Shown here in pieces: positions 1-64,000 of a stretch of DNA of 64,000 nt. The notes under the pieces were generated by a model. That model was not told the DNA's origin and did not search any database. It worked only from the letters and a program-made list of their open reading frames with translations. Both the position numbers and the translations under genes were made by a program. Source of the DNA: Anaerolineales bacterium (GTDB lineage: Bacteria; Chloroflexota; Anaerolineae; Anaerolineales; Villigracilaceae). The DNA lies in assembly GCA_024710905.1 (NCBI GenBank), contig JANJTV010000055.1, positions 1 to 64,000 of the forward strand. Direction: 5' to 3'. Position 1 is the stretch's first letter. Each line of letters starts with the position of its first letter.

Positions 1-271
1 CCAGGCGGCCCAGGCCAGGCGGCCAGGGACTCCATTCCTTAACATCGCCGGTACGCAGGTCAAATGCGCTGTGATGAAACGGGCAAATAATGCCGCAATC
101 TTCCGTCACCCGACCCATCACCAACGGGAAGCGCATGTGCGGGCAGGCGTTTTGCACCGCCAGGTATTCACCTTTAAAGTTCAGTACCAGCACCTTGACG
201 CCGCTGACATCCACCACTTTGCGCGCGCCTTCGGGCAATTCGCTTTCAGGGAAAAGCTCCAGCATTTTCAT
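1..271 (-). CDS. Rieske-type [2Fe-2S] protein, 3' end cut by window edge
   Basis: Reverse-strand reading gives about 90 residues starting MKMLELFPES. It contains C43-P-H45, then 17 residues, then C63-P-F-H66, the C-x-H ... C-x2-H ligand set of a Rieske [2Fe-2S] cluster, followed by the typical SAFDLRTGD stretch. No signal peptide or membrane segment precedes the cluster, so a soluble ferredoxin-like electron carrier or oxygenase/nitrite-reductase small subunit type is more likely than a bc1-type Rieske. It starts 10 nt after the gatB stop, so it is probably the last gene of that transcript. The C-terminus runs out of the window, so total length is unknown. Confidence 0.85.
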   Translation of the reverse strand, partial: MKMLELFPESELPEGARKVVDVSGVKVLVLNFKGEYLAVQNACPHMRFPLVMGRVTEDCGIICPFHHSAFDLRTGDVKEWSPWPPGLGRL

Positions 272-281
272 TTCAGCACCT

Positions 282-1709
282 CTATTTCAGCAACTCTTCA
301 AAAAGCTCGCGGGCCTTCTGGGCATCGGCCTTGCCCTGCAATTTCTTCATCACCTGGCCCACAAACCAGCCCATCAGGCCAACCTTGCCCGCCCGGTAAC
401 TTTCCACTTCGGCGGGCGATTCGGCAATCACCTGCTCGACCACCGCGCGGATGGCGCCTGCATCACTGACTTTCGCCAGTCCCTCGGATTCCACCAGTTG
501 GGCGGGTGATTTCCCACTCTCGTTGACCTTATCCAGTAGGGCCTTGCCGGTATTGGTATTCACCGTCCCGGCATCCACCAGCTTGATGATCTCAGCGAGA
601 TAAGCGGGCGTAAGGGACAATTCCCCGGCAATCTTGCCGCTCTCGTTGAGCATGCGCATCACATCATTCAACAGCCAGTTGGAAACGCGCTTGGGATCAC
701 CACCATAAGCCTTTACAGCAGATTCGAAATAATCTGAAAGGGAGCGTTCGGCGGTTAACAAATCCGCATCGTACTCCGGGAGGCCGTACTCACCAATAAA
801 GCGGGCCTTCCTCGCCAATGGCAGTTCCGGCAAATCCGCTAAAATGGCACTCTTCCATGCTTCCGTCAAATGAACGGGCAACAAGTCCGGTTCACGGAAG
901 TAACGATAATCCGCTTCGGTTTCCTTGGAACGCATCTTTTTCAGGGTCTGCGTATCTTCATCCCATTCGAGCGTCCAGGCTTCAATTTTTCCGCCACGTT
1001 CGTACTCACGAACCTGGCGCTCAATTTCTTTGTTAATGGCAGCCCGCACGGCTTCGATTGAATTGACGTTCTTGATCTCAGTCTTGGTGTTAAAGGTCTC
1101 ACTACCTTTCAGGCGCACAGAGACATTGGCATCACAGCGCAGGTGACCTTTTTCCATATCGGCTTCCGAAACGCCAATCCAGCGCAATAACTGGCGCAGG
1201 CGAATCAGGTACGCGGCAGCTTCATCCGCCGAGCGCAGGTCTGGCCCGGTGACCATTTCCACCAGCGGAACACCGCAGCGGTTAAAGTCAATCATCCGCT
1301 GGCCGTTCTCATTCTTGGTCTTGCCGGCGTCTTCTTCCAGGTGCAATTTCCAGATACCCACACGACGCTGGTAGCCATCCAGGGGCACTTCCAGCCACCC
1401 GCCTTTGGCCAACGGCCGGTCATATTGGGAAATCTGGTATCCCTTGGGCAGGTCGGGGTAAAAATAATTTTTACGGTCGAAATACGAAACAGGCTGCAGG
1501 TCAGCGTTCATCGCCGCCGCCAGCAAAGCTCCCTTCTCGACCACGGCCTTGTTCAAGACCGGCAGGACACCAGGCATCCCCGTGCAGACCGGGCAAATAT
1601 TGGTGTTCGGCCCATCGAACCACGAATCGGCCTTGCAGGAGCAAAAGATTTTACTGCTGGTATTCAATTGGATGTGTGTTTCCAGGCCAATAATCGCTTC
1701 GTATTCCAT
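282..1709 (-). CDS. gatB: Aspartyl/glutamyl-tRNA(Asn/Gln) amidotransferase subunit B
   Basis: Subunit B of GatCAB, which converts Glu-tRNA(Gln) or Asp-tRNA(Asn) to the amidated form in the cytoplasm. The protein starts MEYEAIIGLETHIQL, the classic GatB N-terminus, and has the zinc-binding cysteines C23-x-C25 and C39-x2-C42. The C-terminal third is the YqeY-like tRNA-binding tail. An in-frame extension to 1754 exists, but the ATG at 1709 is preceded by AAGGATGA and fits the family start. It is 475 residues, normal length. gatC and gatA lie 5 kb away (7.0-8.9 kb), so the three subunits are not in one operon here. Confidence 0.97.
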   Translation of the reverse strand: MEYEAIIGLETHIQLNTSSKIFCSCKADSWFDGPNTNICPVCTGMPGVLPVLNKAVVEKGALLAAAMNADLQPVSYFDRKNYFYPDLPKGYQISQYDRPLAKGGWLEVPLDGYQRRVGIWKLHLEEDAGKTKNENGQRMIDFNRCGVPLVEMVTGPDLRSADEAAAYLIRLRQLLRWIGVSEADMEKGHLRCDANVSVRLKGSETFNTKTEIKNVNSIEAVRAAINKEIERQVREYERGGKIEAWTLEWDEDTQTLKKMRSKETEADYRYFREPDLLPVHLTEAWKSAILADLPELPLARKARFIGEYGLPEYDADLLTAERSLSDYFESAVKAYGGDPKRVSNWLLNDVMRMLNESGKIAGELSLTPAYLAEIIKLVDAGTVNTNTGKALLDKVNESGKSPAQLVESEGLAKVSDAGAIRAVVEQVIAESPAEVESYRAGKVGLMGWFVGQVMKKLQGKADAQKARELFEELLK

Positions 1710-1736
1710 CCGGTCATCCTTCAGTGGGGTAAATAG

Positions 1737-1742
1737 ATTATA
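1737..1742 (-). promoter_or_regulatory. -10 box of a gatB promoter
   Basis: TATAAT on the minus strand 27 nt upstream of the gatB ATG, with TTGTTG 18 nt further upstream as a possible -35. It lies just after the terminator that closes the pot operon, so gatB and the Rieske gene likely form their own transcript. Confidence 0.5.
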
Positions 1743-1763
1743 CCCAAAAGCCAACCGTTACAA

Positions 1764-1788
1764 CAAAAACGGGCGGTTACCCGCCCGT
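1764..1788 (-). terminator. Rho-independent terminator of the pot operon
   Basis: Perfect 8-bp stem (ACGGGCGG / CCGCCCGT, 1769-1788) with a GTAA tetraloop on the minus strand, followed by a run of T at 1768-1764. It lies 16 nt after the last permease gene. Confidence 0.85.
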
Positions 1789-1804
1789 CTGGTTTCGTAC
1801 CAAC

Positions 1805-2623
1805 CTACTGCTTGCCACCCTCGTCCGAGGCATCCGCTGTCAGGCGCTGCGCCAGGAAGATTGGCACAAAGGTGATCAATAGAACCAGCATGGCAACCAC
1901 GTTGGTTACCGGCCTGTCGCGCGGGCGGGTCAACTGGGAGAAAATCCAGATCGGCAGGGTGGTATCCTGCCCGGCGGTAAAGGTGGTTACGATCACTTCG
2001 TCAAATGATAAGGCAAACGCCAGCATGCCGCCGGCCAGCAGCGCCGTGGCGATATTGGGAAACACGACATATCGAAAGGTCTGGAATGAATTTGCGCCCA
2101 GGTCCATGGAGGCTTCGATTTGTGAACCCTGCATGCGTCTGAAACGGGCCAGCACATTGTTGTAAACCACCACCACACAGAAGGTGGCATGCCCGATCAC
2201 GATCGTCCAGAAGGAAAATGGGATGTCCAGGCCACCAATGCTTGCCCGCAGGGCGATCCCGGTCACAATCCCCGGCAAGGCAATCGGCAATACCAGCATG
2301 AACGAGATCGCCTCGCGGCCAAAGAACTTGCTGCGCCAGACTGCCGCCGCCGCCAGTGTGCCGAGGACCAGCGCGGCAATGGTCGCCACGGTTGCCACCT
2401 GCAACGACAGGACCAATGCCCGCCACAGGTCTGCCCGTCCCAGCGCAACACCAAACCACTGGAAGGTAATGCCCGGCAATGGGAAGGTAAATGTCTGCTC
2501 GTCGGGCGTCAACGTATACAGGAAAATCACCCAGATGGGCACATGCAGGAAAAGCAGGCCCGCCAGGGCTGCCAGCTTTAATCCCCACGAAGCCTTTGGG
2601 CGAGAATCGGTATTAGAGCGCAT
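1805..2623 (-). CDS. potC: Polyamine-type ABC transporter permease (PotC-like)
   Basis: Second inner-membrane permease of a spermidine/putrescine-type importer. About six hydrophobic segments are visible, with a MetI-type permease region; the EAA loop reads [22 protein letters not shown], where the nucleotide-binding subunit docks. I place the start at [10 protein letters not shown] (2623), which overlaps the end of the first permease gene by 11 nt, rather than the upstream in-frame start at 2647. It is the last gene of the potD-A-B-C order and is followed by a terminator. Polyamine specificity is inferred from family resemblance; other organic cations or amino compounds are possible substrates. 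Confidence 0.88.
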
Positions 2624-3518
2624 CGAAAGCTCCCAGCCTGCGGGCAATCAGCAGGTAAATAATCATGATTACCACCGGGCCCATGGTCATGGCTGCCGCC
2701 AGTGGGATGTTCCCCGCCGTGCCCTGGTAAGAATACACAGCCTGGCCAATGAAGAATTTGGAATTCCCGAGCGACAACGGGACGATGAAATCGCCCAGGG
2801 TCAGTGAAAAGGTAAAAATTGAGCCCGCCACCACGCCGGGGAACGCCAGCGGCAGGATCACCGTGCGGAAGGTTTGCAGCGGTTTCGCACCCAGGTCACT
2901 GGAGGCCTCCAAAAGCGAGGCGGGCACACGCTCCAGCGCAGTCTGGATGGGAATGATCATGTAAGGCAACCAGATATAGGCAAAAACAATAAACATGCCT
3001 ATTGGCGAAAGCGCCAGCGACGACCCACCAATACTTTCAATGCTTAGTAACCAATTCAATGCCCCATCCAACCCGACCAGCCGGATAAACCAGGACAGGA
3101 TGCCTTCCTGCGCAAGGATTAGCTTCCAGGCGTAAACACGCACCAGGTAACTGGACCAAAGCGGGATGGTGACGCCGATGATCAGCCAGGTTTTCAGGCG
3201 CGGGGAGGCAAATTTGGCAATGTAATATGCCAGCGGAAAGGCGATGATTGCATCTGCAACGGTGACCGCCGCGGCCATCGCCGCCGTTCGGAGAAAAATA
3301 TCACTGTTATAGGGCTCAAGGGTCTGTGCATACGTCTGCAGGGTAAATTCACGCACCACCAGGCCGGTAAACTCTTCAAGATAGAAAAAGCTGTTCACCA
3401 GCAGGTTGGCCAGCGAACCGATATAAACCACCAGCATATACACCAATGGCGGACCGAGCAACAACCACAGGGTAACGCCTGGCCGCCGGTACAGGAAGGT
3501 AGAGATGCGCTGAAGCAT
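2613..3518 (-). CDS. potB: Polyamine-type ABC transporter permease (PotB-like)
   Basis: First permease subunit, about 301 residues from [14 protein letters not shown]. There is an N-terminal membrane helix, a long periplasmic loop with [10 protein letters not shown], five further helices and the EAA loop [20 protein letters not shown]. The ATG at 3518 has a strong GGGAGG seven nt upstream and begins two nt after the potA stop; the in-frame extension to 3557 would run into potA and is rejected. The gene order and tight spacing indicate a co-transcribed transporter. Confidence 0.9.
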
Positions 3519-3520
3519 GC

Positions 3521-4558
3521 CTAGCCTCCCACACGGCTGATGTGATCCCTGTGCCACAGCAGGCGCACTTTTTGCCCTTTTGCCGAAAGGACGTCCATGG
3601 AGGTGGTTTTCAGGTTTTGCTCCACCACCACCAGGTCAACCCCGCCATCGGCTTCCACCAGGTAACGGGTGAACAGGCCGAGGTAGATCACATCCCGCAC
3701 CACGCCATCCACGGCAACCATGTCCTTCTCCGGTTTGTCGGATGGGGATGCAATGTGAATCTTCTCCGGCCGCACCGAAAACATTTGCTCCGAGCCGGTC
3801 AGGCGCCTGGCTAGCTCGCCGCCAATCAGGTTCGAAGTACCGACAAATCCGGCCACAAATGGCGAAGCAGGCATCTCGTAAATCTCAGCAGGTGTACCCA
3901 CCTGCACAATTTTCCCTTCGTTGAAAACAGCAATTCGGTCACTCATGGTCAGGGCTTCCTCCTGATCGTGAGTGACAAAAATAAACGTAATCCCGACACT
4001 TTTCTGAATGGCTTTCAGTTCAATCTGCATCTGCTGGCGCAGCTTCAGGTCCAACGCGCCAAGCGGCTCATCCAATAACAATACTTTGGGATGATTAATC
4101 AGCGCGCGGGCCAGGGCCACCCGCTGGCGTTGACCACCGGAAAGTTGTGATGGCTTACGCGACCCAAACCCAGCCAGTTGCACCATTTCCAGCATTTCAT
4201 CCACGCGTTTCATCCGCTCAGGTTTTGAAACTCCCTTGATCATCAAACCGTAGGCAATGTTGTCTGCCACGGTCATGTGCGGGAAAAGTGCATAATCCTG
4301 GAAGACGGTATTCACATCCCGTTCGTAAGGAGGCAGGTCTGAAACATCCTGCCCATACAGAGTAATACGCCCTGTGGTTGGCCGGTCAAACCCGGCAATC
4401 ATGCGCAGGCAGGTGGTCTTGCCCGACCCGGACGGCCCCAGCATGGAAAAAAAGTCGCCATCACGAATCTCCAGGTCAACATGATCCACCGCTTTTACTT
4501 CGCCAAAATAACGGCTGACTTGGTCAAATCGAATCGCAGGTATAGATGAATTGGTCAT
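3521..4558 (-). CDS. potA: Polyamine-type ABC transporter ATP-binding protein (PotA-like)
   Basis: 345-residue ATPase that powers the importer. It has Walker [11 protein letters not shown]-loop FQDYALFP, signature [15 protein letters not shown], Walker [13 protein letters not shown] and the switch histidine in [11 protein letters not shown]. The C-terminal ~100 residues form the TOBE-like regulatory domain typical of PotA/MalK-class subunits. The gene follows the binding protein after a 73-nt gap that contains a strong stem-loop, and precedes the two permeases with almost no gap. Confidence 0.94.
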
Positions 4559-4588
4559 GATGTTTGGCTGCTCTCAAAAATTCAAAAG

Positions 4589-4618
4589 TGCGCCAGGCGG
4601 GCAAGCCCGCCTGGCGCA
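4589..4618 (-). promoter_or_regulatory. Intercistronic stem-loop between potD and potA
   Basis: Perfect 14-bp inverted repeat (TGCGCCAGGCGGGC and its complement) with an AA centre. On the minus strand it is followed by CACTTTTGAATTTTTG, an interrupted T tract. Inside an ABC operon after the binding-protein gene this probably acts as a partial terminator or RNA stabiliser that keeps the binding protein in excess over the membrane subunits. Confidence 0.75.
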
Positions 4619-4631
4619 ACATCAACAGGGA

Positions 4632-5837
4632 TTAACGACCACCGATGACAGCAACGTAGCTGGTGACCCATTCGTGGTACGGGACACATTCCATTCGGCC
4701 ATCGCCGCAATCGGTCGTGGGTGTGCGCCACCACCAGATCTTGTCGAAGTCGTTCAAACCATTGTTCACACAGCCATCTTCGCCAAGCAACGCATTGCCT
4801 TCACAGGCATCCAGGCGGACGGGGATGTTCTGGAACCAGGCAGCCAGGTCACCCTGAACCTTGGGATCAAGAGAGTGTTCCATCCACATGTACGCACAGT
4901 TCGGGTGGGCAGCATCCACATGCAACATGGTCGAATCCGCCCAGCCGGTCGCGCCTTCAACGGGCACAACCTTGTCAATCGGGGCGCCGCCACCCTTCAG
5001 CAGGTTGGCCTGGAAGGGCCAGGAACCGGACGCAGCAACACCTTCATTGGTGAAGTCATCCATCTGGACAAAGGCATCGTGCCAGTAACGGTTGATCAGC
5101 GTGCGCTGCTGGCGCAGCAAATCAAGCGCGGCATTGAACTGATCACGGGTCAACTGGTAGGGATTGGTAATGCCCAGTTCGGGGTTGTGATACATCAGGT
5201 AAAGTGCCGCATCAGCAATGTAGATCGGGCCATCATATGCCTGGATGCGACCCTTGTTCGACTCGCCATCCGGCAGGGTCATTTCCTCAAAGACCACATT
5301 CCAACTGGTCGGCGGGTCACCGGCAAACACGTCCGTGTTGTACATCAGGATGTTCTGGCCGGAGGAATACGGCACACCATAGTGTTCGGCCACGCCATCA
5401 CCGTCGGTATCCACAGTATGCCAGGGGGCATTTTGCAGGCGCTCATCGATCATGCCATAGCTGGGGATCAGGTCGATATTGATCGGCTGGACACGGCCAC
5501 CGGAAATCAGGCGGTTCGAGGCATCACCAGAAGCCGTCACAAGGTCAAAGCCGCCTTCGTTCATTAACGCCACCATTTCATCCGATGTTGCAGCGGTCTT
5601 CACGGTGACAATACAACCGGTTTCCTTCTCAAACTCGGTCACCCAGTCAAAATCAGGACTGGTCTCACCGCGTTCAATATAACCGGCCCAGGCCACAATC
5701 GAGAGTGCGCCTTCGCCAGCGCCGATCGATGTTTTCATTTGAGTTGCGCCTCCGGCCGCTCCTCCGCAGGCCGCCAGCACCAGGCTCAATACCATCATTA
5801 GCGACAAGACGCTAAACAAACCCTTACGGTTGCTCAT
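4632..5837 (-). CDS. potD: Polyamine-type ABC transporter substrate-binding lipoprotein (PotD-like)
   Basis: Extracytoplasmic binding protein of 401 residues. The N-terminus has a lipoprotein signal peptide ending LVLAAC, with lipidated Cys near residue 24. The mature part is a two-lobe PotD/PotF-type fold: LSIVAWAGYIERG opening strand, FEKETGCIVTVK, and GEGVAASGSW-like hinge region. A good AGGAG lies before the ATG. It is the first gene of the operon, upstream of ATPase and permeases. The exact ligand cannot be read from sequence. Confidence 0.92.
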   Translation of the reverse strand: MSNRKGLFSVLSLMMVLSLVLAACGGAAGGATQMKTSIGAGEGALSIVAWAGYIERGETSPDFDWVTEFEKETGCIVTVKTAATSDEMVALMNEGGFDLVTASGDASNRLISGGRVQPINIDLIPSYGMIDERLQNAPWHTVDTDGDGVAEHYGVPYSSGQNILMYNTDVFAGDPPTSWNVVFEEMTLPDGESNKGRIQAYDGPIYIADAALYLMYHNPELGITNPYQLTRDQFNAALDLLRQQRTLINRYWHDAFVQMDDFTNEGVAASGSWPFQANLLKGGGAPIDKVVPVEGATGWADSTMLHVDAAHPNCAYMWMEHSLDPKVQGDLAAWFQNIPVRLDACEGNALLGEDGCVNNGLNDFDKIWWWRTPTTDCGDGRMECVPYHEWVTSYVAVIGGR

Positions 5838-5929
5838 TTTGATTCTCCTCTGTCTGAATTGGCGATTGGGGAAAATATGCGAGACTGCAAATTGGGATGC
5901 TGCTTAACGACCACCTCCTCGGATTGCAG

Positions 5930-5970
5930 GTTATAGTGTCACAATGCTCGATAAATTTCCGTGACGGAAA
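5930..5970 (-). promoter_or_regulatory. Putative pot promoter with palindromic operator
   Basis: On the minus strand TATAAC (5935-5930) is a possible -10 about 95 nt before potD. Immediately upstream, at the expected -35 position, is the perfect palindrome TTTCCG-TGA-CGGAAA (5956-5970), a plausible operator. No convincing -35 hexamer is visible, which would suit an activator-dependent promoter. Another palindrome of similar core lies at 6019-6031. Confidence 0.4.
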
Positions 5971-6018
5971 AATTTTATCCCCATCTTGCCGTTTATGTCA
6001 ATGTCAGACAAATTATAT

Positions 6019-6031
6019 TTCCGAATCGGAA
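6019..6031. repeat. Palindrome TTCCGA-A-TCGGAA
   Basis: Perfect 13-bp palindrome between the 3' end of the DUF4870-like gene and the pot promoter region. It shares the TTCCG/CGGAA arms of the palindrome at 5956-5970, 63 bp away, so the pair could bind the same regulator. The rest of 5838-6050 holds nothing else I can identify. Confidence 0.35.
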
Positions 6032-6050
6032 GATTGTTGAGCGGGCCAAG

Positions 6051-6956
6051 TCAGGAGATTGGTTCTGCGTCCGGGTCTGCCCAGCGACCCGCCAGCCGGG
6101 CCGCCAGCGGGTAGCGATAATTGCGCCCGCGCAAGGTTTGTAATCCGGCCCACTGACCCATGATGTGAAATAAGGGCAGCAGCAGCAGCAAACCGGCGAA
6201 GATGCACATTGTTGCCAACATAACAATAGCCAAAGCCATATTCATGTTATTCGGGTCAACCGCCACCAGGACCCCCAGCACGAAGAATACAATACTTGCC
6301 GCCATGACCACTGCGTAATACCCAACATTGACCAGCAAATGGAAAATGGTCGTCTGCACCGACTGGAATTTGAGATACGGGAATTCCTTCCCTGCCGCCA
6401 CCCAGGCATAGATGGCCGGTAAAGCGCCCCACAACGGCAGGATAATGGCAAAATGATTCATCGCCGCCACCCAGCGCTGTTCGTGGGCGGTCAACAGCGA
6501 GGCGTCGGGATCGCCCGCCTGGTACTGCAGGTACTTCGCCAGCCTGGCACCGAGGATCGGGTATCGGAAATCCTTGCCCAGGGCGCACATCACCGCACCA
6601 AACAGGGCCGGCAGCATATACACCGCCATGGATCCCAATGAAATCAGCAGTACCCACAGGCTCAAGGCCGTTGATAATTCTTCAGGGTTCTCAGCGAACG
6701 CTTCGCCCAGCGAAGCACCTACGGCAATGAACCCCAGTAAAAAGACAATAAACAAAAGCAGGAAAAACAACAGCCACAGGGTATACCCCAGGGATTGATA
6801 CCCCAGTGCCTGCAAGGATTGAAAAGCGACATAAGGGGATTTTTTACGGCCCTCATACCACGCCAGCACGGGCAGGATCAGGCCAATGCCGGTTGCCAGC
6901 GCAGCAATATGTGACAGCGCAGCCATGATACGGTCATTTACACTTGGTGGGTTCAT
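6051..6956 (-). CDS. Tandemly duplicated DUF4870/Tic20-like membrane protein
   Basis: 301 residues with about eight hydrophobic segments. Two copies of the same unit can be aligned by eye: SHIAALATGIGLILPVLAWY (about residue 15) followed by a YVAFQSLQAL motif, and NHFAIILPLWGALPAIYAWV (about 170) followed by YLKFQSVQTT. Each copy ends near an FRYP/YRYP motif. The F-Q-S/A-x-Q-A signature is that of the DUF4870 (Tic20-like) family, usually one copy of ~110 residues, so this is an internal duplication. Function unknown. The ATG has GGAGGAGATCAT before it; the gene stands alone between a terminator and the pot region. Confidence 0.7.
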   Translation of the reverse strand: MNPPSVNDRIMAALSHIAALATGIGLILPVLAWYEGRKKSPYVAFQSLQALGYQSLGYTLWLLFFLLLFIVFLLGFIAVGASLGEAFAENPEELSTALSLWVLLISLGSMAVYMLPALFGAVMCALGKDFRYPILGARLAKYLQYQAGDPDASLLTAHEQRWVAAMNHFAIILPLWGALPAIYAWVAAGKEFPYLKFQSVQTTIFHLLVNVGYYAVVMAASIVFFVLGVLVAVDPNNMNMALAIVMLATMCIFAGLLLLLPLFHIMGQWAGLQTLRGRNYRYPLAARLAGRWADPDAEPIS

Positions 6957-6993
6957 ATGATCTCCTCCAGAAAATCAATCCGACTTAATGCAG

Positions 6994-7031
6994 TGCGGCA
7001 CGACATAATTGCTTTGAGATGTCGTGCCGCA
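6994..7031 (-). terminator. Terminator after gatA
   Basis: Perfect 13-bp inverted repeat TGCGGCACGACAT / ATGTCGTGCCGCA with a 12-nt loop, between the gatA stop (7052) and the next minus-strand gene. The stem is strong but no long T tract follows, so termination efficiency is uncertain. Confidence 0.7.
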
Positions 7032-7051
7032 AAATTAACAATATTTTCGGG

Positions 7052-8626
7052 TTAGCCGCTGATCACTTGCGGTTTGCGAGTACGCCAGGCCTCACTCTCG
7101 GTCGCCACTTCATAGCCGCGGCTGGCGCGGAAGAGCAGGTCTTCGCGATAATCCCCGGCAAAAAAGTGAATCCCGATTGGCAGGTTGTTGTCATCGAACC
7201 CGGCCGGGATGGAGATGCCCGGCACCCCGGCGTGATTCCCCGTGACGAGCAATTGGTCGGCGTATTGCATGAGTACTGAATTGCCATACACACCGCCGAT
7301 CTTAAAAGCCGTGCCTGGCGTGGACGGGGTCAGCAGCGTATCCACTTTACCAAAGGCCTCGTCAAAATCACGACGAATCAACGAACGAATACGCAAGGCG
7401 CGGTTGTAATACTGCTCACTGTACTGCGCCGCCGAGACGTACATGCCCATCAGGATACGCAATTTTGGCTGCGGGCCAAAGGCTTCTGCTCGGGTCTTGC
7501 GGTACATATCGCGCAGGTTTTCAGGCTGTTTCTTCGTTCGGTAGCCATATTTCACCCCATCGTAACGGTGCAAATTGGAGGCCGCTTCGACGCGCGAAAT
7601 GACAAAATACGCCGGGATGCCATACTTGGTGTGCGGCATCGGGATATTCTCAACGATCTCCGCACCCAGGGTTGCCAGCCGTTGTGCGGCATCCGTCACG
7701 GCATCCTTGATTTCTTTCGGCAGGGCCTGCTCTTCCAGCGAGCCAGTCTCGGCATTGAAAAAGGTGATACGGAAGTAATCGGGCGAAAGGCCAATTCTGA
7801 GGCCTTTTACACCCTTTTCCATTTCGGCCAGGTAGTCGGGCACGGGCACGTTGGCGGCAGTTGCATCCCGCGCATCCGGGCCGGCCATCACCTGCAGGGA
7901 AAGCGCCGCATCGGTGACATCGCGCGTTATCGGGCCGGGGCAGTCAAGCGAGGATCCAAACGCAATCAACCCATAGCGCGAGACTCGTCCGTAGGTCGGT
8001 TTCAGGCCAACCACGCCACAATAGGCGGCGGGCAAACGGATGGAACCAGCCGTATCAGTCCCCAGCGAAATGGGCCCTTCATAGGCCGCCACCGCCGCCG
8101 CCGACCCGCCGGAGGAACCACCCGGCACCGTGGAGGTATCCCACGGGTTGCGCGTGGCGGGCTGGTAAGCAGACGACTCGTTGGAAGAACCATAAGTAAA
8201 TTCATCCAGGTTAACTTTGCCTAACACCATCGCCCCGGCCTGCTCCAGCCGCTCCACCGCCGTTGCAGTATAAGGGGCGACGTAATTCGCCAGAATTTTG
8301 CTGGCCGCCGTGGATGGGGTATCTTCAACGCAGAAAATATCTTTAATGGTCACCGGAACACCAGCCAGCAGGCCAGGGTTTTGCCCGGCGGACACTTTTG
8401 CATCTACTGCGCGAGCCTGCTGGCTGGCGCGTTCTGCCGTCAGGGTAATGAATGCATGCACCTTATCCGGCTCGGCGAAGGGATCGCCACCAATCACGCC
8501 GGGCTGGCCATCCACCATACGGATTTGCTCGAGATGCGCTTCCAGCACTTCGTTGGCAGAAACCTCCCCGGCGCGAACTTTTTGGGCAAGCTGGCTGGCG
8601 GTCAGTTCAACATATTTTTCAGTCAT
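7052..8626 (-). CDS. gatA: Glutamyl-tRNA(Gln) amidotransferase subunit A
   Basis: Glutaminase/amidase subunit of GatCAB, 524 residues. The amidase signature GGSSGGSAAAVAA (about 169-181) is present, and the Ser-cisSer-Lys triad can be placed at K95 (VTIKD), S171 and S195 (GTDTAGSIRLP). It supplies ammonia for transamidation of mischarged tRNA. Its ATG overlaps the gatC stop as TAATG, so the two are translationally coupled. Some 15 residues longer than the shortest homologues because of an insertion near residues 40-50. Confidence 0.97.
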   Translation of the reverse strand: MTEKYVELTASQLAQKVRAGEVSANEVLEAHLEQIRMVDGQPGVIGGDPFAEPDKVHAFITLTAERASQQARAVDAKVSAGQNPGLLAGVPVTIKDIFCVEDTPSTAASKILANYVAPYTATAVERLEQAGAMVLGKVNLDEFTYGSSNESSAYQPATRNPWDTSTVPGGSSGGSAAAVAAYEGPISLGTDTAGSIRLPAAYCGVVGLKPTYGRVSRYGLIAFGSSLDCPGPITRDVTDAALSLQVMAGPDARDATAANVPVPDYLAEMEKGVKGLRIGLSPDYFRITFFNAETGSLEEQALPKEIKDAVTDAAQRLATLGAEIVENIPMPHTKYGIPAYFVISRVEAASNLHRYDGVKYGYRTKKQPENLRDMYRKTRAEAFGPQPKLRILMGMYVSAAQYSEQYYNRALRIRSLIRRDFDEAFGKVDTLLTPSTPGTAFKIGGVYGNSVLMQYADQLLVTGNHAGVPGISIPAGFDDNNLPIGIHFFAGDYREDLLFRASRGYEVATESEAWRTRKPQVISG

Positions 8627-8946
8627 TATTTCAGGTCCTGGTGAGGGGTTTCAGGAACAATGATGTAGCCATCTTCCACGTCCGGCGCGCCGGAAAGCAG
8701 TTTGGCCGGGTCCGGATGCGGGGAGGCGGCATCCTCCCGCAGGGTAGGTGTACTGGCCATTGTATATGGTACGCCATGCGCAGCGATGGGGGTATCCGAA
8801 TCCAATGGGATGGATGTCAGTTCATGGATCGCTTTCAGCTGGTTGTTCAGCTGTCGGCGCAAGTAATCGGCCTCCTCGGGAGTCAGTTCCAGGGCAGCCA
8901 GTTCCACCAGGTGATCAAACACTTCAACGGTGATCTCTTCGGTCAT
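8626..8946 (-). CDS. gatC: Glutamyl-tRNA(Gln) amidotransferase subunit C
   Basis: About 106 residues from MTEEITVEVFDHLVELAALEL, the helical GatC fold, with the C-terminal LREDAASPHPDPAKLLSGAP motif that wraps around GatA. The longer frame reaching 9138 overlaps cysH entirely and is rejected; the ATG at 8946 has GGAAGGACTC upstream. It starts 19 nt after the cysH stop, so cysH-gatC-gatA are probably co-transcribed. Confidence 0.93.
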   Translation of the reverse strand: MTEEITVEVFDHLVELAALELTPEEADYLRRQLNNQLKAIHELTSIPLDSDTPIAAHGVPYTMASTPTLREDAASPHPDPAKLLSGAPDVEDGYIIVPETPHQDLK

Positions 8947-8965
8947 GAGTCCTTCCATCCTTTTT

Positions 8966-9712
8966 CTAATTTGATGCCGCAATATGAACAGGGGGCGGGG
9001 CATCCTGGCGGAACATTTCAGTATGCAGGCCGCACTCGGTCTTGCCGCGTCCTTTCCATCGCCCGGCACGATCATCCTCGCCAAGGTTGATTGCCACCGT
9101 GCAGGGTTTACAACCGATGCTGCGATAGCCTTTTTCATAGAGCGGGTGGGCAGGTAGGTTGTGCTGGCTGGCGTAGTTGCGCACGTCCTCGCGCGTCCAG
9201 TTCAGCAATGGATTGACCTTCAGCAATCCACCGCGTTCGACCTCAAGGATTTTTGCGTGCTTGCGGTTTTCGGTCTGGTCGCGGCGAATGCCGGAGATCC
9301 AGGCGCGCAGGCCTTTGACAGCTTTTTGCATGGGTTGCACTTTGCGGATAAAACAGCACAGGTCGGGGTCTTGCTCGACCAGGTCTGGGCCGTACCGTCG
9401 CAGGAAAGGCTGCCAGGATGGGTCGGGGTAGAGATCCTGGATGGTGATGCGGAAATAACGCTGGAGCTGTTCGCGATAGATGAGTGTTTCCCAAAAATGA
9501 AAGCCGGTATCCAGGAAAAAGACCGGCAGGCCGGGGTCGATGGTGGAAATCAAGTGCAACAGGGGCAGGCTCTGGGTCTGGAAGGATGAACTGGCCGCAA
9601 GATGCGGCGAAAATTGCCCGACCGCCCAGTTGATGATCTCAGCCGGGGTGGCCGCCTCAAAGTCATCGGAAAGTTTTTCAATTTCAGCAACTGTAAGGGG
9701 CGGTTTCGTCAT
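8966..9712 (-). CDS. cysH: Assimilatory adenylyl-sulfate (APS) reductase, [4Fe-4S] type
   Basis: 248 residues of the PAPS/APS reductase family, which reduces activated sulfate to sulfite using thioredoxin. The visible cysteine pattern CC (DPDLCCFIRK) and CxxC (SIGCKPC) binds a [4Fe-4S] cluster and marks the APS-using type; the C-terminal ECGLH carries the catalytic cysteine. The SSSFQTQSLPLLH loop and FLDTGFHF lie in the nucleotide-binding fold. No other sulfate assimilation gene is adjacent; instead it precedes gatC and gatA. Confidence 0.93.
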   Translation of the reverse strand: MTKPPLTVAEIEKLSDDFEAATPAEIINWAVGQFSPHLAASSSFQTQSLPLLHLISTIDPGLPVFFLDTGFHFWETLIYREQLQRYFRITIQDLYPDPSWQPFLRRYGPDLVEQDPDLCCFIRKVQPMQKAVKGLRAWISGIRRDQTENRKHAKILEVERGGLLKVNPLLNWTREDVRNYASQHNLPAHPLYEKGYRSIGCKPCTVAINLGEDDRAGRWKGRGKTECGLHTEMFRQDAPPPVHIAASN

Positions 9713-9786
9713 TCAGGACCTGCCATTTTGGTCAGTATATCCGAGAAACACAGCCTGTCAAGCAAGGTGGTTTTGGGACGGCATGC

Positions 9787-9792
9787 TATAAT
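9787..9792 (+). promoter_or_regulatory. -10 box upstream of the acyl-CoA dehydrogenase operon
   Basis: TATAAT 30 nt before the ATG at 9822, which also has a strong AAGGAGAG ribosome site. No clear -35 box is visible. It is the first promoter-like element before the run of plus-strand genes to 20.2 kb. Confidence 0.45.
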
Positions 9793-9821
9793 TTCGCTAG
9801 ATTACACCCAAGGAGAGAAGC

Positions 9822-10994
9822 ATGAGCGACCTGGCAATTTTCCCATTAACCGACGAACACAAAATGCTGCGTGATGCAGCCCGAGATTTTGCCCAGAACG
9901 AGATCGTCCCTGTAGCAGCGGATTTTGACGAAAGTGGTGAGTTCCCCCATGCCACAATCAAAAAAATGGGCGGAATGGGGTTCATGGGAATTGAAGTCCC
10001 CGAAGCCTACGGCGGCGCGGGCATGGACTCGCTGGCGTATGTGCTGGCGCTGGAGGAAATCTGCAAGGCGGATGCCGCCCACGGCGTGATCATGTCGGTT
10101 AACAACTCCCTGTATTGCCACGGCATTCTCAAGTTTGGCACCGAAGAACAGAAGAAAAAATTCATTGAACCCATTGCTTCCGGCAAAGCCATTGGCGCCT
10201 ACTCGCTGACCGAACCGATGAGCGGTTCGGATGCCGGAACGATGAAAAGCCGGGCCACCCGTGATGGCGACTTCTACATCTTAAATGGCCGCAAAAGCTG
10301 GGTCACTTCCGGACCGGTCGCAGATTACCTGGTCGTCTTCATGATGACCGACCCCGAAAAGAAACAAAAAGGTGTCAGCGCTTTCCTGCTGGAGACCAAG
10401 GACCTGGCCGGGTTCATCCGCGGCAAAAAAGAACCCAAACTGGGCATCCGCGCTTCGGCCACCAGCGAATTGATTTTTGACAACTGCCGCGTACCGGCTT
10501 CCAGCCTGCTTGGCAAGGAAGGGGAAGGCTTCAAGATCGCCATGACGGTGCTGGATGCCGGGCGGATTGGGATCGCATCCCAGGCGCTGGGGATCGCCGA
10601 GGCAGCTTACGAGGCGGCCCGCAGTTACGCCACCCAGCGCGAAGCCTTCGGGCAACCGATTGGCGCGTTTCAGGGAACGGGCTTTAAGCTGGCGGACATG
10701 AAAACCCGCATCGAGGCCACCCGCCTGCTGATTTACAACGCTGCACTGGCCAAGGAACGCTCCAAGACCACCGGGGAGCGCTACTCGCAGGAAGCCGCCA
10801 TGGCAAAATTATTTGCCTCCGAAACGGCCATGTTCGTCACCCACCAGGCAGTGCAGATTCACGGCGGCATGGGGTATAGCAAGGAACTGCCCGTCGAACG
10901 CTACTTCCGTGACGCGAAGATCACTGAAATTTACGAAGGCACGAGCGAAATCCAGCGGCTGGTTATCTCGCGCGCCGAGCTGGGATTCAAGTAA
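9822..10994 (+). CDS. Acyl-CoA dehydrogenase
   Basis: FAD flavoenzyme that oxidises acyl-CoA to trans-2-enoyl-CoA, passing electrons to electron-transfer flavoprotein. 390 residues, normal length. The two family signatures are clear: GAYSLTEPMSGSDAG (FAD/substrate contact) and the C-terminal QIHGGMGY. The catalytic base is E372 in IYEGTSEIQ, the short/butyryl-CoA type position. The ATG follows AAGGAGAGAAGC. Placed at the head of a plus-strand cluster containing an acyl-CoA carboxylase, it suggests fatty or branched-chain acyl-CoA metabolism. Confidence 0.95.
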   Translation: MSDLAIFPLTDEHKMLRDAARDFAQNEIVPVAADFDESGEFPHATIKKMGGMGFMGIEVPEAYGGAGMDSLAYVLALEEICKADAAHGVIMSVNNSLYCHGILKFGTEEQKKKFIEPIASGKAIGAYSLTEPMSGSDAGTMKSRATRDGDFYILNGRKSWVTSGPVADYLVVFMMTDPEKKQKGVSAFLLETKDLAGFIRGKKEPKLGIRASATSELIFDNCRVPASSLLGKEGEGFKIAMTVLDAGRIGIASQALGIAEAAYEAARSYATQREAFGQPIGAFQGTGFKLADMKTRIEATRLLIYNAALAKERSKTTGERYSQEAAMAKLFASETAMFVTHQAVQIHGGMGYSKELPVERYFRDAKITEIYEGTSEIQRLVISRAELGFK

Positions 10995-11002
10995 ACCTAC
11001 AC

Positions 11003-12997
11003 ATGCGCCGAGCGACGCTGATTATTATTATTGGGTTGGCAGCCAGCCTGGTTGCCTGCGGTGTGGGTCTGGTACTGCTACGCAATGAGCCGGGCAGCCT
11101 GACGGCCTTTGGCATCCTCGGGGCCGGCATTGCCGGTTTTCTTGCCTGCAGCCGATGGCAGGACCGCCACTCCCTGACCGAGGAAGAAGTGAGCCTGGTT
11201 CAGAAACACGTCTTTGCCACCAGCATCTGGGTAGCGAGTTTTACCATGTTGCTGACCGTTCTCTTAAGCCTGGGAAGCAAAGCGGTTCGATCTGCACCTG
11301 ACAACCAGCTTAACGCAGCATTGTGGATAATTTCAGTGCTCCTGCCAGTCGGGTTTTTCATCTGGAAAGAGGAGAAATTTCTCCAATTAAAAGAAAAAGT
11401 GCTCACCTGGCTCAAAGAAAATTGGCGGGAAGTCATTGCTGTCATGGCAATCGTCCTGGTTGGGTTTGTCCTGCGCGCCTACGATATCGGCTATCACCCG
11501 TATCCCTGGTCTGGGGATGAATTTTCCATCGGCACAGAAGGCCGCCGAATCTTAAATGGGAATGTAACTGATTTTTACAGCACCGGCTGGTCGGGACAAC
11601 CAAACTGGTCCTTTGTCGGAAATGCCCTGGCGTTACGCGTCTGGGGAGAAAATATTGTTTCCATCCGCATGATCAGTGTCCTCACTGGCAGCCTGAGCAT
11701 CCTGACCGTTTACCTGCTGGCCCGTGAGCTGTTCAACTCCAGGATCGGTTTGATTGCGGCAGGTTTCCTGGCCGGTTTTCCGTATCACCTGCACTTCAGC
11801 CGCCTGGGTGTTCACAACATCGTCGACAGCCTGACAGTTACCCTGACCCTCTGGCTCGTCCTTCGCGCCGCCCGCAAAGGAAACAAACTTGCCTATGTAC
11901 TGGCCGGCATCGCAAGCGGCCTGACCATCTACACCTATGTTGGCAGCCGCCTGGTACTGGCCTTGGCGTTTGGAACAGGATTGATCCTCCTGCTCAATCA
12001 CCGGGGTTTCCTGAAGGAAAACTGGCGTCAGATCCTCACCTTTTTTGGCGTGCTGATCCTGACCATGGGGCCAATGGCCTTCTATTTCGCCATTCACCCG
12101 GATCAGTTCATGACACGCATCGGGCAGGAAAGTATCCTCTCCAACAACTGGATTGGCCAGGAAGCCGAACGCCTGGGTGTCAGCGTTTGGAATGTCTTGT
12201 TGTCCCAGTTCACAAAATCCACCCTGGTCTACATTTCACAGCCAGCCTACGGCAACTTCTTTGGTTCCCCGCAGCCCTACCTGACCGTCTTTGGCTCCAT
12301 CCTTGGGTTGCTGGGCATGGTCATTTCCTGGCTCGACATCCGCAAAACAGGCAACAGTGTTTTACAAATGTGGTTCTGGGCAGTCGTGTTTCTGGGCAGC
12401 GTACTCACCCTAAATCCGCCTGCCAACACACGCCTGGTCATGACGACCCCGGCAGTGGCAATATTCATTGGCATTGGGCTGGCAGCCATACTGGACACCG
12501 TACGAAAGCTACAGCTGCTCACCAGCACCTGGCGCGAATGGATCCTGGCCGGCACCATCCTGGGAATCTTGCTTGTTCAAAACAGCATTTTCTATTTTAT
12601 TGAATACCGGGTCAATTATTATTTCCATGATGCCAATGCAGAACTGGCCATGGAGGCCGGGCAAATCCTGCAAGATCTTGGTCCGGAAGAGTATTCGCTG
12701 TATATGCTTGGCGCGCCGCGAGTGTTTTCCGGATTTCCAACCCTGCAGTTCCTCGCTCCAACGACAGTGCGTGTGGATGCCACCTTTCAGGAGGATGCCA
12801 TCCAGCCAGGGTTGGCATATGATAGCGGCGCATTTTTTGTCGCCATTCCCGAAAACCTTGGCCAATTGGAAATGATCCGCATTAAATATCCCGATGGCAA
12901 GTGGATTGCCATTGAACGGCTCGCCAAGGAAGAAATCCTGTTTTATGGGTACATCATCGAGCCGGAAGAGATGAGAGAATACGCCCCGGAAGAATAA
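11003..12997 (+). CDS. GT-C type membrane glycosyltransferase (PMT_2/ArnT-like)
   Basis: 664 residues with roughly a dozen membrane helices and a C-terminal soluble tail. After the second helix block the first external loop has HPYPWSGDEFSIGTEGRRIL; the Asp-Glu pair matches the catalytic acidic residues of polyprenyl-phosphate-sugar dependent GT-C enzymes. The region SIRMISVLTGSLSILTVYLL with ARELF follows the PMT_2 pattern. It probably transfers a sugar from a lipid carrier to an extracytoplasmic acceptor; donor and acceptor are unknown. Eight nt separate it from the dehydrogenase gene and its stop overlaps the next start (TAATG). Confidence 0.75.
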   Translation: MRRATLIIIIGLAASLVACGVGLVLLRNEPGSLTAFGILGAGIAGFLACSRWQDRHSLTEEEVSLVQKHVFATSIWVASFTMLLTVLLSLGSKAVRSAPDNQLNAALWIISVLLPVGFFIWKEEKFLQLKEKVLTWLKENWREVIAVMAIVLVGFVLRAYDIGYHPYPWSGDEFSIGTEGRRILNGNVTDFYSTGWSGQPNWSFVGNALALRVWGENIVSIRMISVLTGSLSILTVYLLARELFNSRIGLIAAGFLAGFPYHLHFSRLGVHNIVDSLTVTLTLWLVLRAARKGNKLAYVLAGIASGLTIYTYVGSRLVLALAFGTGLILLLNHRGFLKENWRQILTFFGVLILTMGPMAFYFAIHPDQFMTRIGQESILSNNWIGQEAERLGVSVWNVLLSQFTKSTLVYISQPAYGNFFGSPQPYLTVFGSILGLLGMVISWLDIRKTGNSVLQMWFWAVVFLGSVLTLNPPANTRLVMTTPAVAIFIGIGLAAILDTVRKLQLLTSTWREWILAGTILGILLVQNSIFYFIEYRVNYYFHDANAELAMEAGQILQDLGPEEYSLYMLGAPRVFSGFPTLQFLAPTTVRVDATFQEDAIQPGLAYDSGAFFVAIPENLGQLEMIRIKYPDGKWIAIERLAKEEILFYGYIIEPEEMREYAPEE

Positions 12998-15081
12998 TGA
13001 AAACGTTAACCAAGATCCTGAAAAAATTAGACTGGTTCGAATGGTTGCTGGTCCTGCTGGTGCTCCTGCCCCAGCTTTATGTGGCCGTTTTTGCCGCCGA
13101 TGTCACATTCCCGCGCAACTGGTTCACCCGTGACGATTCGTTCTACTACTACAAGGTTGCCCAGAATATCAGCGAAGGATACGGCAGCACATTTGATGGC
13201 ATCAACCCGACCAACGGTTATCACCCACTGTGGATGCTGATCTGCATCCCGATCTTTGCCCTGGCACGCTTCGACCTGATCCTGCCCCTGCGTATCCTGC
13301 TGCTGGTCATGGCTGTCCTCGGCGCAGTCACCTCCGTTGCACTCGGGCGCTTTGTTACACGCAACACTTCGCAGATCATCGGCAGGCTGGCAGCCGCCTT
13401 CTGGGCTTTCGACCTGAACAACCTGGCTGTCATCAACCAGAACGGCATGGAAACAGGCATCCTGGCGCTCTCGGTCGTACTATTCCTGAGCCTGTTGCAG
13501 GATTACGAAACCCGCCAGCGTGCCGGGCAAGCAACACCAAAAGATTTGTTGTTGCTTGGGCTGGCAGCCGCCTTTGCCCTGTTCAGCCGCCTGGACACAG
13601 TCTACCTCGTGCTGCTTGGTGGCATCTGGGTGGTTTTCCGCAACACCCCCCTGCGCTACCTGCTGATCCTTGACCTGTTCACCAGCCTGGCGGTCATTGT
13701 TACATCCTACTACCTGCGCGCGGGTAAAGCCTACGTGGTCACCTTCAGCCATTCGGCGGTGCTGGTCAGCCTGCTGGCGGTTGCTGTTCACGTACTGGTC
13801 TTTTACTTCGCTGGCCTGTACAACCATCCCAGAAGTATGACCGCCCGGCAACTTTTACAACAAACCATCCTTGGCGCAGGATTGGTTTCGCTGCTGGTCG
13901 GCGCAACCATTTTTGGCCTGGGGTTCGCTGGTCTGATTGAACTGCCACGCGCAGTCCCCTTCTATTATGCACTTGGATTAATCGGATTCGGCCTGGCCGG
14001 GCGCTTCCTAGTGAGAGGTCTTTCTGCCAACCAGCAGCCAATGGCGTTCTCCCCCCTGCCGTTCTTCCGTCAAAATTGGCCTGCCTGGCTCAAAGATGCT
14101 TCCGTTTACTTCAGCATCCCCGGCATTGGCCTGGTGCTGTACTGGCTGCTCAACCTGGCAATCGTCGGCACGCCCATGCCGGTCAGCGGCCAGATTAAGC
14201 GCTGGTGGGGCAGCCTGCCGTACAATATTTACGGTAACATCCCTCGCTCGGCGGAAGACCTCTTCGGGCTGGACCCGGTGAAACCCCAAAGCTGGTACCT
14301 GCTGACCACTCCGATCACGACCTGGGCGAGCCAGATCCAATCCATCTTCCGTGAAACAGATGCTACGGTAATGTACTGGCTGCTGCTTGCAGTAGTCGTG
14401 GTCATCTATATGGCCTTTTTTCTTTCCAACCGCCAGCGCTCCCTCTCGTTCTGGTTTGGCGGCGGGATCTTCATCCTGCTCTTCAGCGCGGAATTACAGG
14501 TGCTGGTCTTTGGTGCCATGGGGTATGCAGCCTCACACGAATGGTACTGGACAATGGCCAGCCTGGTATTGGTACTGCTTGGCGCGCACCTGCTCGACCA
14601 GGCCATACGGATTGTGCCCGGCGCAACCTTTGGAAGACTGGCATCCATCGCTGTTTTCCTGGCGGGCGCATGGTGGGCCTATCAATTTGCGTTCTATGTC
14701 ACCCAGCGCATGCCAACCCGGATGGCCGAACCACTGCCACCCATGCAGGACGAATTGCCGTTGATCGAGAATTTCACCCAGCCTGGCGACATCATCGGGA
14801 TGACAGGCGGTGGCAGCATCGGCTATTTTATTAAGGATCGTACGATTGTCAACATGGACGGGCTGATCAACAGCTATGACTATTACAAAGCCCAGCGAGA
14901 AGAGCGCGCCGGGGAATTCCTGGCGGATATGGGCATGAGCTATGTTTTTGCCAATGAAACCGTGCTGCTGGACACGGAACCTTATATCTACAACATGAAG
15001 GGGCGGCTGGAAGACATCCCCGGCATGCAGTCTTATGGCGAAAAGCGTTTGATGCGTTTCCTGCAAACACCTTTACCATAG
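12997..15081 (+). CDS. Large polytopic membrane protein, GT-C glycosyltransferase-like
   Basis: 694 residues with about 12-14 hydrophobic segments. The first external loop contains NWFTRDDSFYYYKVAQNISE; the Asp-Asp followed by Tyr-rich stretch sits where GT-C enzymes carry their catalytic Asp. After the last helix comes a ~100-residue soluble domain with GDIIGMTGGGSIGYF. It is coupled to the preceding GT-C gene by TAATG. Function beyond a probable lipid-linked sugar transferase cannot be read. Confidence 0.65.
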   Translation: MKTLTKILKKLDWFEWLLVLLVLLPQLYVAVFAADVTFPRNWFTRDDSFYYYKVAQNISEGYGSTFDGINPTNGYHPLWMLICIPIFALARFDLILPLRILLLVMAVLGAVTSVALGRFVTRNTSQIIGRLAAAFWAFDLNNLAVINQNGMETGILALSVVLFLSLLQDYETRQRAGQATPKDLLLLGLAAAFALFSRLDTVYLVLLGGIWVVFRNTPLRYLLILDLFTSLAVIVTSYYLRAGKAYVVTFSHSAVLVSLLAVAVHVLVFYFAGLYNHPRSMTARQLLQQTILGAGLVSLLVGATIFGLGFAGLIELPRAVPFYYALGLIGFGLAGRFLVRGLSANQQPMAFSPLPFFRQNWPAWLKDASVYFSIPGIGLVLYWLLNLAIVGTPMPVSGQIKRWWGSLPYNIYGNIPRSAEDLFGLDPVKPQSWYLLTTPITTWASQIQSIFRETDATVMYWLLLAVVVVIYMAFFLSNRQRSLSFWFGGGIFILLFSAELQVLVFGAMGYAASHEWYWTMASLVLVLLGAHLLDQAIRIVPGATFGRLASIAVFLAGAWWAYQFAFYVTQRMPTRMAEPLPPMQDELPLIENFTQPGDIIGMTGGGSIGYFIKDRTIVNMDGLINSYDYYKAQREERAGEFLADMGMSYVFANETVLLDTEPYIYNMKGRLEDIPGMQSYGEKRLMRFLQTPLP

Positions 15082-15084
15082 GCC

Positions 15085-15501
15085 ATGAAACACCAGATTA
15101 TCCCCAGGCAGCCGTGGCCCGTAACCATTCAGGCGGCCATAGTGTTATTCTTCACGACCTCGAATGCTGTTCGTTTCGGGGTATCCCTTTTTTACAGGGA
15201 CACCCTGGCCGAATTCGGCGCCTCGCCGCTCTATATCGGCAGCACCGGGTTGGTATGGGCTACGGCTGGCGGCTTGCTCTTTATCATGATCTGGCAAGCC
15301 AAACGATTGGCCCGGCGGGCGGGTATCCTCCTGGCAACCTTGTATACGCTCTTCCTGTGGTACGATAAATTCGCCATCCAGAGTACCCCATCGCCCAATA
15401 CCCCGTTCCTCTTAGGGATTTCCATCCTGCCATTAATGCTATTCCTGTTGCCCTTTGCGCTTGAAGAGGGTGAACTGTATTACACCAAGGAGATGAAATG
15501 A
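15085..15501 (+). CDS. Small membrane protein of unknown function
   Basis: 138 residues with three to four hydrophobic segments (about 13-33, 50-66, 76-92 and 103-122) and a charged C-terminus [12 protein letters not shown]. No recognisable motif. It starts three nt after the preceding GT-C gene and its last codons overlap the carboxyltransferase start (ATGA), so it is within the same transcript. Confidence 0.65.
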
Positions 15502-17048
15502 GCGAAACACCCCGCATTAAACATTTGCGAGAACGGAAAGCCAAAGCCCACCTGGGTGGTGGCAAAGAACGTATCGAAGCCCAGCACCAGCGTGGACGCC
15601 TGACAGCGCGCGAACGAATTGACCTGCTACTCGACAAGGGTTCTTTCCGTGAAGTTGATTCGTTCGTCGTTCACCGCACCCACGACTTTGACCTGGACAA
15701 GCAGAAATATCCCAGTGACAGCGTGGTCACCGGCTGGGGCACCATCGAAGGGCGCCTGGTGTATGTCTTCTCGCAAGATTTCACCGTCTTTGGCGGTTCA
15801 CTCGGCGAAGTGCATGCCGAAAAGATCTGCAAGATCATGGAGATGGCGATGAAGAACGGCGCGCCGGTCATTGGCCTGAACGACTCGGGCGGGGCGCGCA
15901 TCCAGGAAGGCGTGGTATCGCTGGGCGGTTATTCGGATATCTTCTTACGCAACACCATGGCTTCCGGCGTCGTCCCGCAGATTTCGGCCATTATGGGGCC
16001 GTGTGCAGGCGGGGCAGTGTATTCCCCAGCGCTGACGGATTTCATTTTCATGGTGCGCAATTCAAGCTATATGTTCGTCACCGGGCCGGATGTGGTAAAG
16101 GCAGTCACCCACGAAGAAGTTTCTTTTGAAGACCTGGGTGGCGCGAGCGTCCACAGTGAAAAATCTGGCGTATGCCATGTGGCCGCAGACAGCGAAGCGG
16201 ACACGCTGTACCTGATCCGCAAAATGCTGGGCTATCTGCCGCAGAACAACATGGAAGACGCCCCGTTCGTTGAAACGGGCGACGACCCCTTGCGCATGGA
16301 CGAAAGCCTGGATGCGATTGTCCCTGAAGACGCCAACAAGCCGTACGACATCAAGGACGTCATACGCCCGATTGTCGATAATGGCCAGTTCTTTGAAATT
16401 CACGAAAACTACGCCATGAATGTGGTGGTTGGCTTCGCACGGCTGGGCGGTCACTCGGTGGGCATCATAGCCAACCAACCGGCTGTGCTGGCTGGCGTGC
16501 TGGATATTGATGCCAGCGAAAAAGCAGCCCGTTTCATCCGTTTCTGCGATTCGTTCAACCTGCCCATTATTACCTTTGAAGATGTGCCCGGTTTCCTGCC
16601 CGGAACCGTCCAGGAGCACGGCGGCATCATCCGCTCCGGGGCAAAATTACTGTATGCGTACTGCGAAGCGACTGTGCCAAAATTGACCGTCATCACCCGC
16701 AAGGCCTACGGTGGCGCGTATTGTGTAATGTCCTCCAAGCATATTCGTGGCGACTTCAACGTGGCCTGGCCCACAGCAGAAATCGCCGTGATGGGACCGG
16801 ACGGCGCAGTCAATATCGTCTTCCGCAAGGAATTGGAGAAAGCCGATGACCCGGTGAAGCGTAAAGCCGAACTGGTGGAAGAATACCGTGCCAAGTTTGC
16901 CAACCCTTATGTTGCCGCCGAGCGCGGGTATATCGACGATGTCATCGAGCCGAAGGAAACCCGCCCGCGCCTGATCAACGCCCTGGAAATGCTGCAAAAC
17001 AAACGCGACTCGAACCCGGCCAAGAAACATGGCAATATTCCGCTTTAG
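15498..17048 (+). CDS. pccB: Acyl-CoA (propionyl/methylmalonyl-type) carboxyltransferase subunit
   Basis: 516-residue biotin-dependent carboxyltransferase that moves CO2 from carboxybiotin to an acyl-CoA. The two crotonase-like halves carry their oxyanion-hole glycine motifs: [11 protein letters not shown] and [12 protein letters not shown] in the first, [26 protein letters not shown] and [10 protein letters not shown] in the second. This is the fused beta-type of propionyl-CoA carboxylases. A strong AAGGAGATGAA precedes the ATG. The biotin carboxylase and carrier genes follow directly. Propionyl-CoA is the likely substrate; acetyl-CoA cannot be excluded. Confidence 0.93.
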
Positions 17049-17060
17049 TCAGGTGAAACA

Positions 17061-18566
17061 ATGAAAAAAGTACTGATTGCCAACCGAGGCGAAATCGCCG
17101 TCCGCATCATCCGCGCCTGCCGCGAGCTGGGGATCGAAACCGTGGCTGTCTTCTCCGAAGCGGACCGCCAGGCCCTGCATGTACGCCTGGCTGATGATGC
17201 CTACCTTCTTGGTCCGGCGCCCTCGCGCGAATCTTACCTGCGTGCCGATAAAATCCTGGACATCTGCCGTAAAGCCGAGGCAGATGCCATTCATCCCGGG
17301 TACGGTTTCCTCGCCGAACGCGAGGATTTTGCCGCCCACTGCGCCGAGGCAGGTATTAAATTCATTGGCCCGAAACCTTCCTCCATTGCCGCCATGGGCG
17401 ACAAAATGACCGCCCGCGAAACCGTACGCAAGGCGGGTGTGCCGGTGGTACCCGGCACAGAAGACGTCGGGAATATGCCCGATGAAGAACTCCTGACCAT
17501 TGCGCCGAAGATTGGCTTCCCCTTGTTAATTAAGGCTACGGCAGGCGGTGGCGGCAAGGGCATGCGCGAAGTTCGCAGCCTGGAAGAAATGCCGGAACTG
17601 CTGAAATCAGCGAGGCGTGAAGCAGAGTCCGCCTTTGGAGACGGCAACGTTTACCTTGAAAAACTGGTCGAAGGCGCGCGCCATATCGAAATTCAGATCA
17701 TCGCCGACGAGCATGGCAACGTGGTGCACCTGAACGAGCGCGAGTGTTCCATCCAACGCCGTCATCAAAAACTAATCGAGGAAGCGCCGTCGCCGTTCCT
17801 GGATGATGAATTGCGCGCCCGCATGGGGGCTGTGGCCGTCAAGGCTGCCCAGAGTGTGGACTACATCAACGCCGGGACGATCGAATTTCTGGTAGACAAG
17901 GATAAGAATTTCTATTTCCTTGAAATGAACACCCGCCTGCAGGTGGAGCATCCGGTGACTGAGATGATCACCGGCATTGACCTGGTGAAAGAACAGATCC
18001 GCATTTCGCGCGGACGCACGCTGTCTTTCAAACAGGAAGATGTAAAAATCAACGGCGCGGCCATTGAATGTCGCGTGAATGCAGAAGATCCCTTCAACGG
18101 GTTTATGCCATCCACCGGGCGGATTGCCCACAGCCTGATGCCAACCGGCCCCGGCGTCCGAGTGGACACCGGCGTGTATCCTGGCTTTGAAATTACTCCC
18201 TATTATGACCCGATGATTTCAAAGTTAATTGTCTGGGACGAAACCCGTGCCGCCGCCATCCTGCGTATGCGCCGCGCGCTGGAGGAGTACCGCATTATTG
18301 GCGTCAAGACCAATATCCCCTTCCACCAGATGATGATGGATTCACACCGCTTCATGGGCGGCCAATATGACACCCGCTTTGTGGAGGAACGCTTCTCCAT
18401 TCAGGAAAACGAAGAAGCCACCAGCGCTTATTCCGAAATTGCCGCCATCATGGCCACCCTCGTTTCCCACCAGTCCACCCAGCGCGCGGCCCAATTCGTG
18501 AAACGTAACGAACGGGATGCCAGCAACTGGAAGTGGGTGGGACGCTGGGAACGCATGCACCGTTAG
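17061..18566 (+). CDS. accC: Biotin carboxylase subunit of acyl-CoA carboxylase
   Basis: 501 residues of the ATP-grasp biotin carboxylase family. The N-terminus [21 protein letters not shown] is diagnostic, followed by the glycine-rich ATP loop [13 protein letters not shown], metal-binding [10 protein letters not shown] and [16 protein letters not shown] with the catalytic Glu-Arg. It carboxylates biotin on the carrier protein using ATP and bicarbonate. It begins 12 nt after the carboxyltransferase and ends nine nt before the carrier gene. The C-terminal ~50 residues extend beyond the E. coli enzyme. Confidence 0.96.
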
Positions 18567-18574
18567 GAGCCGAG

Positions 18575-19072
18575 ATGAAATATATTACTACCATAGGCGA
18601 AAAACAATATACGGTGGAAGTGCTGGACGAAAAACGGGTCAGCATTGACGGCAAGATTGTCGAAATTAATTTTGCGTCGGTGAATGACCAGCCTGTTTAC
18701 AGCCTCTTGATAGACGGCAAATCCTACGAAGCATATGTTTATCCCAACGAAGATGTCTGGGAAGTATTACTGCGCGGAAGACTCTTCCCGGCCAGCGTGG
18801 AGGATGAGCGCGAAAAACGTCTGCGCGCCACCGGTTCCACCGGCCCCGTGGAAGGCGGCGAGTATCACCTGAAAGCGCCGATGCCAGGGTTGGTGGTGAC
18901 CATCCTGGTGGAAGAGGGGCAGGAAGTAAAGAAGGGCCAGGTGCTGGTCATTCTCGAATCAATGAAAATGCAGAATGAATTGAAATCGCCCAAAGATGGA
19001 ACCATCAGCCGCATCCGGGCAAAAGTGGGTGAAACCGTGGAACAAAGGACAACCCTGTTGAGTGTGGTATAA
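18575..19072 (+). CDS. accB: Biotin carboxyl carrier protein of acyl-CoA carboxylase
   Basis: 165 residues from MKYITTIGEKQYTVEV. The C-terminal ~75 residues are a biotinyl domain with biotin-accepting K131 in ESMKMQNE; the N-terminal ~80 residues resemble the linker domain of actinobacterial and Chloroflexota acyl-CoA carboxylases. The ATG at 18575 has AGGAGCCGAG before it, so the longer frame starting at 18533 inside accC is rejected. It closes the carboxylase set and a terminator follows at once. Confidence 0.94.
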   Translation: MKYITTIGEKQYTVEVLDEKRVSIDGKIVEINFASVNDQPVYSLLIDGKSYEAYVYPNEDVWEVLLRGRLFPASVEDEREKRLRATGSTGPVEGGEYHLKAPMPGLVVTILVEEGQEVKKGQVLVILESMKMQNELKSPKDGTISRIRAKVGETVEQRTTLLSVV

Positions 19073-19106
19073 AAAAGGCTGGGCGGTAAATTCCGCCCAG
19101 CCTTTT
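19073..19106 (+). terminator. Terminator of the acyl-CoA carboxylase operon
   Basis: Perfect 14-bp stem AAAAGGCTGGGCGG / CCGCCCAGCCTTTT with a 6-nt loop, starting at the base after the accB stop codon. The A-run/T-run flanks make it usable in both directions. Confidence 0.92.
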
Positions 19107-19126
19107 CGTTTACAGGTATCAATACC

Positions 19127-19591
19127 ATGTCCATGCCAATATGGCTGATTCGCCTGATCACAAAAAGCAATTATTTGATTTATCGCGCCAGCGGAGGACG
19201 ACTGTGGAATACCACTGCCGGGCTGCCAGTCATTCTCCTGAGTGTCACCGGCCGAAAAACCGGCAAGGTTTACACTTTCCCGATTGGCGTCCTGCCGGAC
19301 GGCAACCGGCTGGTGCTGGTCGGCTCAAATGGCGGACGCGACCAGCACCCTGCCTGGTATCACAATATCCTGGCCAACCCGCAGGTGCAAATTGAACGCG
19401 CCGGGAAAAAGTTCCGCGCAACAGCCCGCGTGGCAGAATCTCCCGAGTACGAACGGCTCTGGCAGGCCCTGATGACTGTCTCGCCGGATTATAAATTGTA
19501 CCTACGAATGACAACTCGCAAAATTCCCCTGGTAATTCTTAGCCCGGAGCAGGAAGACCAACATGAGCCCACAGCAAACCCAGGAAATTGA
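19127..19591 (+). CDS. Deazaflavin (F420)-dependent nitroreductase family protein
   Basis: 154 residues of the DDN/F420-binding split-barrel family. Recognisable motifs are LLSVTGRKTGKVYTFPIG, then VLVGSNGGRDQHPAWYHNIL and the ANPQVQIERAGK strand, which line the deazaflavin site. Members reduce quinones or other acceptors, or have unknown substrates. It follows the terminator with its own AGG site and overlaps the next gene by 29 nt. A second possible start is the Met at codon 3. Confidence 0.82.
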   Translation: MSMPIWLIRLITKSNYLIYRASGGRLWNTTAGLPVILLSVTGRKTGKVYTFPIGVLPDGNRLVLVGSNGGRDQHPAWYHNILANPQVQIERAGKKFRATARVAESPEYERLWQALMTVSPDYKLYLRMTTRKIPLVILSPEQEDQHEPTANPGN

Positions 19592-20195
19592 AGCCAAGCT
19601 GCTGGTACAAGACTTGTTACGCACCAGGCAGAAATTGGAGGAAAAGGGTGCCAAATGCATCACCCCGAGACAGTTCGAGGACAACCTCCGGCTGGATCTC
19701 CCGGACCTTTCCCTGTCACGCGAGGGGAAAGTCCTGCGCTTGAGGAAGTTCGGCAGCGCACAACTCACCTACAAAGCGGACAAACAGCTAAACCGGGGCA
19801 TCGCCACCCGCACCGAACTGGAGGTGACCGTCAGCGATTTTGAGCAAACCCGCAACATCCTTGCTGCACTGGGGTACCAGCCCATTTTCGTCTATGAAAA
19901 ATACCGCGCCGTGTATCAGCTTGGCAATTGCCACATCATGCTGGATGAAATGCCTTTTGGTCATTTTGTGGAAATTGAAGGGCCGGACGGCGCCCAAATC
20001 ACCGCGCTTGCAGAAAACCTGGGCCTGGATATCAGGAAATCCATCCCGGACAGCTACCAGGTGCTGTTCCTGAAAATCAAACAGAAACTCACCCTCGGCT
20101 TTTCAGACATCACCTTTGAGAACTTCAAAAATTTGAGTGTTTCCCCTGCAGACATGCAGGCCGAACCGGCCGATACGCCGCCAGGACACCCTTAA
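19563..20195 (+). CDS. CYTH-domain protein (class IV adenylate cyclase / ThTPase-like)
   Basis: 210 residues. The N-terminal EIEAK is the E-x-E-x-K signature of the CYTH triphosphate tunnel, followed by basic strands VLRLRKFG and YKADKQ and acidic strands RTELEVTV and FVEIEGP; DSYQVLFL closes the barrel. Such enzymes hydrolyse or cyclise triphosphates (thiamine triphosphate, tripolyphosphate or ATP); the substrate is not predictable. AGGAAGACCAAC precedes the ATG. It overlaps the preceding gene and meets murI tail to tail with a 4-nt overlap. Confidence 0.82.
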   Translation: MSPQQTQEIEAKLLVQDLLRTRQKLEEKGAKCITPRQFEDNLRLDLPDLSLSREGKVLRLRKFGSAQLTYKADKQLNRGIATRTELEVTVSDFEQTRNILAALGYQPIFVYEKYRAVYQLGNCHIMLDEMPFGHFVEIEGPDGAQITALAENLGLDIRKSIPDSYQVLFLKIKQKLTLGFSDITFENFKNLSVSPADMQAEPADTPPGHP

Positions 20196-21013
20196 CCTGG
20201 TCCATCCAGTGCCATCCCTGCCCGCCAAATAGATTGCTTTACCTGTCCTGACTCAAGGCCCAGGCGTTCCCGTACGCGTTCAAACTCGCCAATTCCTCCT
20301 GACGTGTAATACACCTGTTGAGAGTTACCATCAAAAGACCTGTCTCCCAGCAAGCGCGCCGTCTGGCGGGCAATGGCCGGGGCAGGGTCAATCACCCGTA
20401 CATCCGGCCCGGTGATTTCCTCAATCAGTGGAATCACAAACGGGTAGTGCGTGCACCCCATCACCACCGTATCCACACCTTTTTCCAGCATGGGCAACAG
20501 GGCATTTTCAAGGATGCGCCGCGTCTCCGGGCCTGAAAGATCGCCCCTTTCAATCTGCTGGACAAGACCGGGGCAGGTGTCCTGTAAAACTGTCACATCC
20601 CGGGCGAAACGCTCCACCACCGATGCATATAACCGCCCCTGGAAAGTGGCCGGGGTCGCCAGCACGCCCACCACACCGGAGCGAGTCGTCTCAGCAGCAG
20701 GTTTCACTGCCGGTTCCATGCCCACGAATGGCACCTCCGAGAAGGTTGCCCGCAAGTGATGCAGGGCTGCTGCCGAGGCCGTGTTGCAGGCCACCACGAT
20801 CAGGCGGCAATCTTTTCCCAGCAGGAAACGGGTAATGCCCTCGGAAAACTGCTGGATTTCCTCCATCGGGCGTGGACCATACGGCACATGCCCCTGGTCA
20901 GCATAATAGAGCACGGGCAGACCAGGCATTTGCGCGCGGATGACCCGCAACACCGACAGCCCACCCACACCTGAATCAAAAACACCAATGGGAGAAACAG
21001 GGGAATCGTTCAC
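20192..21013 (-). CDS. murI: Glutamate racemase
   Basis: 273 residues; makes D-glutamate for peptidoglycan. The N-terminus PIGVFDSGVGGLSVL is diagnostic, and both catalytic cysteines are present: C76 in VACNTAS and C187 in GCTHYPF. The start codon is GTG at 21013, seven nt after the preceding C26 gene, with no clear ribosome site, implying translational coupling. Presence of murI implies a peptidoglycan wall. Confidence 0.95.
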   Translation of the reverse strand: MNDSPVSPIGVFDSGVGGLSVLRVIRAQMPGLPVLYYADQGHVPYGPRPMEEIQQFSEGITRFLLGKDCRLIVVACNTASAAALHHLRATFSEVPFVGMEPAVKPAAETTRSGVVGVLATPATFQGRLYASVVERFARDVTVLQDTCPGLVQQIERGDLSGPETRRILENALLPMLEKGVDTVVMGCTHYPFVIPLIEEITGPDVRVIDPAPAIARQTARLLGDRSFDGNSQQVYYTSGGIGEFERVRERLGLESGQVKQSIWRAGMALDGPG

Positions 21014-21019
21014 AACAGT

Positions 21020-21733
21020 TTACGCGGCAGCTGCCTGCACAAAAGCATGGAAGAGTTTGCGCATCGGTTCCTGATCGGTCAGCCATTCAGGGTGCCACTG
21101 CACGGCCAGCCCAAACCGGTGGCCAGGCATTTCAACTGCCTCAATAATGCCATCTGGCGCATAGGCTGCCGCCTTCAAGCTCGGAGCCAGGTCTTTAATG
21201 CCCTGGTGGTGCAGGCTGTTGACCTGCAACAACGGCTCGCCGAAAATCTCAGCCATGCGGCTGCCTTCTTCTACACGAACCGGGTGCGCCAGCGTATCAC
21301 GCGGAATGTCCGGGTACCAGTCATGTTTCAACGCGCCGGGGTGCTGGTCTTCAATATGGGTATACAGCGTCCCGCCCAGGGCCACATTGGTCACCTGCAA
21401 GCCCCGGCAAATACCCAGGAATGGCTTTTCTTGCGCCACCACCAAACGCAGCAGGGGGATTTCCAGCGTGTCGCGCTCCGGATCCAGCTCGCCCACCCGC
21501 GGGTGCGGCTCGCCCCCAAAAATCCCCGGTTCAATATCCCCGCCGCCAGTGAAGAGAATCCCATCCAGGCGGGCATACACTTCCCGCCATCCCACTTCAT
21601 CCAACTGATTCGGGATAAGCACCGGGGTGCCGCCGGCCTGTAAAATTGCGCGGATATAATGCTGCCCGACTGCCGCAATCGGGGTTTTTATTTCGCTCAG
21701 GCCGTCGTATGTGGTAATGCCAATCAGTGTCAT
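21020..21733 (-). CDS. Gamma-glutamyl-gamma-aminobutyrate hydrolase-like amidotransferase (peptidase C26)
   Basis: 237 residues from MTLIGITTYD, start chosen because AAAGGAG lies eight nt upstream; the frame reaching 21793 is not supported. Class I glutamine amidotransferase fold: ILFTGGGDIEPG, nucleophile Cys in FLGICRGLQVTNVALGG, and the His-Glu pair in AVQWHPEW. PuuD-type enzymes hydrolyse gamma-glutamyl-GABA in putrescine breakdown, which would fit the polyamine importer elsewhere in the window, but the family has many unassigned members. It pairs with murI in a short operon. Confidence 0.88.
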   Translation of the reverse strand: MTLIGITTYDGLSEIKTPIAAVGQHYIRAILQAGGTPVLIPNQLDEVGWREVYARLDGILFTGGGDIEPGIFGGEPHPRVGELDPERDTLEIPLLRLVVAQEKPFLGICRGLQVTNVALGGTLYTHIEDQHPGALKHDWYPDIPRDTLAHPVRVEEGSRMAEIFGEPLLQVNSLHHQGIKDLAPSLKAAAYAPDGIIEAVEMPGHRFGLAVQWHPEWLTDQEPMRKLFHAFVQAAAA

Positions 21734-21772
21734 GCCGGCTCCTTTGTCATTTTTGGCATTGTAACACAACAA

Positions 21773-21800
21773 CAAAAGGGTGCATTGCTGCACCCTTTTG
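21773..21800 (-). terminator. Terminator after rplS
   Basis: Perfect 12-bp stem CAAAAGGGTGCA / TGCACCCTTTTG with a 4-nt loop, 20 nt after the rplS stop. The minus-strand continuation TTGTTGTG is only partly T-rich. Confidence 0.88.
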
Positions 21801-21819
21801 AAGGAAATTCTTGCCGAGG

Positions 21820-22170
21820 TTAGTCGAACTTCTGTTTGAGGCGGGTCTGCTTGCCCGTGCGGTCGCGCAGGAAGTACAACTGGGCGCGGCGCACATGCGA
21901 ATGGCGCTCAATCACCACTTTGTCAATGCGCGGTGAGCGCAGCAGGAAGGTTCGTTCCACGCCCACACCATTGGAGGCCACACGGCGAACCGTGAAAGCA
22001 GCTTCCTGGCCGCTCTTGCGCATGCGGATGACGGTGCCCTTGAACTCCTGAACGCGCTGGCGATCGCCTTCCTTGATCAGCACATGCACGCTCACGCTGT
22101 CGCCAGCGCGCAGGTCGGCGGGGATATTGGGATTATCGGCGGCCTCAACGGCCTTCAGTAAGTCGGTCAT
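21820..22170 (-). CDS. rplS: 50S ribosomal protein L19
   Basis: 116 residues, ordinary length for bL19. Landmarks are IPADLRAGDSVSVHVLIKEG, FKGTVIRMRKSG, GVGVERTFLLRSPRIDKVVIER and RRAQLYFLRDR. I take the ATG at 22170 (MTDLLKAVEAAD) with AAGGGA nine nt upstream; a TTG seven codons further up is less likely. The gene is alone between its own promoter and terminator, without trmD or rpsP. Confidence 0.96.
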   Translation of the reverse strand: MTDLLKAVEAADNPNIPADLRAGDSVSVHVLIKEGDRQRVQEFKGTVIRMRKSGQEAAFTVRRVASNGVGVERTFLLRSPRIDKVVIERHSHVRRAQLYFLRDRTGKQTRLKQKFD

Positions 22171-22197
22171 GATTCTTATTCCCTTACTCAAATGAAT

Positions 22198-22213
22198 ACT
22201 GCTTCACAGCAGT
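22198..22213 (-). promoter_or_regulatory. Hairpin in the rplS leader
   Basis: On the transcript, ACTGCT-GTGA-AGCAGT forms a perfect 6-bp stem closed by a GNRA-type tetraloop, 28 nt before the rplS ATG. Ribosomal protein leaders often carry autoregulatory structures; this one is small and its role is a guess. Confidence 0.4.
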
Positions 22214-22234
22214 TGGAAGTACACGCGAAGGCGG

Positions 22235-22262
22235 ATTATAGCACAAATTTGCCAGTTGGCAA
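22235..22262 (-). promoter_or_regulatory. rplS promoter
   Basis: Minus-strand TTGCCA (22262-22257), 16-nt spacer, TATAAT (22240-22235). The predicted RNA leader is about 58 nt. One of the clearest vegetative promoters in the window. Confidence 0.75.
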
Positions 22263-22291
22263 CCGTTTCGAGGAAGGGTTTTCCCGGCAGG

Positions 22292-23539
22292 CTACCCGTA
22301 ACGGCGCACCGCCAAAACAGCATTATGCCCGCCGAAGCCAAAGGCGTTGCTCAGCGCAACATTGATTTTCGCCTCACGCGCCTTGTTCGGGATGTAATCC
22401 AGGTCACAGTCCGGGTCGGGCGTTTCATAGTGGATGGTCGGCGGCAGCACGCCTTCGCGAATGGCCTGTACGCAGAACAGGATTTCCAACGCACCGGTCG
22501 CACCCATCATGTGCCCGGTCATCGACTTTGTGGAAGAAATAGCGGTCTTATAGGCCGCAGGACCGAGCGCCGCCTTGATGGCCCTGGTCTCAGAAGCATC
22601 ATTCAACGGCGTACCTGTTCCATGCGCGGAGATATACCCAACCTCATCCGGGTTCACGCGGGCGGATTCCATCGCCATGCGCATGGCCGCCGCCCCGCCC
22701 GCACCTGTCTCATGCGGGGCAGTGATATGGAAAGCGTCGGCGGTTGCGCCATAACCAGCCATCTCGGCCAGGATGTTCGCCCCGCGCTTGCGAGCGTGGC
22801 TCTCCGTCTCAATGACCAGCACTGCCGCACCCTCACCCATCACAAGACCGTCGCGGTTCTTATCAAATGGCTGGGGAGTCATCGAATAATCATCATTGCG
22901 GCGCGACATGGCCCCAATCCGGTCAAAGGCTCCCACGCCGGTGGCGCAAATGGTATGTTCCGATGCGCCGGTAATGGCCACATCGATCATACCGGTTCTT
23001 AGCATCATCATGGCCGTACCGATGCCATCTGCACCGGAAGCGCAGGCGGATGCCACTGAAAAACACGGTCCTTTGATGCCGTAATCGATCGCGATCAGTC
23101 CCGAAGCACCATTCGACATGAGCATGGGGATCATAAACGGGCTGACCTTGCGCGCCCCTTCATCCTTGAGTGTAAAGACCGAATCCTGCAGGGTTTTCAG
23201 ACCGCCAATGGCAGAGGAAACAATTACACCAATCCGGCTGGTATTTTCATCTGTGATTTCCAGGCCCGAATCAGCAATGGCTTCTTTGGCAGCTGCGGTG
23301 GCCAGTTGCTCAAACCGGTCGCGGCGACGGGCTTCTTTCGCATCCATATAATTGGCCGGGTCAAATCCCTTAACTTCGGCAGCGATCTTAACCGTCCACT
23401 CATTGACCCAATTTTCAGTATCAAACAGGGTAATCGGCCCCACCCCGGAAACACCATTTATTACATTGTTCCAAGTTTCGGCCAGTGTCAAACCAAGCGG
23501 ATTAACCGTCCCCATGCCAGTGACAACGATTTTTTCCAT
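22292..23539 (-). CDS. fabF: 3-oxoacyl-[acyl-carrier-protein] synthase II
   Basis: 415-residue condensing enzyme of fatty-acid chain elongation. The Cys-His-His triad is visible: C166 in SVASACASGADG, His in ISAHGTGTPLNDASET and His in SMTGHMMGATGALE. The opening MEKIVVTGMGTVNPLG is the usual FabF start, with GAAGGAGAAGG before the ATG. It follows thrC on the same strand after a terminator, so it likely has separate control. Other fab genes are not in the window. Confidence 0.96.
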   Translation of the reverse strand: MEKIVVTGMGTVNPLGLTLAETWNNVINGVSGVGPITLFDTENWVNEWTVKIAAEVKGFDPANYMDAKEARRRDRFEQLATAAAKEAIADSGLEITDENTSRIGVIVSSAIGGLKTLQDSVFTLKDEGARKVSPFMIPMLMSNGASGLIAIDYGIKGPCFSVASACASGADGIGTAMMMLRTGMIDVAITGASEHTICATGVGAFDRIGAMSRRNDDYSMTPQPFDKNRDGLVMGEGAAVLVIETESHARKRGANILAEMAGYGATADAFHITAPHETGAGGAAAMRMAMESARVNPDEVGYISAHGTGTPLNDASETRAIKAALGPAAYKTAISSTKSMTGHMMGATGALEILFCVQAIREGVLPPTIHYETPDPDCDLDYIPNKAREAKINVALSNAFGFGGHNAVLAVRRYG

Positions 23540-23556
23540 ATCATCCTTCTCCTTCG

Positions 23557-23582
23557 TAAAAAAGACGCCCCGCCGGGACGTC
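23557..23582 (-). terminator. Terminator between thrC and fabF
   Basis: Minus strand: GACGTCCC-GGC-GGGGCGTC (eight pairs including one G-U, 23582-23564) followed by six T. It stands four nt after the thrC stop and 18 nt before the fabF start, so it also limits read-through from moa-thrC into fabF. Confidence 0.88.
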
Positions 23583-23586
23583 CGCT

Positions 23587-24681
23587 TTACTGCGCATGAA
23601 ATTTATACCCTGATCCGGTAAGAACCACCACCAGCGGGTCTGGCAGGTCGGGCAGGGCCTGCTCCAGCGCATTCCAAACAATTGCAGACGTTGGCTCTAC
23701 ATATAACCCCCGCCGGGCCAGTTCGTCACGTCCGCGCAGGATGTGCTCTTCGTCAACGGCCAGCATCCCGCCCCGGCAGTCCAACAAGGCCTGCAAGATG
23801 ACATCCCCCCGCACAGGGAAACGCACCCGAACGCCTTCCGCCAACGTTTGCCCTTCTGTCACAAATTGCATGGCAGCCATGCCCATTTTGGCCAATGTCC
23901 ACAACGGGGCACAGGCGCGGGCCTGAACACCAATGATTACCGGCAGGGATTGGCCCACCCCGGCCCGTCGCATGGCATCAAAACCGCGCGCCAAACCAAG
24001 CAACAAGCCACCCTGCCCGGCGGGGACAATAACGCTGCCAGGGAAGGCGCCGAGCTGCTCCACGATCTCATAAGCCGCAGTGGCATAGCCGGGCAGGTTA
24101 AATGGCAGGCTGGCATGGCTGGCATAGGGAAGTCCGCCATCGGCCGCCTTGCGGATGGCGGATGTAACATCTGCGCGGGAACCATCAACAGGATGCAGCC
24201 TGGCCCCAAATGCTTCGATCTGCTGGCGCTTCGGGCCGCTGGCCGTGACCGGGATGTAAATCTCGGCTTGCATCCCGGCGCGGGCAGCGTAAGCAGCAAA
24301 AGAAGCCCCGGCATTGCCGGAAGAATCCTCCACCGCCCGGCGGGTTTGTTTGTGCTTTAACCAACTGACGATCAGGGTTGAACCCCGGTCTTTGAAAGAG
24401 CCAGTCGGGTTGCGGTATTCACACTTGAAAGCCACCTGCCGCCCGAATGCCTCGGCCCAGACCAAGGGAGTGTTCCCCTCACCCAGTGAAACGGGAGGCA
24501 ACGTTGGGGGAAGCCCGAAGGTGTGGCGGTAACGCCAGATCCCCGGCTGTGAATCATCCACCCGTGCGGGGTCAAACGCCAGGGACGAGTCCCAATCAAA
24601 CAACCCGCCGCACTTGGGGCATTTATAGGGCGTACCGTCTTCGGGATAGGGACGTTTGCAATTGGTACAGATAACAGGCAT
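23587..24681 (-). CDS. thrC: Threonine synthase
   Basis: PLP enzyme converting O-phosphohomoserine to threonine, about 364 residues. It opens with a zinc-ribbon CTNCKRPYPEDGTPYKCPKCG, common in the short bacterial/archaeal threonine synthases. The PLP lysine is in NPTGSFKDRGST, and the phosphate-binding loop is AGQGGLLLG. I chose MPVICTNC at 24681, four nt after the moaE stop, over an in-frame start at 24720 that would overlap moaE. Threonine dehydratase-like enzymes share the fold, but the zinc ribbon favours ThrC. Confidence 0.88.
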   Translation of the reverse strand: MPVICTNCKRPYPEDGTPYKCPKCGGLFDWDSSLAFDPARVDDSQPGIWRYRHTFGLPPTLPPVSLGEGNTPLVWAEAFGRQVAFKCEYRNPTGSFKDRGSTLIVSWLKHKQTRRAVEDSSGNAGASFAAYAARAGMQAEIYIPVTASGPKRQQIEAFGARLHPVDGSRADVTSAIRKAADGGLPYASHASLPFNLPGYATAAYEIVEQLGAFPGSVIVPAGQGGLLLGLARGFDAMRRAGVGQSLPVIIGVQARACAPLWTLAKMGMAAMQFVTEGQTLAEGVRVRFPVRGDVILQALLDCRGGMLAVDEEHILRGRDELARRGLYVEPTSAIVWNALEQALPDLPDPLVVVLTGSGYKFHAQ

Positions 24682-24685
24682 GCCA

Positions 24686-25144
24686 CTATTCGCCTTCTTT
24701 GGGAATGTAATCGCCCTCAATCCATTCTTCTCCGTTGGGGCCGACTTCCTTCTTCCAGACGGGGACGATTTCCTTCAGCCGGTCAATACCGTAGCGGGCC
24801 GCGTCAAAGACGCCGGTATCGCGGTGGGCGGCGGTGCAGGCGATCAGGACGGTTGGCGTGCGCGGGTAGAGCCGCCCGATGCGCTGGACAATGGCGATTC
24901 CTTCGATGGTATCCCAGCGGGCGCGGATTTCGTCTGTGACCTGTTTCATTTTGGCTTCAGCCATCGGGAGGTAGGATTCGTACTCGAGATAGATGGTTTC
25001 GTGCGGGTTGTCGCGAGTGGTCACGCCGCGCACCATGCCGGTGAAAATGGCAGCCGCGCCGGTGGAGGGCAGGGTGATCTGGTCGAGCAGGGCATCAAGG
25101 TCTATCTCGTCTTCGGTGATGGAATAAATGGTCGGGAAGGTCAT
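24686..25144 (-). CDS. moaE: Molybdopterin synthase catalytic subunit
   Basis: 152 residues. MoaE features: GAAAIFTGMVRG, YLEYESYLPMAEAKM, IVQRIGRLYP, and PVWKKEVGPNGEEWIEG, which holds the catalytic lysine. With MoaD it inserts two sulfurs into precursor Z to give molybdopterin. moaE, moaD and moaC lie in tandem with gaps of 3-13 nt. A molybdenum cofactor pathway implies molybdo- or tungsto-enzymes elsewhere. Confidence 0.95.
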   Translation of the reverse strand: MTFPTIYSITEDEIDLDALLDQITLPSTGAAAIFTGMVRGVTTRDNPHETIYLEYESYLPMAEAKMKQVTDEIRARWDTIEGIAIVQRIGRLYPRTPTVLIACTAAHRDTGVFDAARYGIDRLKEIVPVWKKEVGPNGEEWIEGDYIPKEGE

Positions 25145-25147
25145 GGG

Positions 25148-25396
25148 TTAGCCACCTGAAACGGGAGGAAAGAAGGCGATTTCGGCCTGCTCGGGGATGA
25201 CGGTTTCGTCAAATTTGTAGTCGTGATTAATGGCCGCCAGGCAGTGTTCCATCAGTCCCCCCAGACCGGGATATTGCTGGATGAGCAGGGTTTTGAGCTC
25301 AGCAATGGTTGCGCCGGGCGGCACTTGCAGTTCCACCATGCGCGTTTTGGCGCGGTCACGCAGGGTGGCGAAGAAGAGGACTTTTACTGGATTCAT
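25148..25396 (-). CDS. moaD: Molybdopterin synthase sulfur carrier subunit
   Basis: 82 residues from MNPVKVLFFATLRDRAK, a ubiquitin-like beta-grasp protein ending in Gly-Gly, the thiocarboxylated tail that donates sulfur to MoaE. FFPPVSGG is the canonical C-terminus. The ATG at 25396 follows GGGAGCACC; the longer frame to 25453 overlaps moaC and is rejected. Confidence 0.94.
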   Translation of the reverse strand: MNPVKVLFFATLRDRAKTRMVELQVPPGATIAELKTLLIQQYPGLGGLMEHCLAAINHDYKFDETVIPEQAEIAFFPPVSGG

Positions 25397-25409
25397 GGGT
25401 GCTCCCAGA

Positions 25410-25886
25410 TTAAGGGTTGTGAACGTCCCCGCTCTGGCCGCCGTGCTTTTCAACCAGGCGGATGTTCTGGATTTTCATGGTCTTTTCAGCGGCTTTGGCC
25501 ATATCATAAATCGTCAAGGCGGCAATGGAAACCGCTGTCAGGGCTTCCATTTCCACGCCGGTTTTGCCAGTGGTCTTTGCCAGGGCAATGATGCGGATCC
25601 CCGGCAGGTCATCATCCATCTCAAAGGACACATCCACCTTGGTGAGCGGGATGGGGTGGCAGAGCGGGATCAGCTCACTGGTTTTCTTGGCCGCCATGAT
25701 ACCCGCCACCTGCGCCAGGGTAAGCACATCCCCTTTTTTAATGTTCCCGTCGCGGATCAGAGCCAGCGTTTCGGGCAGCATGACAATCTCCCCGCGCGCA
25801 ATGGCCGTGCGTTCGGTGTCGGGCTTGTGGCCGACATCCACCATGTGCGCCTGGCCTTGTTCATCGAGGTGGGTGAGTTTAGGCAT
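25410..25886 (-). CDS. moaC: Cyclic pyranopterin monophosphate synthase
   Basis: 158 residues. MoaC signature sequences are [30 protein letters not shown] and [26 protein letters not shown]. It forms the pyranopterin ring with MoaA, which is not in the window. The ATG lies only seven nt after a TATAAT and has no Shine-Dalgarno, so it is probably translated from a leaderless mRNA that continues through moaD, moaE and thrC. Confidence 0.96.
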
Positions 25887-25893
25887 GGGAAGT

Positions 25894-25924
25894 ATTATAG
25901 CCGAGTTGGCAAAACAGGTATAAT
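25894..25924. promoter_or_regulatory. Divergent, overlapping moaC and scpA promoters
   Basis: Minus-strand TATAAT (25899-25894) ends 7 nt before the moaC ATG; plus-strand TATAAT (25919-25924) ends 9 nt before the scpA ATG. At 17-nt spacing each -35 region would fall on the other promoter's -10, so RNA polymerase could occupy only one at a time. Both starts lack ribosome sites. Confidence 0.65.
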
Positions 25925-25933
25925 CGTGACCCT

Positions 25934-26710
25934 ATGGATTTGAACATTGCCACTCGCCAGGCCAGCAGTTACACCGTGCAGACCGATGTCTATGAAGGTC
26001 CGCTGGACCTGTTGCTGCAGTTGATCGAAAAAGCCGAGCTGGACATCACCGCGCTCTCGCTGGCGGCGGTCACCGAACAGTACCTGGCTCACATCCGTGC
26101 CCTGCAGGAAGCCCGCGCGGATGAAATCTCGGCCTTCCTGGTCATCGCCGCGAAATTGATCCAGATCAAATCAGAAGCGCTGCTGCCGCGCCCGCCTTCC
26201 CGCGAACCCGGCGAAGAAGACCCGGCAGAAGCGCTGGCCAAACAACTGCGTATCTATAAGCAATTCAAGGAAATCTCCAACTTGCTGGAAGAACGCGAAA
26301 AACAGGGCCTGAAAACCTACCTGCGCCTGGCCCCACCGCCCAAAGTGGAGGGCCGCCTCGATTTAAGCGACATCACCATGCAGGACCTGCTCGAAGCCGC
26401 CGAGGGCATCTTTGCCCGCGAGAAGGATAAACAATCGCTTGGCACGGTCATCTCTGCGCCAAAAGTGACCATCCGCGAGAAGATCGCTTATCTTTCCGAG
26501 ATGCTTGGCAAGAACAAACAGGCTTCGTTCAAGGCCATGATCAGTTCGGCCAAGACCCGCCTCGAAGTCGTAGTTACCTTCCTGGCCTTGCTGGAATTGG
26601 TCAAACGCTACCGGGTGGCTGCCCGGCAGGAAGATCTTTTCGGGGATATTGAGATCATCCGCTCCGATGACTGGAACACTGAAGAAGAGTTTGAACTGGA
26701 GTTTGAGTAG
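25934..26710 (+). CDS. scpA: Segregation and condensation protein A
   Basis: 258-residue kleisin subunit of the SMC-ScpAB chromosome condensation complex. The N-terminal VYEGPLDLLLQLIEKAELDITALSLAAVTEQYLAH and the central FLVIAAKLIQIKSEALLP are diagnostic, followed by an acidic linker and a winged-helix C-terminus (KTRLEVVVTFLALLELVKRYRV). No scpB follows; a terminator comes directly. The start lies 9 nt after a -10 box, leaderless style. Confidence 0.95.
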   Translation: MDLNIATRQASSYTVQTDVYEGPLDLLLQLIEKAELDITALSLAAVTEQYLAHIRALQEARADEISAFLVIAAKLIQIKSEALLPRPPSREPGEEDPAEALAKQLRIYKQFKEISNLLEEREKQGLKTYLRLAPPPKVEGRLDLSDITMQDLLEAAEGIFAREKDKQSLGTVISAPKVTIREKIAYLSEMLGKNKQASFKAMISSAKTRLEVVVTFLALLELVKRYRVAARQEDLFGDIEIIRSDDWNTEEEFELEFE

Positions 26711-26727
26711 TTTTTCTATAACCTTTG

Positions 26728-26762
26728 AAGATCGCCACACGATCAAATCGTGTGGCGATCTT
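26728..26762. terminator. Bidirectional terminator between scpA and the convergent gene
   Basis: Perfect stem of 15-16 bp, AAGATCGCCACACGA / TCGTGTGGCGATCTT, with a 3-5 nt loop, between the scpA stop (26710) and the stop of the minus-strand gene at 26764. It can serve both transcripts. Confidence 0.92.
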
Positions 26763-26763
26763 G

Positions 26764-27456
26764 TTATCTCAGCGTAATTTCCCTGATGTGAATGTGATAA
26801 CCGCCCTCAGGCTCTTCACGCAAATCAGTAATGTCAATCTGCACCGACTCCACTGACGAATCGTGTTCCGGAAAATCAAATGACAAAATTGGGTCCAGGG
26901 GCGGCCCGGTGTAATTTTGTTCCAATATGGCAGTATCACCATTTTCAAAAGCAACCTGCACCGTCACCTGCATGGTCAGCGCCGAGGCCAGGTGCAGGTC
27001 AAGCCCGGTTAATTCCTCCGCTGTTTCGAGTCGGATGACCACCACAAACGGGTTGTCCTGCGCGCCGCGCATCAAGCTATCACCGTTTCCATCAAACGCG
27101 TCTGCTGGCTGCCCCGTATCCAGGCGAGGAACGACAATTGTCATCGCCCGGCCAGATGGGTCGCGCAAATCAACATGCGGGGGAGTCGGTTCGGCAAACA
27201 AGGATGGCGCGCTCCACGTAGCAGGCCAGCCAGCCACATAGAAAACGGCAACAAGCAGGGCAGCCAACCCCAGCAGTCCGGCAGCAATCCAACGGACAGG
27301 CAACGCCTGTCGCTTCTTTATTTCACTCGAGCCGGGAGATGGAATTTCCGATTCGGTAGACCGTTCAGGGATGTCCTGCCCGGCATGAAAACCAGAACGG
27401 AAAAAATCCTTAATCGCATCCAGGATGCTGGGTTCAGGCGGGGTTTGCTCGCTCAT
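26764..27456 (-). CDS. Single-pass membrane protein of unknown function
   Basis: 230 residues from MSEQTPPEPSILDAIKDFF, start chosen by GAGGAG nine nt upstream. A charged cytoplasmic N-terminus of ~55 residues precedes one membrane helix (about 56-76, WIAAGLLGLAALLVAVFYVAG). The external ~150 residues are rich in beta-like alternation (FVVVIRLETAEELTGLDLHL, ALTMQVTVQVAFENG) and may be an adhesion or sensing domain. No family recognised. It follows the amine oxidase tail by 26 nt but is transcribed upstream of it. Confidence 0.7.
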   Translation of the reverse strand: MSEQTPPEPSILDAIKDFFRSGFHAGQDIPERSTESEIPSPGSSEIKKRQALPVRWIAAGLLGLAALLVAVFYVAGWPATWSAPSLFAEPTPPHVDLRDPSGRAMTIVVPRLDTGQPADAFDGNGDSLMRGAQDNPFVVVIRLETAEELTGLDLHLASALTMQVTVQVAFENGDTAILEQNYTGPPLDPILSFDFPEHDSSVESVQIDITDLREEPEGGYHIHIREITLR

Positions 27457-27482
27457 GGCAGGTCGTCTCCTCAAGAAGAAAA

Positions 27483-28910
27483 TTATATTGCATCAAGTTC
27501 GTCCGCGGCACGCAGACCTGAAAGATACGCGCCGTGCACTGTCGCGGGATGCTCACGATGAGTATGTTCCCCGGCGAAAAACAAGACATCGTCCACAGGC
27601 GCAGCCAGTTGATCATACGCAGCCGGATGACCTCCCGGGCGTATGGAACTGTAAGAGCCGCCAGCAAACAAGTCACGCCCCCAGCGCGTCACCAGCCAGC
27701 CGGTTGGCTGCGGCACTTCGCCATACACACGCCGCAGCGCGCGCAGTGCATCGGCCAGTACCTGCTCATCACTCCATTTTTCAATCTCCAGGCCAAACTG
27801 CCCGGCATTAAATCCGAGCAGTACAGGTTGCCCGGTCAGCGCATGCAGGTTAAGCCACTCGGCCCACTCACCTTTTTGCTCACTGACCATGCCAATCAAG
27901 TGCGCCGATTCATCCCAAAACACTTCCTCAAACACCAGGTAGCACTTGTTCAGCACGCCAAACCCGAGCTGGTCCATGGCCTTTGTTTTGGTGGATGGCA
28001 GGGCCGGGGAAAAAACCACCCGTTCCTGTTGGAGCACACCCAGCGGCAGGGTGATGATGGCCTTCCCGGCCATATATTCACGCCCCTGCCCCGCCGTCAC
28101 GCGCACTCCCGAGGGGCTGTATGTCACGCGCTCCACAACCTGCCCGAGCCTGATGTCCAACCCGTCCGCCAGGAAGTCTGCCAACTGGCCGTAGCCGTCG
28201 GGGAAGATCACATCGCCCCCGCCATACTCCCCCGCGTCGTCAAACCACCATAATGAAAGATCGGCCACGTCCGCAGCATATTCATGTTCAATACTGGTAT
28301 TTACCGAAAACCACAGGCGCCGCAAACCGTCTTCGGTGATGGGTTTATTGCCCAGGAATTCCGCAATGGCCTGTTCCAGGGAGGTGTCGTTGTCCGTGTC
28401 CTCCTGCCATGCTTCAATGGCGGTCATCAGGCTTTCAAATAACTGTTCTGCCTCTTCAATCTCATCCCCTGTTAATTCCCTGCCATCCTTGTCATACACA
28501 CGCCCATTGTCATAATCGGTTTCCACTCGCCGCGCCCCGGCCTGGTCAGCCAGGGTGGTCAGCGGATTGCCTCGGACGCCATGAATCCACGATGCTCCCA
28601 GGTCCAGCGACAGTCCCAGGGAGGTGTCCGTCCAGACGCGCCCGCCAATGCGATTGCGGGCTTCCAAAACAATCACTGCATAACCCAGGTCTTTCAATCG
28701 TCGGGCAGCCGCCAGCCCGGCCATACCTGCCCCGATCACCAGCACCTCCGTATCAGTTTGGGCATCCGACATGTTGATTGCCGTTTCAGGCACATCAGGG
28801 CGGGAATCGTCGTTTAACGGGAGCAGGCTGCGTGGGACGCAGGCCAGCATCACCCCACCCAATGCCACCGCAGCCAGCTTCAAGGCATCACGCCTGGAGA
28901 GTTTTGCCAT
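27483..28910 (-). CDS. FAD-dependent amine oxidase, Tat-exported lipoprotein
   Basis: 475 residues from MAKLSRRDALKL. The twin-arginine motif SRRDALKL is followed by a hydrophobic stretch and a lipobox-like VMLAC, so the folded flavoprotein is probably exported by Tat and lipid-anchored. The flavin-binding Rossmann motif VLVIGAGMAGLAAARRL (about 60), GGRVWTDT and the C-terminal FFAGEHTHREHPATVHGAYLSG are those of monoamine/polyamine oxidases. Substrate unknown; polyamines are possible. The longer N-terminal extension to 29123 lies inside the VanZ-like gene and is rejected; the true start overlaps that gene by 23 nt. Confidence 0.88.
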   Translation of the reverse strand: MAKLSRRDALKLAAVALGGVMLACVPRSLLPLNDDSRPDVPETAINMSDAQTDTEVLVIGAGMAGLAAARRLKDLGYAVIVLEARNRIGGRVWTDTSLGLSLDLGASWIHGVRGNPLTTLADQAGARRVETDYDNGRVYDKDGRELTGDEIEEAEQLFESLMTAIEAWQEDTDNDTSLEQAIAEFLGNKPITEDGLRRLWFSVNTSIEHEYAADVADLSLWWFDDAGEYGGGDVIFPDGYGQLADFLADGLDIRLGQVVERVTYSPSGVRVTAGQGREYMAGKAIITLPLGVLQQERVVFSPALPSTKTKAMDQLGFGVLNKCYLVFEEVFWDESAHLIGMVSEQKGEWAEWLNLHALTGQPVLLGFNAGQFGLEIEKWSDEQVLADALRALRRVYGEVPQPTGWLVTRWGRDLFAGGSYSSIRPGGHPAAYDQLAAPVDDVLFFAGEHTHREHPATVHGAYLSGLRAADELDAI

Positions 28911-29268
28911 CCTCTTCCTTCCTGAATTTCGAATAAAGGAACAACGCCAACGCTGCGCCAGGCGCATCAAACAACAGCACATCCCATACGCTTGGGCCAC
29001 GCCCCGGCACAAAAGACTGGTGGAACTCGTCGCCGCATCCGTAGGCGACTGCCAGCCCAAAGGCCAGCCAGGTGCGCCCGGGGAACCAGCGCAAATAGGC
29101 CAGTGCCAACAGGCCGTAGCCAAGCATATGCCCGCCCTTCTTTATGATCGTATCAAATAAATCAAACCGGGGCATGGCAGTGCTTGGGATGGATGAAAAA
29201 ATAAAAATGGCCAGCATCATCACGACAGCCGGGAGCCAGCGCGGTACAATGGGGTTGAATTTTTGCAT
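28888..29268 (-). CDS. VanZ-like membrane protein
   Basis: 126 residues from MQKFNPIVPRWLP with about four hydrophobic segments. The motifs FIFSSIPS, KGGHMLGYGLLALAY and CGDEFHQSFVPGRGPSVWDVLLFDAPGA are typical of VanZ-like proteins, named for a teicoplanin-resistance protein but mostly of unknown function. It overlaps the amine oxidase start by 23 nt and is divergent from pabB with only 14 nt between start codons. Confidence 0.8.
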   Translation of the reverse strand: MQKFNPIVPRWLPAVVMMLAIFIFSSIPSTAMPRFDLFDTIIKKGGHMLGYGLLALAYLRWFPGRTWLAFGLAVAYGCGDEFHQSFVPGRGPSVWDVLLFDAPGAALALFLYSKFRKEEDGKTLQA

Positions 29269-29282
29269 GGGTAAATTAAAAC

Positions 29283-31025
29283 ATGGTTTCTGAAAACGAA
29301 GCAATATTGCATGAAAACGGTCAGTGGCTGTATTTCTCCCGCCCGCTGAAAACCCTCACCGCTTACCAGCCCGGGCAGGTACTGCCAACCTTGCAGATGG
29401 TGGAAGGGTTGGTTGAAACACATGGCTGGCACGCGGTCGGTTTCGTTTCTTACGAAGCGGCCCCGGCATTTGACCCGGCCCTGCAAACCCACCCGGCCGG
29501 GGATTTCCCGCTGGTGTATTTTTCACTATACGATAATCCCCGCGTAATCTCCCTGCCCGCCCCATCTCTGGCGGTTGAGCCAATCCACTGGCAGCCCGAC
29601 ACGACACAAACAACCTACCAGCAGGCCATTCGCACCATCAAAGCCGAGATCGCCGCAGGCAACACCTACCAGGTCAATTACACCCTGCGCCTGCGCACCC
29701 AGGACCTGCACGATCCCTGGCAGGCTTTCCTGCGGCTGGCACAAGCCCAGCAGGCTGGGCATGAAGCCTACCTTGATATTGGTCGCTGGGTGATTGCCTG
29801 TGCCTCCCCGGAACTTTTCTTTAACCTGGACAAGGAAACGATTACCTGCCGCCCGATGAAAGGCACCGTCCAACGCGGGCTGACCCTGGAGCAAGACCGC
29901 TCACAGGCGAACTGGCTGCACCACTCGGAAAAAAACCGCGCAGAAAACGTGATGATCGTGGATATGATTCGCAACGACCTGGGCCGCTTCGCCGAAACTG
30001 GCTCAGTACAAACGCCGCATCTGTTTACCACCGAGCGCTACCCCACCCTGTGGCAAATGACCTCCACCGTCACTGCCCGCAGCCAGGCCAGACTGGCCGA
30101 AATGTTCAGCCACCTGTTCCCCTGCGCATCCATCACCGGCGCGCCCAAAGTCAGCACGATGAAAATCATCCGTCGGCTCGAAACCTCCCCGCGCCGAATC
30201 TACACCGGCAGCATCGGCCACATTGCGCCGGGCAGGCAGGCCGTTTTCAACGTTGCCATCCGCACCGTGCTGCACGACCGGCAGGACGGCAAATCGGAAT
30301 ACGGTGCGGGCGGCGGCATCGTCTGGGATTCCACCATCACGGGCGAATACGAAGAAGCCTTGCTCAAAGCCCGGGTGCTTTCACGCCTGCCCCAACCGCC
30401 CTTCCAGATCTTCGAAACCCTGCTCTGGGAACCCGGCACTGGATATTTTTTACTCGAAAAGCATCTGCAACGATTAATGGATTCTGCTGAGTATTTTGGG
30501 TTTCCCATCTCACGAACAAGCGCCGAAGAAGAACTCTCTCACCTCGCAGCGAATTTCGGCGGGATCCCCCAGCGCACGCGCCTGACCCTCGCAGCGGATG
30601 GCAGGCTGGCGACTGAGTCCGCCCCACTGGGAACAGCCAACAAGCCAGTGCTGGCCGGGCTGGCAAAATCAGCCGTTTCATCAACAGATATATCCCTCCA
30701 TCACAAAACCAGCCAGCGCGATGTGTACACGCAAATCTTGCAGGAACTGCCGAATGCTGAAGATGTCATCCTGATCAATGAGCGCGGCGAACTGACCGAG
30801 TTCACCATTGGGAATCTGGTGCTCGAACTGGACAGGAAAAAGGTTACGCCTCCTGTCAGCAGCGGCCTGCTGGGTGGCGTCTTCCGCGCCCACCTGCTGG
30901 AAAACAACGAAATCACCGAGCAGGTCTTAACGACAGAAGACCTGCGGCAGGCCACAAACATCTTTCGGATTAATTCCGTGCGCCGCTGGCAGGCCGTAAA
31001 ACTGGTGATCGATGAAAAGACTTAA
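29283..31025 (+). CDS. pabB: Fused aminodeoxychorismate synthase component I / aminodeoxychorismate lyase
   Basis: 580 residues in two domains. Residues ~1-370 are a chorismate-binding domain: TYQVNYTLRLRT, PELFFNLDKETITCRPMKGT, EKNRAENVMIVDMIRNDLGR, FPCASITGAPKVSTMKII and YTGSIGHIAPGRQAVFNVAIRT. Residues ~385-580 form a class IV PLP aminotransferase-like lyase domain (FETLLWEPGTGYFLLEKHLQRL, DVILINERGELTEFTIGNLVLEL, PPVSSGLLGGVFR). Together with a glutamine amidotransferase this makes p-aminobenzoate for folate. The fusion is known in several phyla. Translation starts 14 nt from the divergent VanZ gene, with no good ribosome site. Confidence 0.92.
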   Translation: MVSENEAILHENGQWLYFSRPLKTLTAYQPGQVLPTLQMVEGLVETHGWHAVGFVSYEAAPAFDPALQTHPAGDFPLVYFSLYDNPRVISLPAPSLAVEPIHWQPDTTQTTYQQAIRTIKAEIAAGNTYQVNYTLRLRTQDLHDPWQAFLRLAQAQQAGHEAYLDIGRWVIACASPELFFNLDKETITCRPMKGTVQRGLTLEQDRSQANWLHHSEKNRAENVMIVDMIRNDLGRFAETGSVQTPHLFTTERYPTLWQMTSTVTARSQARLAEMFSHLFPCASITGAPKVSTMKIIRRLETSPRRIYTGSIGHIAPGRQAVFNVAIRTVLHDRQDGKSEYGAGGGIVWDSTITGEYEEALLKARVLSRLPQPPFQIFETLLWEPGTGYFLLEKHLQRLMDSAEYFGFPISRTSAEEELSHLAANFGGIPQRTRLTLAADGRLATESAPLGTANKPVLAGLAKSAVSSTDISLHHKTSQRDVYTQILQELPNAEDVILINERGELTEFTIGNLVLELDRKKVTPPVSSGLLGGVFRAHLLENNEITEQVLTTEDLRQATNIFRINSVRRWQAVKLVIDEKT

Positions 31026-31945
31026 CCGGTTCGCAAACGCTTCTGGATCTCGCTCCTAGACTCCCTGACAAACCCCCAAAACTCGGCATGGGCGCGCGGG
31101 AGAGTCTTGTTGCGATGATGGATCAGGTAAATATTGCGATGCAGGCTCATGCCCAGGGTTTCCACCTCCACCACCCGACCCAGCGCCAGCCCGCGCGAGG
31201 CTGCCAGTCGTGAGATAAAAGCCACGCCAAGCCCTTCTTCCACGGCCATTTCAATCGCTTCGGCGTTACCGAGCACCATGCTGATGTTCAGCATATCCAG
31301 ATGGATGTCATGCTGGTGCAGGCCTTCCATAAGCACTTCGCGGGTACCAGCTGATTCTTCACGCAGGATGAGTGGTTCATCGAGCAAATCATCCGGGTGA
31401 ACCTGGCGAAACTTTGCCCAGGGATGATCAGCAGGCACAATCAGAATGACCGTATCCTTATAGAAGCTTTGATATTCCAGATCCGGATTGTCAATTGCCT
31501 TACTCGATACCCCCAGGGCAAGATCACCGTGCATAAGTTTTTCGAAGACCGTATGCCGGCTGGTTACATCGACATTTACCCGTACATGTGGGTATTTTTT
31601 CCTGAACTGGGCAATCAGCCCGGGCAGGATGTACTTCCCCGAAGTAGTGGAACAGCCAATGGTCATCTCGCCGACCACTTCATCGTGCAACGATATCATG
31701 GTCTGCTCCAGCCGGTGTGCCGAGGTCAAAAGCTCCCGGGCCATGGGCAGCAAGGCAAATCCGTGCTCCGTCAAGCGTACGGATTTGCCTGTACGCGCAA
31801 ATAATTTCACACCCAACTGACGTTCGAGCGCCTGGATTGCCTGGCTGACAGCAGGCTGCGAAATGTGCCCAATACGGCCCGCCTGGCTAAAACTCCCCTG
31901 CTCGGCAACCGTGACAAAAAGGTGAAGCGCGTTCAAGTCCAGCAT
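31022..31945 (-). CDS. LysR-family transcriptional regulator
   Basis: 307 residues: winged helix-turn-helix at 1-60 (MLDLNALHLFVTVAEQGSFS, ISQPAVSQAIQALERQLGVKLF) and a periplasmic-binding-protein-like effector domain. VGEMTIGCSTTSGKYILPGL resembles CysB/CbbR-like members that respond to sulfur or carbon metabolites. It lies directly downstream of the rhodanese lipoprotein gene on the same strand but after a terminator, and overlaps the end of pabB by 4 nt tail to tail. It could control the rhodanese-cytochrome genes, though position alone does not show this. Confidence 0.9.
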   Translation of the reverse strand: MLDLNALHLFVTVAEQGSFSQAGRIGHISQPAVSQAIQALERQLGVKLFARTGKSVRLTEHGFALLPMARELLTSAHRLEQTMISLHDEVVGEMTIGCSTTSGKYILPGLIAQFRKKYPHVRVNVDVTSRHTVFEKLMHGDLALGVSSKAIDNPDLEYQSFYKDTVILIVPADHPWAKFRQVHPDDLLDEPLILREESAGTREVLMEGLHQHDIHLDMLNISMVLGNAEAIEMAVEEGLGVAFISRLAASRGLALGRVVEVETLGMSLHRNIYLIHHRNKTLPRAHAEFWGFVRESRSEIQKRLRTG

Positions 31946-31974
31946 AGTCTGGGTACCTCAATACCCATGAATTC

Positions 31975-31980
31975 ATTATA
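31975..31980 (-). promoter_or_regulatory. -10 box for the LysR gene with adjacent inverted repeat
   Basis: Minus-strand TATAAT 29 nt before the LysR ATG. Between them GGGTA-TTGAGG-TACCC forms an inverted repeat that could be an autoregulatory site. Confidence 0.45.
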
Positions 31981-31986
31981 AGCAAA

Positions 31987-32018
31987 CCTGCCCACCTTGC
32001 TGTCACAAGGCGGGCAGG
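31987..32018 (-). terminator. Terminator after the tetra-rhodanese gene
   Basis: On the minus strand CCTGCCCGCCTTG / CAAGGTGGGCAGG form a 13-bp stem (one G-U pair) with a 6-nt loop, followed by TTTGCTT. The plus-strand copy would have an A-C mismatch at the G-U position, so the structure favours the rhodanese transcript. It ends just before the LysR -10 box. Confidence 0.82.
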
Positions 32019-32037
32019 AAGAACATCTTAATCGGGG

Positions 32038-33771
32038 TTATTTGACAACAGGCAGTTCAGCAGCGATCCAGGCATTCATGCCGCCATTCAGGTTGCGAAC
32101 ATTGGTATATCCCAGGGCGTTCAGGTACATCTGCACCATCGCACCGCGATGACCGGAACCGCAAATCACAACGATCGGTGCGGCTTTGTCGGCGGGCAGT
32201 TGAGCCAGGTTGGCAGGGACGTCATTCACGGGAACAAGGATGGCACCATCGATATGGCCTTTCTCATCCCATTCCGCCTGTGAACGCACATCCAATAGGA
32301 AGGACATCGTGCCGCTGGCGATCTCAGTGTTGAGGTCCGGGGCTTTGACAGAACCAAACCCGGCTTCCGGCAGGTTCAACAGGTAGGCATCCAGGTAGGC
32401 CAGGCGGGTGGCATCCACTTCGGGAGCCGTGCCAGCCACCGGGGCGGCGATCGGGTCGGTCACGAGGGGCAGTTCAGCCCCCTTCCAGCCATTGATACCA
32501 CCACCCAGGTTGACCACATCCGTATACCCAAGCAGGCGCAGGGCCATCATCCCCAGGCCGCCGCGATGACCGGAAGCGCAGGTGATGATAATCTTCTGGT
32601 CCTTGGCGGGCAGTTTATCCAGGTTCTGCAGCAGGGTGCGGATCGGGATATTAATCGAACCGGCAATATAGCCTGTTTCGATTTCGGCGGGCTCACGAAC
32701 ATCGACGATGAAAACAGGCGCTTCAGTGAGCATTTCGTTCAACTTGGCCGAGCTGACCGAATAGTAACCGGCATCTGCGGGCAGGTTGGCGAGAAAATCC
32801 CCCATCTCAACGGGCCAGTTCACCCAACCGACCACGGGCAGGTTGGCATTCTTCCAGGCATTCAACCCGCCGTTCAGGTTGATGACATCGGTGTAGCCCA
32901 ACAGGCGCAGGGCCATCATGGCCATTCCGCCGCGATGACCGGAGGCGCAATAAACCAGGATGGAGGCATCTTTGTCAGCGGGGAGCTGGTCAAGCGTATT
33001 CAGGAAATCAGCGAACGGCAGTAAAACAGCGCCTTCAATATAGCCGTCCTTGTCCCATTCAGCCTGTGAGCGGACATCCACAATAAAGGGATCCTTTTCG
33101 GCAAGGTATTCAGTCACCTTGTCTGCCTTGACGGTATAAAAACCAGCATCAGCGGGCAGGTTGGCCAGGAAATCATTCAGGCTGTTGAATAGCTGCTCAT
33201 CTTCCACAATCGGGGTGCTGATGGAGGCCGCAGCTTCAGGCATACTGCCGGTTTCAAGGGGCAGGCCAGCCTTCACCCAAGCACCGGTCCCGCCGCCCAG
33301 GTTAATCACATTGGTATAACCCAGCATCCGCAGGGCCATCATAGCCATACCACCACGGTGACCGGAAGCGCAATAGATCACGATCTGATCATCCAGGCCA
33401 GGGAGCTTATCCAGGTTCTGGAGCAGTTCGCGCACAGGGATATGCACCGCCCCTGCAATGTAACCATTGGCTTCCAGTTCGGCAGCTTCGCGGACATCCA
33501 CCAGGAAAATCGGGGCTTCGGCCAGGGCTTCATTCAGCTTGGCCGCGCTGATGGACCCGTATGCTTGATCGGGTGGAACAGAAGCCCAGAAACCGGCAAA
33601 CAGGCTGGGCCAATCCGGTGTGGAGGGTTCCACCACCGGGGCTTCGCTGGAAGCAGGTGCTTCCTCAACAACTGGCGCGGCGGTTTCTTCCACTGCGGCG
33701 GGGCCACAAGCGCCCAGCAGCAAGCTGAGTACCAGCGCGAGAGCAAGCAGGAAATGCATTTTTTTGTTCAT
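32038..33771 (-). CDS. Exported lipoprotein with four tandem rhodanese domains
   Basis: 577 residues. A lipoprotein signal peptide ends at C22 (LLLGAC), then a ~30-residue Ala/Glu/Pro linker. Four rhodanese-homology domains follow, each with a VDVR strand and an active-site loop CxSGHRG: C134, C275, C398 and C537. The first three loops read CASGHRGG and the fourth CGSGHRGA. Rhodaneses carry persulfide sulfur on this cysteine, so the protein could bind or pass several sulfane sulfurs at the cell surface. It starts 28 nt after the multiheme cytochrome gene, with AAGGAGTGAACG before its ATG, and almost certainly shares its transcript. Single-domain or tandem-two rhodaneses are usual; four is uncommon. 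Confidence 0.9.
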   Translation of the reverse strand: MNKKMHFLLALALVLSLLLGACGPAAVEETAAPVVEEAPASSEAPVVEPSTPDWPSLFAGFWASVPPDQAYGSISAAKLNEALAEAPIFLVDVREAAELEANGYIAGAVHIPVRELLQNLDKLPGLDDQIVIYCASGHRGGMAMMALRMLGYTNVINLGGGTGAWVKAGLPLETGSMPEAAASISTPIVEDEQLFNSLNDFLANLPADAGFYTVKADKVTEYLAEKDPFIVDVRSQAEWDKDGYIEGAVLLPFADFLNTLDQLPADKDASILVYCASGHRGGMAMMALRLLGYTDVINLNGGLNAWKNANLPVVGWVNWPVEMGDFLANLPADAGYYSVSSAKLNEMLTEAPVFIVDVREPAEIETGYIAGSINIPIRTLLQNLDKLPAKDQKIIITCASGHRGGLGMMALRLLGYTDVVNLGGGINGWKGAELPLVTDPIAAPVAGTAPEVDATRLAYLDAYLLNLPEAGFGSVKAPDLNTEIASGTMSFLLDVRSQAEWDEKGHIDGAILVPVNDVPANLAQLPADKAAPIVVICGSGHRGAMVQMYLNALGYTNVRNLNGGMNAWIAAELPVVK

Positions 33772-33799
33772 CGTTCACTCCTTGTACATATAGAATGGT

Positions 33800-35203
33800 T
33801 TATGGATTTCCATAAACAGGTGGAATATTGGGTACGATCACAGGACCATTGGCCTGAAGTTCCTCCGGTTTGACCTTATCGGCCGTCAGGAAAAGTTCCG
33901 CATTCCCATGACAGGCATTGCAGGAAGCTGTCTGGGGGGTATTGCGCTGGATATTATGCGGGGTTGCATACGCCCAGGTGGGCAGCAGGCTGAAATTGGG
34001 CAGTAGCTCTTCTCCGTAGTACTGATAAGAGGTTGGCGAAACAGGCACATGGCGAACAACAACATACTCGTAAGGCCGGTGGTAGTTCTGGTTGGGATTA
34101 CGTCCGATGAAAAATCCCATATAGCTCGCTTCGGTCTCAAAGAACGGGTTGCCGGAGGTTTCGCTAATGGCCACATGGCAGCCATCACAACTGGTGTATT
34201 GCACACTATGGCAAACCTGGCAGGACAGCTTATCCCCGTGCAGGGTATGATAGGAAATTGTGTCCTCCGGTTTACCAACCTGCTCATGACAACTTTCGCA
34301 TGACGGAACCTGGGCGCCGGAATACCGGTTGGTCGATTGGAAGGCCGCCTGACTGGTGTCGTGACACTCTTTGCAAGCCGCAGTCGAGTCATGCATATCG
34401 GCGCCGGTGTGGCAGGTTACACAATTCATACGGCCAACCCGGAAGTGCACATCACCGGGGAATCCTTCGTTTTTGCCGAGATATTCATTTCCGACCCGGC
34501 TGCCATGACAGGCCGTACAGTTGCGCGTCATGGACGGGGTCTTGTTGACAACATGCCCGGAGATAAAGCCGCCGCCCACCGAACCTGGCTGGCTGATGTG
34601 ACAGTCGCCGCATGAGGTATGGCAGGACGCACAATGGTTGTCAAACATCTCTTCCAGCGCCGGGTGGTTTTCAGGCACACTTCGGGCATCCAATGCATCC
34701 CAGTAACCACCCAGGGAAGCATGCAGGCTGTCCTCAAAATGCTCGGTAACATTCATGTGGCAGGTCGTGCAGGAATTGTCCGGCCCGCTGCTGGGATCCG
34801 CGATCATATTTGCATGGGCAGTTTCCATATCCGCAGACTGGGTGCCGCCATGGCAGACAACGCATTGAATCTGGCCGTGCACCGTGGCTGAGAATTCCTC
34901 ACCCGTGATAAATACTTTCTCCCATGGCTCCAACGGAGCCACATCGCCCCCTCAGCCAACACCTTTTGATTCGGCTTCGTGGGCCACTTCGGGTACGGCC
35001 AGCAATGTCAATTTTTCCTGATCAGTATGGCAGGCCAGGCACTCATCCACATATTTTGGTGAGGCCGTTGGCGCCGCTGTTGGCGTATCGGGCACATCCG
35101 TCGGCTCAACAGGTGCAGGGGTCTCAGGGATTGCAGCGGGAGCGCATGCCCCAAGGATGAAACTGACCAACAACAGGAAATGCAGCAATCTCGCAAGTTT
35201 CAT
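33800..35203 (-). CDS. Dodecaheme c-type cytochrome lipoprotein with in-frame TGA at codon 84 (candidate selenoprotein)
   Basis: Read through the TGA, one frame gives 467 residues. Residues 1-20 are a lipoprotein signal peptide ending ILGAC, then a Thr/Pro linker and the first heme motif CLACH. Codon 84 is TGA (34954-34952), in the context GVG-stop-GGDVAPLEPWEK. The following 383 codons hold eleven more CxxCH motifs: CVVCH, CTTCH, CASCH, CGDCH, CTACH, CVTCH, CKECH, CESCH, CQVCH, CDGCH and CNACH. A separate product starting at the GTG at 34942 would lack a signal peptide, yet c-type hemes are attached outside the membrane. So readthrough, probably as selenocysteine, is favoured over two genes; a nonsense mutation or read error remains possible. 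Electron donor and acceptor unknown. The tetra-rhodanese gene follows. Confidence 0.75.
34923..34951 (-). promoter_or_regulatory. SECIS-like stem-loop directly after the in-frame TGA
   Basis: After the TGA (34954-34952) come 17 nt, then an apical loop GTT (34934-34932). The stem TGGCTCC / GGAGCCA (34941-34925) is seven perfect pairs, extended by two G-U pairs to 34943 and 34923. Bacterial SECIS elements place a loop with an early G, often followed by U, about 16-37 nt after the UGA; E. coli fdhF is about 17-18. This hairpin meets those points by eye. Alternatively GAGGGG upstream of the GTG at 34942 could serve re-initiation. Confidence 0.6.
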
Positions 35204-35227
35204 TCCATCTCCTTCCTCGATCGTCTA

Positions 35228-35259
35228 ATTGTGATATTTTTCACAATACACACATTATA
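35228..35259 (-). promoter_or_regulatory. Promoter and CRP/FNR-type palindrome of the cytochrome-rhodanese operon
   Basis: The perfect inverted repeat ATTGTGA-TATTTT-TCACAAT (35228-35247) matches TGTGA-N6-TCACA, the core of CRP-type sites. Minus-strand TATAAT (35259-35254) lies just upstream, so the palindrome covers the predicted transcription start, a position typical of repression. No good -35 is visible. The ATG at 35203 has a GGAAGGAGATGG ribosome site. Confidence 0.6.
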
Positions 35260-35276
35260 TCGACCGCTTTGCACCT

Positions 35277-35319
35277 TATAAGTGACAATCATCATGTTCG
35301 CTTATCAGTCTCACTTATA
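35277..35319. repeat. Inverted repeat TATAAGTGA ... TCACTTATA
   Basis: Nine-bp perfect arms (35277-35285 and 35311-35319) separated by 25 nt, upstream of the cytochrome promoter and between it and the divergent P450 gene. Possible looping operator for either gene. The rest of 35204-35398 shows nothing else recognisable. Confidence 0.4.
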
Positions 35320-35398
35320 GGAAGAGATAAGCCAGGCTAATCCTTGCAGGGTAGCCGCACCCCGCATGTTACAATTTGCACGAATAGGAAATGGAAAA

Positions 35399-36769
35399 AT
35401 GACCACTCTTGTTACCCCCGAAAATTTATCTTCATATCCCCCGCCACCGCAGGTACCCGGACTACCGCTGCTGGGCAGCACTATCCAATTCCTGAACCGC
35501 CCAATTGAGTTCTTCCTGGAATGCTACGAAAAATATGGCCCGGTCTTCGGCATCTCTGCGGCCAGCCAGCATTATGTTGTCCTGGCCGGCCTGGAGGCAA
35601 ATCAGTTTTTGGCCCAGGAACGGGATGAGTACCTGACCAGCCGAAAGGTTTTCGGGGAGTTCGCCGCACAAATGGGCTCTGAGAACTTCCTGATCGCCAT
35701 CGACGGACCCCAGCATGCTTACATGCGGAAAGTGATGCAGCGTGGTTACTCGAAAAGCGGCCTCGGCCCGCACTTGAATCAGTTCTTGCGATTGACGCAT
35801 GAACGCGCCCGTCATTGGAAAGTCGGTGAAACGATTTACGTCCGTGACCAAATGCAACGCCTGGTGACCGAACAACTTGGTACAGCGCTGGCCAGGCACT
35901 CTTCCAAGGAACATTTTGAAGCCATTCGCACCTTCCTGGGTACATTGCTGGATGTTTTCATCATCAAGCGCTATCCGCGCGCCATCCTTGCCCTGCCGTT
36001 TTACCAGCAAGCCCGCCGCAAGGTGATGGAGTTTGCCCGCCTGGTATTGGAAGAACACCGCCAGGTCAATCCCGAAGATGCCCCTCCGCCAGACTTGGTG
36101 GACGACCTGCTGACCGCCGTTGATTGGAACGGGAACCCGCTGAAAGAAGGGGATTTACTGGCCGCCACCGTGGGTCCCTTTTTTGCCGGGATGGACACCG
36201 TCGCCAACACAATGGGCTTCATGTTATACGCCATCCTGAAACATCGCGACGTCCATGAAAAAATCCGCATGGAAGTAGAGGAGCACTTCGCAAACGGCAT
36301 CCCCGAATGGCGCGACCTGCCCAAAATGGAAACGTTGTACGCCGCCACCATCGAGACCCTGCGCCGCTACCCGGTTGCCCCCTTTACACCACGCAGTGCC
36401 CGCAAGGATTTTGTCTTTGCCGGGCATCGCATAGAAGCCGGGCAAGACATCCTGGTTATCAATGGCCTGACCCACTTCCTGCCGGAATTCTTCCCCGACC
36501 CGTGGACATTTGACGTGAACCGTTATATCAAGCCACGCCAGGAACACAAACAGGGCCAGGGTGTGTTTGCACCCTATACTCTCGGGCCACACACCTGCCT
36601 GGGCGCAGGCGCCGCGGAAGTACAGCTGATGGTCACGGTCGGGGCAATCCTCCAGGCTGTTGATTTAGAACTGGAACGGCCAGACTACGAAATTGTCACC
36701 AGGGTCATGCCCATTCCTGGCCCAGACCCGAACTTCAAAATCCGCGTGACCGGCCAGCGCAAGCTGTGA
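35399..36769 (+). CDS. Cytochrome P450
   Basis: 456 residues, heme-thiolate monooxygenase. The I-helix oxygen-binding motif is FFAGMDTVANTM, the K-helix ExxR is ETLR, and the heme cysteine is C400 in YTLGPHTCLGAG. The N-terminal PPPPQVPGLPLLGS is a proline hinge without a membrane anchor, so the enzyme is soluble. The ATG at 35399 follows TAGGAAATGG; an upstream in-frame start at 35366 is less likely. No ferredoxin partner is adjacent. Use of O2 supports an aerobic or microaerobic organism. Substrate unknown. Confidence 0.93.
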   Translation: MTTLVTPENLSSYPPPPQVPGLPLLGSTIQFLNRPIEFFLECYEKYGPVFGISAASQHYVVLAGLEANQFLAQERDEYLTSRKVFGEFAAQMGSENFLIAIDGPQHAYMRKVMQRGYSKSGLGPHLNQFLRLTHERARHWKVGETIYVRDQMQRLVTEQLGTALARHSSKEHFEAIRTFLGTLLDVFIIKRYPRAILALPFYQQARRKVMEFARLVLEEHRQVNPEDAPPPDLVDDLLTAVDWNGNPLKEGDLLAATVGPFFAGMDTVANTMGFMLYAILKHRDVHEKIRMEVEEHFANGIPEWRDLPKMETLYAATIETLRRYPVAPFTPRSARKDFVFAGHRIEAGQDILVINGLTHFLPEFFPDPWTFDVNRYIKPRQEHKQGQGVFAPYTLGPHTCLGAGAAEVQLMVTVGAILQAVDLELERPDYEIVTRVMPIPGPDPNFKIRVTGQRKL

Positions 36770-36775
36770 ACCGCA

Positions 36776-39184
36776 TTACCTGCCAGGGATGGTGAAATAG
36801 AACGAAGCCCCTTTGCCCACTTCGGCTTCGGCCCAGATCTGGCCGCCATGCCGGTTAAGGATGCGCTGTACCGTGGCCAGGCCGATGCCCGTACCTTCGA
36901 ATTCATCATCCCGGTGCAGGCGCTGGAAGACACCAAATAATTTATCGACGTATTTCATGTCGAACCCGGCGCCGTTATCCTGGACATAATAAACCACCCG
37001 GCCATGCCGGGCCTGGCTGCCCACCCGGATGATCGCCGGTGAACGACCCTGGGTATATTTAAGGGCGTTTCCAATCAGGTTTGAAAATACCTGCCTGAAC
37101 AAAGCCTGGTCGGCATAGCATGGTGGCAAGTCGGTAATCTGCCATTCAACCTGTCGGTTTTCATTCCCTACTGATAATTCATCGATCAACTCATTAACAA
37201 CCGCCTGAACATTCACTTCCTGGCGTTTCAATTCCTGGCGGCCAACCCGCGAGAACATCAGCAGGCCGTCTACGAGCTGACCCATACGGAGGGCAGCCTG
37301 CCGAATGCGGCCAAGATATTCCTGGCCGGTATCATCCAGCACATCTTCATAATCCCCGCTCAAAATGGACGCGTAACCAATCATGGCCCTCAACGGCGCG
37401 CGCAGGTCATGCGAGACCGAATAGGCAAAGGACTCCAATTCGCGGTTGCTGGCTCCCAACTGATCCACCAGGGTTTCCAGCCGGGCCTGGATCTGTTCCC
37501 GCTGCTTCAAAAGCAAAACCCCCTGCAGGGAGGTGCTGAGCAGCCCGCGCAGGGTATTGGTCAGGCCCAATTGCTCAAGCGGCACAGAAAATGTTACAAA
37601 GCCCAGCCGATCATCCTTGGAATACAACGCTTCGACGATCAGTTCCGTGTGAGAGATATCCCGCCAAGCCTCGGCGGGCAGCAGTTCGGTGGCATTAAAT
37701 CGCAGGCCCCCTTCCGGCAGGCGAGTTGCGTGACCATCGTTCCAGGCATAGATGACCCTGGCCCACCCGGCCGGCTTCTGTGGGTCTTCAAACAACACAA
37801 TATGACAGGCTTGAACTCCCAGGCGGGGCAACTCCATCCCCAGGGCTTCCAACAGGCTGTGCATATCAAAGGCGGTCATCAGGGCTTCGCTGACTTCACG
37901 CATGGCAACAGCGTTGCGCTCGACCTCAATGCGTTTGCGCGCTTCCAGACGCTCGATTTCCTGTCCGAGCATCTGGCGGGCCATTACGGCCAGCTGCCTG
38001 CCCCGCTGCGAATTGTCTGACAGGGATTGTGTGGCATGGAAAAAACTTCGCAAGGCGCTTTGCCAGACAGCCAGTTCGATATCCATTTCTATGCTGCTCC
38101 TGACAGACACCGCAAGCGCTTCAAGGAAACGTTCCCCGTTTGGGCTCGACAGGTCTTCCCGGTAGGCTTCCAGCCAGGAGCTCGCCCAACGCGAGACCGG
38201 CGCCCCGGGAATGTGACGCAGGCTGCGGGTGAGCCCATATTCCACATCTTTTTCGATCTGTTGAACATCTTCCGCAGGGGCCACATCCCTGACGGAAGTA
38301 TTGAGCTCAAAATGGCTGCACCCGCACGACTGGCGCAGGACCAGGCCCACCGGGGAGATGGTCTCCTGCTGTATCGGGTTCCCCATCAATTGGGAGAGCA
38401 GGATACTGGCAGCCTGGCGGCCTTGCTGGTAAGGGGATTGGCGCACCGTGGTGAGCGGTGTCAGCGCAAAGCGCGACTCCAGGCTGTCATCAAAACCGGT
38501 CAGGGCCACATCCTGGGGGATTTTCAACCCAACCTGTCGCAGGACTTGTGCCGCCCCCAGCGCCATGGAATCATTGGCGGACACCAGGGCGTCGAAACCC
38601 AGGCGCGCAGGGCTTCGTTTTGCCAGCCAGGCTTGCATGGCGCGTACGCCCGAGTCGAAGGTGTAATCCCCTTGCAGCACCAATCGTGAACCGGCAGGCA
38701 GGTGATGTTTTTTCAAGGTTTTGAGATAGGCGTTGTAGCGAGTGTCGGACTCCTGCTGGCCACGCGGACCGCGCAAGAAGGCAATCCTCTGGGTATGGTG
38801 ATGGGTAATCAGGTGATCCACCACATCATGAATCCCCTGGGTGCTATCAACCATAATGTGTGGATGGCCGGGAATAGCCAGGGCAATCCCAATCATGGGA
38901 ATGTCTTTGTAGCGGGTCAGGAATTTCAGGATTTCTTCAATCCCCACCGGGTGGGCCAGCGTGCCGCACACGATCAGCCCATTTACATTTTGGGAGGTAA
39001 CCAGGTCGTAAAGCACATTGCGCTGGGCCTCAAAACCATGATACGAACGAAGCGCCCCGCTGGTAAAACAGATCAACTGGGTGTTGGAAGCACGGGTAAC
39101 ATGTGCCACGCCACGCAGGATGGCCGCCTCGTAAGGGTCTTGCGTCGAGCTGATGAGCAACCCAAGGGTGATGGGAGATGTCAT
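36776..39184 (-). CDS. Soluble histidine kinase with N-terminal LacI-type substrate-binding domain
   Basis: 802 residues with no signal peptide or membrane helix. Residues ~1-290 are a LacI/GalR-type periplasmic-binding-like domain (ITLGLLISSTQDPYEAAILRG, GFDALVSANDSMALGAAQVLR, VALTGFDDSLESRFALTPLTTV) without a DNA-binding helix-turn-helix. A helical linker and a GAF-like region (~430-580) follow, then HisKA with phospho-accepting His near 591 (SVSHDLRAPLRAM) and an ATPase domain (NLIGNALKY, DNGAGFD, GTGIGLATVQRI). It likely senses a cytoplasmic small molecule. No response regulator adjoins it. The ATG lies 6 nt after TACAAT with no ribosome site, i.e. leaderless. Confidence 0.88.
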   Translation of the reverse strand: MTSPITLGLLISSTQDPYEAAILRGVAHVTRASNTQLICFTSGALRSYHGFEAQRNVLYDLVTSQNVNGLIVCGTLAHPVGIEEILKFLTRYKDIPMIGIALAIPGHPHIMVDSTQGIHDVVDHLITHHHTQRIAFLRGPRGQQESDTRYNAYLKTLKKHHLPAGSRLVLQGDYTFDSGVRAMQAWLAKRSPARLGFDALVSANDSMALGAAQVLRQVGLKIPQDVALTGFDDSLESRFALTPLTTVRQSPYQQGRQAASILLSQLMGNPIQQETISPVGLVLRQSCGCSHFELNTSVRDVAPAEDVQQIEKDVEYGLTRSLRHIPGAPVSRWASSWLEAYREDLSSPNGERFLEALAVSVRSSIEMDIELAVWQSALRSFFHATQSLSDNSQRGRQLAVMARQMLGQEIERLEARKRIEVERNAVAMREVSEALMTAFDMHSLLEALGMELPRLGVQACHIVLFEDPQKPAGWARVIYAWNDGHATRLPEGGLRFNATELLPAEAWRDISHTELIVEALYSKDDRLGFVTFSVPLEQLGLTNTLRGLLSTSLQGVLLLKQREQIQARLETLVDQLGASNRELESFAYSVSHDLRAPLRAMIGYASILSGDYEDVLDDTGQEYLGRIRQAALRMGQLVDGLLMFSRVGRQELKRQEVNVQAVVNELIDELSVGNENRQVEWQITDLPPCYADQALFRQVFSNLIGNALKYTQGRSPAIIRVGSQARHGRVVYYVQDNGAGFDMKYVDKLFGVFQRLHRDDEFEGTGIGLATVQRILNRHGGQIWAEAEVGKGASFYFTIPGR

Positions 39185-39190
39185 AACTTG

Positions 39191-39196
39191 ATTGTA
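39191..39196 (-). promoter_or_regulatory. -10 box of the leaderless histidine kinase gene
   Basis: Minus-strand TACAAT six nt before the ATG at 39184, with TTGTTC 18 nt upstream as a candidate -35. Transcription would start at or next to the start codon. Confidence 0.55.
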
Positions 39197-39296
39197 CGAG
39201 GATTTGGGGTATCAGAACAAGGGCAGTTTTGATTTCCGGGCAGCCATTCCATATATAATCAACTTAATCTCCAAAATCCACCTTTACAGGTTCCCC

Positions 39297-41345
39297 ATGC
39301 CCAACCGACTCGCGCACGAAAACTCCCCCTATCTCATCCAGCATGCCAACAACCCCGTGGATTGGTTCCCGTGGGGTGAGCAGGCCCTGCAAAAAGCCCG
39401 CGCCGAAGACAAACCCATTTTCCTGAGCATTGGCTATGCGGCCTGCCACTGGTGCCACGTCATGGAATATGAATCCTTTGAAGACCCGGCCATTGCTGAA
39501 ATCATGAACCGTCACTTTATCAACATCAAAGTCGATCGCGAAGAGCGCCCCGACCTGGATAGCATCTACATGACCGCCACCATGGCCATGACCGGTTCAG
39601 GCGGCTGGCCCATGTCGGTCTTCCTGACCCCGGACCTGCAACCCTTCTATGCCGGGACGTACTTCCCGCCCGAGCCGCGCTACAACATGCCCTCCTTCAG
39701 GGACCTGCTGACCGGCATCGCCAACGCCTGGCAGAATGAACGAGACGAGATTTTCAGGGTCGGCGGGCAGGTCACCGAACACATCCGGCGCGCCAGTATG
39801 GCTGGCGGTAAAGCATCCCACCCGCTCACCGGCCGCCTGCTGGAGAACGCTGCCGATTACCTGGTGAATGCCTACGACTGGGGCTTTGGCGGCTGGGGCG
39901 GCGCACCGAAATTTCCCCAGCCCATGACCATCGAATTCCTACTCAGTCGCGCCACCCTGGCCGGACCAAGAACCGCCAACGGCGAAAAATATCTCAGGCC
40001 TGCCACGCACGCGCTTAAGGCCATGGCGCGCGGCGGCATGTACGACGTGGTCGGCGGCGGATTCGCCCGCTACAGCGTGGACAACCTGTGGAAAGTCCCC
40101 CATTTTGAAAAGATGCTCTACGACAACGGCCAGCTGGCCCTGGCCTACCTGCATGGCTACCTGGTCACCCGTGATGAGCAATTCAGGCAGATCTGCGAGG
40201 AAACACTTACCTTCATCCAACGCGAATTGACCGACTCGGCAGGCGGATTCTACAGCAGCCTGGATGCCGACTCGGAAGGCGAGGAAGGTAAATTCTACGT
40301 GTGGGACTATGGCGAGATCGAAGAAAGCCTCGGCGATGAGTTTGCGTTTTTCAAGACCGCGTATGGCCTGACACCCAATGGCAACTGGGAAGGAAAAATC
40401 GTTCTGCAGCGCGCCATCGACGACGCCACGCTGGCCGCACGCCACAACCTCAGCCGCGAAGAATGCATTCAACGCCTGCAAGCCGGTCATGCCATCCTGC
40501 TTGCCCGGCGCGGCCAACGCCACCGCCCCGGCACAGATGACAAAGTACTGGTTGCCTGGAATGCCTTTGCCCTGTCCGCCTTTGCCGAAGCCGCCCGTTT
40601 TCTTCAACGGTCCGACTTCCTTGAAACTGCCCGCCGCAATGCCCGTTTCCTGCTCGAGGCCCTGCACCAAAACGGCCGCCTGCTGCGCTCCTGGCGGGCG
40701 GGCACAGCCCGGCACAACGCCTACCTCGAGGACTACGCCGCCCTCATCCTCGGCCTGCTGGCGCTCTACCAAAGCGACCCCGACCCGACCTGGTACGCAC
40801 AGGCCTTAAGGCTGGCCGACGAAATGGTACAGCACTACGCCGATCCGCAGGGTGGATTTTTCGACACCCGCGACGACCACGAAACCCTGCTCATCCGCCC
40901 CAGGGATTTGCAGGACAACGCCACCCCCTCCGGGAATGCGCTGGCCGCCAACGCCCTGCTGCGCCTGGCCGCCTATGGCGACCACCCGGAGTGGCGCAAA
41001 CTGGCCGAAGACATGCTCGCGCCGCAGCTCGAAAACGCGGTGCAATACCCCACCGCCTTCGCCTACTGGCTGGCCGCCGCCGATTTTGCCATCGGCCCGG
41101 TGCACGAAATCGCAATTGTCGGGGAACCGAACGGACCTTTTTTGGATGTTTTATGGAGTGAATATCGCCCGCGCATGGTGGCCGCCCTTGCCCCGGCTGG
41201 TTCCCCCGGGGCGCATCCCGTTTTACTGAACGACCGCCCGCTGGTGGCGGGCAAGCCCACCGCCTACGTCTGCCAGAACTTTACCTGCCAGCTGCCAGTG
41301 ACGGATGCAAGTGAGTTTAAGAAACAACTGGACGCAATCCAATGA
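39297..41345 (+). CDS. YyaL/spermatogenesis-associated-protein-20-like protein (thioredoxin domain, DUF255)
   Basis: 682 residues from [27 protein letters not shown], the conserved opening of this family. An N-terminal thioredoxin-like domain holds the CxxC of [11 protein letters not shown]; the remainder is an (alpha/alpha)6 barrel like N-acylglucosamine 2-epimerases ([57 protein letters not shown]). Biochemical function is unproven. The frame extends 105 nt further up, but homologues start here. The next gene overlaps its stop by ATGA. Confidence 0.9.
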
Positions 41346-42034
41346 TGAAAAGCCGCATTTCTCCCGCTCTGATATTGTTCCTGCTCAGCGCCTGCGCCCC
41401 GGCCAGCCTGGCTGCCGCAACGCCAGCCCCAACCGCCAGCCTGGCCGAATCCACCCGCAGCGTGGATTCCGTGCCCGAACACACCAAGACCGCCCTCCCT
41501 GCGCCAGCCGCCACAAACGACATCTACACGCAAAACAACATCTCCCTGCCCGCGCCCTCCTGCGAGAACGGCCTGACGCCCTCCCAAACCGAAGGGCCGT
41601 ACTACACGCCCGACACGCCGGAACGGCAAAGCCTGCTGGAAACCGGCATGCCCGGGCGGGTCGTGCGTGTGGTGGGCTATGTGCTGGACGCCAACTGCCA
41701 GCCACTGCCCAATGCCTGGCTGGATTTCTGGCAGGCGGATGCAAACGGCGCATACGACAACAACGGCTATACGCTGCGCGGACACCAGTTTACGGACCCG
41801 CAAGGCCGCTTTTTCCTCGAGACGGTCATCCCCGGCGAATACCCCGGGCGCACGCCACATATCCACGTCAAGGTGCGCGCGGCAGGCAGCAGCAATACGC
41901 TCACCAGCCAGCTCTACTTCCCTGACGCGGCGGGCAACGAGACAGATTTTATTTTCTCCCCTGCCCTGCTGGTCAGCATGCAGGAGAGCGAAAACGGGCT
42001 GCTGGCAACATTCAATTTTGTGATCACACCATAG
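41342..42034 (+). CDS. Intradiol ring-cleavage dioxygenase-like lipoprotein
   Basis: 230 residues with a lipoprotein signal peptide ending LLSAC, a ~60-residue Ala/Thr/Pro linker, then a dioxygenase beta-sandwich. The non-heme iron ligands of the family can be placed: Tyr in EGPYYT, Tyr in the [13 protein letters not shown] segment, and two His in [10 protein letters not shown]. Classic members are cytosolic catechol or protocatechuate dioxygenases; lipid-anchored extracellular versions occur but their substrates are largely unknown. The start codon overlaps the preceding stop. Confidence 0.85.
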
Positions 42035-42058
42035 TCCTCACCCAGAAAGCGAGTTCTT

Positions 42059-42871
42059 ATGCAAGACTGGTTCCTCGGCCTGCACCCCATTCAACAAGCC
42101 CTGGCCGGGACGTTGTTCACCTGGTTCGTCACCGCCCTCGGCGCAGCCACGGTTTTCTTCTTCAAGTCAATTGATAAACGCATCCTGGATAGTATGCTCG
42201 GTTTTGCCGCCGGGGTGATGATTGCGGCCAGCTTTTGGTCGCTGCTGGCCCCGGCCATCGAAATGAGCGAGGCCTCCGGGCAACCGGGCTGGCTGCCCGC
42301 CCTGGCCGGTTTCCTGCTCGGCGGCTTCTTCCTGTGGGCGGTGGACAAGGTCCTGCCCCACCTGCACATGGGCCTGCCCACCAGCAAAGCCGAAGGGCTG
42401 AAAACCTCCTGGGGCCGCAACCTCCTGCTGGTCATGGCCATCACGCTCCATAACATCCCCGAAGGGCTGGCCGTGGGCGTCGCCTTTGGCGCAGCCGCTT
42501 CCGGGCTGCCCGGCGCTTCGCTGGCAGGCGCAATTGGCCTGGCCGTTGGCATTGGCCTGCAAAACTTCCCCGAAGGCGCGGCGGTTGCCATCCCGTTGCG
42601 GCGCGAGGGCCTGTCCCGGCGGCGTAGCTTCATGATCGGGCAAGCCTCCGGCATGGTTGAGCCGGTGGCAGGTGTTCTGGGCGCGGCGGCCGTCCTGCTC
42701 ATCCAGCCCCTGTTGCCTTACGCCCTGGCCTTTGCCGCCGGGGCAATGATCTATGTGGTTGTGGAAGAATTAATCCCCGAAGCGCAGACCAATCGCGACG
42801 TGCATTCAGCCACCATCGGCGTGATGATCGGCTTTGCGGTCATGATGCTGCTGGATGTCGCGCTGGGGTAA
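42059..42871 (+). CDS. ZIP-family metal transporter
   Basis: 270 residues with about eight membrane helices. The binuclear metal site motifs are present in helix IV (LHNIPEGLAVGVAFG) and helix V (QNFPEGAAVAIPLRREG), with VVEELIPEAQ further on. A His-containing loop near LPHLHMGLPTS follows helix III. It imports zinc or other divalent cations. It lies 24 nt after the dioxygenase-like gene, and its 3' end overlaps the convergent hydrolase gene by 66 nt. Confidence 0.92.
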   Translation: MQDWFLGLHPIQQALAGTLFTWFVTALGAATVFFFKSIDKRILDSMLGFAAGVMIAASFWSLLAPAIEMSEASGQPGWLPALAGFLLGGFFLWAVDKVLPHLHMGLPTSKAEGLKTSWGRNLLLVMAITLHNIPEGLAVGVAFGAAASGLPGASLAGAIGLAVGIGLQNFPEGAAVAIPLRREGLSRRRSFMIGQASGMVEPVAGVLGAAAVLLIQPLLPYALAFAAGAMIYVVVEELIPEAQTNRDVHSATIGVMIGFAVMMLLDVALG

Positions 42872-43648
42872 ACCGGGCGACCCGGCTTTCAGGAAATCAA
42901 CCACCAGCCGGTTGAACAGCTCTGGCTGGTCGACCGGCACCGCATGATTGGCATTGGGCACGACCACCTGCCGCGCCTGCGGGATAAACTCGGCCAGCAG
43001 CCTTTGCCGCGCCACCGGAACCGTGGAATCTGACTCCCCCGAAACGACCAGCGCGGGCGAAAGGATTTCCCCCAACCTGTGGCGCGAGTCAAACGTACCC
43101 AACGCGCGCATCGCTGCCCGATAGGCGCGCGGGTCAGCCGAGGCAATCTGCTCTTCAGCCAGGCGGCGCAATTCGTCCTGTTCAGGGTGCGGGAAAACCC
43201 GCCGCGCCACCAGCTTTGCCTGCTGCGGCAGCCCCAGCAGGTGCACCACCAACGCGCGCTGGATGAAATAAAACGCCTGGGATAAATTGTTGGGCCGCAA
43301 AGCCGCAAACGTGCTGACCAGCACCAGCTTGCCGGTGCGGGACGGGTGATCCAGGGCAAACTGCTGGGCAATCACCCCGCCCATGCTCAGGCCAATCACA
43401 TCCACTTTTTCAATGCTTAGCTCGTCCAGCAGGCCCGCCAGCATCCCTGCCGCCCGTGGCAGGCTCCAACCATGCCCATCATAGCGTGATTGGCCAAATC
43501 CCGGCGCATCCGGCGCCAACGGGCGGAACCCGGCCTCCGCCAGGGCGGGCAACTGCAAAGCCCAGGAGGATCCATTGGCGCCCAGGCCGTGCAACAATAG
43601 CACGGCCTTTGAAGCGGTGGGATTCGGGTCGAGGAAGAAAAGTTCCAT
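42806..43648 (-). CDS. Alpha/beta hydrolase
   Basis: 280 residues from MELFFLDPNPTASK; an in-frame TTG two codons upstream is an alternative. Alpha/beta hydrolase fold: oxyanion loop LLHGLGANGSSW, nucleophile elbow GLSMGG, Asp in SGESDSTVP and His in NANHAVP. Substrate cannot be told; esterases, lactonases and MhpC-like C-C hydrolases share these motifs. The last ~20 residues (QHHDRKADHHADGG) are encoded opposite the ZIP gene and look like a fortuitous extension. Confidence 0.85.
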   Translation of the reverse strand: MELFFLDPNPTASKAVLLLHGLGANGSSWALQLPALAEAGFRPLAPDAPGFGQSRYDGHGWSLPRAAGMLAGLLDELSIEKVDVIGLSMGGVIAQQFALDHPSRTGKLVLVSTFAALRPNNLSQAFYFIQRALVVHLLGLPQQAKLVARRVFPHPEQDELRRLAEEQIASADPRAYRAAMRALGTFDSRHRLGEILSPALVVSGESDSTVPVARQRLLAEFIPQARQVVVPNANHAVPVDQPELFNRLVVDFLKAGSPGLPQRDIQQHHDRKADHHADGG

Positions 43649-43651
43649 ATC

Positions 43652-43684
43652 CAAAGAAAAAGAAGGCCCCCAATCCGGGAGCCT
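43652..43684 (-). terminator. Terminator of the Alternative Complex III / tatA operon
   Basis: Minus strand AGGCTCCC-GGATT-GGGGGCCT (43684-43664; eight positions with one A-C mismatch) followed by TCTTTTTCTTT. It lies ten nt after the tatA stop. Confidence 0.8.
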
Positions 43685-43694
43685 CCCTGTACTG

Positions 43695-43889
43695 TTATTT
43701 CGGTTCGATGTTGCCGTCTTTGTCCGTGTTTTCCTGTTCGTCTTTCTTTTCAGTCAGGCTGTCACGGAATGCCTTCAGTCCGCTGCCCAGTTCCCCAAGT
43801 ACTTTCCCAAAACGGCCGGGGCCAAAGAGCAGGACAACGATGACAAGGATAATCAGTAATTCTGGCAAGCCTAATCCAAACACGCGCAT
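43695..43889 (-). CDS. tatA: Sec-independent protein translocase TatA
   Basis: 64 residues from MRVFGLGLPELLIILVIVVL with a perfect AAAGGAG six nt upstream; the longer frame to 43919 is rejected. One membrane helix, the FGPGRFGKVLGELGSGLKAFRDSL amphipathic helix and an acidic tail are the full TatA pattern. As last gene of the ACIII operon it fits, since the ActB1 subunit encoded upstream carries a twin-arginine signal. Confidence 0.94.
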   Translation of the reverse strand: MRVFGLGLPELLIILVIVVLLFGPGRFGKVLGELGSGLKAFRDSLTEKKDEQENTDKDGNIEPK

Positions 43890-43957
43890 TTTTTCTCCTT
43901 TACGGGAAATTTCCCGCAATGATTAATACCACACTCCACGCGCTTTGGCTATACCAG

Positions 43958-44638
43958 TTACGGCTGGGCGGCCTGCTCAATTTCCTTGGGCGTGCCCACA
44001 TACAGCATTGGCCCGTTGGCCGGGGCGGTTGCCGGACGGCCCAGCGGCATGACCTGGCGACCGATGGTGGATTGGCCGTTGGGAGCATAGATCATCTGGT
44101 ATAGCAGGGATGTTTCCCAGTCGCCGCCACCCAGGATGTCCTTGCCCTGGGCCTCGCCATTGGCGCGGCCAGAGCCAGCCAGGATTCCCGCATAACTGCT
44201 CATATCCAGATTCATCGTGGCTTTCTGCACATCCGCATAATGACAGGTGGTGCAGGCCGGGGCGCCGTCGTACCACAGGTTGGCTTCAATAAACAGCCGT
44301 TCAATATCCGCAGTATAGGTGGCCGTACACTCCTTGCCGGTCACATCCACAAAGTCAAACGGTTCTGTTTCAGGGTAGCCAGCCGTCACCCAGGCGCCAA
44401 TCAATTCCACGGCGCTGATCTGGCATTTCGGGCCAAGCGGCACTACATTCGCGCCAACCTGCGGGGCGGGCAAGGTAGCCGCCACCAGGGTGGGAATGGA
44501 GGTGCGGGCTGGCTCCTGAACGCCGGTACAGGAATTGGTCGATTCGCAGCCGAGGAAATACATGCCAAAGACAAAGACCATCACAATCACCGGGATGCCC
44601 AGCAGGAATATAAATGTCAGTCCCTTAAGTTCTTTCAC
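43958..44638 (-). CDS. Membrane-anchored monoheme cytochrome c of the ACIII operon
   Basis: 226 residues with one N-terminal membrane helix (about 8-29) and a single CxxCH (ACTTCH, near residue 130). A heme-ligand Met may be that in RQVMPLGRP. The start codon is GTG with AAGGAG eight nt upstream. It follows ActE and may be an extra electron carrier between ACIII and a terminal oxidase. I do not recognise it as a standard Act subunit. Confidence 0.75.
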   Translation of the reverse strand: MKELKGLTFIFLLGIPVIVMVFVFGMYFLGCESTNSCTGVQEPARTSIPTLVAATLPAPQVGANVVPLGPKCQISAVELIGAWVTAGYPETEPFDFVDVTGKECTATYTADIERLFIEANLWYDGAPACTTCHYADVQKATMNLDMSSYAGILAGSGRANGEAQGKDILGGGDWETSLLYQMIYAPNGQSTIGRQVMPLGRPATAPANGPMLYVGTPKEIEQAAQP

Positions 44639-44650
44639 AGCATTCTCTCC

Positions 44651-45172
44651 TTATGGTTGGGCCGGTGCATTGGCCTTCAACCAGCGGATGTAGTTGACCA
44701 CATCCCAGCGGTCGCGCACGGTCAGGTTTTCATTCAGGGAGGGCATGCGGCCAGGCACACCATTGGAAATCGTCAGGAACAGGGTGCCATCGGGCTTCCC
44801 CTGGGTGACATCACTCAACAGGTTGGCGGGCGGGTTCACCAGTGCGCCGCCGATCAGGCCATTGCCTTCACCCGCTGCGCCGTGACACATGGCACAATTG
44901 ATGGCATACAACTGGCTGCCGCGCGCAATGGAAACATCATCCGCTTCCACCGGGTTGGATGGGGAGCCCTGGCCAGGCACAAATGCTGCCCCTTCGATCG
45001 GGATGGAACGGGAGGCCACCGGCAGGGGGGCTTCCATCGGGCCATACGACTCCTGGATTTCCATGAAAGAAATCCATTCGAGCTTGATGATGTCATAACT
45101 AATCAGCATCAGGCCGCCCACACCCAGGGCCACAGTCAGGAGGACAATTGTCAGGCGGGATAACAGACTCAT
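44651..45172 (-). CDS. actE: Alternative Complex III monoheme cytochrome c subunit ActE
   Basis: 173 residues: N-terminal membrane anchor or uncleaved signal (SRLTIVLLTVALGVGGLMLI), then a class I cytochrome c domain with CAMCH (INCAMCHGAAGEGNG) and a C-terminal Met in PGRMPSLNE. The ATG overlaps the ActD stop as ATGA. In ACIII, ActE passes electrons from ActA towards the oxidase side. Confidence 0.85.
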   Translation of the reverse strand: MSLLSRLTIVLLTVALGVGGLMLISYDIIKLEWISFMEIQESYGPMEAPLPVASRSIPIEGAAFVPGQGSPSNPVEADDVSIARGSQLYAINCAMCHGAAGEGNGLIGGALVNPPANLLSDVTQGKPDGTLFLTISNGVPGRMPSLNENLTVRDRWDVVNYIRWLKANAPAQP

Positions 45173-45720
45173 AAGGTTTGCAGCTCCGCAGGTCGAACAG
45201 ATTCTGCCCCGGCATCTTTCAGCGCTTTCACGACAGTTTTTTCAATCTCGGCAGGGCATTCAAACAACAGGGCAATATGCCCATCACTGATTTCCGGCAC
45301 ATATTCCTTGGGAGAATAAGACGGGAAGCGTGAGTCGAGGAAGACGCCGAGGAACGTGCTGATCATCATCATCAGCATGGTCATTTCAAACAATACCACC
45401 ACCGAGGGCGGCACAGGCAACAGGGGCTGGCCACCAACATAAACCGGGTACATCAGTGGTGTACCAAAAGCGAAGAAAACGCCAATTAGAAAACCAGTCA
45501 CGGCACCGCCAAAGGCAAAGCGCGGCACATAGGATGGGTGCCGGGGGCGTCCCATCATCCCTTCGGTAATCGGGGTCCCGGAAATCACCGTGATGTGATC
45601 GTTGGTGATACCGTTCCCACGCAGGGCATCCATGCCGTGGGCAGCCGGGTCAATATCCTGGAAAACGGCCAGGAGCATGTTCTTTTTGGGTTCTTCAGTG
45701 AGCATTTTTTTCTCAGACAT
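45169..45720 (-). CDS. actD: Alternative Complex III subunit ActD (DUF3341)
   Basis: 183 residues with two membrane helices in the middle (about 68-90 and 107-130) and soluble ends, matching the DUF3341 subunit. The N-terminal LLAVFQDIDPAAHGMDALRG and C-terminal HIALLFECPAEIEKTVVKALKDAGAES form a ferredoxin-like split domain typical of ActD. It lies between ActC and ActE with 13-nt and overlapping junctions. Confidence 0.88.
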   Translation of the reverse strand: MSEKKMLTEEPKKNMLLAVFQDIDPAAHGMDALRGNGITNDHITVISGTPITEGMMGRPRHPSYVPRFAFGGAVTGFLIGVFFAFGTPLMYPVYVGGQPLLPVPPSVVVLFEMTMLMMMISTFLGVFLDSRFPSYSPKEYVPEISDGHIALLFECPAEIEKTVVKALKDAGAESVRPAELQTL

Positions 45721-45733
45721 GGTGATTCTCCAC

Positions 45734-47191
45734 TTACTCCAGATCGCTCACAGTAACGACCGGCTCCTTGCCATAGCGACGAATCGAGTGAGCCAGCTGG
45801 CCTTCCTGAACCTCCCAGACCGGCACAAGCGGGATCAGCTTGGATGCAATCATATACAGCAGAATGAAGAAGGCCACCGTCCCGATAAAGATCGGGATTT
45901 CGACACCTGGTTCAATGCCCTGCCCGCCCATAAACGGCATACGGTTAACCTGGAGCGAGACAGGAACGATGATATAACGTTCAGCCCACATCCCAATATT
46001 GGCCGCCAAACCAACCCCGAACAAAATCACCGGGTTTCTTCGCCAATTTTTGTTCCACAAGACCAGCCATTGGATGGCAATATTGGTAATCAACATCAGG
46101 AACCATACCCACCCATCCGGCCCGGCCTCATGGAAGTGGAGCAACTCGTCTGTAAACTTGTCACCACCGTACCACTGAACCATGTAATCATTAAAGAAGA
46201 AATAAGCCCAGACCATGGAGATGATCAACATCAGTTTGCCAAGGGCATCAAAGTGTTCGGGGCGGATGAAGTAATCCATATGCTTCATGGTGTAGCGGAT
46301 CAGGATGACCACCATGGCCACCGCCGAAACACCCGACTGCAACGCGCCAACCACGAAGTACGGGCCAAAGATGGTCGAACTCCAGCCGGGGCGCATGGCC
46401 GCGGCAAAGTCCCAGGACACAATGGTGTGCACCGAGAACATGATCGGCAGGATGGCAAACGCGAAGATGTTCAACGCATGGCGCAGGTGAGTCCACTCCC
46501 CTTCCGTGCCGCGCCAGCCAAGGGCAAGGATGCTGTATAGTTTCTTGCGCCAGCCGGTGGAACGATCACGCGCCATTGCCAGGTCCGGGATAAGCGGCAG
46601 GAACAGGTACATGGTCGAAGACAACAGATAGGTATTAATCGCCAGGAAGTCCCACATCAGCGGGGAGTGGAAATTCGTCCACAATTGGCGCTGGTTGGGG
46701 AACGGGAACATCCAGTAGGCCAGCCAGACACGACCCATGTGGGCAAAGATCTGCACACCGGCCTGGGCCAGGCTGAAGGTGGTCATCAACTCGGCCATGC
46801 GGGTGAACGGGCGGCGGAACTCGGCTTTGAACACTCGCAGCAAGGCCGACACGAACGTACCGGCGTGGCTGATACCGATCCAGAACACGGTATGCAACAG
46901 GAAGAAACTCCAGAACAAGGGACGATTCACGCTGGCGGTAGTGAGACCTTCGATGATCATATAGCCCCAGGCGCCAAACAACCCAAGCGCAACGATCACC
47001 GCCAGGATTGCAGCAACCACCCAGAAAGACCAGTGTGTATCATGCATCGACTCCATGACCATCGCGTTCATTTCGCCGCGAGGTTTGGGGTCGAGCATCA
47101 GGTGTTCCTTGCGCAGCTCCGCTTCGTGGTCATGCTCATGGGCATGATCGTGGCCGTGTGCGCCCGAAAGAGATTTAGCCATTACGGCCAT
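45734..47191 (-). CDS. actC: Alternative Complex III quinol-binding membrane subunit ActC (NrfD-like)
   Basis: 485 residues with about ten membrane helices, NrfD/PsrC superfamily. HAGTFVSALLRVF, WLAYWMFPFPNQRQLW and TIVSWDFAAAMRPGWSSTIFGPYFV are conserved ACIII features around the quinol site. The cytoplasmic N-terminus is unusually His-rich (GAHGHDHAHEHDHEAEL). The first ATG at 47191 overlaps the ActB2 end by 17 nt and follows GGGAGGGCCTT; a second Met three codons later is possible. This subunit oxidises menaquinol or ubiquinol. Confidence 0.92.
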   Translation of the reverse strand: MAVMAKSLSGAHGHDHAHEHDHEAELRKEHLMLDPKPRGEMNAMVMESMHDTHWSFWVVAAILAVIVALGLFGAWGYMIIEGLTTASVNRPLFWSFFLLHTVFWIGISHAGTFVSALLRVFKAEFRRPFTRMAELMTTFSLAQAGVQIFAHMGRVWLAYWMFPFPNQRQLWTNFHSPLMWDFLAINTYLLSSTMYLFLPLIPDLAMARDRSTGWRKKLYSILALGWRGTEGEWTHLRHALNIFAFAILPIMFSVHTIVSWDFAAAMRPGWSSTIFGPYFVVGALQSGVSAVAMVVILIRYTMKHMDYFIRPEHFDALGKLMLIISMVWAYFFFNDYMVQWYGGDKFTDELLHFHEAGPDGWVWFLMLITNIAIQWLVLWNKNWRRNPVILFGVGLAANIGMWAERYIIVPVSLQVNRMPFMGGQGIEPGVEIPIFIGTVAFFILLYMIASKLIPLVPVWEVQEGQLAHSIRRYGKEPVVTVSDLE

Positions 47192-47969
47192 AAGGCCCTC
47201 CCTTGAGATAGGTTACGTTCGGCAGGGTGCCGAGGTCTTCCAGCAGTTTGAAGTTGCGGCCTTCACGCGCCAGTTTGCTGACCTTTGTTTCGGGGTCATC
47301 GATACGACCAAAAACAATTGCATCTGCCGGGCAAGCCTGCGCACAGGCGGGTTGGACTTCGCCATCGAAAACATCGCGACCTTCAGCCTTGGCGGTATCC
47401 TGTGCCTGGTGGATGCGTTGCACACAAAAGGTACATTTTTCCATCACACCGCGACGACGGACGGTCACATCCGGATTGAACTGGTTATGCAGCGGGAAGA
47501 CCAGCTCCCCGGCTTCGTTGGTATAAGCATGTTCGGGCTTGAGCGCATAATCTGCCCAGTTAAAGGTACGGGCAACGTACGGGCAGTTGTTCGCGCAATA
47601 CCGTGTACCCACACAACGGTTATACACCTGCACGTTAAGTCGTTCCGCCTCGCTGTGCACGGAGGCAAACACCGGGCAGACCGGCTCACAGGGCGCAGAA
47701 CCACACTGCTGGCACATCACCGGCTGGTATTCCGTCTTCACCTCGGGATATTCACCATCCCACAGGCGCTCGACGCGCATCCAGTTCATCTGGCGGCCAT
47801 AGGCAGCTTCTTCTTCCCCCACAAACGGAATGTTGTTTTCCATGGCGCAGGCGGCCACACAGGCCTGACAACCGGTGCAAAGGTCCATATCCACGACCAT
47901 GCCCCATTTGCCTTCTTCGCCTTCCTTCCACTGAGCCTTGAATTCAGGGATTTTATATTCAGTAGCCAT
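47175..47969 (-). CDS. actB2: Alternative Complex III iron-sulfur subunit (ActB2, ferredoxin-like)
   Basis: 264 residues with four cysteine clusters: CTGCQACVAAC, CQQCGSAPCEPVCP, CVGTRYCANNCP, and CTFCVQ with CAQACPADAI, the NrfC/PsrB pattern for four cubane-type clusters. It corresponds to the C-terminal half of ActB; in many phyla ActB is one fused polypeptide, here the two halves are separate genes 20 nt apart. No signal peptide of its own, so it probably hitch-hikes through Tat with ActB1. Confidence 0.9.
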   Translation of the reverse strand: MATEYKIPEFKAQWKEGEEGKWGMVVDMDLCTGCQACVAACAMENNIPFVGEEEAAYGRQMNWMRVERLWDGEYPEVKTEYQPVMCQQCGSAPCEPVCPVFASVHSEAERLNVQVYNRCVGTRYCANNCPYVARTFNWADYALKPEHAYTNEAGELVFPLHNQFNPDVTVRRRGVMEKCTFCVQRIHQAQDTAKAEGRDVFDGEVQPACAQACPADAIVFGRIDDPETKVSKLAREGRNFKLLEDLGTLPNVTYLKGGPYGRNG

Positions 47970-47989
47970 GATGAATTCTCCTTATACCT

Positions 47990-50170
47990 CTAGTGTTCTT
48001 CCAGGCCGTACCCATAAACACCCAGGCGGCTTTCGAGCCGGGCCAGCTTGACGTTTTCGCCGGTTTTCTTGATTTCAACCTTGAAACCGGCAAAAGCCAG
48101 ATCCCCGGCCTCATTCAACACTTCACCAAACAAATCCGCCGGGTTTACACCGCGATTCTGGGCATAACGACCATAAGCGGTGTGCCCCTGCCCGAAGGGG
48201 ATGGCCAACACGCCAGGGTGAATAGCCGGGTAGAAATACACCGAAGCGCGCACCTTGCCAAACGGCGAGACCAATTCGACCACATCTTCATCATGCAGAC
48301 CCAGGTGCTTGCCTGTCTCGGGATTAATTTCGATCCAGGTGTTCCACATCACCGTTGTGGTCGGGTCAGGGGTTTCCTGGAGCCAGGGTTTATTCGCGCC
48401 AGCCTCCGCCAGGATGGGCGAAACAAACGGATACAGGTGGAATTCACCATCCCCGGAATAAATGGCACTGGCAACCTGAAGCGGTTTATCCAGCGCGCCG
48501 GATGCCGGGGTACCCAGGCGGGAACCATTGGTCCACCAGCCGCCATATTGCTGGAATTGCACCCAGAAGGTGCTGATCTCAGCCGCCGCAAAGAAACCAT
48601 CCTGTGCGCCGACCAGCGGGGCAACCTTGCTCTGGATGTAAGCCACCTCGTCCGTGAAAGGCAGGGCCCTGGCCGCATTGCCACCCATCTGTGCGGCGGC
48701 AGCCAGCAGCAAATCTGCTGTTGCCATCGTGTTAAAGAAAGGAGCCACGGCAGGCTGGGCGCCGGAAAGCACGCCCTGGCCAGAACCAGTGGGGACACGC
48801 TGGTAACCCCACGACTCAAGGCCCGTATGATCCGGGAAGATAAAATCAGCCTGCATGGCTGTTTCGTCCGGGAAAGAAGCAAACGAAACAAGTGTATTCA
48901 CTTTGCCAAGTGCGGCTTCAAACCCAAGCGCTTTCGGCAACTCAAAGACCGGGTTGACGCCATGCACGAACAGGGTTTTCACCTGGCCATCATTCATTCG
49001 CTTGATAAAAGCGGCCATCTCTTTTGAATTGGCAGGCCGGTGATAGGCATCATTGTCAGGGGTCGTTGCATTAAAGGAAACGCCACCGGGTTGGCCCAAA
49101 TTACCTGCCAGCGCATTCAACGAAAGGATCGCCTTGGCGGCATCCAGGCCGTTGGTCTGGCCGAGCGGCGCACCACCAGGGATGGCCAATGCAGCAGTAG
49201 AAGCTGCAAAGATGCCCGCCAGACGCTCAAGTGTCTCATGTGAAACGCCGGACTGCGTAACCACCTCATCAACATCAACGCCTTGATAGGCGGCCACTGC
49301 ACGACCCTGGATTTCAGCAACCAGTTTGCCGAGCGCCAGCGCCACCTGGCCTTCTGTGCCCGGCCGGACGGGAATCCACTCATCCGCCTTGACCGCCGTT
49401 TGCGACATGCGCGGCTCAAAATGGACCAGATAACCGCGTTTGCCGGGCGTTCCACGGCGCATCTTTGCAAATCCGCGTGTGTAGGCCACCGGGGAAACCC
49501 AGGTTTCAAGGAAGTTCGCGCCGAACGAGAAGGTCACGTCTGCATTGGCAAGATCAAAGAACAGGTTGTTCGGCTGGCCGAACAACGCCCGGGAGGCCTC
49601 TCCCAGGGTGGCGCGGGCCTCGAACATGCCCAGCGCACCAAAGCGAACCGGAGCCGGCGCGCCCAGGGCTTTCGCCAGGTCAGAGACCAGGTCAAAAATA
49701 TGATCGGGGGCCATGCCCACCAGGAAGGCGATCTCACCGGGGCTGGTATCTTTCAGCAAACCGGAAACGGTCATCAGGGCGGCATCCCAATCCATCTCTT
49801 CAAAAGCACCGGAGCCGCGCCCGTTCTGGCGGCGCGGGCTTTGGATGCGATCCGGGTTATACAAACCCTGCAGGGTGGCCTGGCCGCGGCTGCATGTCTT
49901 GCCCAGGTTTACCGGGTTAAACTTGTTCCCCTCCACCTTAATGGCGCGTCCTTGCATGGTCCGTACCACCAGGCCGCAGCCAGCTGCACACTCCCGGCAG
50001 GTGGTTGCATAATAAGTACTCTGCCCGTTGTAGTTATACTCGGGCATCTGTGTGTACGGCTCGCGCACAACATAGCGGGAGGCAGGGCCACAGCCAGTCA
50101 GTACAGCGGTGGCAGCAGCGCCAGTACCCACTAATTTTAGAAAGTCGCGCCGGGAAATTTTTCCACTCAT
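47990..50170 (-). CDS. actB1: Alternative Complex III molybdopterin-oxidoreductase-like subunit (ActB1), Tat signal
   Basis: 726 residues. The N-terminus has twin-arginine ISRRDFLKLVG and a lipobox-like VLTGC, so it is probably exported folded and lipid-anchored. It belongs to the DMSO-reductase superfamily (LPLGQTNGLDAAKAILSLNALAGN, DFIFPDHTGLESWG). A C58-x2-C61-x3-C65-x27-C93 motif remains, which in catalytic relatives binds a [4Fe-4S] cluster next to the molybdenum cofactor; ActB1 of characterised ACIII is regarded as cofactor-free. Gene order ActA-B1-B2-C-D-E supports ACIII, though a related quinol/molybdoenzyme is an alternative. Confidence 0.87.
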   Translation of the reverse strand: MSGKISRRDFLKLVGTGAAATAVLTGCGPASRYVVREPYTQMPEYNYNGQSTYYATTCRECAAGCGLVVRTMQGRAIKVEGNKFNPVNLGKTCSRGQATLQGLYNPDRIQSPRRQNGRGSGAFEEMDWDAALMTVSGLLKDTSPGEIAFLVGMAPDHIFDLVSDLAKALGAPAPVRFGALGMFEARATLGEASRALFGQPNNLFFDLANADVTFSFGANFLETWVSPVAYTRGFAKMRRGTPGKRGYLVHFEPRMSQTAVKADEWIPVRPGTEGQVALALGKLVAEIQGRAVAAYQGVDVDEVVTQSGVSHETLERLAGIFAASTAALAIPGGAPLGQTNGLDAAKAILSLNALAGNLGQPGGVSFNATTPDNDAYHRPANSKEMAAFIKRMNDGQVKTLFVHGVNPVFELPKALGFEAALGKVNTLVSFASFPDETAMQADFIFPDHTGLESWGYQRVPTGSGQGVLSGAQPAVAPFFNTMATADLLLAAAAQMGGNAARALPFTDEVAYIQSKVAPLVGAQDGFFAAAEISTFWVQFQQYGGWWTNGSRLGTPASGALDKPLQVASAIYSGDGEFHLYPFVSPILAEAGANKPWLQETPDPTTTVMWNTWIEINPETGKHLGLHDEDVVELVSPFGKVRASVYFYPAIHPGVLAIPFGQGHTAYGRYAQNRGVNPADLFGEVLNEAGDLAFAGFKVEIKKTGENVKLARLESRLGVYGYGLEEH

Positions 50171-50194
50171 TCCTTATATCCTCTCAGCCCCGGT

Positions 50195-50761
50195 TTAATA
50201 GTGGCAGGTTTCACAGGAGAGCAGCTTGGCTCGCTTCTCGGGGTCATCCTGTGTTTTCTGCTGATGGCAGGTGATACACCAGCCCATATTGACGGTCTGT
50301 TGTAACTCGGCCACAACCTGCTTGCTCATGTCGCCATGGCAAACTTCGCAGTTCAGGCCTGCAGCCACATGCGGACGATGATTAAAATGTACAAAATCAG
50401 GAACGATATACACCGGAACCCACGGGATGGGCTCATTACGCTCTACATATCCGCGTAATTTCTCCAGCTCGGCAGGCCATTGCACCGATGGGTCTTCATA
50501 CTTCTTCAACTGTTGGTGGCAGCCCCAGCACTTATTCTGGGTCGGCAACCCTGCCGAAGCCTGCCGGAAAGCCCCCGGGTGGCAGTACAAACACTGAATC
50601 TGCAACCCAACGTGCACGTTATGGGGGAATTCAATCGGCTGCTCAGGCGGAACCTGGGTCTGGTACACCATCCAGCCTGCCCCGCTCACCAAGGCCAGGA
50701 AGCCGATCAGCAACGTGTACTGGACCGCGGGCTTCTTCAATATATCAATAAGTTTCTGCAT
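50195..50761 (-). CDS. actA: Alternative Complex III pentaheme cytochrome c subunit ActA
   Basis: 188 residues from MQKLIDILKKPAVQYT with CAGGAGATGTT upstream; the frame to 50869 is not used. One N-terminal membrane helix (about 17-37) anchors a periplasmic domain with exactly five CxxCH motifs: CLYCH, CWGCH, CEVCH, CITCH and CETCH. VPDFVHFNHRPHVAAGLNCEVCHGD is characteristic of ActA. First gene of the operon. Confidence 0.92.
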   Translation of the reverse strand: MQKLIDILKKPAVQYTLLIGFLALVSGAGWMVYQTQVPPEQPIEFPHNVHVGLQIQCLYCHPGAFRQASAGLPTQNKCWGCHQQLKKYEDPSVQWPAELEKLRGYVERNEPIPWVPVYIVPDFVHFNHRPHVAAGLNCEVCHGDMSKQVVAELQQTVNMGWCITCHQQKTQDDPEKRAKLLSCETCHY

Positions 50762-50793
50762 AACATCTCCTGCGGAGTTGGTCTGACAACAAT

Positions 50794-50817
50794 CCACAGA
50801 GACACCAAGACACGGGG
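50794..50817. repeat. Degenerate intergenic repeat-like sequence
   Basis: CCACAGAGACACCAAGACAC followed by GGGG, inside the long act leader. Similar short A/G-C tracts (GCAAAGGCACAAAG, CCGCAAAGGAACA) occur at 59325-59346 and 62191-62214, all in intergenic DNA. The remaining 50762-50942 leader shows no ORF or strong structure that I trust. Confidence 0.4.
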
Positions 50818-50942
50818 TTCGTCCCTGCGGCTCAATGCTCTGCGGCTGTAAGAACATCACTGCTGACAATCAAAAAGAAAAGCCAGGGCAAAACACTCAG
50901 AATCGGATTAATTTTCCCTGAATTGTTCGGTCTGGCTTGAGG

Positions 50943-50972
50943 ATTATACATGATAAGTTAACATTTGATAAG
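50943..50972 (-). promoter_or_regulatory. Promoter of the Alternative Complex III operon with TGATAAG direct repeats
   Basis: Minus-strand TTATCA, 17-nt spacer, TATAAT (50948-50943). On the plus strand TGATAAG occurs twice (50951-50957, 50966-50972) with 8 nt between, covering the -35 and spacer, and GATAAG again at 51020-51025. The predicted leader of about 175 nt before actA is long. Confidence 0.55.
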
Positions 50973-51039
50973 AAAGGCCCCTTCGGCAGCGTGTTATACT
51001 GGGGTTAAACCATATCACCCGATAAGATGAATTTTAGAT

Positions 51040-51324
51040 ATGCCGACTCATAAACGCCGACTCTTCACCATCACCCTGATCGCCATCGGGCTCACCCTGG
51101 GCGTACTCGCCATGCAGGCGGTTGATCCTGTCCTGGGGCAAGACCTGCCCACACCCACCCCTGAAGCCACGCCCGAAATCCCTCTCGCCGAACAAGCAGG
51201 CCGCACCGACGGCATCCTTTTGCTGGGGTTCCTGCAATTACTAATCATCCTATTACCATTAATAGCGATTCCATACCTGTGGCGGCAAGCCAAAAAGAAT
51301 TCCACTGCGCGGTCCAATGAATGA
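51040..51324 (+). CDS. Small membrane protein with Pro/Thr linker
   Basis: 94 residues: an N-terminal hydrophobic stretch (about 8-26, perhaps a signal anchor), a short TPTPEATPE linker, and a second membrane helix (about 59-80). Divergent from the ACIII operon, with a possible TATACT -10 at 50995-51000. No family recognised. The terminator stem begins inside its last codons. Confidence 0.6.
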   Translation: MPTHKRRLFTITLIAIGLTLGVLAMQAVDPVLGQDLPTPTPEATPEIPLAEQAGRTDGILLLGFLQLLIILLPLIAIPYLWRQAKKNSTARSNE

Positions 51325-51338
51325 CCGCGCTTTTTTTT
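51307..51338 (+). terminator. Rho-independent terminator
   Basis: Perfect 8-bp stem GCGCGGTC / GACCGCGC with an 8-nt loop, then eight T. It overlaps the stop codon of the small membrane protein gene. Confidence 0.93.
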
Positions 51339-51373
51339 ACCTGTTCCGCCAATGGTAAAATTTTGCCAGGAAA

Positions 51374-52330
51374 ATGAAAACCCTATTAATCCTTACCCCA
51401 GTCTACAACGACTGGGCTTCCCTGCAAAAACTACTTCATGAAATTGAAGGGACACTCTCAGGCCATTCCCTGAGCGTGGACGTCCTGGCTGTGGACGATG
51501 GTTCCCCGGAGGTCAATTTCTCCCTGGCGGGCCTGGCTTTCAAACGCATCCGGCAGGTTCAGATCCTGCATCTGGCGCGCAATATTGGCCACCAGCGGGC
51601 CATTTCCATTGGTTTGGCTCATGCCAGCAAAAATTTGCCCTGCGATGCCGTTATCGTCCTGGATTCAGACGGTGAAGACCGGCCACAGGAAATCCCCCAA
51701 CTCCTGGCAGCTCTGGAACAACATGACCAGAAAATTATTTTTGCCCGCCGGGCGCGTCGCTCCGAGGGCATTGTCTTCCAGGGTTTCTACTTCATATATA
51801 AGGCTTTATTCGGCATGCTGACCGGGCGACAAATTAATTTTGGTAATTTCAGCCTGATCCCTGCCAGCCTGCTGCAACGGGTTGTGCTTCTACCCGAAAT
51901 CTGGAATCACTACGCAGCAGGAGTCATCCGCTCCGGCCTGCCCAGGGCAGACATCCCGACAGTGCGGGGCAGGCGCTATGCCGGGCAATCCAAAATGAAC
52001 CTGGTCTCACTCATCTTGCATGGCCTGAGCGCCATTTCGGTCTATGTGGAGGTGGTGGCCGTCCGACTGATTATTTTTAGCCTGGGCATCTTGGGTATCG
52101 TCGGGCTGGGGTTCCTGGGCTTGTTGTATGTGCGCTTCCTGACCGACCTGGCCATTCCCGGCTGGGCCACCAACGTGGCGATTGGCCTGGCGGTCATCTT
52201 CTTCCAGGCCCTCTTGTTCCTGACCTCCCTTTCCTTTTTAACACTCAACCTGCGCAGTAACCGGCCGTTCATCCCGGCCCAGGACTACCAGGATTTCATC
52301 TTAAATATAGAAAACATCCCCCATGACTGA
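51374..52330 (+). CDS. Family 2 glycosyltransferase (polyprenol-phosphate sugar transferase-like)
   Basis: 318 residues: GT-A catalytic domain with LTPVYNDWASLQ, DVLAVDDGSPE, and the metal-binding VLDSDGEDRPQE, then two C-terminal membrane helices (about 228-255 and 262-290). This is the DPM1/GtrB-like layout that loads a sugar onto a polyprenyl phosphate at the inner face, which could feed the GT-C enzymes in the window. It overlaps the following methyltransferase gene by 8 nt. Confidence 0.88.
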   Translation: MKTLLILTPVYNDWASLQKLLHEIEGTLSGHSLSVDVLAVDDGSPEVNFSLAGLAFKRIRQVQILHLARNIGHQRAISIGLAHASKNLPCDAVIVLDSDGEDRPQEIPQLLAALEQHDQKIIFARRARRSEGIVFQGFYFIYKALFGMLTGRQINFGNFSLIPASLLQRVVLLPEIWNHYAAGVIRSGLPRADIPTVRGRRYAGQSKMNLVSLILHGLSAISVYVEVVAVRLIIFSLGILGIVGLGFLGLLYVRFLTDLAIPGWATNVAIGLAVIFFQALLFLTSLSFLTLNLRSNRPFIPAQDYQDFILNIENIPHD

Positions 52331-53030
52331 ACAAAAATATGTTGGTGAAGAACTGACCATTTTTGCCCATGCGGTCAACTGGAAGGCTTACTACGGAAAA
52401 TTGATCCGCCCTTATTTTGGCGATCGCGTCCTGGAGGCTGGCGCCGGGCTGGGTGGAACCACCCTCAGCCTATGCCCACCCGACCAACGGGAGTGGGTCT
52501 GTCTTGAGCCAGACCCGACCCTGCTCCGGGAGATTGACCAACTGATTGCCGGGAACAAACTGCCGGGCGGGGTAAAGACCCGTCCGGGATTCGTCCAGGA
52601 CCTGCCCGCCGATGACCTGTACGACTGCATCATTTACATTGATGTGATTGAGCACATCGAGGATGACGCCGCTGAACTGGCCCGCGCCGCGGAACATCTG
52701 AAACCGGGCGGGTTTCTCGTGGCACTTTCGCCTGCCCACCAATGGCTGTTTACTCCCTTCGACGAGGCCATAGGGCACTACCGCCGCTATAACCGCATAC
52801 GCATGGAGCAGGTCACACCGCCGGGCTGCGACATTGAACGGATTTTTTACCTGGATAGTGCCGGGATGCTGCTCTCGGCAGCCAATCGCCTGATGCTGCG
52901 GCAGTCGATGCCAACCGTCAACCAGATTTTGGTCTGGGACAGGTTGGTCATCCCGGTTTCACGACTCCTGGACTGGTTGACCGGCTACCGGTTTGGCAAA
53001 AGCGTCGTGGGCGTGTGGCGAAAACGTTAA
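52323..53030 (+). CDS. SAM-dependent methyltransferase
   Basis: 235 residues with class I methyltransferase motifs: RVLEAGAGLGGTTLSL (motif I), DCIIYIDVIEHIEDD (post-II) and LKPGGFLVALSPAH (motif III). It is coupled to the GT2 gene and likely modifies a glycan or lipid-linked intermediate. The C-terminal ~60 residues are hydrophobic-rich but not clearly membrane-spanning. It overlaps panE tail to tail by 4 nt. Confidence 0.86.
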   Translation: MTEQKYVGEELTIFAHAVNWKAYYGKLIRPYFGDRVLEAGAGLGGTTLSLCPPDQREWVCLEPDPTLLREIDQLIAGNKLPGGVKTRPGFVQDLPADDLYDCIIYIDVIEHIEDDAAELARAAEHLKPGGFLVALSPAHQWLFTPFDEAIGHYRRYNRIRMEQVTPPGCDIERIFYLDSAGMLLSAANRLMLRQSMPTVNQILVWDRLVIPVSRLLDWLTGYRFGKSVVGVWRKR

Positions 53031-53956
53031 GCAGCCAGGCGGGCTTTGCGCTCACCGGGAAGCAGGCTGGCATAAAGGAAAGCATGTACGGGCGTGGCGA
53101 TGCCTGCCTGGCGGCCCAGCCGGACGACTGCGCCATTCTGGGCTTCCAATTCGGATGGTCGGCCTTCGAGGATGTCTTTTTGCATGGAGGCAGTCAGGCC
53201 TGCCGGGGCGTTGTCGATAATCCCCAGCACACGACTTTCAGCATCCAACGGGATTTTTACGCCCAGTGCCCGGCCTACCTGTGCTGTTTCGGCAATTGCT
53301 TCCATTAATAATTCGCGGGTTTCCGGCACTGTCCTGAAGTCACCAATCGTCATCCGTGTAACGCTCCCCAGGCCGCTAACAGCGGCAATAAAAATGAACT
53401 TCTCCCACATGGCCACACGGATATCAGCGGGGATTTCAACAGTAAGACCCTGGCAGGAGGCAAAGGCTTGCTTAACGGCATCCACGCGCGGGGTGAGGCT
53501 GCCATCCAGTTCGCCAAAAGCAATATAGGGCGGCACGCCAACGTGGCGAATCATGCCTGGCCCGCCGATGAACGCGCTGATGCGGCATAGCCCGCCCAGC
53601 ACAGGTTCCTGGCCCAGGGCTGCGGCCAGTTGAGACGGCGCATCCACGCCGTTCGTTAACGGGATGACCACCGTATGCGGGCCAATATTTGGCCTGATGG
53701 CTTCAGCAACGGCCGGCACATCCCAGGCCTTGGTGGCCACCAGGATGACATCCGGGGTATCCCCTGCCGGGTCATCTGTGGCCAGGGCCGGGTGAATGGA
53801 AAAATCCCCGGCGACACTCTCCACGCGCAAGCCATTTTCATTGATTGCATCAAGATGGCGGCCCCGGGCGACAAAGGTCACCTCATGTCCGGCCTGGGCC
53901 AGCCGACCGCCAAAATAACCTCCCACCCCTCCACTGCCGAAAACAAGAACTTTCAT
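53027..53956 (-). CDS. panE: 2-dehydropantoate 2-reductase (ketopantoate reductase)
   Basis: 309 residues. The NADPH-binding MKVLVFGSGGVGGYFGGRLAQAGHEVTFVARG is followed by VKAWDVPAVAEAI-type, PLTNGVDAP and a C-terminal helical domain with WEKFIFIAAVSGLGSVTR, matching PanE; its Lys and Asn-Glu type active-site residues lie in those segments. It makes pantoate for coenzyme A. The ATG has AGGAGAAGGA before it, 39 nt from the divergent membrane protein gene. Confidence 0.9.
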   Translation of the reverse strand: MKVLVFGSGGVGGYFGGRLAQAGHEVTFVARGRHLDAINENGLRVESVAGDFSIHPALATDDPAGDTPDVILVATKAWDVPAVAEAIRPNIGPHTVVIPLTNGVDAPSQLAAALGQEPVLGGLCRISAFIGGPGMIRHVGVPPYIAFGELDGSLTPRVDAVKQAFASCQGLTVEIPADIRVAMWEKFIFIAAVSGLGSVTRMTIGDFRTVPETRELLMEAIAETAQVGRALGVKIPLDAESRVLGIIDNAPAGLTASMQKDILEGRPSELEAQNGAVVRLGRQAGIATPVHAFLYASLLPGERKARLAA

Positions 53957-53981
53957 TTCCTTCTCCTCAGGTTGAATACAC

Positions 53982-53987
53982 TATAAT
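53982..53987 (+). promoter_or_regulatory. -10 box of a leaderless gene
   Basis: TATAAT ending seven nt before the ATG at 53995; no -35 is evident and no Shine-Dalgarno precedes the start. Confidence 0.55.
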
Positions 53988-53994
53988 CGCGGAC

Positions 53995-55539
53995 ATGATC
54001 CGCCACAAAGCATGGATGCTGGTTGCCCTGGCACCCTTACCCTTCTTGAGCCTTTACCTGGTTCACTTCCTGAAGGCGTCTGAAACCATAGTACCAACCG
54101 GCTTCCTGCAAACTGACATGGCTTATTATTCGGCCAACGGGCGCGAGATCTTTGAAGGTGGCAATGGCTGGTTATACCCAAATCCCTACAACGTAAATGG
54201 CGAAACCATATACTTTCACTGGTTCCCCTGGCTGCTGGGGGTTGGGATCAAGTTCATCGGGCTTGAACCTGGCGCGCAATATGTTGCCTACGGCATTGTT
54301 GCAGCCTTGCTGCTCAGCCTGCTCACCTACCGGTTGGTCTGCCTGCTCCTGCCAGACCCGCAATATCGTGGCGTCATTTTCCTGCTGTCCATGTGGGGCG
54401 GTGGATTCCTGGCCCTGGGGAAAATCATCCTGAACATCACACAGGGCCTGCCTATTTATGAAAACCCTCTGCTGTTTGACCCCGGCAATGGATACTGGCT
54501 GTTGAGCTGGGGACGGAACACAATCTACACAACCGAGGCGGTTTATCACTGCCTGTTTGCCGCTGCCTGGCTGTTCCTGCTCAAGAAGCGCTGGTGGATG
54601 GCCTTGCTTTGTACAGCGCTGCTGGCAGGCACTCATCCTTTTTCCGGCGTACAACTTTTACTGATCGTGATCGTCTACCTGTATGTTGTCAGCATCCTGA
54701 AAATGGAAGAACTCCCTGCCGCCCCGAGGCTGGCTTCGCTGGCGCTGTTTGCCCTGTTTGCCGGGTATTACTTCTGGTTCCTGGGTCAGTTTGAGTCACA
54801 TCGCGCCATCCAGGGCGGTTGGCAAATTGAATGGACTCTCCCCTGGGATACCCTGTTGCTGCATGAAGGCTGGCTGGTCGTCCTGGTACTGGTTGGTTTC
54901 TGGCGCATACAGAAGAAACCCTCTTCGAGCGAATGGCTATTCATCATCAGCGCATTGATCTCCCTTGGGCTGGCAAAGCACGACCTGTTCATCACCCCGC
55001 ACCAGCCGCTGCACTTCACCCGCGGCTATCTCTGGATGCCGCTCTTCCTGCTGGCCGCCCCGGTTCTGCAAAAAGGGCTGATACGATTACAGGATTCCCT
55101 GCCCGGGATGGCAGCGCGATTGGTCACTACCCTGCTCGTGTTTGCCCTGTGCGTGGACAATTTAACCTTCCTGGCCCTGACGTATGGCCCGAATGATTTC
55201 AGCCTGTACATGACCCGCAATGAGTATCAACTGTACCAATGGATTGATCAACAGGATTTGCAGGGCAACCTGCTTGTGCCAGGCGATCCGTTTCTCAGCT
55301 ACCTGGCCGCAACCTATACGTCACTGACGCCTTATCTCGGCCACTGGAGCATTACGCCAGATTATCGTGGCCGGCTGACCAATGTCCAGGCGCTCGAAAC
55401 CGGCCAGCAGGCTGGCCCATGGTTTGATGACATACATTATGTCATTGTCGAAAATAACCGGGTGATACAACTCCCCGCACTCGATCACTGGCGCGTTCTC
55501 CACCAACAAGGGGAGTTACTGCTGCTGGCCCGCCCCTAA
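53995..55539 (+). CDS. Polytopic membrane protein, GT-C glycosyltransferase-like
   Basis: 514 residues with about ten membrane helices. The first external loop has TGFLQTDMAYYSANGREIFEGG, where an Asp follows the first helix as in GT-C enzymes, and the rest resembles the two larger membrane proteins at 11.0-15.1 kb. The frame could extend to 53845 inside panE, but the ATG at 53995 lies seven nt after TATAAT and needs no ribosome site, so it is read as leaderless. Substrate unknown. Confidence 0.65.
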   Translation: MIRHKAWMLVALAPLPFLSLYLVHFLKASETIVPTGFLQTDMAYYSANGREIFEGGNGWLYPNPYNVNGETIYFHWFPWLLGVGIKFIGLEPGAQYVAYGIVAALLLSLLTYRLVCLLLPDPQYRGVIFLLSMWGGGFLALGKIILNITQGLPIYENPLLFDPGNGYWLLSWGRNTIYTTEAVYHCLFAAAWLFLLKKRWWMALLCTALLAGTHPFSGVQLLLIVIVYLYVVSILKMEELPAAPRLASLALFALFAGYYFWFLGQFESHRAIQGGWQIEWTLPWDTLLLHEGWLVVLVLVGFWRIQKKPSSSEWLFIISALISLGLAKHDLFITPHQPLHFTRGYLWMPLFLLAAPVLQKGLIRLQDSLPGMAARLVTTLLVFALCVDNLTFLALTYGPNDFSLYMTRNEYQLYQWIDQQDLQGNLLVPGDPFLSYLAATYTSLTPYLGHWSITPDYRGRLTNVQALETGQQAGPWFDDIHYVIVENNRVIQLPALDHWRVLHQQGELLLLARP

Positions 55540-56150
55540 AGAACAATTAATCCGCGGCGGGTGCCAATCGTCACCGCCTCGGTGCGGCTGGCAGCGCCCA
55601 GCTTGGCATAAATGGACGACAGGTGAAACTTGACCGTATGTTCACTGATTCCCAGTCGGGCGGCAATCTGCTTGTTGGCCAGGCCGCCTGCCATCAGTTG
55701 CAGCACTTCCAGTTCGCGGCCTGTCAGCGTTTCCACTGGCCCGGAATCATCTGCCGCCGAGTAATCCGGTGACCGCCACAATCCGCGCATCAAGGCAGGG
55801 GGCGCCACCCACAATCCCTCTGCCAGGGCATGAATCGCGGCGGATAACTGCTCTTCATTGCTGGAAATCGGCAACATTCCCCATACCCCGCCCGCCCCGG
55901 CCAATGCCCGAGCCACCCCCGCATCATCACTCAACACCAGCAATGCCGCCGCAGGCCAGTCCCGCGCCCCGCGCATGGATTCCACAGTCGGGTCGGCCAG
56001 CAGGATCACATCTGCGGCCGCACTCAATTGCCCGGCTTCTGCCAGGCTGGCCGCCTCCGCCGTGACAGAGATATCCGCCACGGCGGAGAGCAGGCCGCGC
56101 AAACCTACGCGCAATGGCAGGTTGGGGGCAACCACCAGCACATTAATCAT
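55536..56150 (-). CDS. NarL/LuxR-type regulator with a degenerate receiver domain
   Basis: 204 residues: receiver-like domain (1-~120) and LuxR helix-turn-helix (about 140-204, LTGRELEVLQLMAGGLANKQIAARLG). The acidic pair expected after strand 1 is replaced (LVVAPNLPLR), the strand-3 region reads VILLADPTVES, and the strand-5 lysine position reads GMLPISS. So phosphorylation is doubtful and this is probably a pseudo-receiver. It follows the HtrA-like protease gene by 31 nt and overlaps the membrane protein gene tail to tail. Confidence 0.82.
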   Translation of the reverse strand: MINVLVVAPNLPLRVGLRGLLSAVADISVTAEAASLAEAGQLSAAADVILLADPTVESMRGARDWPAAALLVLSDDAGVARALAGAGGVWGMLPISSNEEQLSAAIHALAEGLWVAPPALMRGLWRSPDYSAADDSGPVETLTGRELEVLQLMAGGLANKQIAARLGISEHTVKFHLSSIYAKLGAASRTEAVTIGTRRGLIVL

Positions 56151-56181
56151 AACGATGCCGCCCGCCTGTCAACGAAGAAGG

Positions 56182-57075
56182 TCACCGTTCGCCAACCGTC
56201 ACTTCCAGCAATGTAGGCACACCGCCGCGCAAGACCTGTAACCTGGCAGGCTTGCCGGCCACATCCCCACCCAGGGTGGCGAACAAGGCTTCATGGTCGC
56301 CTGCCGGGGTTTCATTCAGAGCCACCAGGATGTCTCCCACCAGCAACCCATCCTTCCCGGCCGGGCTGTCTTCTTCAATCCCCAGGATGAGTAAACCGGT
56401 GGGCTGGGCACGCTGGAGGCTGCCCTGCTGGGCCGATGAAATTTCCACCACCTGGGAGCGAATACCCAGGTAGCCGCGTTTGATGCGTCCGTGTTTGGCA
56501 AGGGTTTCGGCCACCCGCCAGGCGATGCCCACCGGGATGGTAATGGCCGTGCCGCCAAACCCGGAGGTGTTCAGCCCGAGCACGGAACCGTCGGCCGCCA
56601 CCGCCGGGCCGCCGGAAAAGCCGGGGTACGAAATGGCATCCGTGCGGATGTATGCCTCCAGCAGACCGCCGCGGTGGGTGCGCACCTGCCCACCCACCGC
56701 GCTGATCACACCCAGGCTGGCCTGCAAGCCCTCCTCCCCGACCCTGCCCAACAGCAGGGCAAACTGCCCGATGCGCGCCGGGGTTTTGCTTGGTTCAGCC
56801 GCCAGCGAGGCGGGTTTCTCCAAGCGCAGTAGGGCCAGGTCTGTGCCGGGGTCACGGCCAGCCAGTTTTACCGGAATGTTCGTGCCGTCGGCCAGGCTGA
56901 CCGAGATATTTTCTTCGCGCTCGACCACATGGTCGGCGGTCAGCACCAGGTCTTTGGAGTACAAAATACCCGTAGCCGGGATGCGACGGCGGGCATGCAC
57001 GGTGACCGTGGCCTTGCCCGCTTTTTCAGCGGCCTCGGCCAGGGCATTGGACAGGTCTACCAGTAGATTGGACAT
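56182..57075 (-). CDS. HtrA/DegP-like serine protease without export signal
   Basis: 297 residues: trypsin-like domain with triad H49 (LTADHVV), D79 (GTDLALL) and S154 (GFSGGPAV), and one C-terminal PDZ domain (~205-295, GLLILGIEEDSPAGKDGLLVGDILVALNE). The N-terminus MSNLLVDLSNALAEAAEKAG has no signal peptide or membrane anchor, so it looks cytoplasmic, unlike classical DegP. GGAGAAACGAAAC precedes the ATG; a TATACT lies 22 nt upstream. Likely co-transcribed with the pseudo-receiver regulator. Confidence 0.87.
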   Translation of the reverse strand: MSNLLVDLSNALAEAAEKAGKATVTVHARRRIPATGILYSKDLVLTADHVVEREENISVSLADGTNIPVKLAGRDPGTDLALLRLEKPASLAAEPSKTPARIGQFALLLGRVGEEGLQASLGVISAVGGQVRTHRGGLLEAYIRTDAISYPGFSGGPAVAADGSVLGLNTSGFGGTAITIPVGIAWRVAETLAKHGRIKRGYLGIRSQVVEISSAQQGSLQRAQPTGLLILGIEEDSPAGKDGLLVGDILVALNETPAGDHEALFATLGGDVAGKPARLQVLRGGVPTLLEVTVGER

Positions 57076-57097
57076 GTTTCGTTTCTCCTATGCCGCC

Positions 57098-57103
57098 AGT
57101 ATA
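57098..57103 (-). promoter_or_regulatory. -10 box upstream of the HtrA-like gene
   Basis: Minus-strand TATACT 22 nt before the ATG at 57075; the -35 region is weak (TGTGCA at about 17 nt). Confidence 0.4.
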
Positions 57104-57173
57104 GGGGAATGCGGGCGTTTGCACATCACCCGGGCGGGCGGGAGGCAGACTAGCCGTTTGGGCAGGCAAAGGA

Positions 57174-57731
57174 TTACTTTGTGGCTGCCAGGTGGGCAAT
57201 GATCTCATGGGTGGGCATCACCTGCCCGTAGGATTTCAACGCCGCCAGGAACGCCTTGTGGACATGATCGGCCGGGATGGTGGTCTCCCCATAGGATAGA
57301 TCGCGTGTGGCGCAGGCATCGGCCGCTAGCATTACCTGGAAGCCGAGGTCGGCAGCGGCGCGTACAGTGGCGTCCACACACATGTGGGTCATCATGCCAC
57401 AAATCACCAGTCGTTCGATGCCGTTTTCTTTCAGCATATCCAGCAGGTTGGTGTCGCGAAAGGCGTTGGGGAAGTTTTTCACCACCAGCGGCTCGCCTTC
57501 AAAATGCGCCACCAGGTCGTGGATGGTAATGCCATCCGTGCCGCGCAGGAAAAATGTGGAGCCGGGCCGCACGGATTCGTGCTGGATGTGGACGTGATAG
57601 CCGCCGTGTTCACGGAAGCATTGCAGCAGTTCGCGCGCCTGGCGGGCAGCAGCTTCCGCGCCGACCAGTTCCATTTTGCCGCCGGGGAAGTAGTCGTTCT
57701 GGATGTCAATCAGCAGCAGGGCTGTTTTCAT
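57174..57731 (-). CDS. Cysteine hydrolase (isochorismatase-like)
   Basis: 185 residues with the Asp-Lys-Cys triad of the family: D9 in LLIDIQND, K85 in VVKNFPNAF and C118 in CGMMTHMCVDATVRAA. Nicotinamidase, ureidoacrylate amidase and isochorismatase share it; HIQHESVRPGS does not decide between them. It precedes the HtrA-like gene with a 98-nt gap. Confidence 0.88.
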   Translation of the reverse strand: MKTALLLIDIQNDYFPGGKMELVGAEAAARQARELLQCFREHGGYHVHIQHESVRPGSTFFLRGTDGITIHDLVAHFEGEPLVVKNFPNAFRDTNLLDMLKENGIERLVICGMMTHMCVDATVRAAADLGFQVMLAADACATRDLSYGETTIPADHVHKAFLAALKSYGQVMPTHEIIAHLAATK

Positions 57732-57764
57732 ATCGTTGCCTTTTCGCTTTAAAAAATGATCTGA

Positions 57765-58142
57765 TCAAAACTTCATGCAGGGAATATAGGTCGAGGCGAT
57801 AATCCCGGCATAACTCGCCAGCAGGTCCCAAATGTCCGGTGTGCGGGCGGGCTGGAAAAACTGGCTCAATTCTTCGGCTGTGGCCAGCCCGATAGCGAGG
57901 AGTACGCCCCACAACACGGAAAACGCGCCCAGCCGGACGCGCCGGTATTTCAGCGCGGTGGAAAAAACATAGGCCAGGAGGCCGTAAATGACAAAATGAC
58001 CCAGCCGGTCGCCATTGGGAAAATCGTAGATGGCTTTCAGCCAACCGGGCATGCTGGCGGAATTGGCCCAGTAGGCAACCAGCGCGAACAGGAGCAGGCC
58101 CCACCCGGCCAGCCCCCACCAAAAGGCATTTTTCTTAAACAA
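57765..58142 (-). CDS. VanZ-like membrane protein
   Basis: About 125 residues with four hydrophobic segments; YDFPNGDRLGHFVIYGLLAYVF and ATAEELSQFFQPARTPDIWDLLASYAGI are VanZ-like motifs (the second such protein in the window, after 28888-29268). I prefer the TTG at 58142, which has AGGAAG eight nt upstream at the end of the RNase H gene; a GTG at 58199 inside that gene is the alternative. Function unknown. Confidence 0.75.
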   Translation of the reverse strand: MFKKNAFWWGLAGWGLLLFALVAYWANSASMPGWLKAIYDFPNGDRLGHFVIYGLLAYVFSTALKYRRVRLGAFSVLWGVLLAIGLATAEELSQFFQPARTPDIWDLLASYAGIIASTYIPCMKF

Positions 58143-58147
58143 GGGAA

Positions 58148-58771
58148 TCACTTCCTGCCAAAGTCGGCGGGGTTTTCGCCCCAGCGTTCGGTATCCCACT
58201 TGATGATGCCGGTCATGATGTTATGTTCGGCCAGCCATTTTTCGGAACGGGAGATCAGGTAGAACAGGGCAGCATTGTTGGCCGTGCGTTCCATTTTGGT
58301 GCGGCACACCCCCAATTTTACCCAACCAACAGCAATGACCGAATCGGAGTAGATCGGGCGGTTGACTTTTTGCTTGCGCATCCACTCCAGGGCATGGACA
58401 ATGGCCAGGAATTCGCCAACGTTGTTGGTGCCATCGGGGAAAGGTCCCATATGGAAAAGCTGCTCGCCGGTCTCGGTATCCACGCCGCGGTATTCGAGCG
58501 GGCCGGGCACACCAGCACAGGCTGCATCCACACAAATGGAGGGCAGGATGGGCTTGACTTCGGCGGTCTTCCATAGCCCGCGTGTGGCCGGACCGCCTTT
58601 ATAATCTTCATACTTGCGCTGGAAAGCCTCTTCGGCGGACGGGAGCGTCTCAAAGGCTTTATACTCCGCATCGGGGTAGCCCGAAACCGAATCTGAACAT
58701 TCCTTCCAGGAACCAAAAATCCCCGGCTTACGTCCCTTCCAAACCACATAATACTTGGTTGCTTTTTTCAT
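58148..58771 (-). CDS. rnhA: Ribonuclease H with N-terminal viroplasmin-type domain
   Basis: 207 residues from MKKATKYYVVWKGRKPGIFGSW, a viroplasmin-type RNA-DNA hybrid-binding domain (~1-50), followed by RNase H. Catalytic acids can be placed: Asp in SICVDAACAG, Glu in NNVGEFLAIVHAL, Asp in YSDSVIAVGW and Asp near WGENPADFG. It removes RNA from hybrids. The long upstream extension to 59341 lies opposite another gene and is rejected. The ATG lies seven nt after TACAAT, leaderless style. Confidence 0.9.
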   Translation of the reverse strand: MKKATKYYVVWKGRKPGIFGSWKECSDSVSGYPDAEYKAFETLPSAEEAFQRKYEDYKGGPATRGLWKTAEVKPILPSICVDAACAGVPGPLEYRGVDTETGEQLFHMGPFPDGTNNVGEFLAIVHALEWMRKQKVNRPIYSDSVIAVGWVKLGVCRTKMERTANNAALFYLISRSEKWLAEHNIMTGIIKWDTERWGENPADFGRK

Positions 58772-58778
58772 TATTAAA

Positions 58779-58784
58779 ATTGTA
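58779..58784 (-). promoter_or_regulatory. -10 box of the leaderless rnhA gene
   Basis: Minus-strand TACAAT ending seven nt before the ATG at 58771; no ribosome site lies between. Confidence 0.5.
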
Positions 58785-58825
58785 CACTGTTTTGAGACCA
58801 CAGGATAAAACGAAGAGGAGCTGAT

Positions 58826-59290
58826 ATGAAACGTACCCGCCCACAAACCGAGAAGAGTTATGGTATTCCTGAAGATGAAAACGGACTGCTGGCGTGGGAG
58901 GTTGTCAGCAGCCGCATGGCGCAGGCCAAAACGTACTGGGTGGCGACCGTCTCGCCGGGCGAAAAGCCGCATGCCATGCCCACCTGGGGTGTGTGGCTGG
59001 AGGAAACATTCTATTTTGGCGGCGGGCGCGATACGCGCAAAGCGAAAAACATTGCCCGCAACCCGCAGGTGGTGATTCACTCGGAAAGCGGGGATGATGC
59101 CATCATCCTGGAGGGGCAGGCCGTGGAAGTGCTGGATGAAACCTTGCAAATCAAGATTGATGACGCCTACGAAGCCAAATACGGCATGCGGCACGGCACA
59201 CCGGTCTGGCGGCTGGCGGTGAAACAGGTCTTTGCCTGGGAGATGAAAACGTATCCGCAGAGCGCGACCAAATGGGTGAATAATGATTGA
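58826..59290 (+). CDS. Pyridoxamine 5'-phosphate oxidase family (split-barrel flavin/F420-binding) protein
   Basis: 154 residues. Split-barrel pattern: MAQAKTYWVATVSPGEKPHAMPTWGVWLEETFYFGGG, then TRKAKNIARNPQVVIHSESGDDAIILEGQAVEV. Such proteins bind FMN, heme or F420 and reduce varied substrates. GAAGAGGAGCTGAT precedes the ATG, divergent from rnhA. Substrate unknown. Confidence 0.83.
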   Translation: MKRTRPQTEKSYGIPEDENGLLAWEVVSSRMAQAKTYWVATVSPGEKPHAMPTWGVWLEETFYFGGGRDTRKAKNIARNPQVVIHSESGDDAIILEGQAVEVLDETLQIKIDDAYEAKYGMRHGTPVWRLAVKQVFAWEMKTYPQSATKWVNND

Positions 59291-59324
59291 CTCTAAAACA
59301 AGCAAGTGATTTAGCCAAGAAAAC

Positions 59325-59346
59325 CTAACGCAAAGGCACAAAGCGG
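59325..59346. repeat. Degenerate intergenic repeat-like sequence
   Basis: CTAACGCAAAGGCACAAAGC followed by GG, resembling the sequences at 50794-50817 and 62191-62214. Nothing else is recognisable between 59291 and the hairpin at 59386. Confidence 0.4.
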
Positions 59347-59385
59347 CCTGGCGTCAATGAAATTCCTGAGCCGCGCTCGTGACAA

Positions 59386-59422
59386 ACAAAATCCCAGCTG
59401 CGAAATGCAACCGGGATTTTGT
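59386..59422. terminator. Bidirectional terminator between convergent genes
   Basis: Stem ACAAAATCCC / GGGATTTTGT (10 bp) around a 17-nt loop that itself contains TGC-GAAAT-GCA. It lies between the stops of the split-barrel gene (59290) and the CBS gene (59464), with T-rich flanks on both strands. Confidence 0.82.
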
Positions 59423-59463
59423 TCTTTAACTTGATGGATTAATCCCTGCAATCAGGGGCAGAC

Positions 59464-59865
59464 TTACCTTCTCCAGCCGATTTCCTCCACTGCCGCGAAG
59501 ATGTCCGAATCGGAGATGATGCCCACCAGGATGCCGTTATCGTCGGCAATCGGTAGGTGGTGGAACTTGTGCTCCTGCATGGTGGCCGAGGCCTGCTTAA
59601 GAGTCCACTCGGCTTTACCGGTGACGACCGGGGCGGTCATGATCTCGCGCACCCGCGTTTCAGCCGGGTTGCGTTCGGTCAGCACGATCTTGTTCGAAAC
59701 ATCGGTGGTGGTCAAAATGCCATAGCCACCCTGCTCGCCAGCCAGGTCCACCACCAGGCTGTGGATGCCGCGCCGTCGCATCAGGGTCATGGCGTGGCTC
59801 ACGCTGGTATCCGGGTCAATCACGATCACGGGGCTGGTCATCCAATCGCGTACGAGTGTCGGCAT
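59464..59865 (-). CDS. Two-CBS-domain protein
   Basis: 133 residues made almost wholly of a CBS pair: VRDWMTSPVIVIDPDTSVSHAMTLMRRRGIHSLVV and VREIMTAPVVTGKAEWTLKQASATMQEHKFHHLPIAD, ending GIISDSDIFAAV. CBS pairs bind adenine nucleotides and act as regulatory modules; no partner enzyme is fused or adjacent. CAAGGAGAGAGAC precedes the ATG. Confidence 0.92.
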   Translation of the reverse strand: MPTLVRDWMTSPVIVIDPDTSVSHAMTLMRRRGIHSLVVDLAGEQGGYGILTTTDVSNKIVLTERNPAETRVREIMTAPVVTGKAEWTLKQASATMQEHKFHHLPIADDNGILVGIISDSDIFAAVEEIGWRR

Positions 59866-59939
59866 GTCTCTCTCCTTGGTGGGGGAATTGGGGATGCCTT
59901 AATTATACAGAAACTATCCGCTTTTGGCCGGGCAAATCG

Positions 59940-60920
59940 CTACGGAACAGTGATAAAAACGCAGTCCATCGCCAGCAGTGAGCCATCCGCCGCAGAGAGG
60001 TCTTGCAGTTCAATGCGCAGCAGGCCGCCAGAGGGGCTGACGGTAAGCGGAATCGAGACATCGAAGGTTCCGGGTGCGCCAAAATCAGGCGCGTTGACCA
60101 TCACCGGCCCGGCCGCCAGTTCGGTGGCCGTCATGCCATCGTAAATGCGATAGGCCAGGTTGTTCTCGAAGGGTGCAATGCTGACATTCCCGGTCAGTTG
60201 CACCGCGCCGGACGCGCCGGTGAAATCAGCTGGCGACTCAATGGTGATCACCCGTTCGCTGCCGACCGGCGTAAAGGTGGTCATGCCAATTAATACCAAC
60301 TGGTTATCACGGAACAGGTAGGTTTGGGTGTACGGCACGCTCGGGCAGCAATGCGGGTCGTTCGGGCCGTAGGTCGTACCACCCAGGCGGATCTCGCTGC
60401 CTGTAAGAGTCAGCGATTCGATATTGAACTCGCCGATGTACAGGGTGGCCAGTTGCACCGGCTGGCCGTTGCTGTTGCCCAGCGCGCTCATAAAAATAAA
60501 GGTACCTGTGCCGCCAAAGTTGACTCCCAGAAGCACAACCGCGTCCTCCAGGCCGTCGCCGGTCAGGTCGCCAAAGGCCAGCGTGTCAAACAGGTAGGCC
60601 GAGTAAAAATCGGCTGCGGCAATCTCCGGCCCGGTCTGGTAGGCGCCATTCGCCAGGGTAAAGTTCAGCAGGCGGCCATCCATGTTCAGGCTGTAATTAC
60701 TGTTTTTCAACAGGTCAGCGGTGAACGGCGCGACGGGCAATTCCGGGTCCAGCAGCACGGGCGTGGCGGTCGCTTCTTCAACGGGCAGGAAGGGCGTGGA
60801 AGTTGGCTCAGTCACCGCAACGGGAGTCGCTGTGGGGTCGCCCGCCTCCGCAGGGGCCGCCCCGGTGCAGCCCGCCAGCAGCAGGGCCAGGATCAGGCTG
60901 GATAACAGGAATTTCTGCAT
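59940..60920 (-). CDS. Lipoprotein with C-terminal Gmad2-like immunoglobulin domain
   Basis: 326 residues. Lipoprotein signal ends LLAGC (lipid Cys ~18), then a Thr/Pro-rich linker to ~60. The middle part (GDLTGDGLEDAVVLLGVNFGGTG) resembles an FG-GAP/VCBS-like calcium-binding repeat. The last ~100 residues (ITIESPADFTGASGAVQLTG ... GLLRIELQDLSAADG) follow the Gmad2 bacterial Ig-like pattern. Probably a surface protein of unknown role. AAGGAGGATGA precedes the ATG; divergent from dinB. Confidence 0.75.
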   Translation of the reverse strand: MQKFLLSSLILALLLAGCTGAAPAEAGDPTATPVAVTEPTSTPFLPVEEATATPVLLDPELPVAPFTADLLKNSNYSLNMDGRLLNFTLANGAYQTGPEIAAADFYSAYLFDTLAFGDLTGDGLEDAVVLLGVNFGGTGTFIFMSALGNSNGQPVQLATLYIGEFNIESLTLTGSEIRLGGTTYGPNDPHCCPSVPYTQTYLFRDNQLVLIGMTTFTPVGSERVITIESPADFTGASGAVQLTGNVSIAPFENNLAYRIYDGMTATELAAGPVMVNAPDFGAPGTFDVSIPLTVSPSGGLLRIELQDLSAADGSLLAMDCVFITVP

Positions 60921-60987
60921 TTCATCCTCCTTGTTAAAACCACAACACGCCTTGCGCCAGGCGTCTCAAGCATAGACGACTGGGCTC

Positions 60988-61014
60988 GCGGGAAAGTTCC
61001 CGCCGCACTATAAT
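60988..61014 (+). promoter_or_regulatory. dinB promoter with palindromic operator
   Basis: Perfect 16-bp palindrome GCGGGAA-AG-TTCCCGC (60988-61003) in the -35 region, five nt before TATAAT (61009-61014), which ends six nt before the dinB ATG. No Shine-Dalgarno, so the mRNA is probably leaderless. The palindrome may be a LexA-type SOS operator. Confidence 0.55.
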
Positions 61015-61020
61015 CTGATT

Positions 61021-62184
61021 ATGCCACGGATCATCCTGCACCTCGACCTGGACGCCTTCTTTTGCGCAGTGGAGGAACTGCACAACCCCTCCCTGCAAGG
61101 CAAGCCCTTTGCGGTGGGCGGCCGCCCCGAGGAACGCGGCGTGGTGGCCAGCTGCTCTTACCCGGCCCGCGCCAGGGGTGTGCGCAGCGCCATGCCCATG
61201 AGCCAGGCCCTGCGCCTGTGCCCGGAGCTGATCATCGTTTCGCACGGGCGCGGCAAATATGGCGAGATGTCGAAACAGGTCATGGAACGCCTGCACAACC
61301 TGGCCCCGCTGGTCGAGCAAATTTCCATCGACGAGGCCTTTGTGGACATCAGCGACATGCGCCAACCGGCCCGCGAGATCGGCGCGCGCCTGCAACAGCA
61401 AATTTTGGAGGAGCTGCGCCTGCCCTGCTCGATCGGGATAGCGCCAAACAAGCTGGTGGCCAAAATTGCAACCGAAACCGGCAAAAAAGCGGCACAGGGA
61501 ACGGGCTACCCCCAGGCGCTCACCGTTGTGGAGGCCGGGCGCGAAGCCGACTTCCTGGCCCCGTTGCCCGTTTCCATGCTGTGGGGCGTCGGTCCAAAAA
61601 CGGAGGCCCGCCTGCGTGAGTTGGGAATCAGCCGCATTGGCCAACTGGCGGAAGTGGGCGAAAGCATGCTCAAAAGCCTGTTCGGTGAAAATGGCCGCGA
61701 CCTGGCCCGCCACGCGCTGGGAATCGACGAACGGCCGGTCACACCGGAGCACGAGACAAAATCCATTTCGCAGGAGACCACCTTTGCGCGGGATGTCAGT
61801 GATGACCGCCAACTGGAAAAAACCCTGCGCGAACTGGCCGCCGAGGTGGGCCGAAGCCTGCGCCGCGAACACCTGGCCGGGCGGACGGTGAAACTGAAAC
61901 TGCGCTGGCCCGATTTCACCACCCTGACCCGCCAGTCCACCTTGCCCGTGCCCACCGACCTGGACGATACGATTGCCACCACAGCCATCCTGTTAATGAA
62001 AAAAGCACGCCAGCCGGGCCAGTCCGTGCGCTTGATCGGCGTGGGCGTTAGCGGGCTGGGCGAGCCGATTCGGCAAATGGAGTTGTGGGGCGCGCGCGAG
62101 GACGAAAAAGCGCGTAAACTGCGCGCCGCGCTGGATGGCTTGCAGGAGAAATATGGCGAAAAAGTGGTGCGGCGCGGGAAGTAG
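61021..62184 (+). CDS. dinB: DNA polymerase IV (Y family)
   Basis: 387-residue error-prone translesion polymerase. The catalytic aspartates lie in HLDLDAFFCAVEE and SIDEAFVDISD; FAVGGRPEERGVVASCSYPARARGVRSAMPMSQAL is the fingers region, APNKLVAKIATE the thumb, and the little-finger domain follows, ending near LYRE-type WGAREDEKARKL. No obvious beta-clamp peptide was identified. The upstream palindrome suggests damage-inducible control. Confidence 0.95.
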   Translation: MPRIILHLDLDAFFCAVEELHNPSLQGKPFAVGGRPEERGVVASCSYPARARGVRSAMPMSQALRLCPELIIVSHGRGKYGEMSKQVMERLHNLAPLVEQISIDEAFVDISDMRQPAREIGARLQQQILEELRLPCSIGIAPNKLVAKIATETGKKAAQGTGYPQALTVVEAGREADFLAPLPVSMLWGVGPKTEARLRELGISRIGQLAEVGESMLKSLFGENGRDLARHALGIDERPVTPEHETKSISQETTFARDVSDDRQLEKTLRELAAEVGRSLRREHLAGRTVKLKLRWPDFTTLTRQSTLPVPTDLDDTIATTAILLMKKARQPGQSVRLIGVGVSGLGEPIRQMELWGAREDEKARKLRAALDGLQEKYGEKVVRRGK

Positions 62185-62190
62185 GGAAAA

Positions 62191-62214
62191 GGTTCACCGC
62201 AAAGGAACATGACG
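62191..62214. repeat. Degenerate intergenic repeat-like sequence
   Basis: GGTTCACCGCAAAGGAACAT followed by GACG just after dinB. It resembles the other two short GCAAAG/GCAGAG-type sequences in the window. Confidence 0.3.
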
Positions 62215-62278
62215 GGAACCAAACCCCGCCAAAAGTTGCTTTTTACGGGTATTTTTTGTATAGTAGTGGAAGCGGGTT

Positions 62279-62385
62279 AACTTTCCGCATTTTGTCCCCA
62301 TTTTTTCCGTAGCCGGGAGATTAGGCGGAAAGTTTTCTGTATAATCTCCCCCACAGGGGTTATATGCGAACATTTTCCGCCTAAT
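62279..62385. repeat. Three-copy inverted element able to form two exclusive hairpins
   Basis: Copy A AACTTTCCGC (62279-62288), copy B ATTAGGCGGAAAGTT (62320-62334, opposite orientation) and copy C TTTCCGCCTAAT (62374-62385). A pairs with B over 10 bp, B pairs with C over 12 bp, and the two pairings cannot coexist. A TATAAT at 62339-62344 lies in the B-C loop. Confidence 0.55.
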
Positions 62386-62423
62386 TAATAGTTAGGTGGA
62401 CGCTTTGCGCTTAAAATTAGGAG
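62355..62423 (+). promoter_or_regulatory. Candidate translational attenuator before the CPT-like gene
   Basis: A six-codon ORF (ATG 62364 to TAA 62382-62384, peptide MRTFSA) has AGGGG four nt upstream. Its last codons lie in CCTAATT (62380-62386), which pairs perfectly with AATTAGG (62415-62421) over the gene's own AGGAG ribosome site. A ribosome held on the leader would free that site, as in cat and erm attenuators. An alternative small hairpin CCTAA/TTAGG (62380-62396) also exists. Confidence 0.45.
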
Positions 62424-62430
62424 TAATTCT

Positions 62431-62979
62431 ATGATAGTAATTTTGAATGGAACTTCTAGTTCAGGAAAAACTTCGATATTGAAGTCACTTCAAAATTCAT
62501 CTGAATCGATTTATTTAGAGTTTGGAATTGATAAATTCATCTTTATGCTACCAAAGAAATATCTAAATACATCTCTATGGTTAGAAGTGATGGGCGCTGC
62601 AGATAAAGCAGGACCAGTAGGTATCGATCTAATTAAAACTATGCATAAATCAGCGCAATATCTAAACGAGCAAGGAGTACATTTAGTTTTAGATCACATT
62701 CTAATTGAAGATATCTGGAAACAACATATCGATGAAATTTTTCCTAAAACCAATGTATTTCTATTTGGTATCTATTGTCCCCTAGAGATACTTGAAGAAC
62801 GTGAAAGGACGAGAGAAGATCGCACTTTAGGGCAAGCAAAGAAACAGTTTGACATAGTTCATAAAAACATAAGCTATGATGAAATTATCGATACTTCCAA
62901 AGCTTCACCAACCGAATCAGCGCAATTTATACTCCGGTATGTTGCAACTCAGCAACCCAAATGGAAAATAGTCAAATAA
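62431..62979 (+). CDS. Chloramphenicol phosphotransferase-like (CPT family) kinase
   Basis: 182 residues. P-loop ILNGTSSSGKTSIL at the extreme N-terminus, Asp in EFGIDKFIFMLPKK (position of the CPT catalytic Asp), VLDHILIEDIW, and a lid region EERERTREDRTLGQAKKQFDIVH match the CPT family. Family members phosphorylate chloramphenicol or unknown small molecules. The coding sequence is strikingly AT-rich and its codon use (many AAA, ATT, TTA, GAA) differs from all neighbours, a sign of horizontal transfer. AGGAG lies seven nt before the ATG. Confidence 0.82.
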   Translation: MIVILNGTSSSGKTSILKSLQNSSESIYLEFGIDKFIFMLPKKYLNTSLWLEVMGAADKAGPVGIDLIKTMHKSAQYLNEQGVHLVLDHILIEDIWKQHIDEIFPKTNVFLFGIYCPLEILEERERTREDRTLGQAKKQFDIVHKNISYDEIIDTSKASPTESAQFILRYVATQQPKWKIVK

Positions 62980-63162
62980 GCATCAAAATTACTTTTTTTT
63001 GATTTACAACTTACTACCTCATAGGCTGCTACGGTTTGCCCAGATGCTCACACCCCGGAGCACCCCAGGAAGATTTACTCTCCGAGAATACCCCGCCCCA
63101 CACCCCAACCTGTTCCATTCTAGTAACACAGTGTGCACCGGCCCAAAAATGGTATTCTCACC
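62980..63162. other. Intergenic DNA without identified features
   Basis: A run of eight T (62993-63000) follows the CPT-like gene without a clear hairpin. The remaining C-rich stretch has no convincing ORF, repeat or structure on either strand. Confidence 0.5.
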
Positions 63163-63191
63163 TTGACAAAATAGAATACAAGTTCTATTAT
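63163..63191 (+). promoter_or_regulatory. Consensus sigma70-type promoter
   Basis: TTGACA (63163-63168), 17-nt spacer, TATTAT (63186-63191), the best consensus promoter in the window. The gene at 63211 has AAGGAG eight nt before its ATG, giving a very short leader of about 12 nt. Confidence 0.85.
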
Positions 63192-63210
63192 CCAAACAAG
63201 GAGAACCCCC

Positions 63211-63621
63211 ATGAGCGCCGAAATTGAAAAACTCAAGCAATTCTTTGCGGCCATCAACCGCAATGACATGCAGTCCGTCACAAAGGATTTTGATCCGCAG
63301 ATCGTGCGCATCGAACCACAGGGCTTCCCAACCGCTGGCACCTATCGCGGCATCGCGGAAGTGCAGCAGCACATCATAAAAGGGCGCGGCTCGTGGGCCG
63401 AAGGCACCTGCGAACCCGAAGGGTTTTTCAGCAGCGGGGACAAAGTCGTGGTCTACCTGTATGCCTGGGTGCGCCTGCACGGCGCAACAGAGTGGAGCGG
63501 CGGCCGTTTTGCAGATGGTTTCGCCTTCCGTGACGGCAGGATCACCGAATATCATTCCTTTGGCGAACGGCGGGAGGCCCTGCAGTGGGCCGGGATTGAC
63601 GAGCAAACAAATACTGAATAA
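63211..63621 (+). CDS. SnoaL-like (NTF2 superfamily) protein
   Basis: 136 residues: MSAEIEKLKQFFAAINRNDMQSVTKDFDPQIVRIEP, YRGIAEVQQHI and FADGFAFRDGRITEYHSFGERREAL give the cone-shaped NTF2/SnoaL fold used by small cyclases, isomerases and binding proteins. No catalytic signature decides its role. It precedes a GNAT gene by five nt, probably in one transcript. Confidence 0.85.
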   Translation: MSAEIEKLKQFFAAINRNDMQSVTKDFDPQIVRIEPQGFPTAGTYRGIAEVQQHIIKGRGSWAEGTCEPEGFFSSGDKVVVYLYAWVRLHGATEWSGGRFADGFAFRDGRITEYHSFGERREALQWAGIDEQTNTE

Positions 63622-63626
63622 CAACC

Positions 63627-64000
63627 ATGATCGCCGTTAAATTCCTCGCCGACCATGAAGATAGCATCCCCACCCTGGCGGTCTGGTTCCGCGCCCAGTG
63701 GCCGGATTACTACGCAAATTGGTCCCGGCAAGAGATGGAAGACGACTTCCTGAGCGACGCCTCCCGCGACCAATTGCCCTCCCGGCTGGTGGCATTTGCA
63801 GGGAATGAACTGGCCGGTACGATTGTCCTGCGCGCGCACAAGAGCGAGCATTTCCCCACTTCCGCGCCGGAGTTGGGTGGCCTGTTCGTCCCTGAAACCT
63901 ATCGAAAACAGGGCATCGGCACGGCGCTGGTGCAGGCCGGGATGCGACTGGCGCACGATCTGGGGCACCAGACCATCTACGCGACCACCGTCAACGCTGC
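63627..64000 (+). CDS. GNAT-family N-acetyltransferase, 3' end cut by window edge
   Basis: About 124 residues visible from MIAVKFLADHEDSIPTLAVW. The acetyl-CoA-binding loop reads RKQGIGTALVQAG, preceded by ELGGLFVPETY, the usual GNAT motif A. The substrate is unknown. It starts five nt after the SnoaL-like stop without a strong ribosome site, implying coupling. The frame is open to the end of the window. Confidence 0.88.
   Translation, partial: MIAVKFLADHEDSIPTLAVWFRAQWPDYYANWSRQEMEDDFLSDASRDQLPSRLVAFAGNELAGTIVLRAHKSEHFPTSAPELGGLFVPETYRKQGIGTALVQAGMRLAHDLGHQTIYATTVNA

Follow-up and report, generated by a model that had tools for sequence, protein, structure and literature searches.

A probable selenocysteine-containing multihaem cytochrome family accompanied by rhodanese genes in Anaerolineae

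Known selenocysteine-containing and multihaem cytochromes

Three families with haem or CXXCH motifs appear in the table of prokaryotic selenoproteins of a 2026 review: ExtKL, GSU2204 and octahaem tetrathionate reductase. ExtKL (GSU2937-GSU2936; NF040886), found in Geobacteraceae, is a c-type cytochrome with several haems, in whose gene an in-frame TGA is taken as selenocysteine (Sec), a reading predicted from conservation of the TGA, and its five haems all lie N-terminal to the Sec (PMC1914089). In Geobacter, this Sec cytochrome occurs together with the rhodanese ExtH in a selenite/tellurite cluster (PMC5877670). The GSU2204 family (NF041027) combines Sec and CXXCH in one protein, according to the same review table, and is a beta-barrel of the MtrB/PioB type. 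The octahaem tetrathionate reductases (TIGR04315; 1sp3) are multihaem enzymes of sulfur chemistry, and one member of this family is annotated in GenBank as containing Sec (2026 review).

The window analysed here, a stretch of 64,000 nucleotides from an Anaerolineales genome, carries a gene for a multihaem c-type cytochrome which, like that for ExtKL, is interrupted by an in-frame TGA (Table 1). Unlike ExtKL, the window cytochrome has one haem before the Sec position and ten or more (eleven CxxCH) after it. It showed no match to the models of ExtKL, GSU2204 (NF041027) or octahaem tetrathionate reductase at E values up to 10, and no NCBIfam model scored above its cut-off. Its best NCBIfam match is to the DmsE-family decahaem cytochromes (TIGR03508, E 5.5e-10), which are not listed as Sec proteins, and the score of 39 bits lies far below that family's cut-off of 192. 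When the ExtKL model NF040886 was applied to the whole host genome, it gave weak matches alone, on another contig.

The octahaem tetrathionate reductases were compared through their model and through structure. Against 77 members of the cytochrome family described here, TIGR04315 gave weak matches to five (best E 5e-7) and none to the window protein. The AlphaFold model (from 77 sequences; mean pLDDT 83.9, pTM 0.79) has 1sp3 as its best structural match in VIA-align (Z 8.7 over 259 residues, with the next rows at 3.3–3.9). However, the tetrathionate reductase has eight haems as against eleven or twelve in the window protein, and the Sec (model residue 38) lies in the N-terminal part, outside the range aligned to 1sp3. 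A Foldseek search with the cytochrome model returned no match at E ≤ 0.001. A true TIGR04315 gene (539 bits) is present elsewhere in the host genome (L184, G000 contig C82) and contains no TGA.

Structure of the gene

The cytochrome is encoded by a single frame whose sole interruption is the TGA, flanked by GVG and GGD. Upstream of it, the frame (35203-34952) encodes 83 amino acids with an LGAC lipobox; downstream, the frame continues in the same phase. The initial annotation had described this arrangement, with a lipoprotein signal, one CxxCH motif ahead of the TGA and eleven beyond it, and no export signal in the downstream part, and its coordinates and counts are right. What look like two annotated frames would thus constitute one gene, encoding one membrane-anchored, extracytoplasmic multihaem c-type cytochrome; the gene structure can be read from the sequence, and the anchoring outside the cytoplasmic membrane would follow from the signal.

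Table 1. Features of the cytochrome locus in the window
Feature	Position	Strand	Details
Predicted Sec-containing 12-CxxCH c-type cytochrome lipoprotein gene	33800..35203	(-)	467 aa with Sec at the TGA; range includes the stop codon
TGA codon, residue 84 in the Sec reading	34952..34954	(-)	TGA in 136/145 homologues at this column
Lipoprotein signal peptide to Cys20 (FILGAC)	35144..35203	(-)	From sequence
Haem-binding motif 1, CLACH	35027..35041	(-)	Sole CxxCH upstream of the Sec codon
Rest of frame, eleven more CxxCH, without export signal of its own	33800..34951	(-)	
Candidate SECIS hairpin within the coding sequence	34924..34942	(-)	GTGGCTCC-GTT-GGAGCCAT, 8 bp stem
Four-domain rhodanese lipoprotein, directly downstream	32038..33771	(-)	PF00581 x4, E 5e-84; NF041203 above cut-off
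LysR-type regulator	31022..31945	(-)	NF040786 "selenium metabolism-associated", 260.9 bits vs cut-off 250

The CLACH motif of the first haem is invariant in both alignments of relatives (A1 and A2). Eleven CxxCH motifs and eleven further histidines are conserved among the relatives, which would suffice for ligation of the core haems without Sec. Therefore, the Sec is probably not needed as a haem ligand and would be free for chemistry.

Conservation of the TGA codon

Relatives of the cytochrome are found in 66 of the 298 genomes of the class, and when named genomes were scanned with a profile, 80 loci emerged, all from Chloroflexota by their record titles. Two isolates, Thermanaerothrix daxensis GNS-1 and Bellilinea caldifistulae GOMI-1, carry a TGA copy, and no relatives were found in plasmids or viral contigs. 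When 146 copies were aligned jointly, the Sec column held TGA in 136, a sense codon in nine and a gap in one; the resulting 145 aligned codons represent copies and not independent species, since the two collections overlap (the Bellilinea contig, for example, is in both). The protein is conserved on both sides of the TGA as S.G.G-U-[GA]G...PLE.W, that is, with G-x-G before the Sec column and [GA]-G and PLE-x-W after it.

The nine sense copies (L051, L052, L055, L056, L057, L058, L110, L140 and L159) have TGG three times, TTT and GTG twice each, and TTG and CAC once, which correspond to Trp, Phe, Val, Leu and His. Cysteine was not found at this column among the 145 aligned codons of the Anaerolineae and Chloroflexota copies. 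Homologues with cysteine are usual for a selenoprotein, although they are not essential. The suggestion in the initial annotation that Sec stands in place of Cys is thus not borne out by the family. Function may possibly have changed in the sense-codon copies after loss of the Sec. The genome of L057 has two nearby copies, one with TGA and the other longer, with TTT at the Sec column; the open segment of the longer copy has about 21 CxxCH.

Selenocysteine machinery in the host genome

The host genome encodes SelA (E 1e-126), SelB (E 5e-105) and SelD (E 4e-107), and tRNA-Sec was detected in it by both Rfam and ARAGORN. All four genes named in the initial annotation as a check on the Sec reading (selA, selB, selC and selD, selC being tRNA-Sec) are therefore present. 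The host selD (L018, G000 contig C44) also encodes a selenoprotein: its UxxK motif contains an in-frame TGA, and a hairpin with a GUA loop follows that TGA.

Among genomes that carry a TGA copy, 56 of 58 have SelA, and the remaining two (G199 and G277) have tRNA-Sec. Because SelA occurs in 258 of the 298 genomes of the class, this co-occurrence is weak evidence. Loss of the Sec machinery was considered as the cause of the sense codons and rejected, as the sense-codon hosts that were checked keep tRNA-Sec.

The SECIS hairpin

Bacterial SECIS elements have been described by a set of rules, in which the loop has 3–9 nt with a G in its first two positions, the stem has 4–16 bp, the distance from the UGA is 16–37 nt and the minimum free energy is at most -7.5 kcal/mol (PMC13188914). 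The hairpin that follows the TGA in the window lies within all of these limits: its apical loop is a 3-nt GUU (34934-34932), its stem has 8 bp, the spacing from UGA to loop is 17 nt and its energy is -12.9 kcal/mol. It occupies nucleotides 13-31 counted from the T of the TGA, and nearly all TGA copies have it, with the loop GUU; in three of them (L041, L045 and L068) the register is imperfect. Folding from the UGA onward yields this hairpin. When 61 nt of the window sequence were folded alone, another structure was preferred (z -0.82), and no SECIS match came from scanning the region with Rfam.

Synonymous codon use was compared across the 121 conserved columns whose codons are degenerate. Variation is lowest at three hairpin codons, +6 (CCG), +7 (TTG) and +8 (GAG), for which the ratio of codon entropy to expectation is 0.00, 0.05 and 0.11, while the next lowest value is 0.40 and the median 0.95. 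In addition, 87 copies have G-C at base pair 16/28 and 47 have C-G, and residues +5 and +9 swap jointly with the pair (A..P or P..A/V/G). On the tree this pair has switched three times, each time with compensation, which is too few for significance. Together, the freezing of codons and the compensated switches indicate that selection acts on the RNA hairpin.

In most sense-codon copies the hairpin is lost or damaged (L051, L055, L056, L057, L058 and L159). L052, which has TGG and is close to the TGA copies L053 and L071, keeps it intact.

Taken together, the TGA in 136 of 145 copies, the sel genes and a hairpin under codon-level selection at the right distance uphold the reading of the TGA as Sec that the initial annotation had put forward, and the UGA in the cytochrome gene is very probably recoded as selenocysteine.

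Neighbouring genes

In the window, the cytochrome gene is followed by the gene for a tandem-rhodanese lipoprotein, with an active-site cysteine in every one of its four domains, and then by the LysR regulator. The locus resembles the ExtKL cluster, with its rhodanese-like ExtH, in this pairing, which extends to the family at large: a rhodanese gene adjoins 126 of 126 decidable TGA copies, that is, those with enough flank, lying downstream in 95 and upstream in 31. The upstream rhodanese genes that were inspected encode tandem-domain proteins on the same strand. A downstream-only scan had suggested 33 TGA copies without a rhodanese; this count was rejected, as many of these carry the rhodanese upstream. 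For one TGA copy, L113, the scan for active-site motifs downstream was empty and the similarity search counts an adjacent rhodanese, so that its partner is possibly degenerate.

Of seven decidable sense copies, five show no rhodanese within roughly 4 kb, and the other two only weak matches (36 and 61 bits). The difference in rhodanese presence between TGA and sense copies is marked when copies are counted (Fisher p 6.5e-8), and phylogenetically independent pairs give 5:0, with p 0.0625 on few independent events. Since all decidable TGA copies have the rhodanese and sense copies mostly lack it, Sec and rhodanese appear to be kept and lost jointly, with independent losses being few.

Upstream of the gene in many relatives, and on the other strand, lies a cytochrome with eight or nine haems (flanks of L094, L162 and L148). 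The upstream flank of L094 also has an HmcB-like ferredoxin and that of L162 an NrfD/QrcD-type membrane protein. This upstream group could form a quinone link.

Alternative explanations

Two alternatives accept the Sec and differ over what the protein does. In the first, the protein mainly wires electrons, as in extracellular electron transfer, and the Sec tunes or protects one haem. The density of haems and a weak resemblance to decahaem cytochromes of the DmsE and MtrC types are in keeping with such a role, which nevertheless is rather unlikely given the steady rhodanese partner, absent or weakly matched in sense copies, and given that the best structural neighbour is an octahaem tetrathionate reductase, albeit with the Sec outside the aligned part. 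In the second, the Sec cytochrome and rhodanese serve to reduce selenite or tellurite, the role that has been put forward for the Geobacter ext cluster. Both systems pair a Sec cytochrome with a rhodanese, and a selenium-linked LysR regulator is found here; however, the window and Geobacter cytochromes are not one family, and selenite and tellurite are one of several possible chalcogen substrates, which leaves this second alternative rather improbable.

The remaining alternatives deny the Sec itself. If the UGA were a true stop followed by a restart at a GTG, the locus would yield two products, a short lipoprotein with one haem and a distinct protein with eleven. The window does have a GTG at 34942, preceded by a purine-rich stretch, and the downstream reading frame is open. 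However, this start is unconserved, being replaced by GTC, GTA, CTG, CTA, TTA or CCG in part of the TGA copies, whereas the codons from the TGA to the GTG position are conserved as protein. Moreover, the downstream product would lack the export signal required for haem attachment, and selection freezes the hairpin codons and not a start site. A restart is accordingly very unlikely.

A selenium-free reading, in which a near-cognate tRNA inserts tryptophan or some other standard amino acid at the UGA, would agree with the TGG found in three of the nine sense copies. Yet a single transition turns TGA into TGG, and the remaining sense copies encode Phe, Val, Leu and His; a selected hairpin that conforms to all the bSECIS rules stands at the right distance from the UGA, all four Sec genes are in the genome and the selenium-linked LysR adjoins, so that this reading is extremely improbable. 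A sequencing error or pseudogene, which the fragmented assembly (154 contigs, 6.8% contamination) might suggest, has a negligible chance of being correct and is refuted for the family, since 136 copies drawn from numerous assemblies and from two isolates share the TGA and the protein flanking it is conserved.

Proposed mechanism

The best explanation is therefore one Sec cytochrome, in which UGA 84 is decoded by way of SelB, tRNA-Sec and the hairpin, and which works with the rhodanese lipoprotein; on the genomic evidence this combined reading is highly probable. SelB and tRNA-Sec would decode UGA 84 as selenocysteine, directed by the hairpin just 3′ of the UGA, and the cytochrome would act jointly with the neighbouring tandem-rhodanese lipoprotein. 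The rhodanese would offer a chalcogen, either sulfane sulfur or another one such as selenium, in the form of a cysteine persulfide, and the Sec selenolate would accept it as a selenosulfide. The haem chain would give or take electrons, and the pair would reduce (or oxidise) a chalcogen compound outside the cytoplasm.

This chemistry, with a chalcogen moving between rhodanese Cys and Sec and electrons passing through the haems, is put forward tentatively, at somewhat less than an even chance. By analogy, Geobacter ExtKL/ExtH is the nearest functional counterpart proposed for a Sec cytochrome and rhodanese pair. The broader proposal is slightly more speculative: an unreported selenoprotein family without Cys homologues and a tandem-rhodanese lipoprotein may together make up a respiratory module of two proteins in Anaerolineae. 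Within it, Sec selenolate and rhodanese persulfide would exchange sulfane sulfur or another chalcogen and the haems would carry the electrons.

Significance

Sec-bearing multihaem cytochromes are already known as a class, and the family described here is a new one within that class. No published description of it was found in the open-access literature, and by model comparison it is absent from the 2026 review table of prokaryotic selenoproteins. The authors of deep-Sep state that their method may filter out candidates without Cys homologues (PMC12013277). With no Cys homologue found among its copies, the present family may have been missed by Cys-based surveys, and this absence could explain why it has escaped notice. 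Surveys that rely on Sec/Cys pairs would throw it out, as no Cys relative was found, and standard annotation would split the gene in two, leaving a cytochrome apparently without export.

Members occur widely in Anaerolineae, and the family points to a novel selenium-dependent electron-transfer reaction. Cultured hosts exist in Thermanaerothrix daxensis and Bellilinea caldifistulae, and the family is thus open to testing.

Follow-up and report, generated by a model that had tools for sequence, protein, structure and literature searches.

The extHIJKL genes of Geobacter encode a selenocysteine (Sec)-containing multiheme c-type cytochrome together with the rhodanese lipoprotein ExtH (PMC5877670, PMC6148476), and ExtI, ExtKL, and ExtH have been linked to the reduction of selenite and tellurite (PMC5877670). 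A Sec-containing member of the octaheme tetrathionate reductase family has also been listed as annotated in GenBank (PMC13188914). Bacterial Sec insertion elements (bSECIS) are described by a model with an apical loop of 3 to 9 nucleotides (nt), an upper stem of 4 to 16 bp, a G within the first two loop positions, a UGA-to-loop distance of 16 to 37 nt, and a minimum free energy of at most -7.5 kcal/mol (PMC13188914).

Here, we analyze a stretch of 64,000 nt from an Anaerolineales bacterium (the window), in which an initial annotation had proposed a SECIS-like hairpin downstream of an in-frame UGA. Sequence comparison indicates that this hairpin is almost certainly a SECIS element directing Sec insertion at UGA codon 84 of a multiheme cytochrome. 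Conservation of the UGA, selection at the RNA level, covariation of the stem, the Sec machinery of the genome, and linkage to a rhodanese gene all lead to this reading.

A lipoprotein cytochrome gene with an in-frame UGA

With the UGA read through, the locus forms one open frame encoding a predicted exported cytochrome (Table 1). Sec84 would be its sole “Cys” outside the heme motifs and the lipobox, located in a Gly-rich loop between heme motifs 1 and 2, and neither a UxxC motif nor a partner Cys is present in the window cytochrome chain. Pfam assigns cytochrome c7/c3 and MtrC-like domains, and NCBIfam returns weak matches to decaheme families, none of them above the cutoff. The AlphaFold model of the protein has a pLDDT of 85.5 and a pTM of 0.81, with modest confidence in the Sec loop (about 67).

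Under standard open reading frame (ORF) calling, the first ORF terminates at the UGA, with a possible restart at GTG 34942. This is what is expected if the UGA is an ordinary stop and the locus is a pair of neighboring ORFs or a pseudogene in decay, the hairpin being a by-product of conserved protein sequence. However, the ORF past the UGA carries 11 heme motifs and has no signal peptide, so that termination at the UGA would, by analogy with c-type cytochrome biology, leave a heme protein incapable of export. Further evidence bearing on this alternative comes from the homologs described below.

Table 1. Coordinates of the cytochrome locus and its neighbors in the window
Feature	Position	Strand	Basis and remarks
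Exported lipoprotein multiheme c-type cytochrome gene with predicted Sec84	33800..35203	minus	ATG 35203, stop TAA 33800-33802; 467 aa with UGA read through; 12 CxxCH; lipoprotein-type signal, LGAC, lipobox Cys20
In-frame UGA, predicted Sec codon 84, motif G-x-G-U-G-G	34952..34954	minus	One open frame; same site in 143 loci
Putative SECIS hairpin	34924..34942	minus	Fold; frozen wobble positions; covariation; bSECIS loop, stem, loop-G, and spacing rules in 143/143 loci
Hairpin parts	Stem 34942-34935 / 34931-34924; loop GUU 34934-34932	minus	Order: UGA (34954-34952), nine bases GGGGGCGAU, GUGGCUCC (34942-34935), GUU, GGAGCCAU (34931-34924)
Conserved hairpin core	34940-34926	minus	GGCUCC GUU GGAGCC
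Lipoprotein with four rhodanese domains	32038..33771	minus	Pfam PF00581, E=5e-84, four stretches; 28 bp downstream of the cytochrome
LysR-type regulator	31022..31945	minus	Next gene; Pfam PF03466/PF00126
Cytochrome P450-like protein	35366-36769		By reading; divergent from the Sec cytochrome gene
LacI-like/histidine kinase ORF	36776-39184		By reading; next past the P450-like gene

The hairpin in the window

The initial annotation described a stem of seven Watson-Crick pairs, or nine with G-U, and a GUU loop starting 17 nt past the UGA, and our recount and remeasurement reproduce these values. The isolated hairpin folds with an energy of -12.9 kcal/mol. At least seven Watson-Crick pairs combined with a loop at 16 to 18 nt are found for only 3 of the 2012 UGA triplets on both strands of the whole window, the Sec84 UGA included, and the local fold energy of the hairpin falls within the lowest 0.6% among these triplets. 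Single-sequence shuffles are modestly worse (z about -1 to -2, and about -2 for a 40-nt stretch), and when a 61-nt stretch is folded without constraint, another fold is favored in which the UGA itself is paired. Given the modest shuffle score and the competing fold, the window sequence alone is no proof of a SECIS element, and the proof is given by the homologs. Across these, six core pairs are conserved (34940-34935 with 34931-34926), and the outer pairs of the initial annotation show no conservation; the longer stem is thus present in the window but was somewhat overread.

UGA and hairpin across homologs

We searched four overlapping genome samples, two from the phylum (301 and 400 genomes), one from the order (400), and one from the class (396), and found full-length relatives with identities as low as about 41%. 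The gene occurs in about one-fifth of the genomes sampled from this Chloroflexota order and class (83/400 and 75/396, respectively). In 143 loci from genomes that are divergent, a UGA occupies the same site, within the motif GxG-U-[GA]G, and the frame is otherwise intact; a few pairs among these loci represent the same genome drawn twice (e.g., L021/L041). An annotation taking UGA as a stop would split the protein in two in every one of the UGA-bearing cases. A search of genome contigs yielded one full-length relative (L030) and weak partial matches in Selenomonas. Two partial matches (L217 and L218) were placed neither with the UGA-keeping nor with the UGA-less loci, and L028, a cytochrome of 25 to 29% identity with neither the UGA nor the motif, was treated as belonging to another family.

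Applying the bSECIS rules of PMC13188914 by script, we find a hairpin conforming to the loop and stem rules in all 143 loci, the window element having a GUU loop and an 8-bp folded stem. G is the first loop base in 142 of the 143 loci in the common register, and in all 143 when each is read in its own best register. The loop lies 17 nt from the UGA in 139 loci and at 16 to 30 nt in the remainder. The window hairpin and most of 83 homologs are below the energy limit (mean, -11.7 kcal/mol; weakest, -6.4 kcal/mol; 27-nt stretch). Had the stem proposed in the initial annotation been absent from homologs that keep the UGA, its reading would have been in doubt; since all 143 loci satisfy the loop, stem, loop-G, and spacing rules, the stem is present in these homologs, albeit weakly in L189, which conforms solely through a 4-bp hairpin at 30 nt. 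In two divergent loci, L199 and L212, the first 42 nt past the UGA lack the usual hairpin, and a different one appears to have been substituted, which in L212 is CCCGCGCU-GGA-AGCGUGGG with its loop at 20 nt.

Ten homologs are without the UGA, which indicates that Sec is not required in every member of the family. They carry Trp/UGG (L071, L072, and L178), Leu (L180), or His (L213) at the site or have lost the motif (L073, L074, L075, L215, and L216), and none of the ten has Cys there. Alignment of Sec with Cys in homologs is usual for selenoproteins and is a common search criterion rather than a defining property, and searches based on Sec/Cys pairs would miss this family, as no Cys homolog was found. 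In most of the ten, the stem is lost or damaged: nothing comparable to it is present in L073 and L074, the hairpin codons of L213, L215, and L216 are changed throughout, the stem that L071 retains is shifted and lacks the GUU loop, and in L180 one stem pair is broken. L072 and L178 have UGG in place of the UGA and a still intact hairpin, which in L072 includes a double change preserving pair 19/25 by direct reading of the sequence. These two look like recent losses of Sec, and the UGG of L178 is possibly a sequencing error.

RNA-level selection and covariation

The codons GTG GCT CCG TTG GAG at positions +4 to +8 show the five lowest synonymous diversities (0.05, 0, 0, 0.025, and 0, respectively) of 172 conserved codons compared across 79 homologs. 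The next lowest value among the 172 is 0.126, and other codons with at least 4-fold degeneracy average 0.64. The wobble bases of the flanking Gly and Pro codons vary freely.

Compensatory changes in homologs, which the initial annotation had suggested looking for, are indeed found: three stem pairs show double changes over the 143 loci. Pair 16/28 occurs as G-C in 88 loci and C-G in 54, and is unpaired in 1; pair 15/29 occurs as G-C, G-U, C-G, and A-U; and pair 20/24 occurs as C-G and A-U. The 16/28 swap forces at least two changes on an IQ-TREE tree from which the SECIS codons were excluded and at least three on a larger, cruder FastTree tree. It is visible in the protein as A-PLE-P versus P-PLE-A/V/G, amino acid swaps that seem to follow from constraints on the RNA. 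On 28 distinct hairpins, which are related sequences, the covariation score is 0.259, a value reached by none of 500 shuffles, and slid controls score at most 0.094. In the same test, the number of pairs changed on both sides is not above that in the shuffles. The 143 elements with their compensatory changes, amino acid swaps included, constitute a clean natural set of SECIS sequences.

Codons whose silent positions hardly vary and whose changes compensate each other across the stem are at odds with a hairpin that merely follows from conserved protein sequence. Together, the conserved UGA and the covariation lead us to reject the ordinary-stop reading, to which we assign a negligible chance.

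Sec machinery and genetic code

The genome encodes tRNA-Sec with anticodon UCA (72 bits), SelB (352 bits), SelA (522 bits), and SelD (358 bits). Two of its own genes each contain an in-frame UGA with a hairpin behind it and serve as in-genome positive controls: in SelD (CAG-U-ASK), the hairpin has a GUA loop and lies 33 nt downstream, and in FdhA, it has a GGUCU loop and lies at 18 nt. In the order sample, selB is present in 79 of 83 gene-bearing genomes versus 234 of 317 gene-less genomes (Fisher p=3e-6, uncorrected for relatedness). Three of the four gene-bearing genomes without a SelB match are <90% complete; the genome G665 (locus L114), which has the UGA gene and no SelB match, is 96% complete and 6% contaminated.

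The UGG (Trp) codons seen at the site in L071, L072, and L178 would fit a UGA that is read as another amino acid, such as Trp, through a code change or leaky read-through, with the hairpin as a stimulator that acts without Sec. However, TGA ends 9 of the 47 long nonoverlapping ORFs in the window, and UGA is thus still a normal stop. The complete Sec system, the two further known selenoprotein genes with UGA, the fit of the hairpin to the bSECIS rules (that for the loop G among them), and the co-occurrence of the gene with selB likewise argue against this alternative, which we reject as highly improbable. The SECIS reading of the initial annotation is in turn supported by the covariation, the rule-conforming hairpins of all 143 loci, and the full Sec machinery.

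In this well-supported mechanism of insertion, SelB carrying Sec-tRNA-Sec would bind the hairpin and insert Sec at UGA codon 84, so that the full 467-residue multiheme cytochrome would be made rather than an 83-residue stub.

Rhodanese partner and possible function

The rhodanese lipoprotein encoded downstream retains active-site-like Cys motifs and is a probable operon partner of the Sec cytochrome, with a rhodanese gene adjoining 51 of 53 homologous loci. In one locus (L026:3-2492), a single frame encodes rhodanese domains followed by the Sec cytochrome, and this fusion has an apparent C-terminal transmembrane segment. LysR-like genes also adjoin several homologous loci in the context listing. 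In the Chloroflexi genome G434 (L136:2151-5235), genes for an octaheme cytochrome, a 4Fe-4S ferredoxin-like protein, and NrfD lie directly beside the Sec cytochrome, and by the gene listing, similar genes appear to be present in L133 and L137. Such neighbors suggest a quinol-driven electron supply in some lineages.

By analogy with ExtI/ExtKL/ExtH of Geobacter, the cytochrome may act as an extracytoplasmic chalcogen reductase, with sulfane sulfur or oxyanions of selenium or tellurium as substrates, a role that we put forward as a best guess at somewhat less than even odds. Sec84 would then be a reactive nucleophile outside the cytoplasm, to which the partner rhodanese could present sulfane sulfur (or oxidized selenium/tellurium), and electrons passing along the heme chain would release sulfide or selenide. 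Quinol would be the electron source where the NrfD/ferredoxin/octaheme module adjoins.

Alternatively, Sec84 may be inserted and not act as a catalytic nucleophile, serving instead as an unusual ligand of a heme or as a site where the electron-carrying cytochrome binds a metal(loid). Both the missing partner Cys and UxxC motif and the position of Sec, 29 residues past the first Cys of the preceding heme motif in 99 of 142 loci, are in keeping with such a role. We nevertheless regard it as rather unlikely, since the persistence of the rhodanese partner across loci suggests chalcogen transfer chemistry.

Comparison with known systems

Like the Escherichia coli fdhF SECIS and the bSECIS consensus (PMC13188914, Fig. 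2), the window element lies within coding sequence and has a small G-led loop, a UGA-to-loop distance of about 17 nt, and an energy below the limit. It differs in its GUU triloop and in a core of only six pairs; the genome's own FdhA element, by comparison, has a GGUCU loop.

At the protein level, the best sequence-profile match is to the DmsE/MtrA-type decaheme cytochromes (TIGR03508, E=5e-10), with which the window cytochrome shares extracytoplasmic electron transfer as a predicted function. However, the match scores 39 bits against a cutoff of 192, and Sec lies outside the definition of that family. Foldseek finds no match in the PDB at E<=0.001. With VIA-align, the best structural match of the model is the octaheme tetrathionate reductase 1sp3 (Z, 9.5; rmsd, 4.0; 257 residues), a possible similarity in overall fold; the next VIA-align matches are far weaker. 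The window family has eleven invariant heme motifs, in contrast to the eight of the reductase, and its Sec-bearing N-terminal loop lies beyond the stretch aligned to 1sp3. Octaheme tetrathionate reductase has a Lys-ligated active-site heme (CxxCK), and no CxxCK motif is found in the window cytochrome. The corresponding profile, TIGR04315, gives weak matches in 7 of 54 family members and is absent from the matches of the window protein at E<=1.

The window family is not seen in the 119-entry selenoprotein inventory of PMC13188914. Our literature search on Anaerolineae, selenocysteine, and multiheme cytochromes, with subscription literature outside its scope, returned nothing but one unrelated co-mention. 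We use the term “uncatalogued” relative to NF040886, the NCBIfam cutoffs, and the PMC13188914 inventory, with RefSeq protein names outside this scope.

The closest resemblance in general layout is to ExtKL (NF040886), in that both pair an exported Sec-containing multiheme c-type cytochrome with a nearby rhodanese lipoprotein gene, ExtH in Geobacter (PMC5877670, PMC6148476). This layout would be expected if the window protein were an ExtKL-type cytochrome of the extHIJKL family and no separate family existed. However, a search with the NF040886 model leaves the window gene unmatched even at E<=10, and on this basis we reject ExtKL membership as improbable. ExtKL is also a pentaheme protein with its UGA past the heme-bearing part, whereas in the window family the UGA follows heme motif 1 and precedes 8 to 12 CxxCH motifs; in addition, no porin-like gene is seen beside the window cytochrome. 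Taken as a whole, the locus may represent an uncatalogued, (nearly) obligate-Sec multiheme reductase family, a proposal to which we give a little less than an even chance. It would have no Cys form, would act together with a multirhodanese lipoprotein outside the cytoplasm, with sulfane sulfur or oxyanions of selenium or tellurium as substrates, and would be widespread in one Chloroflexota class and separate from ExtKL/ExtH. It would then constitute a second rhodanese-linked Sec multiheme cytochrome system besides that of Geobacter.
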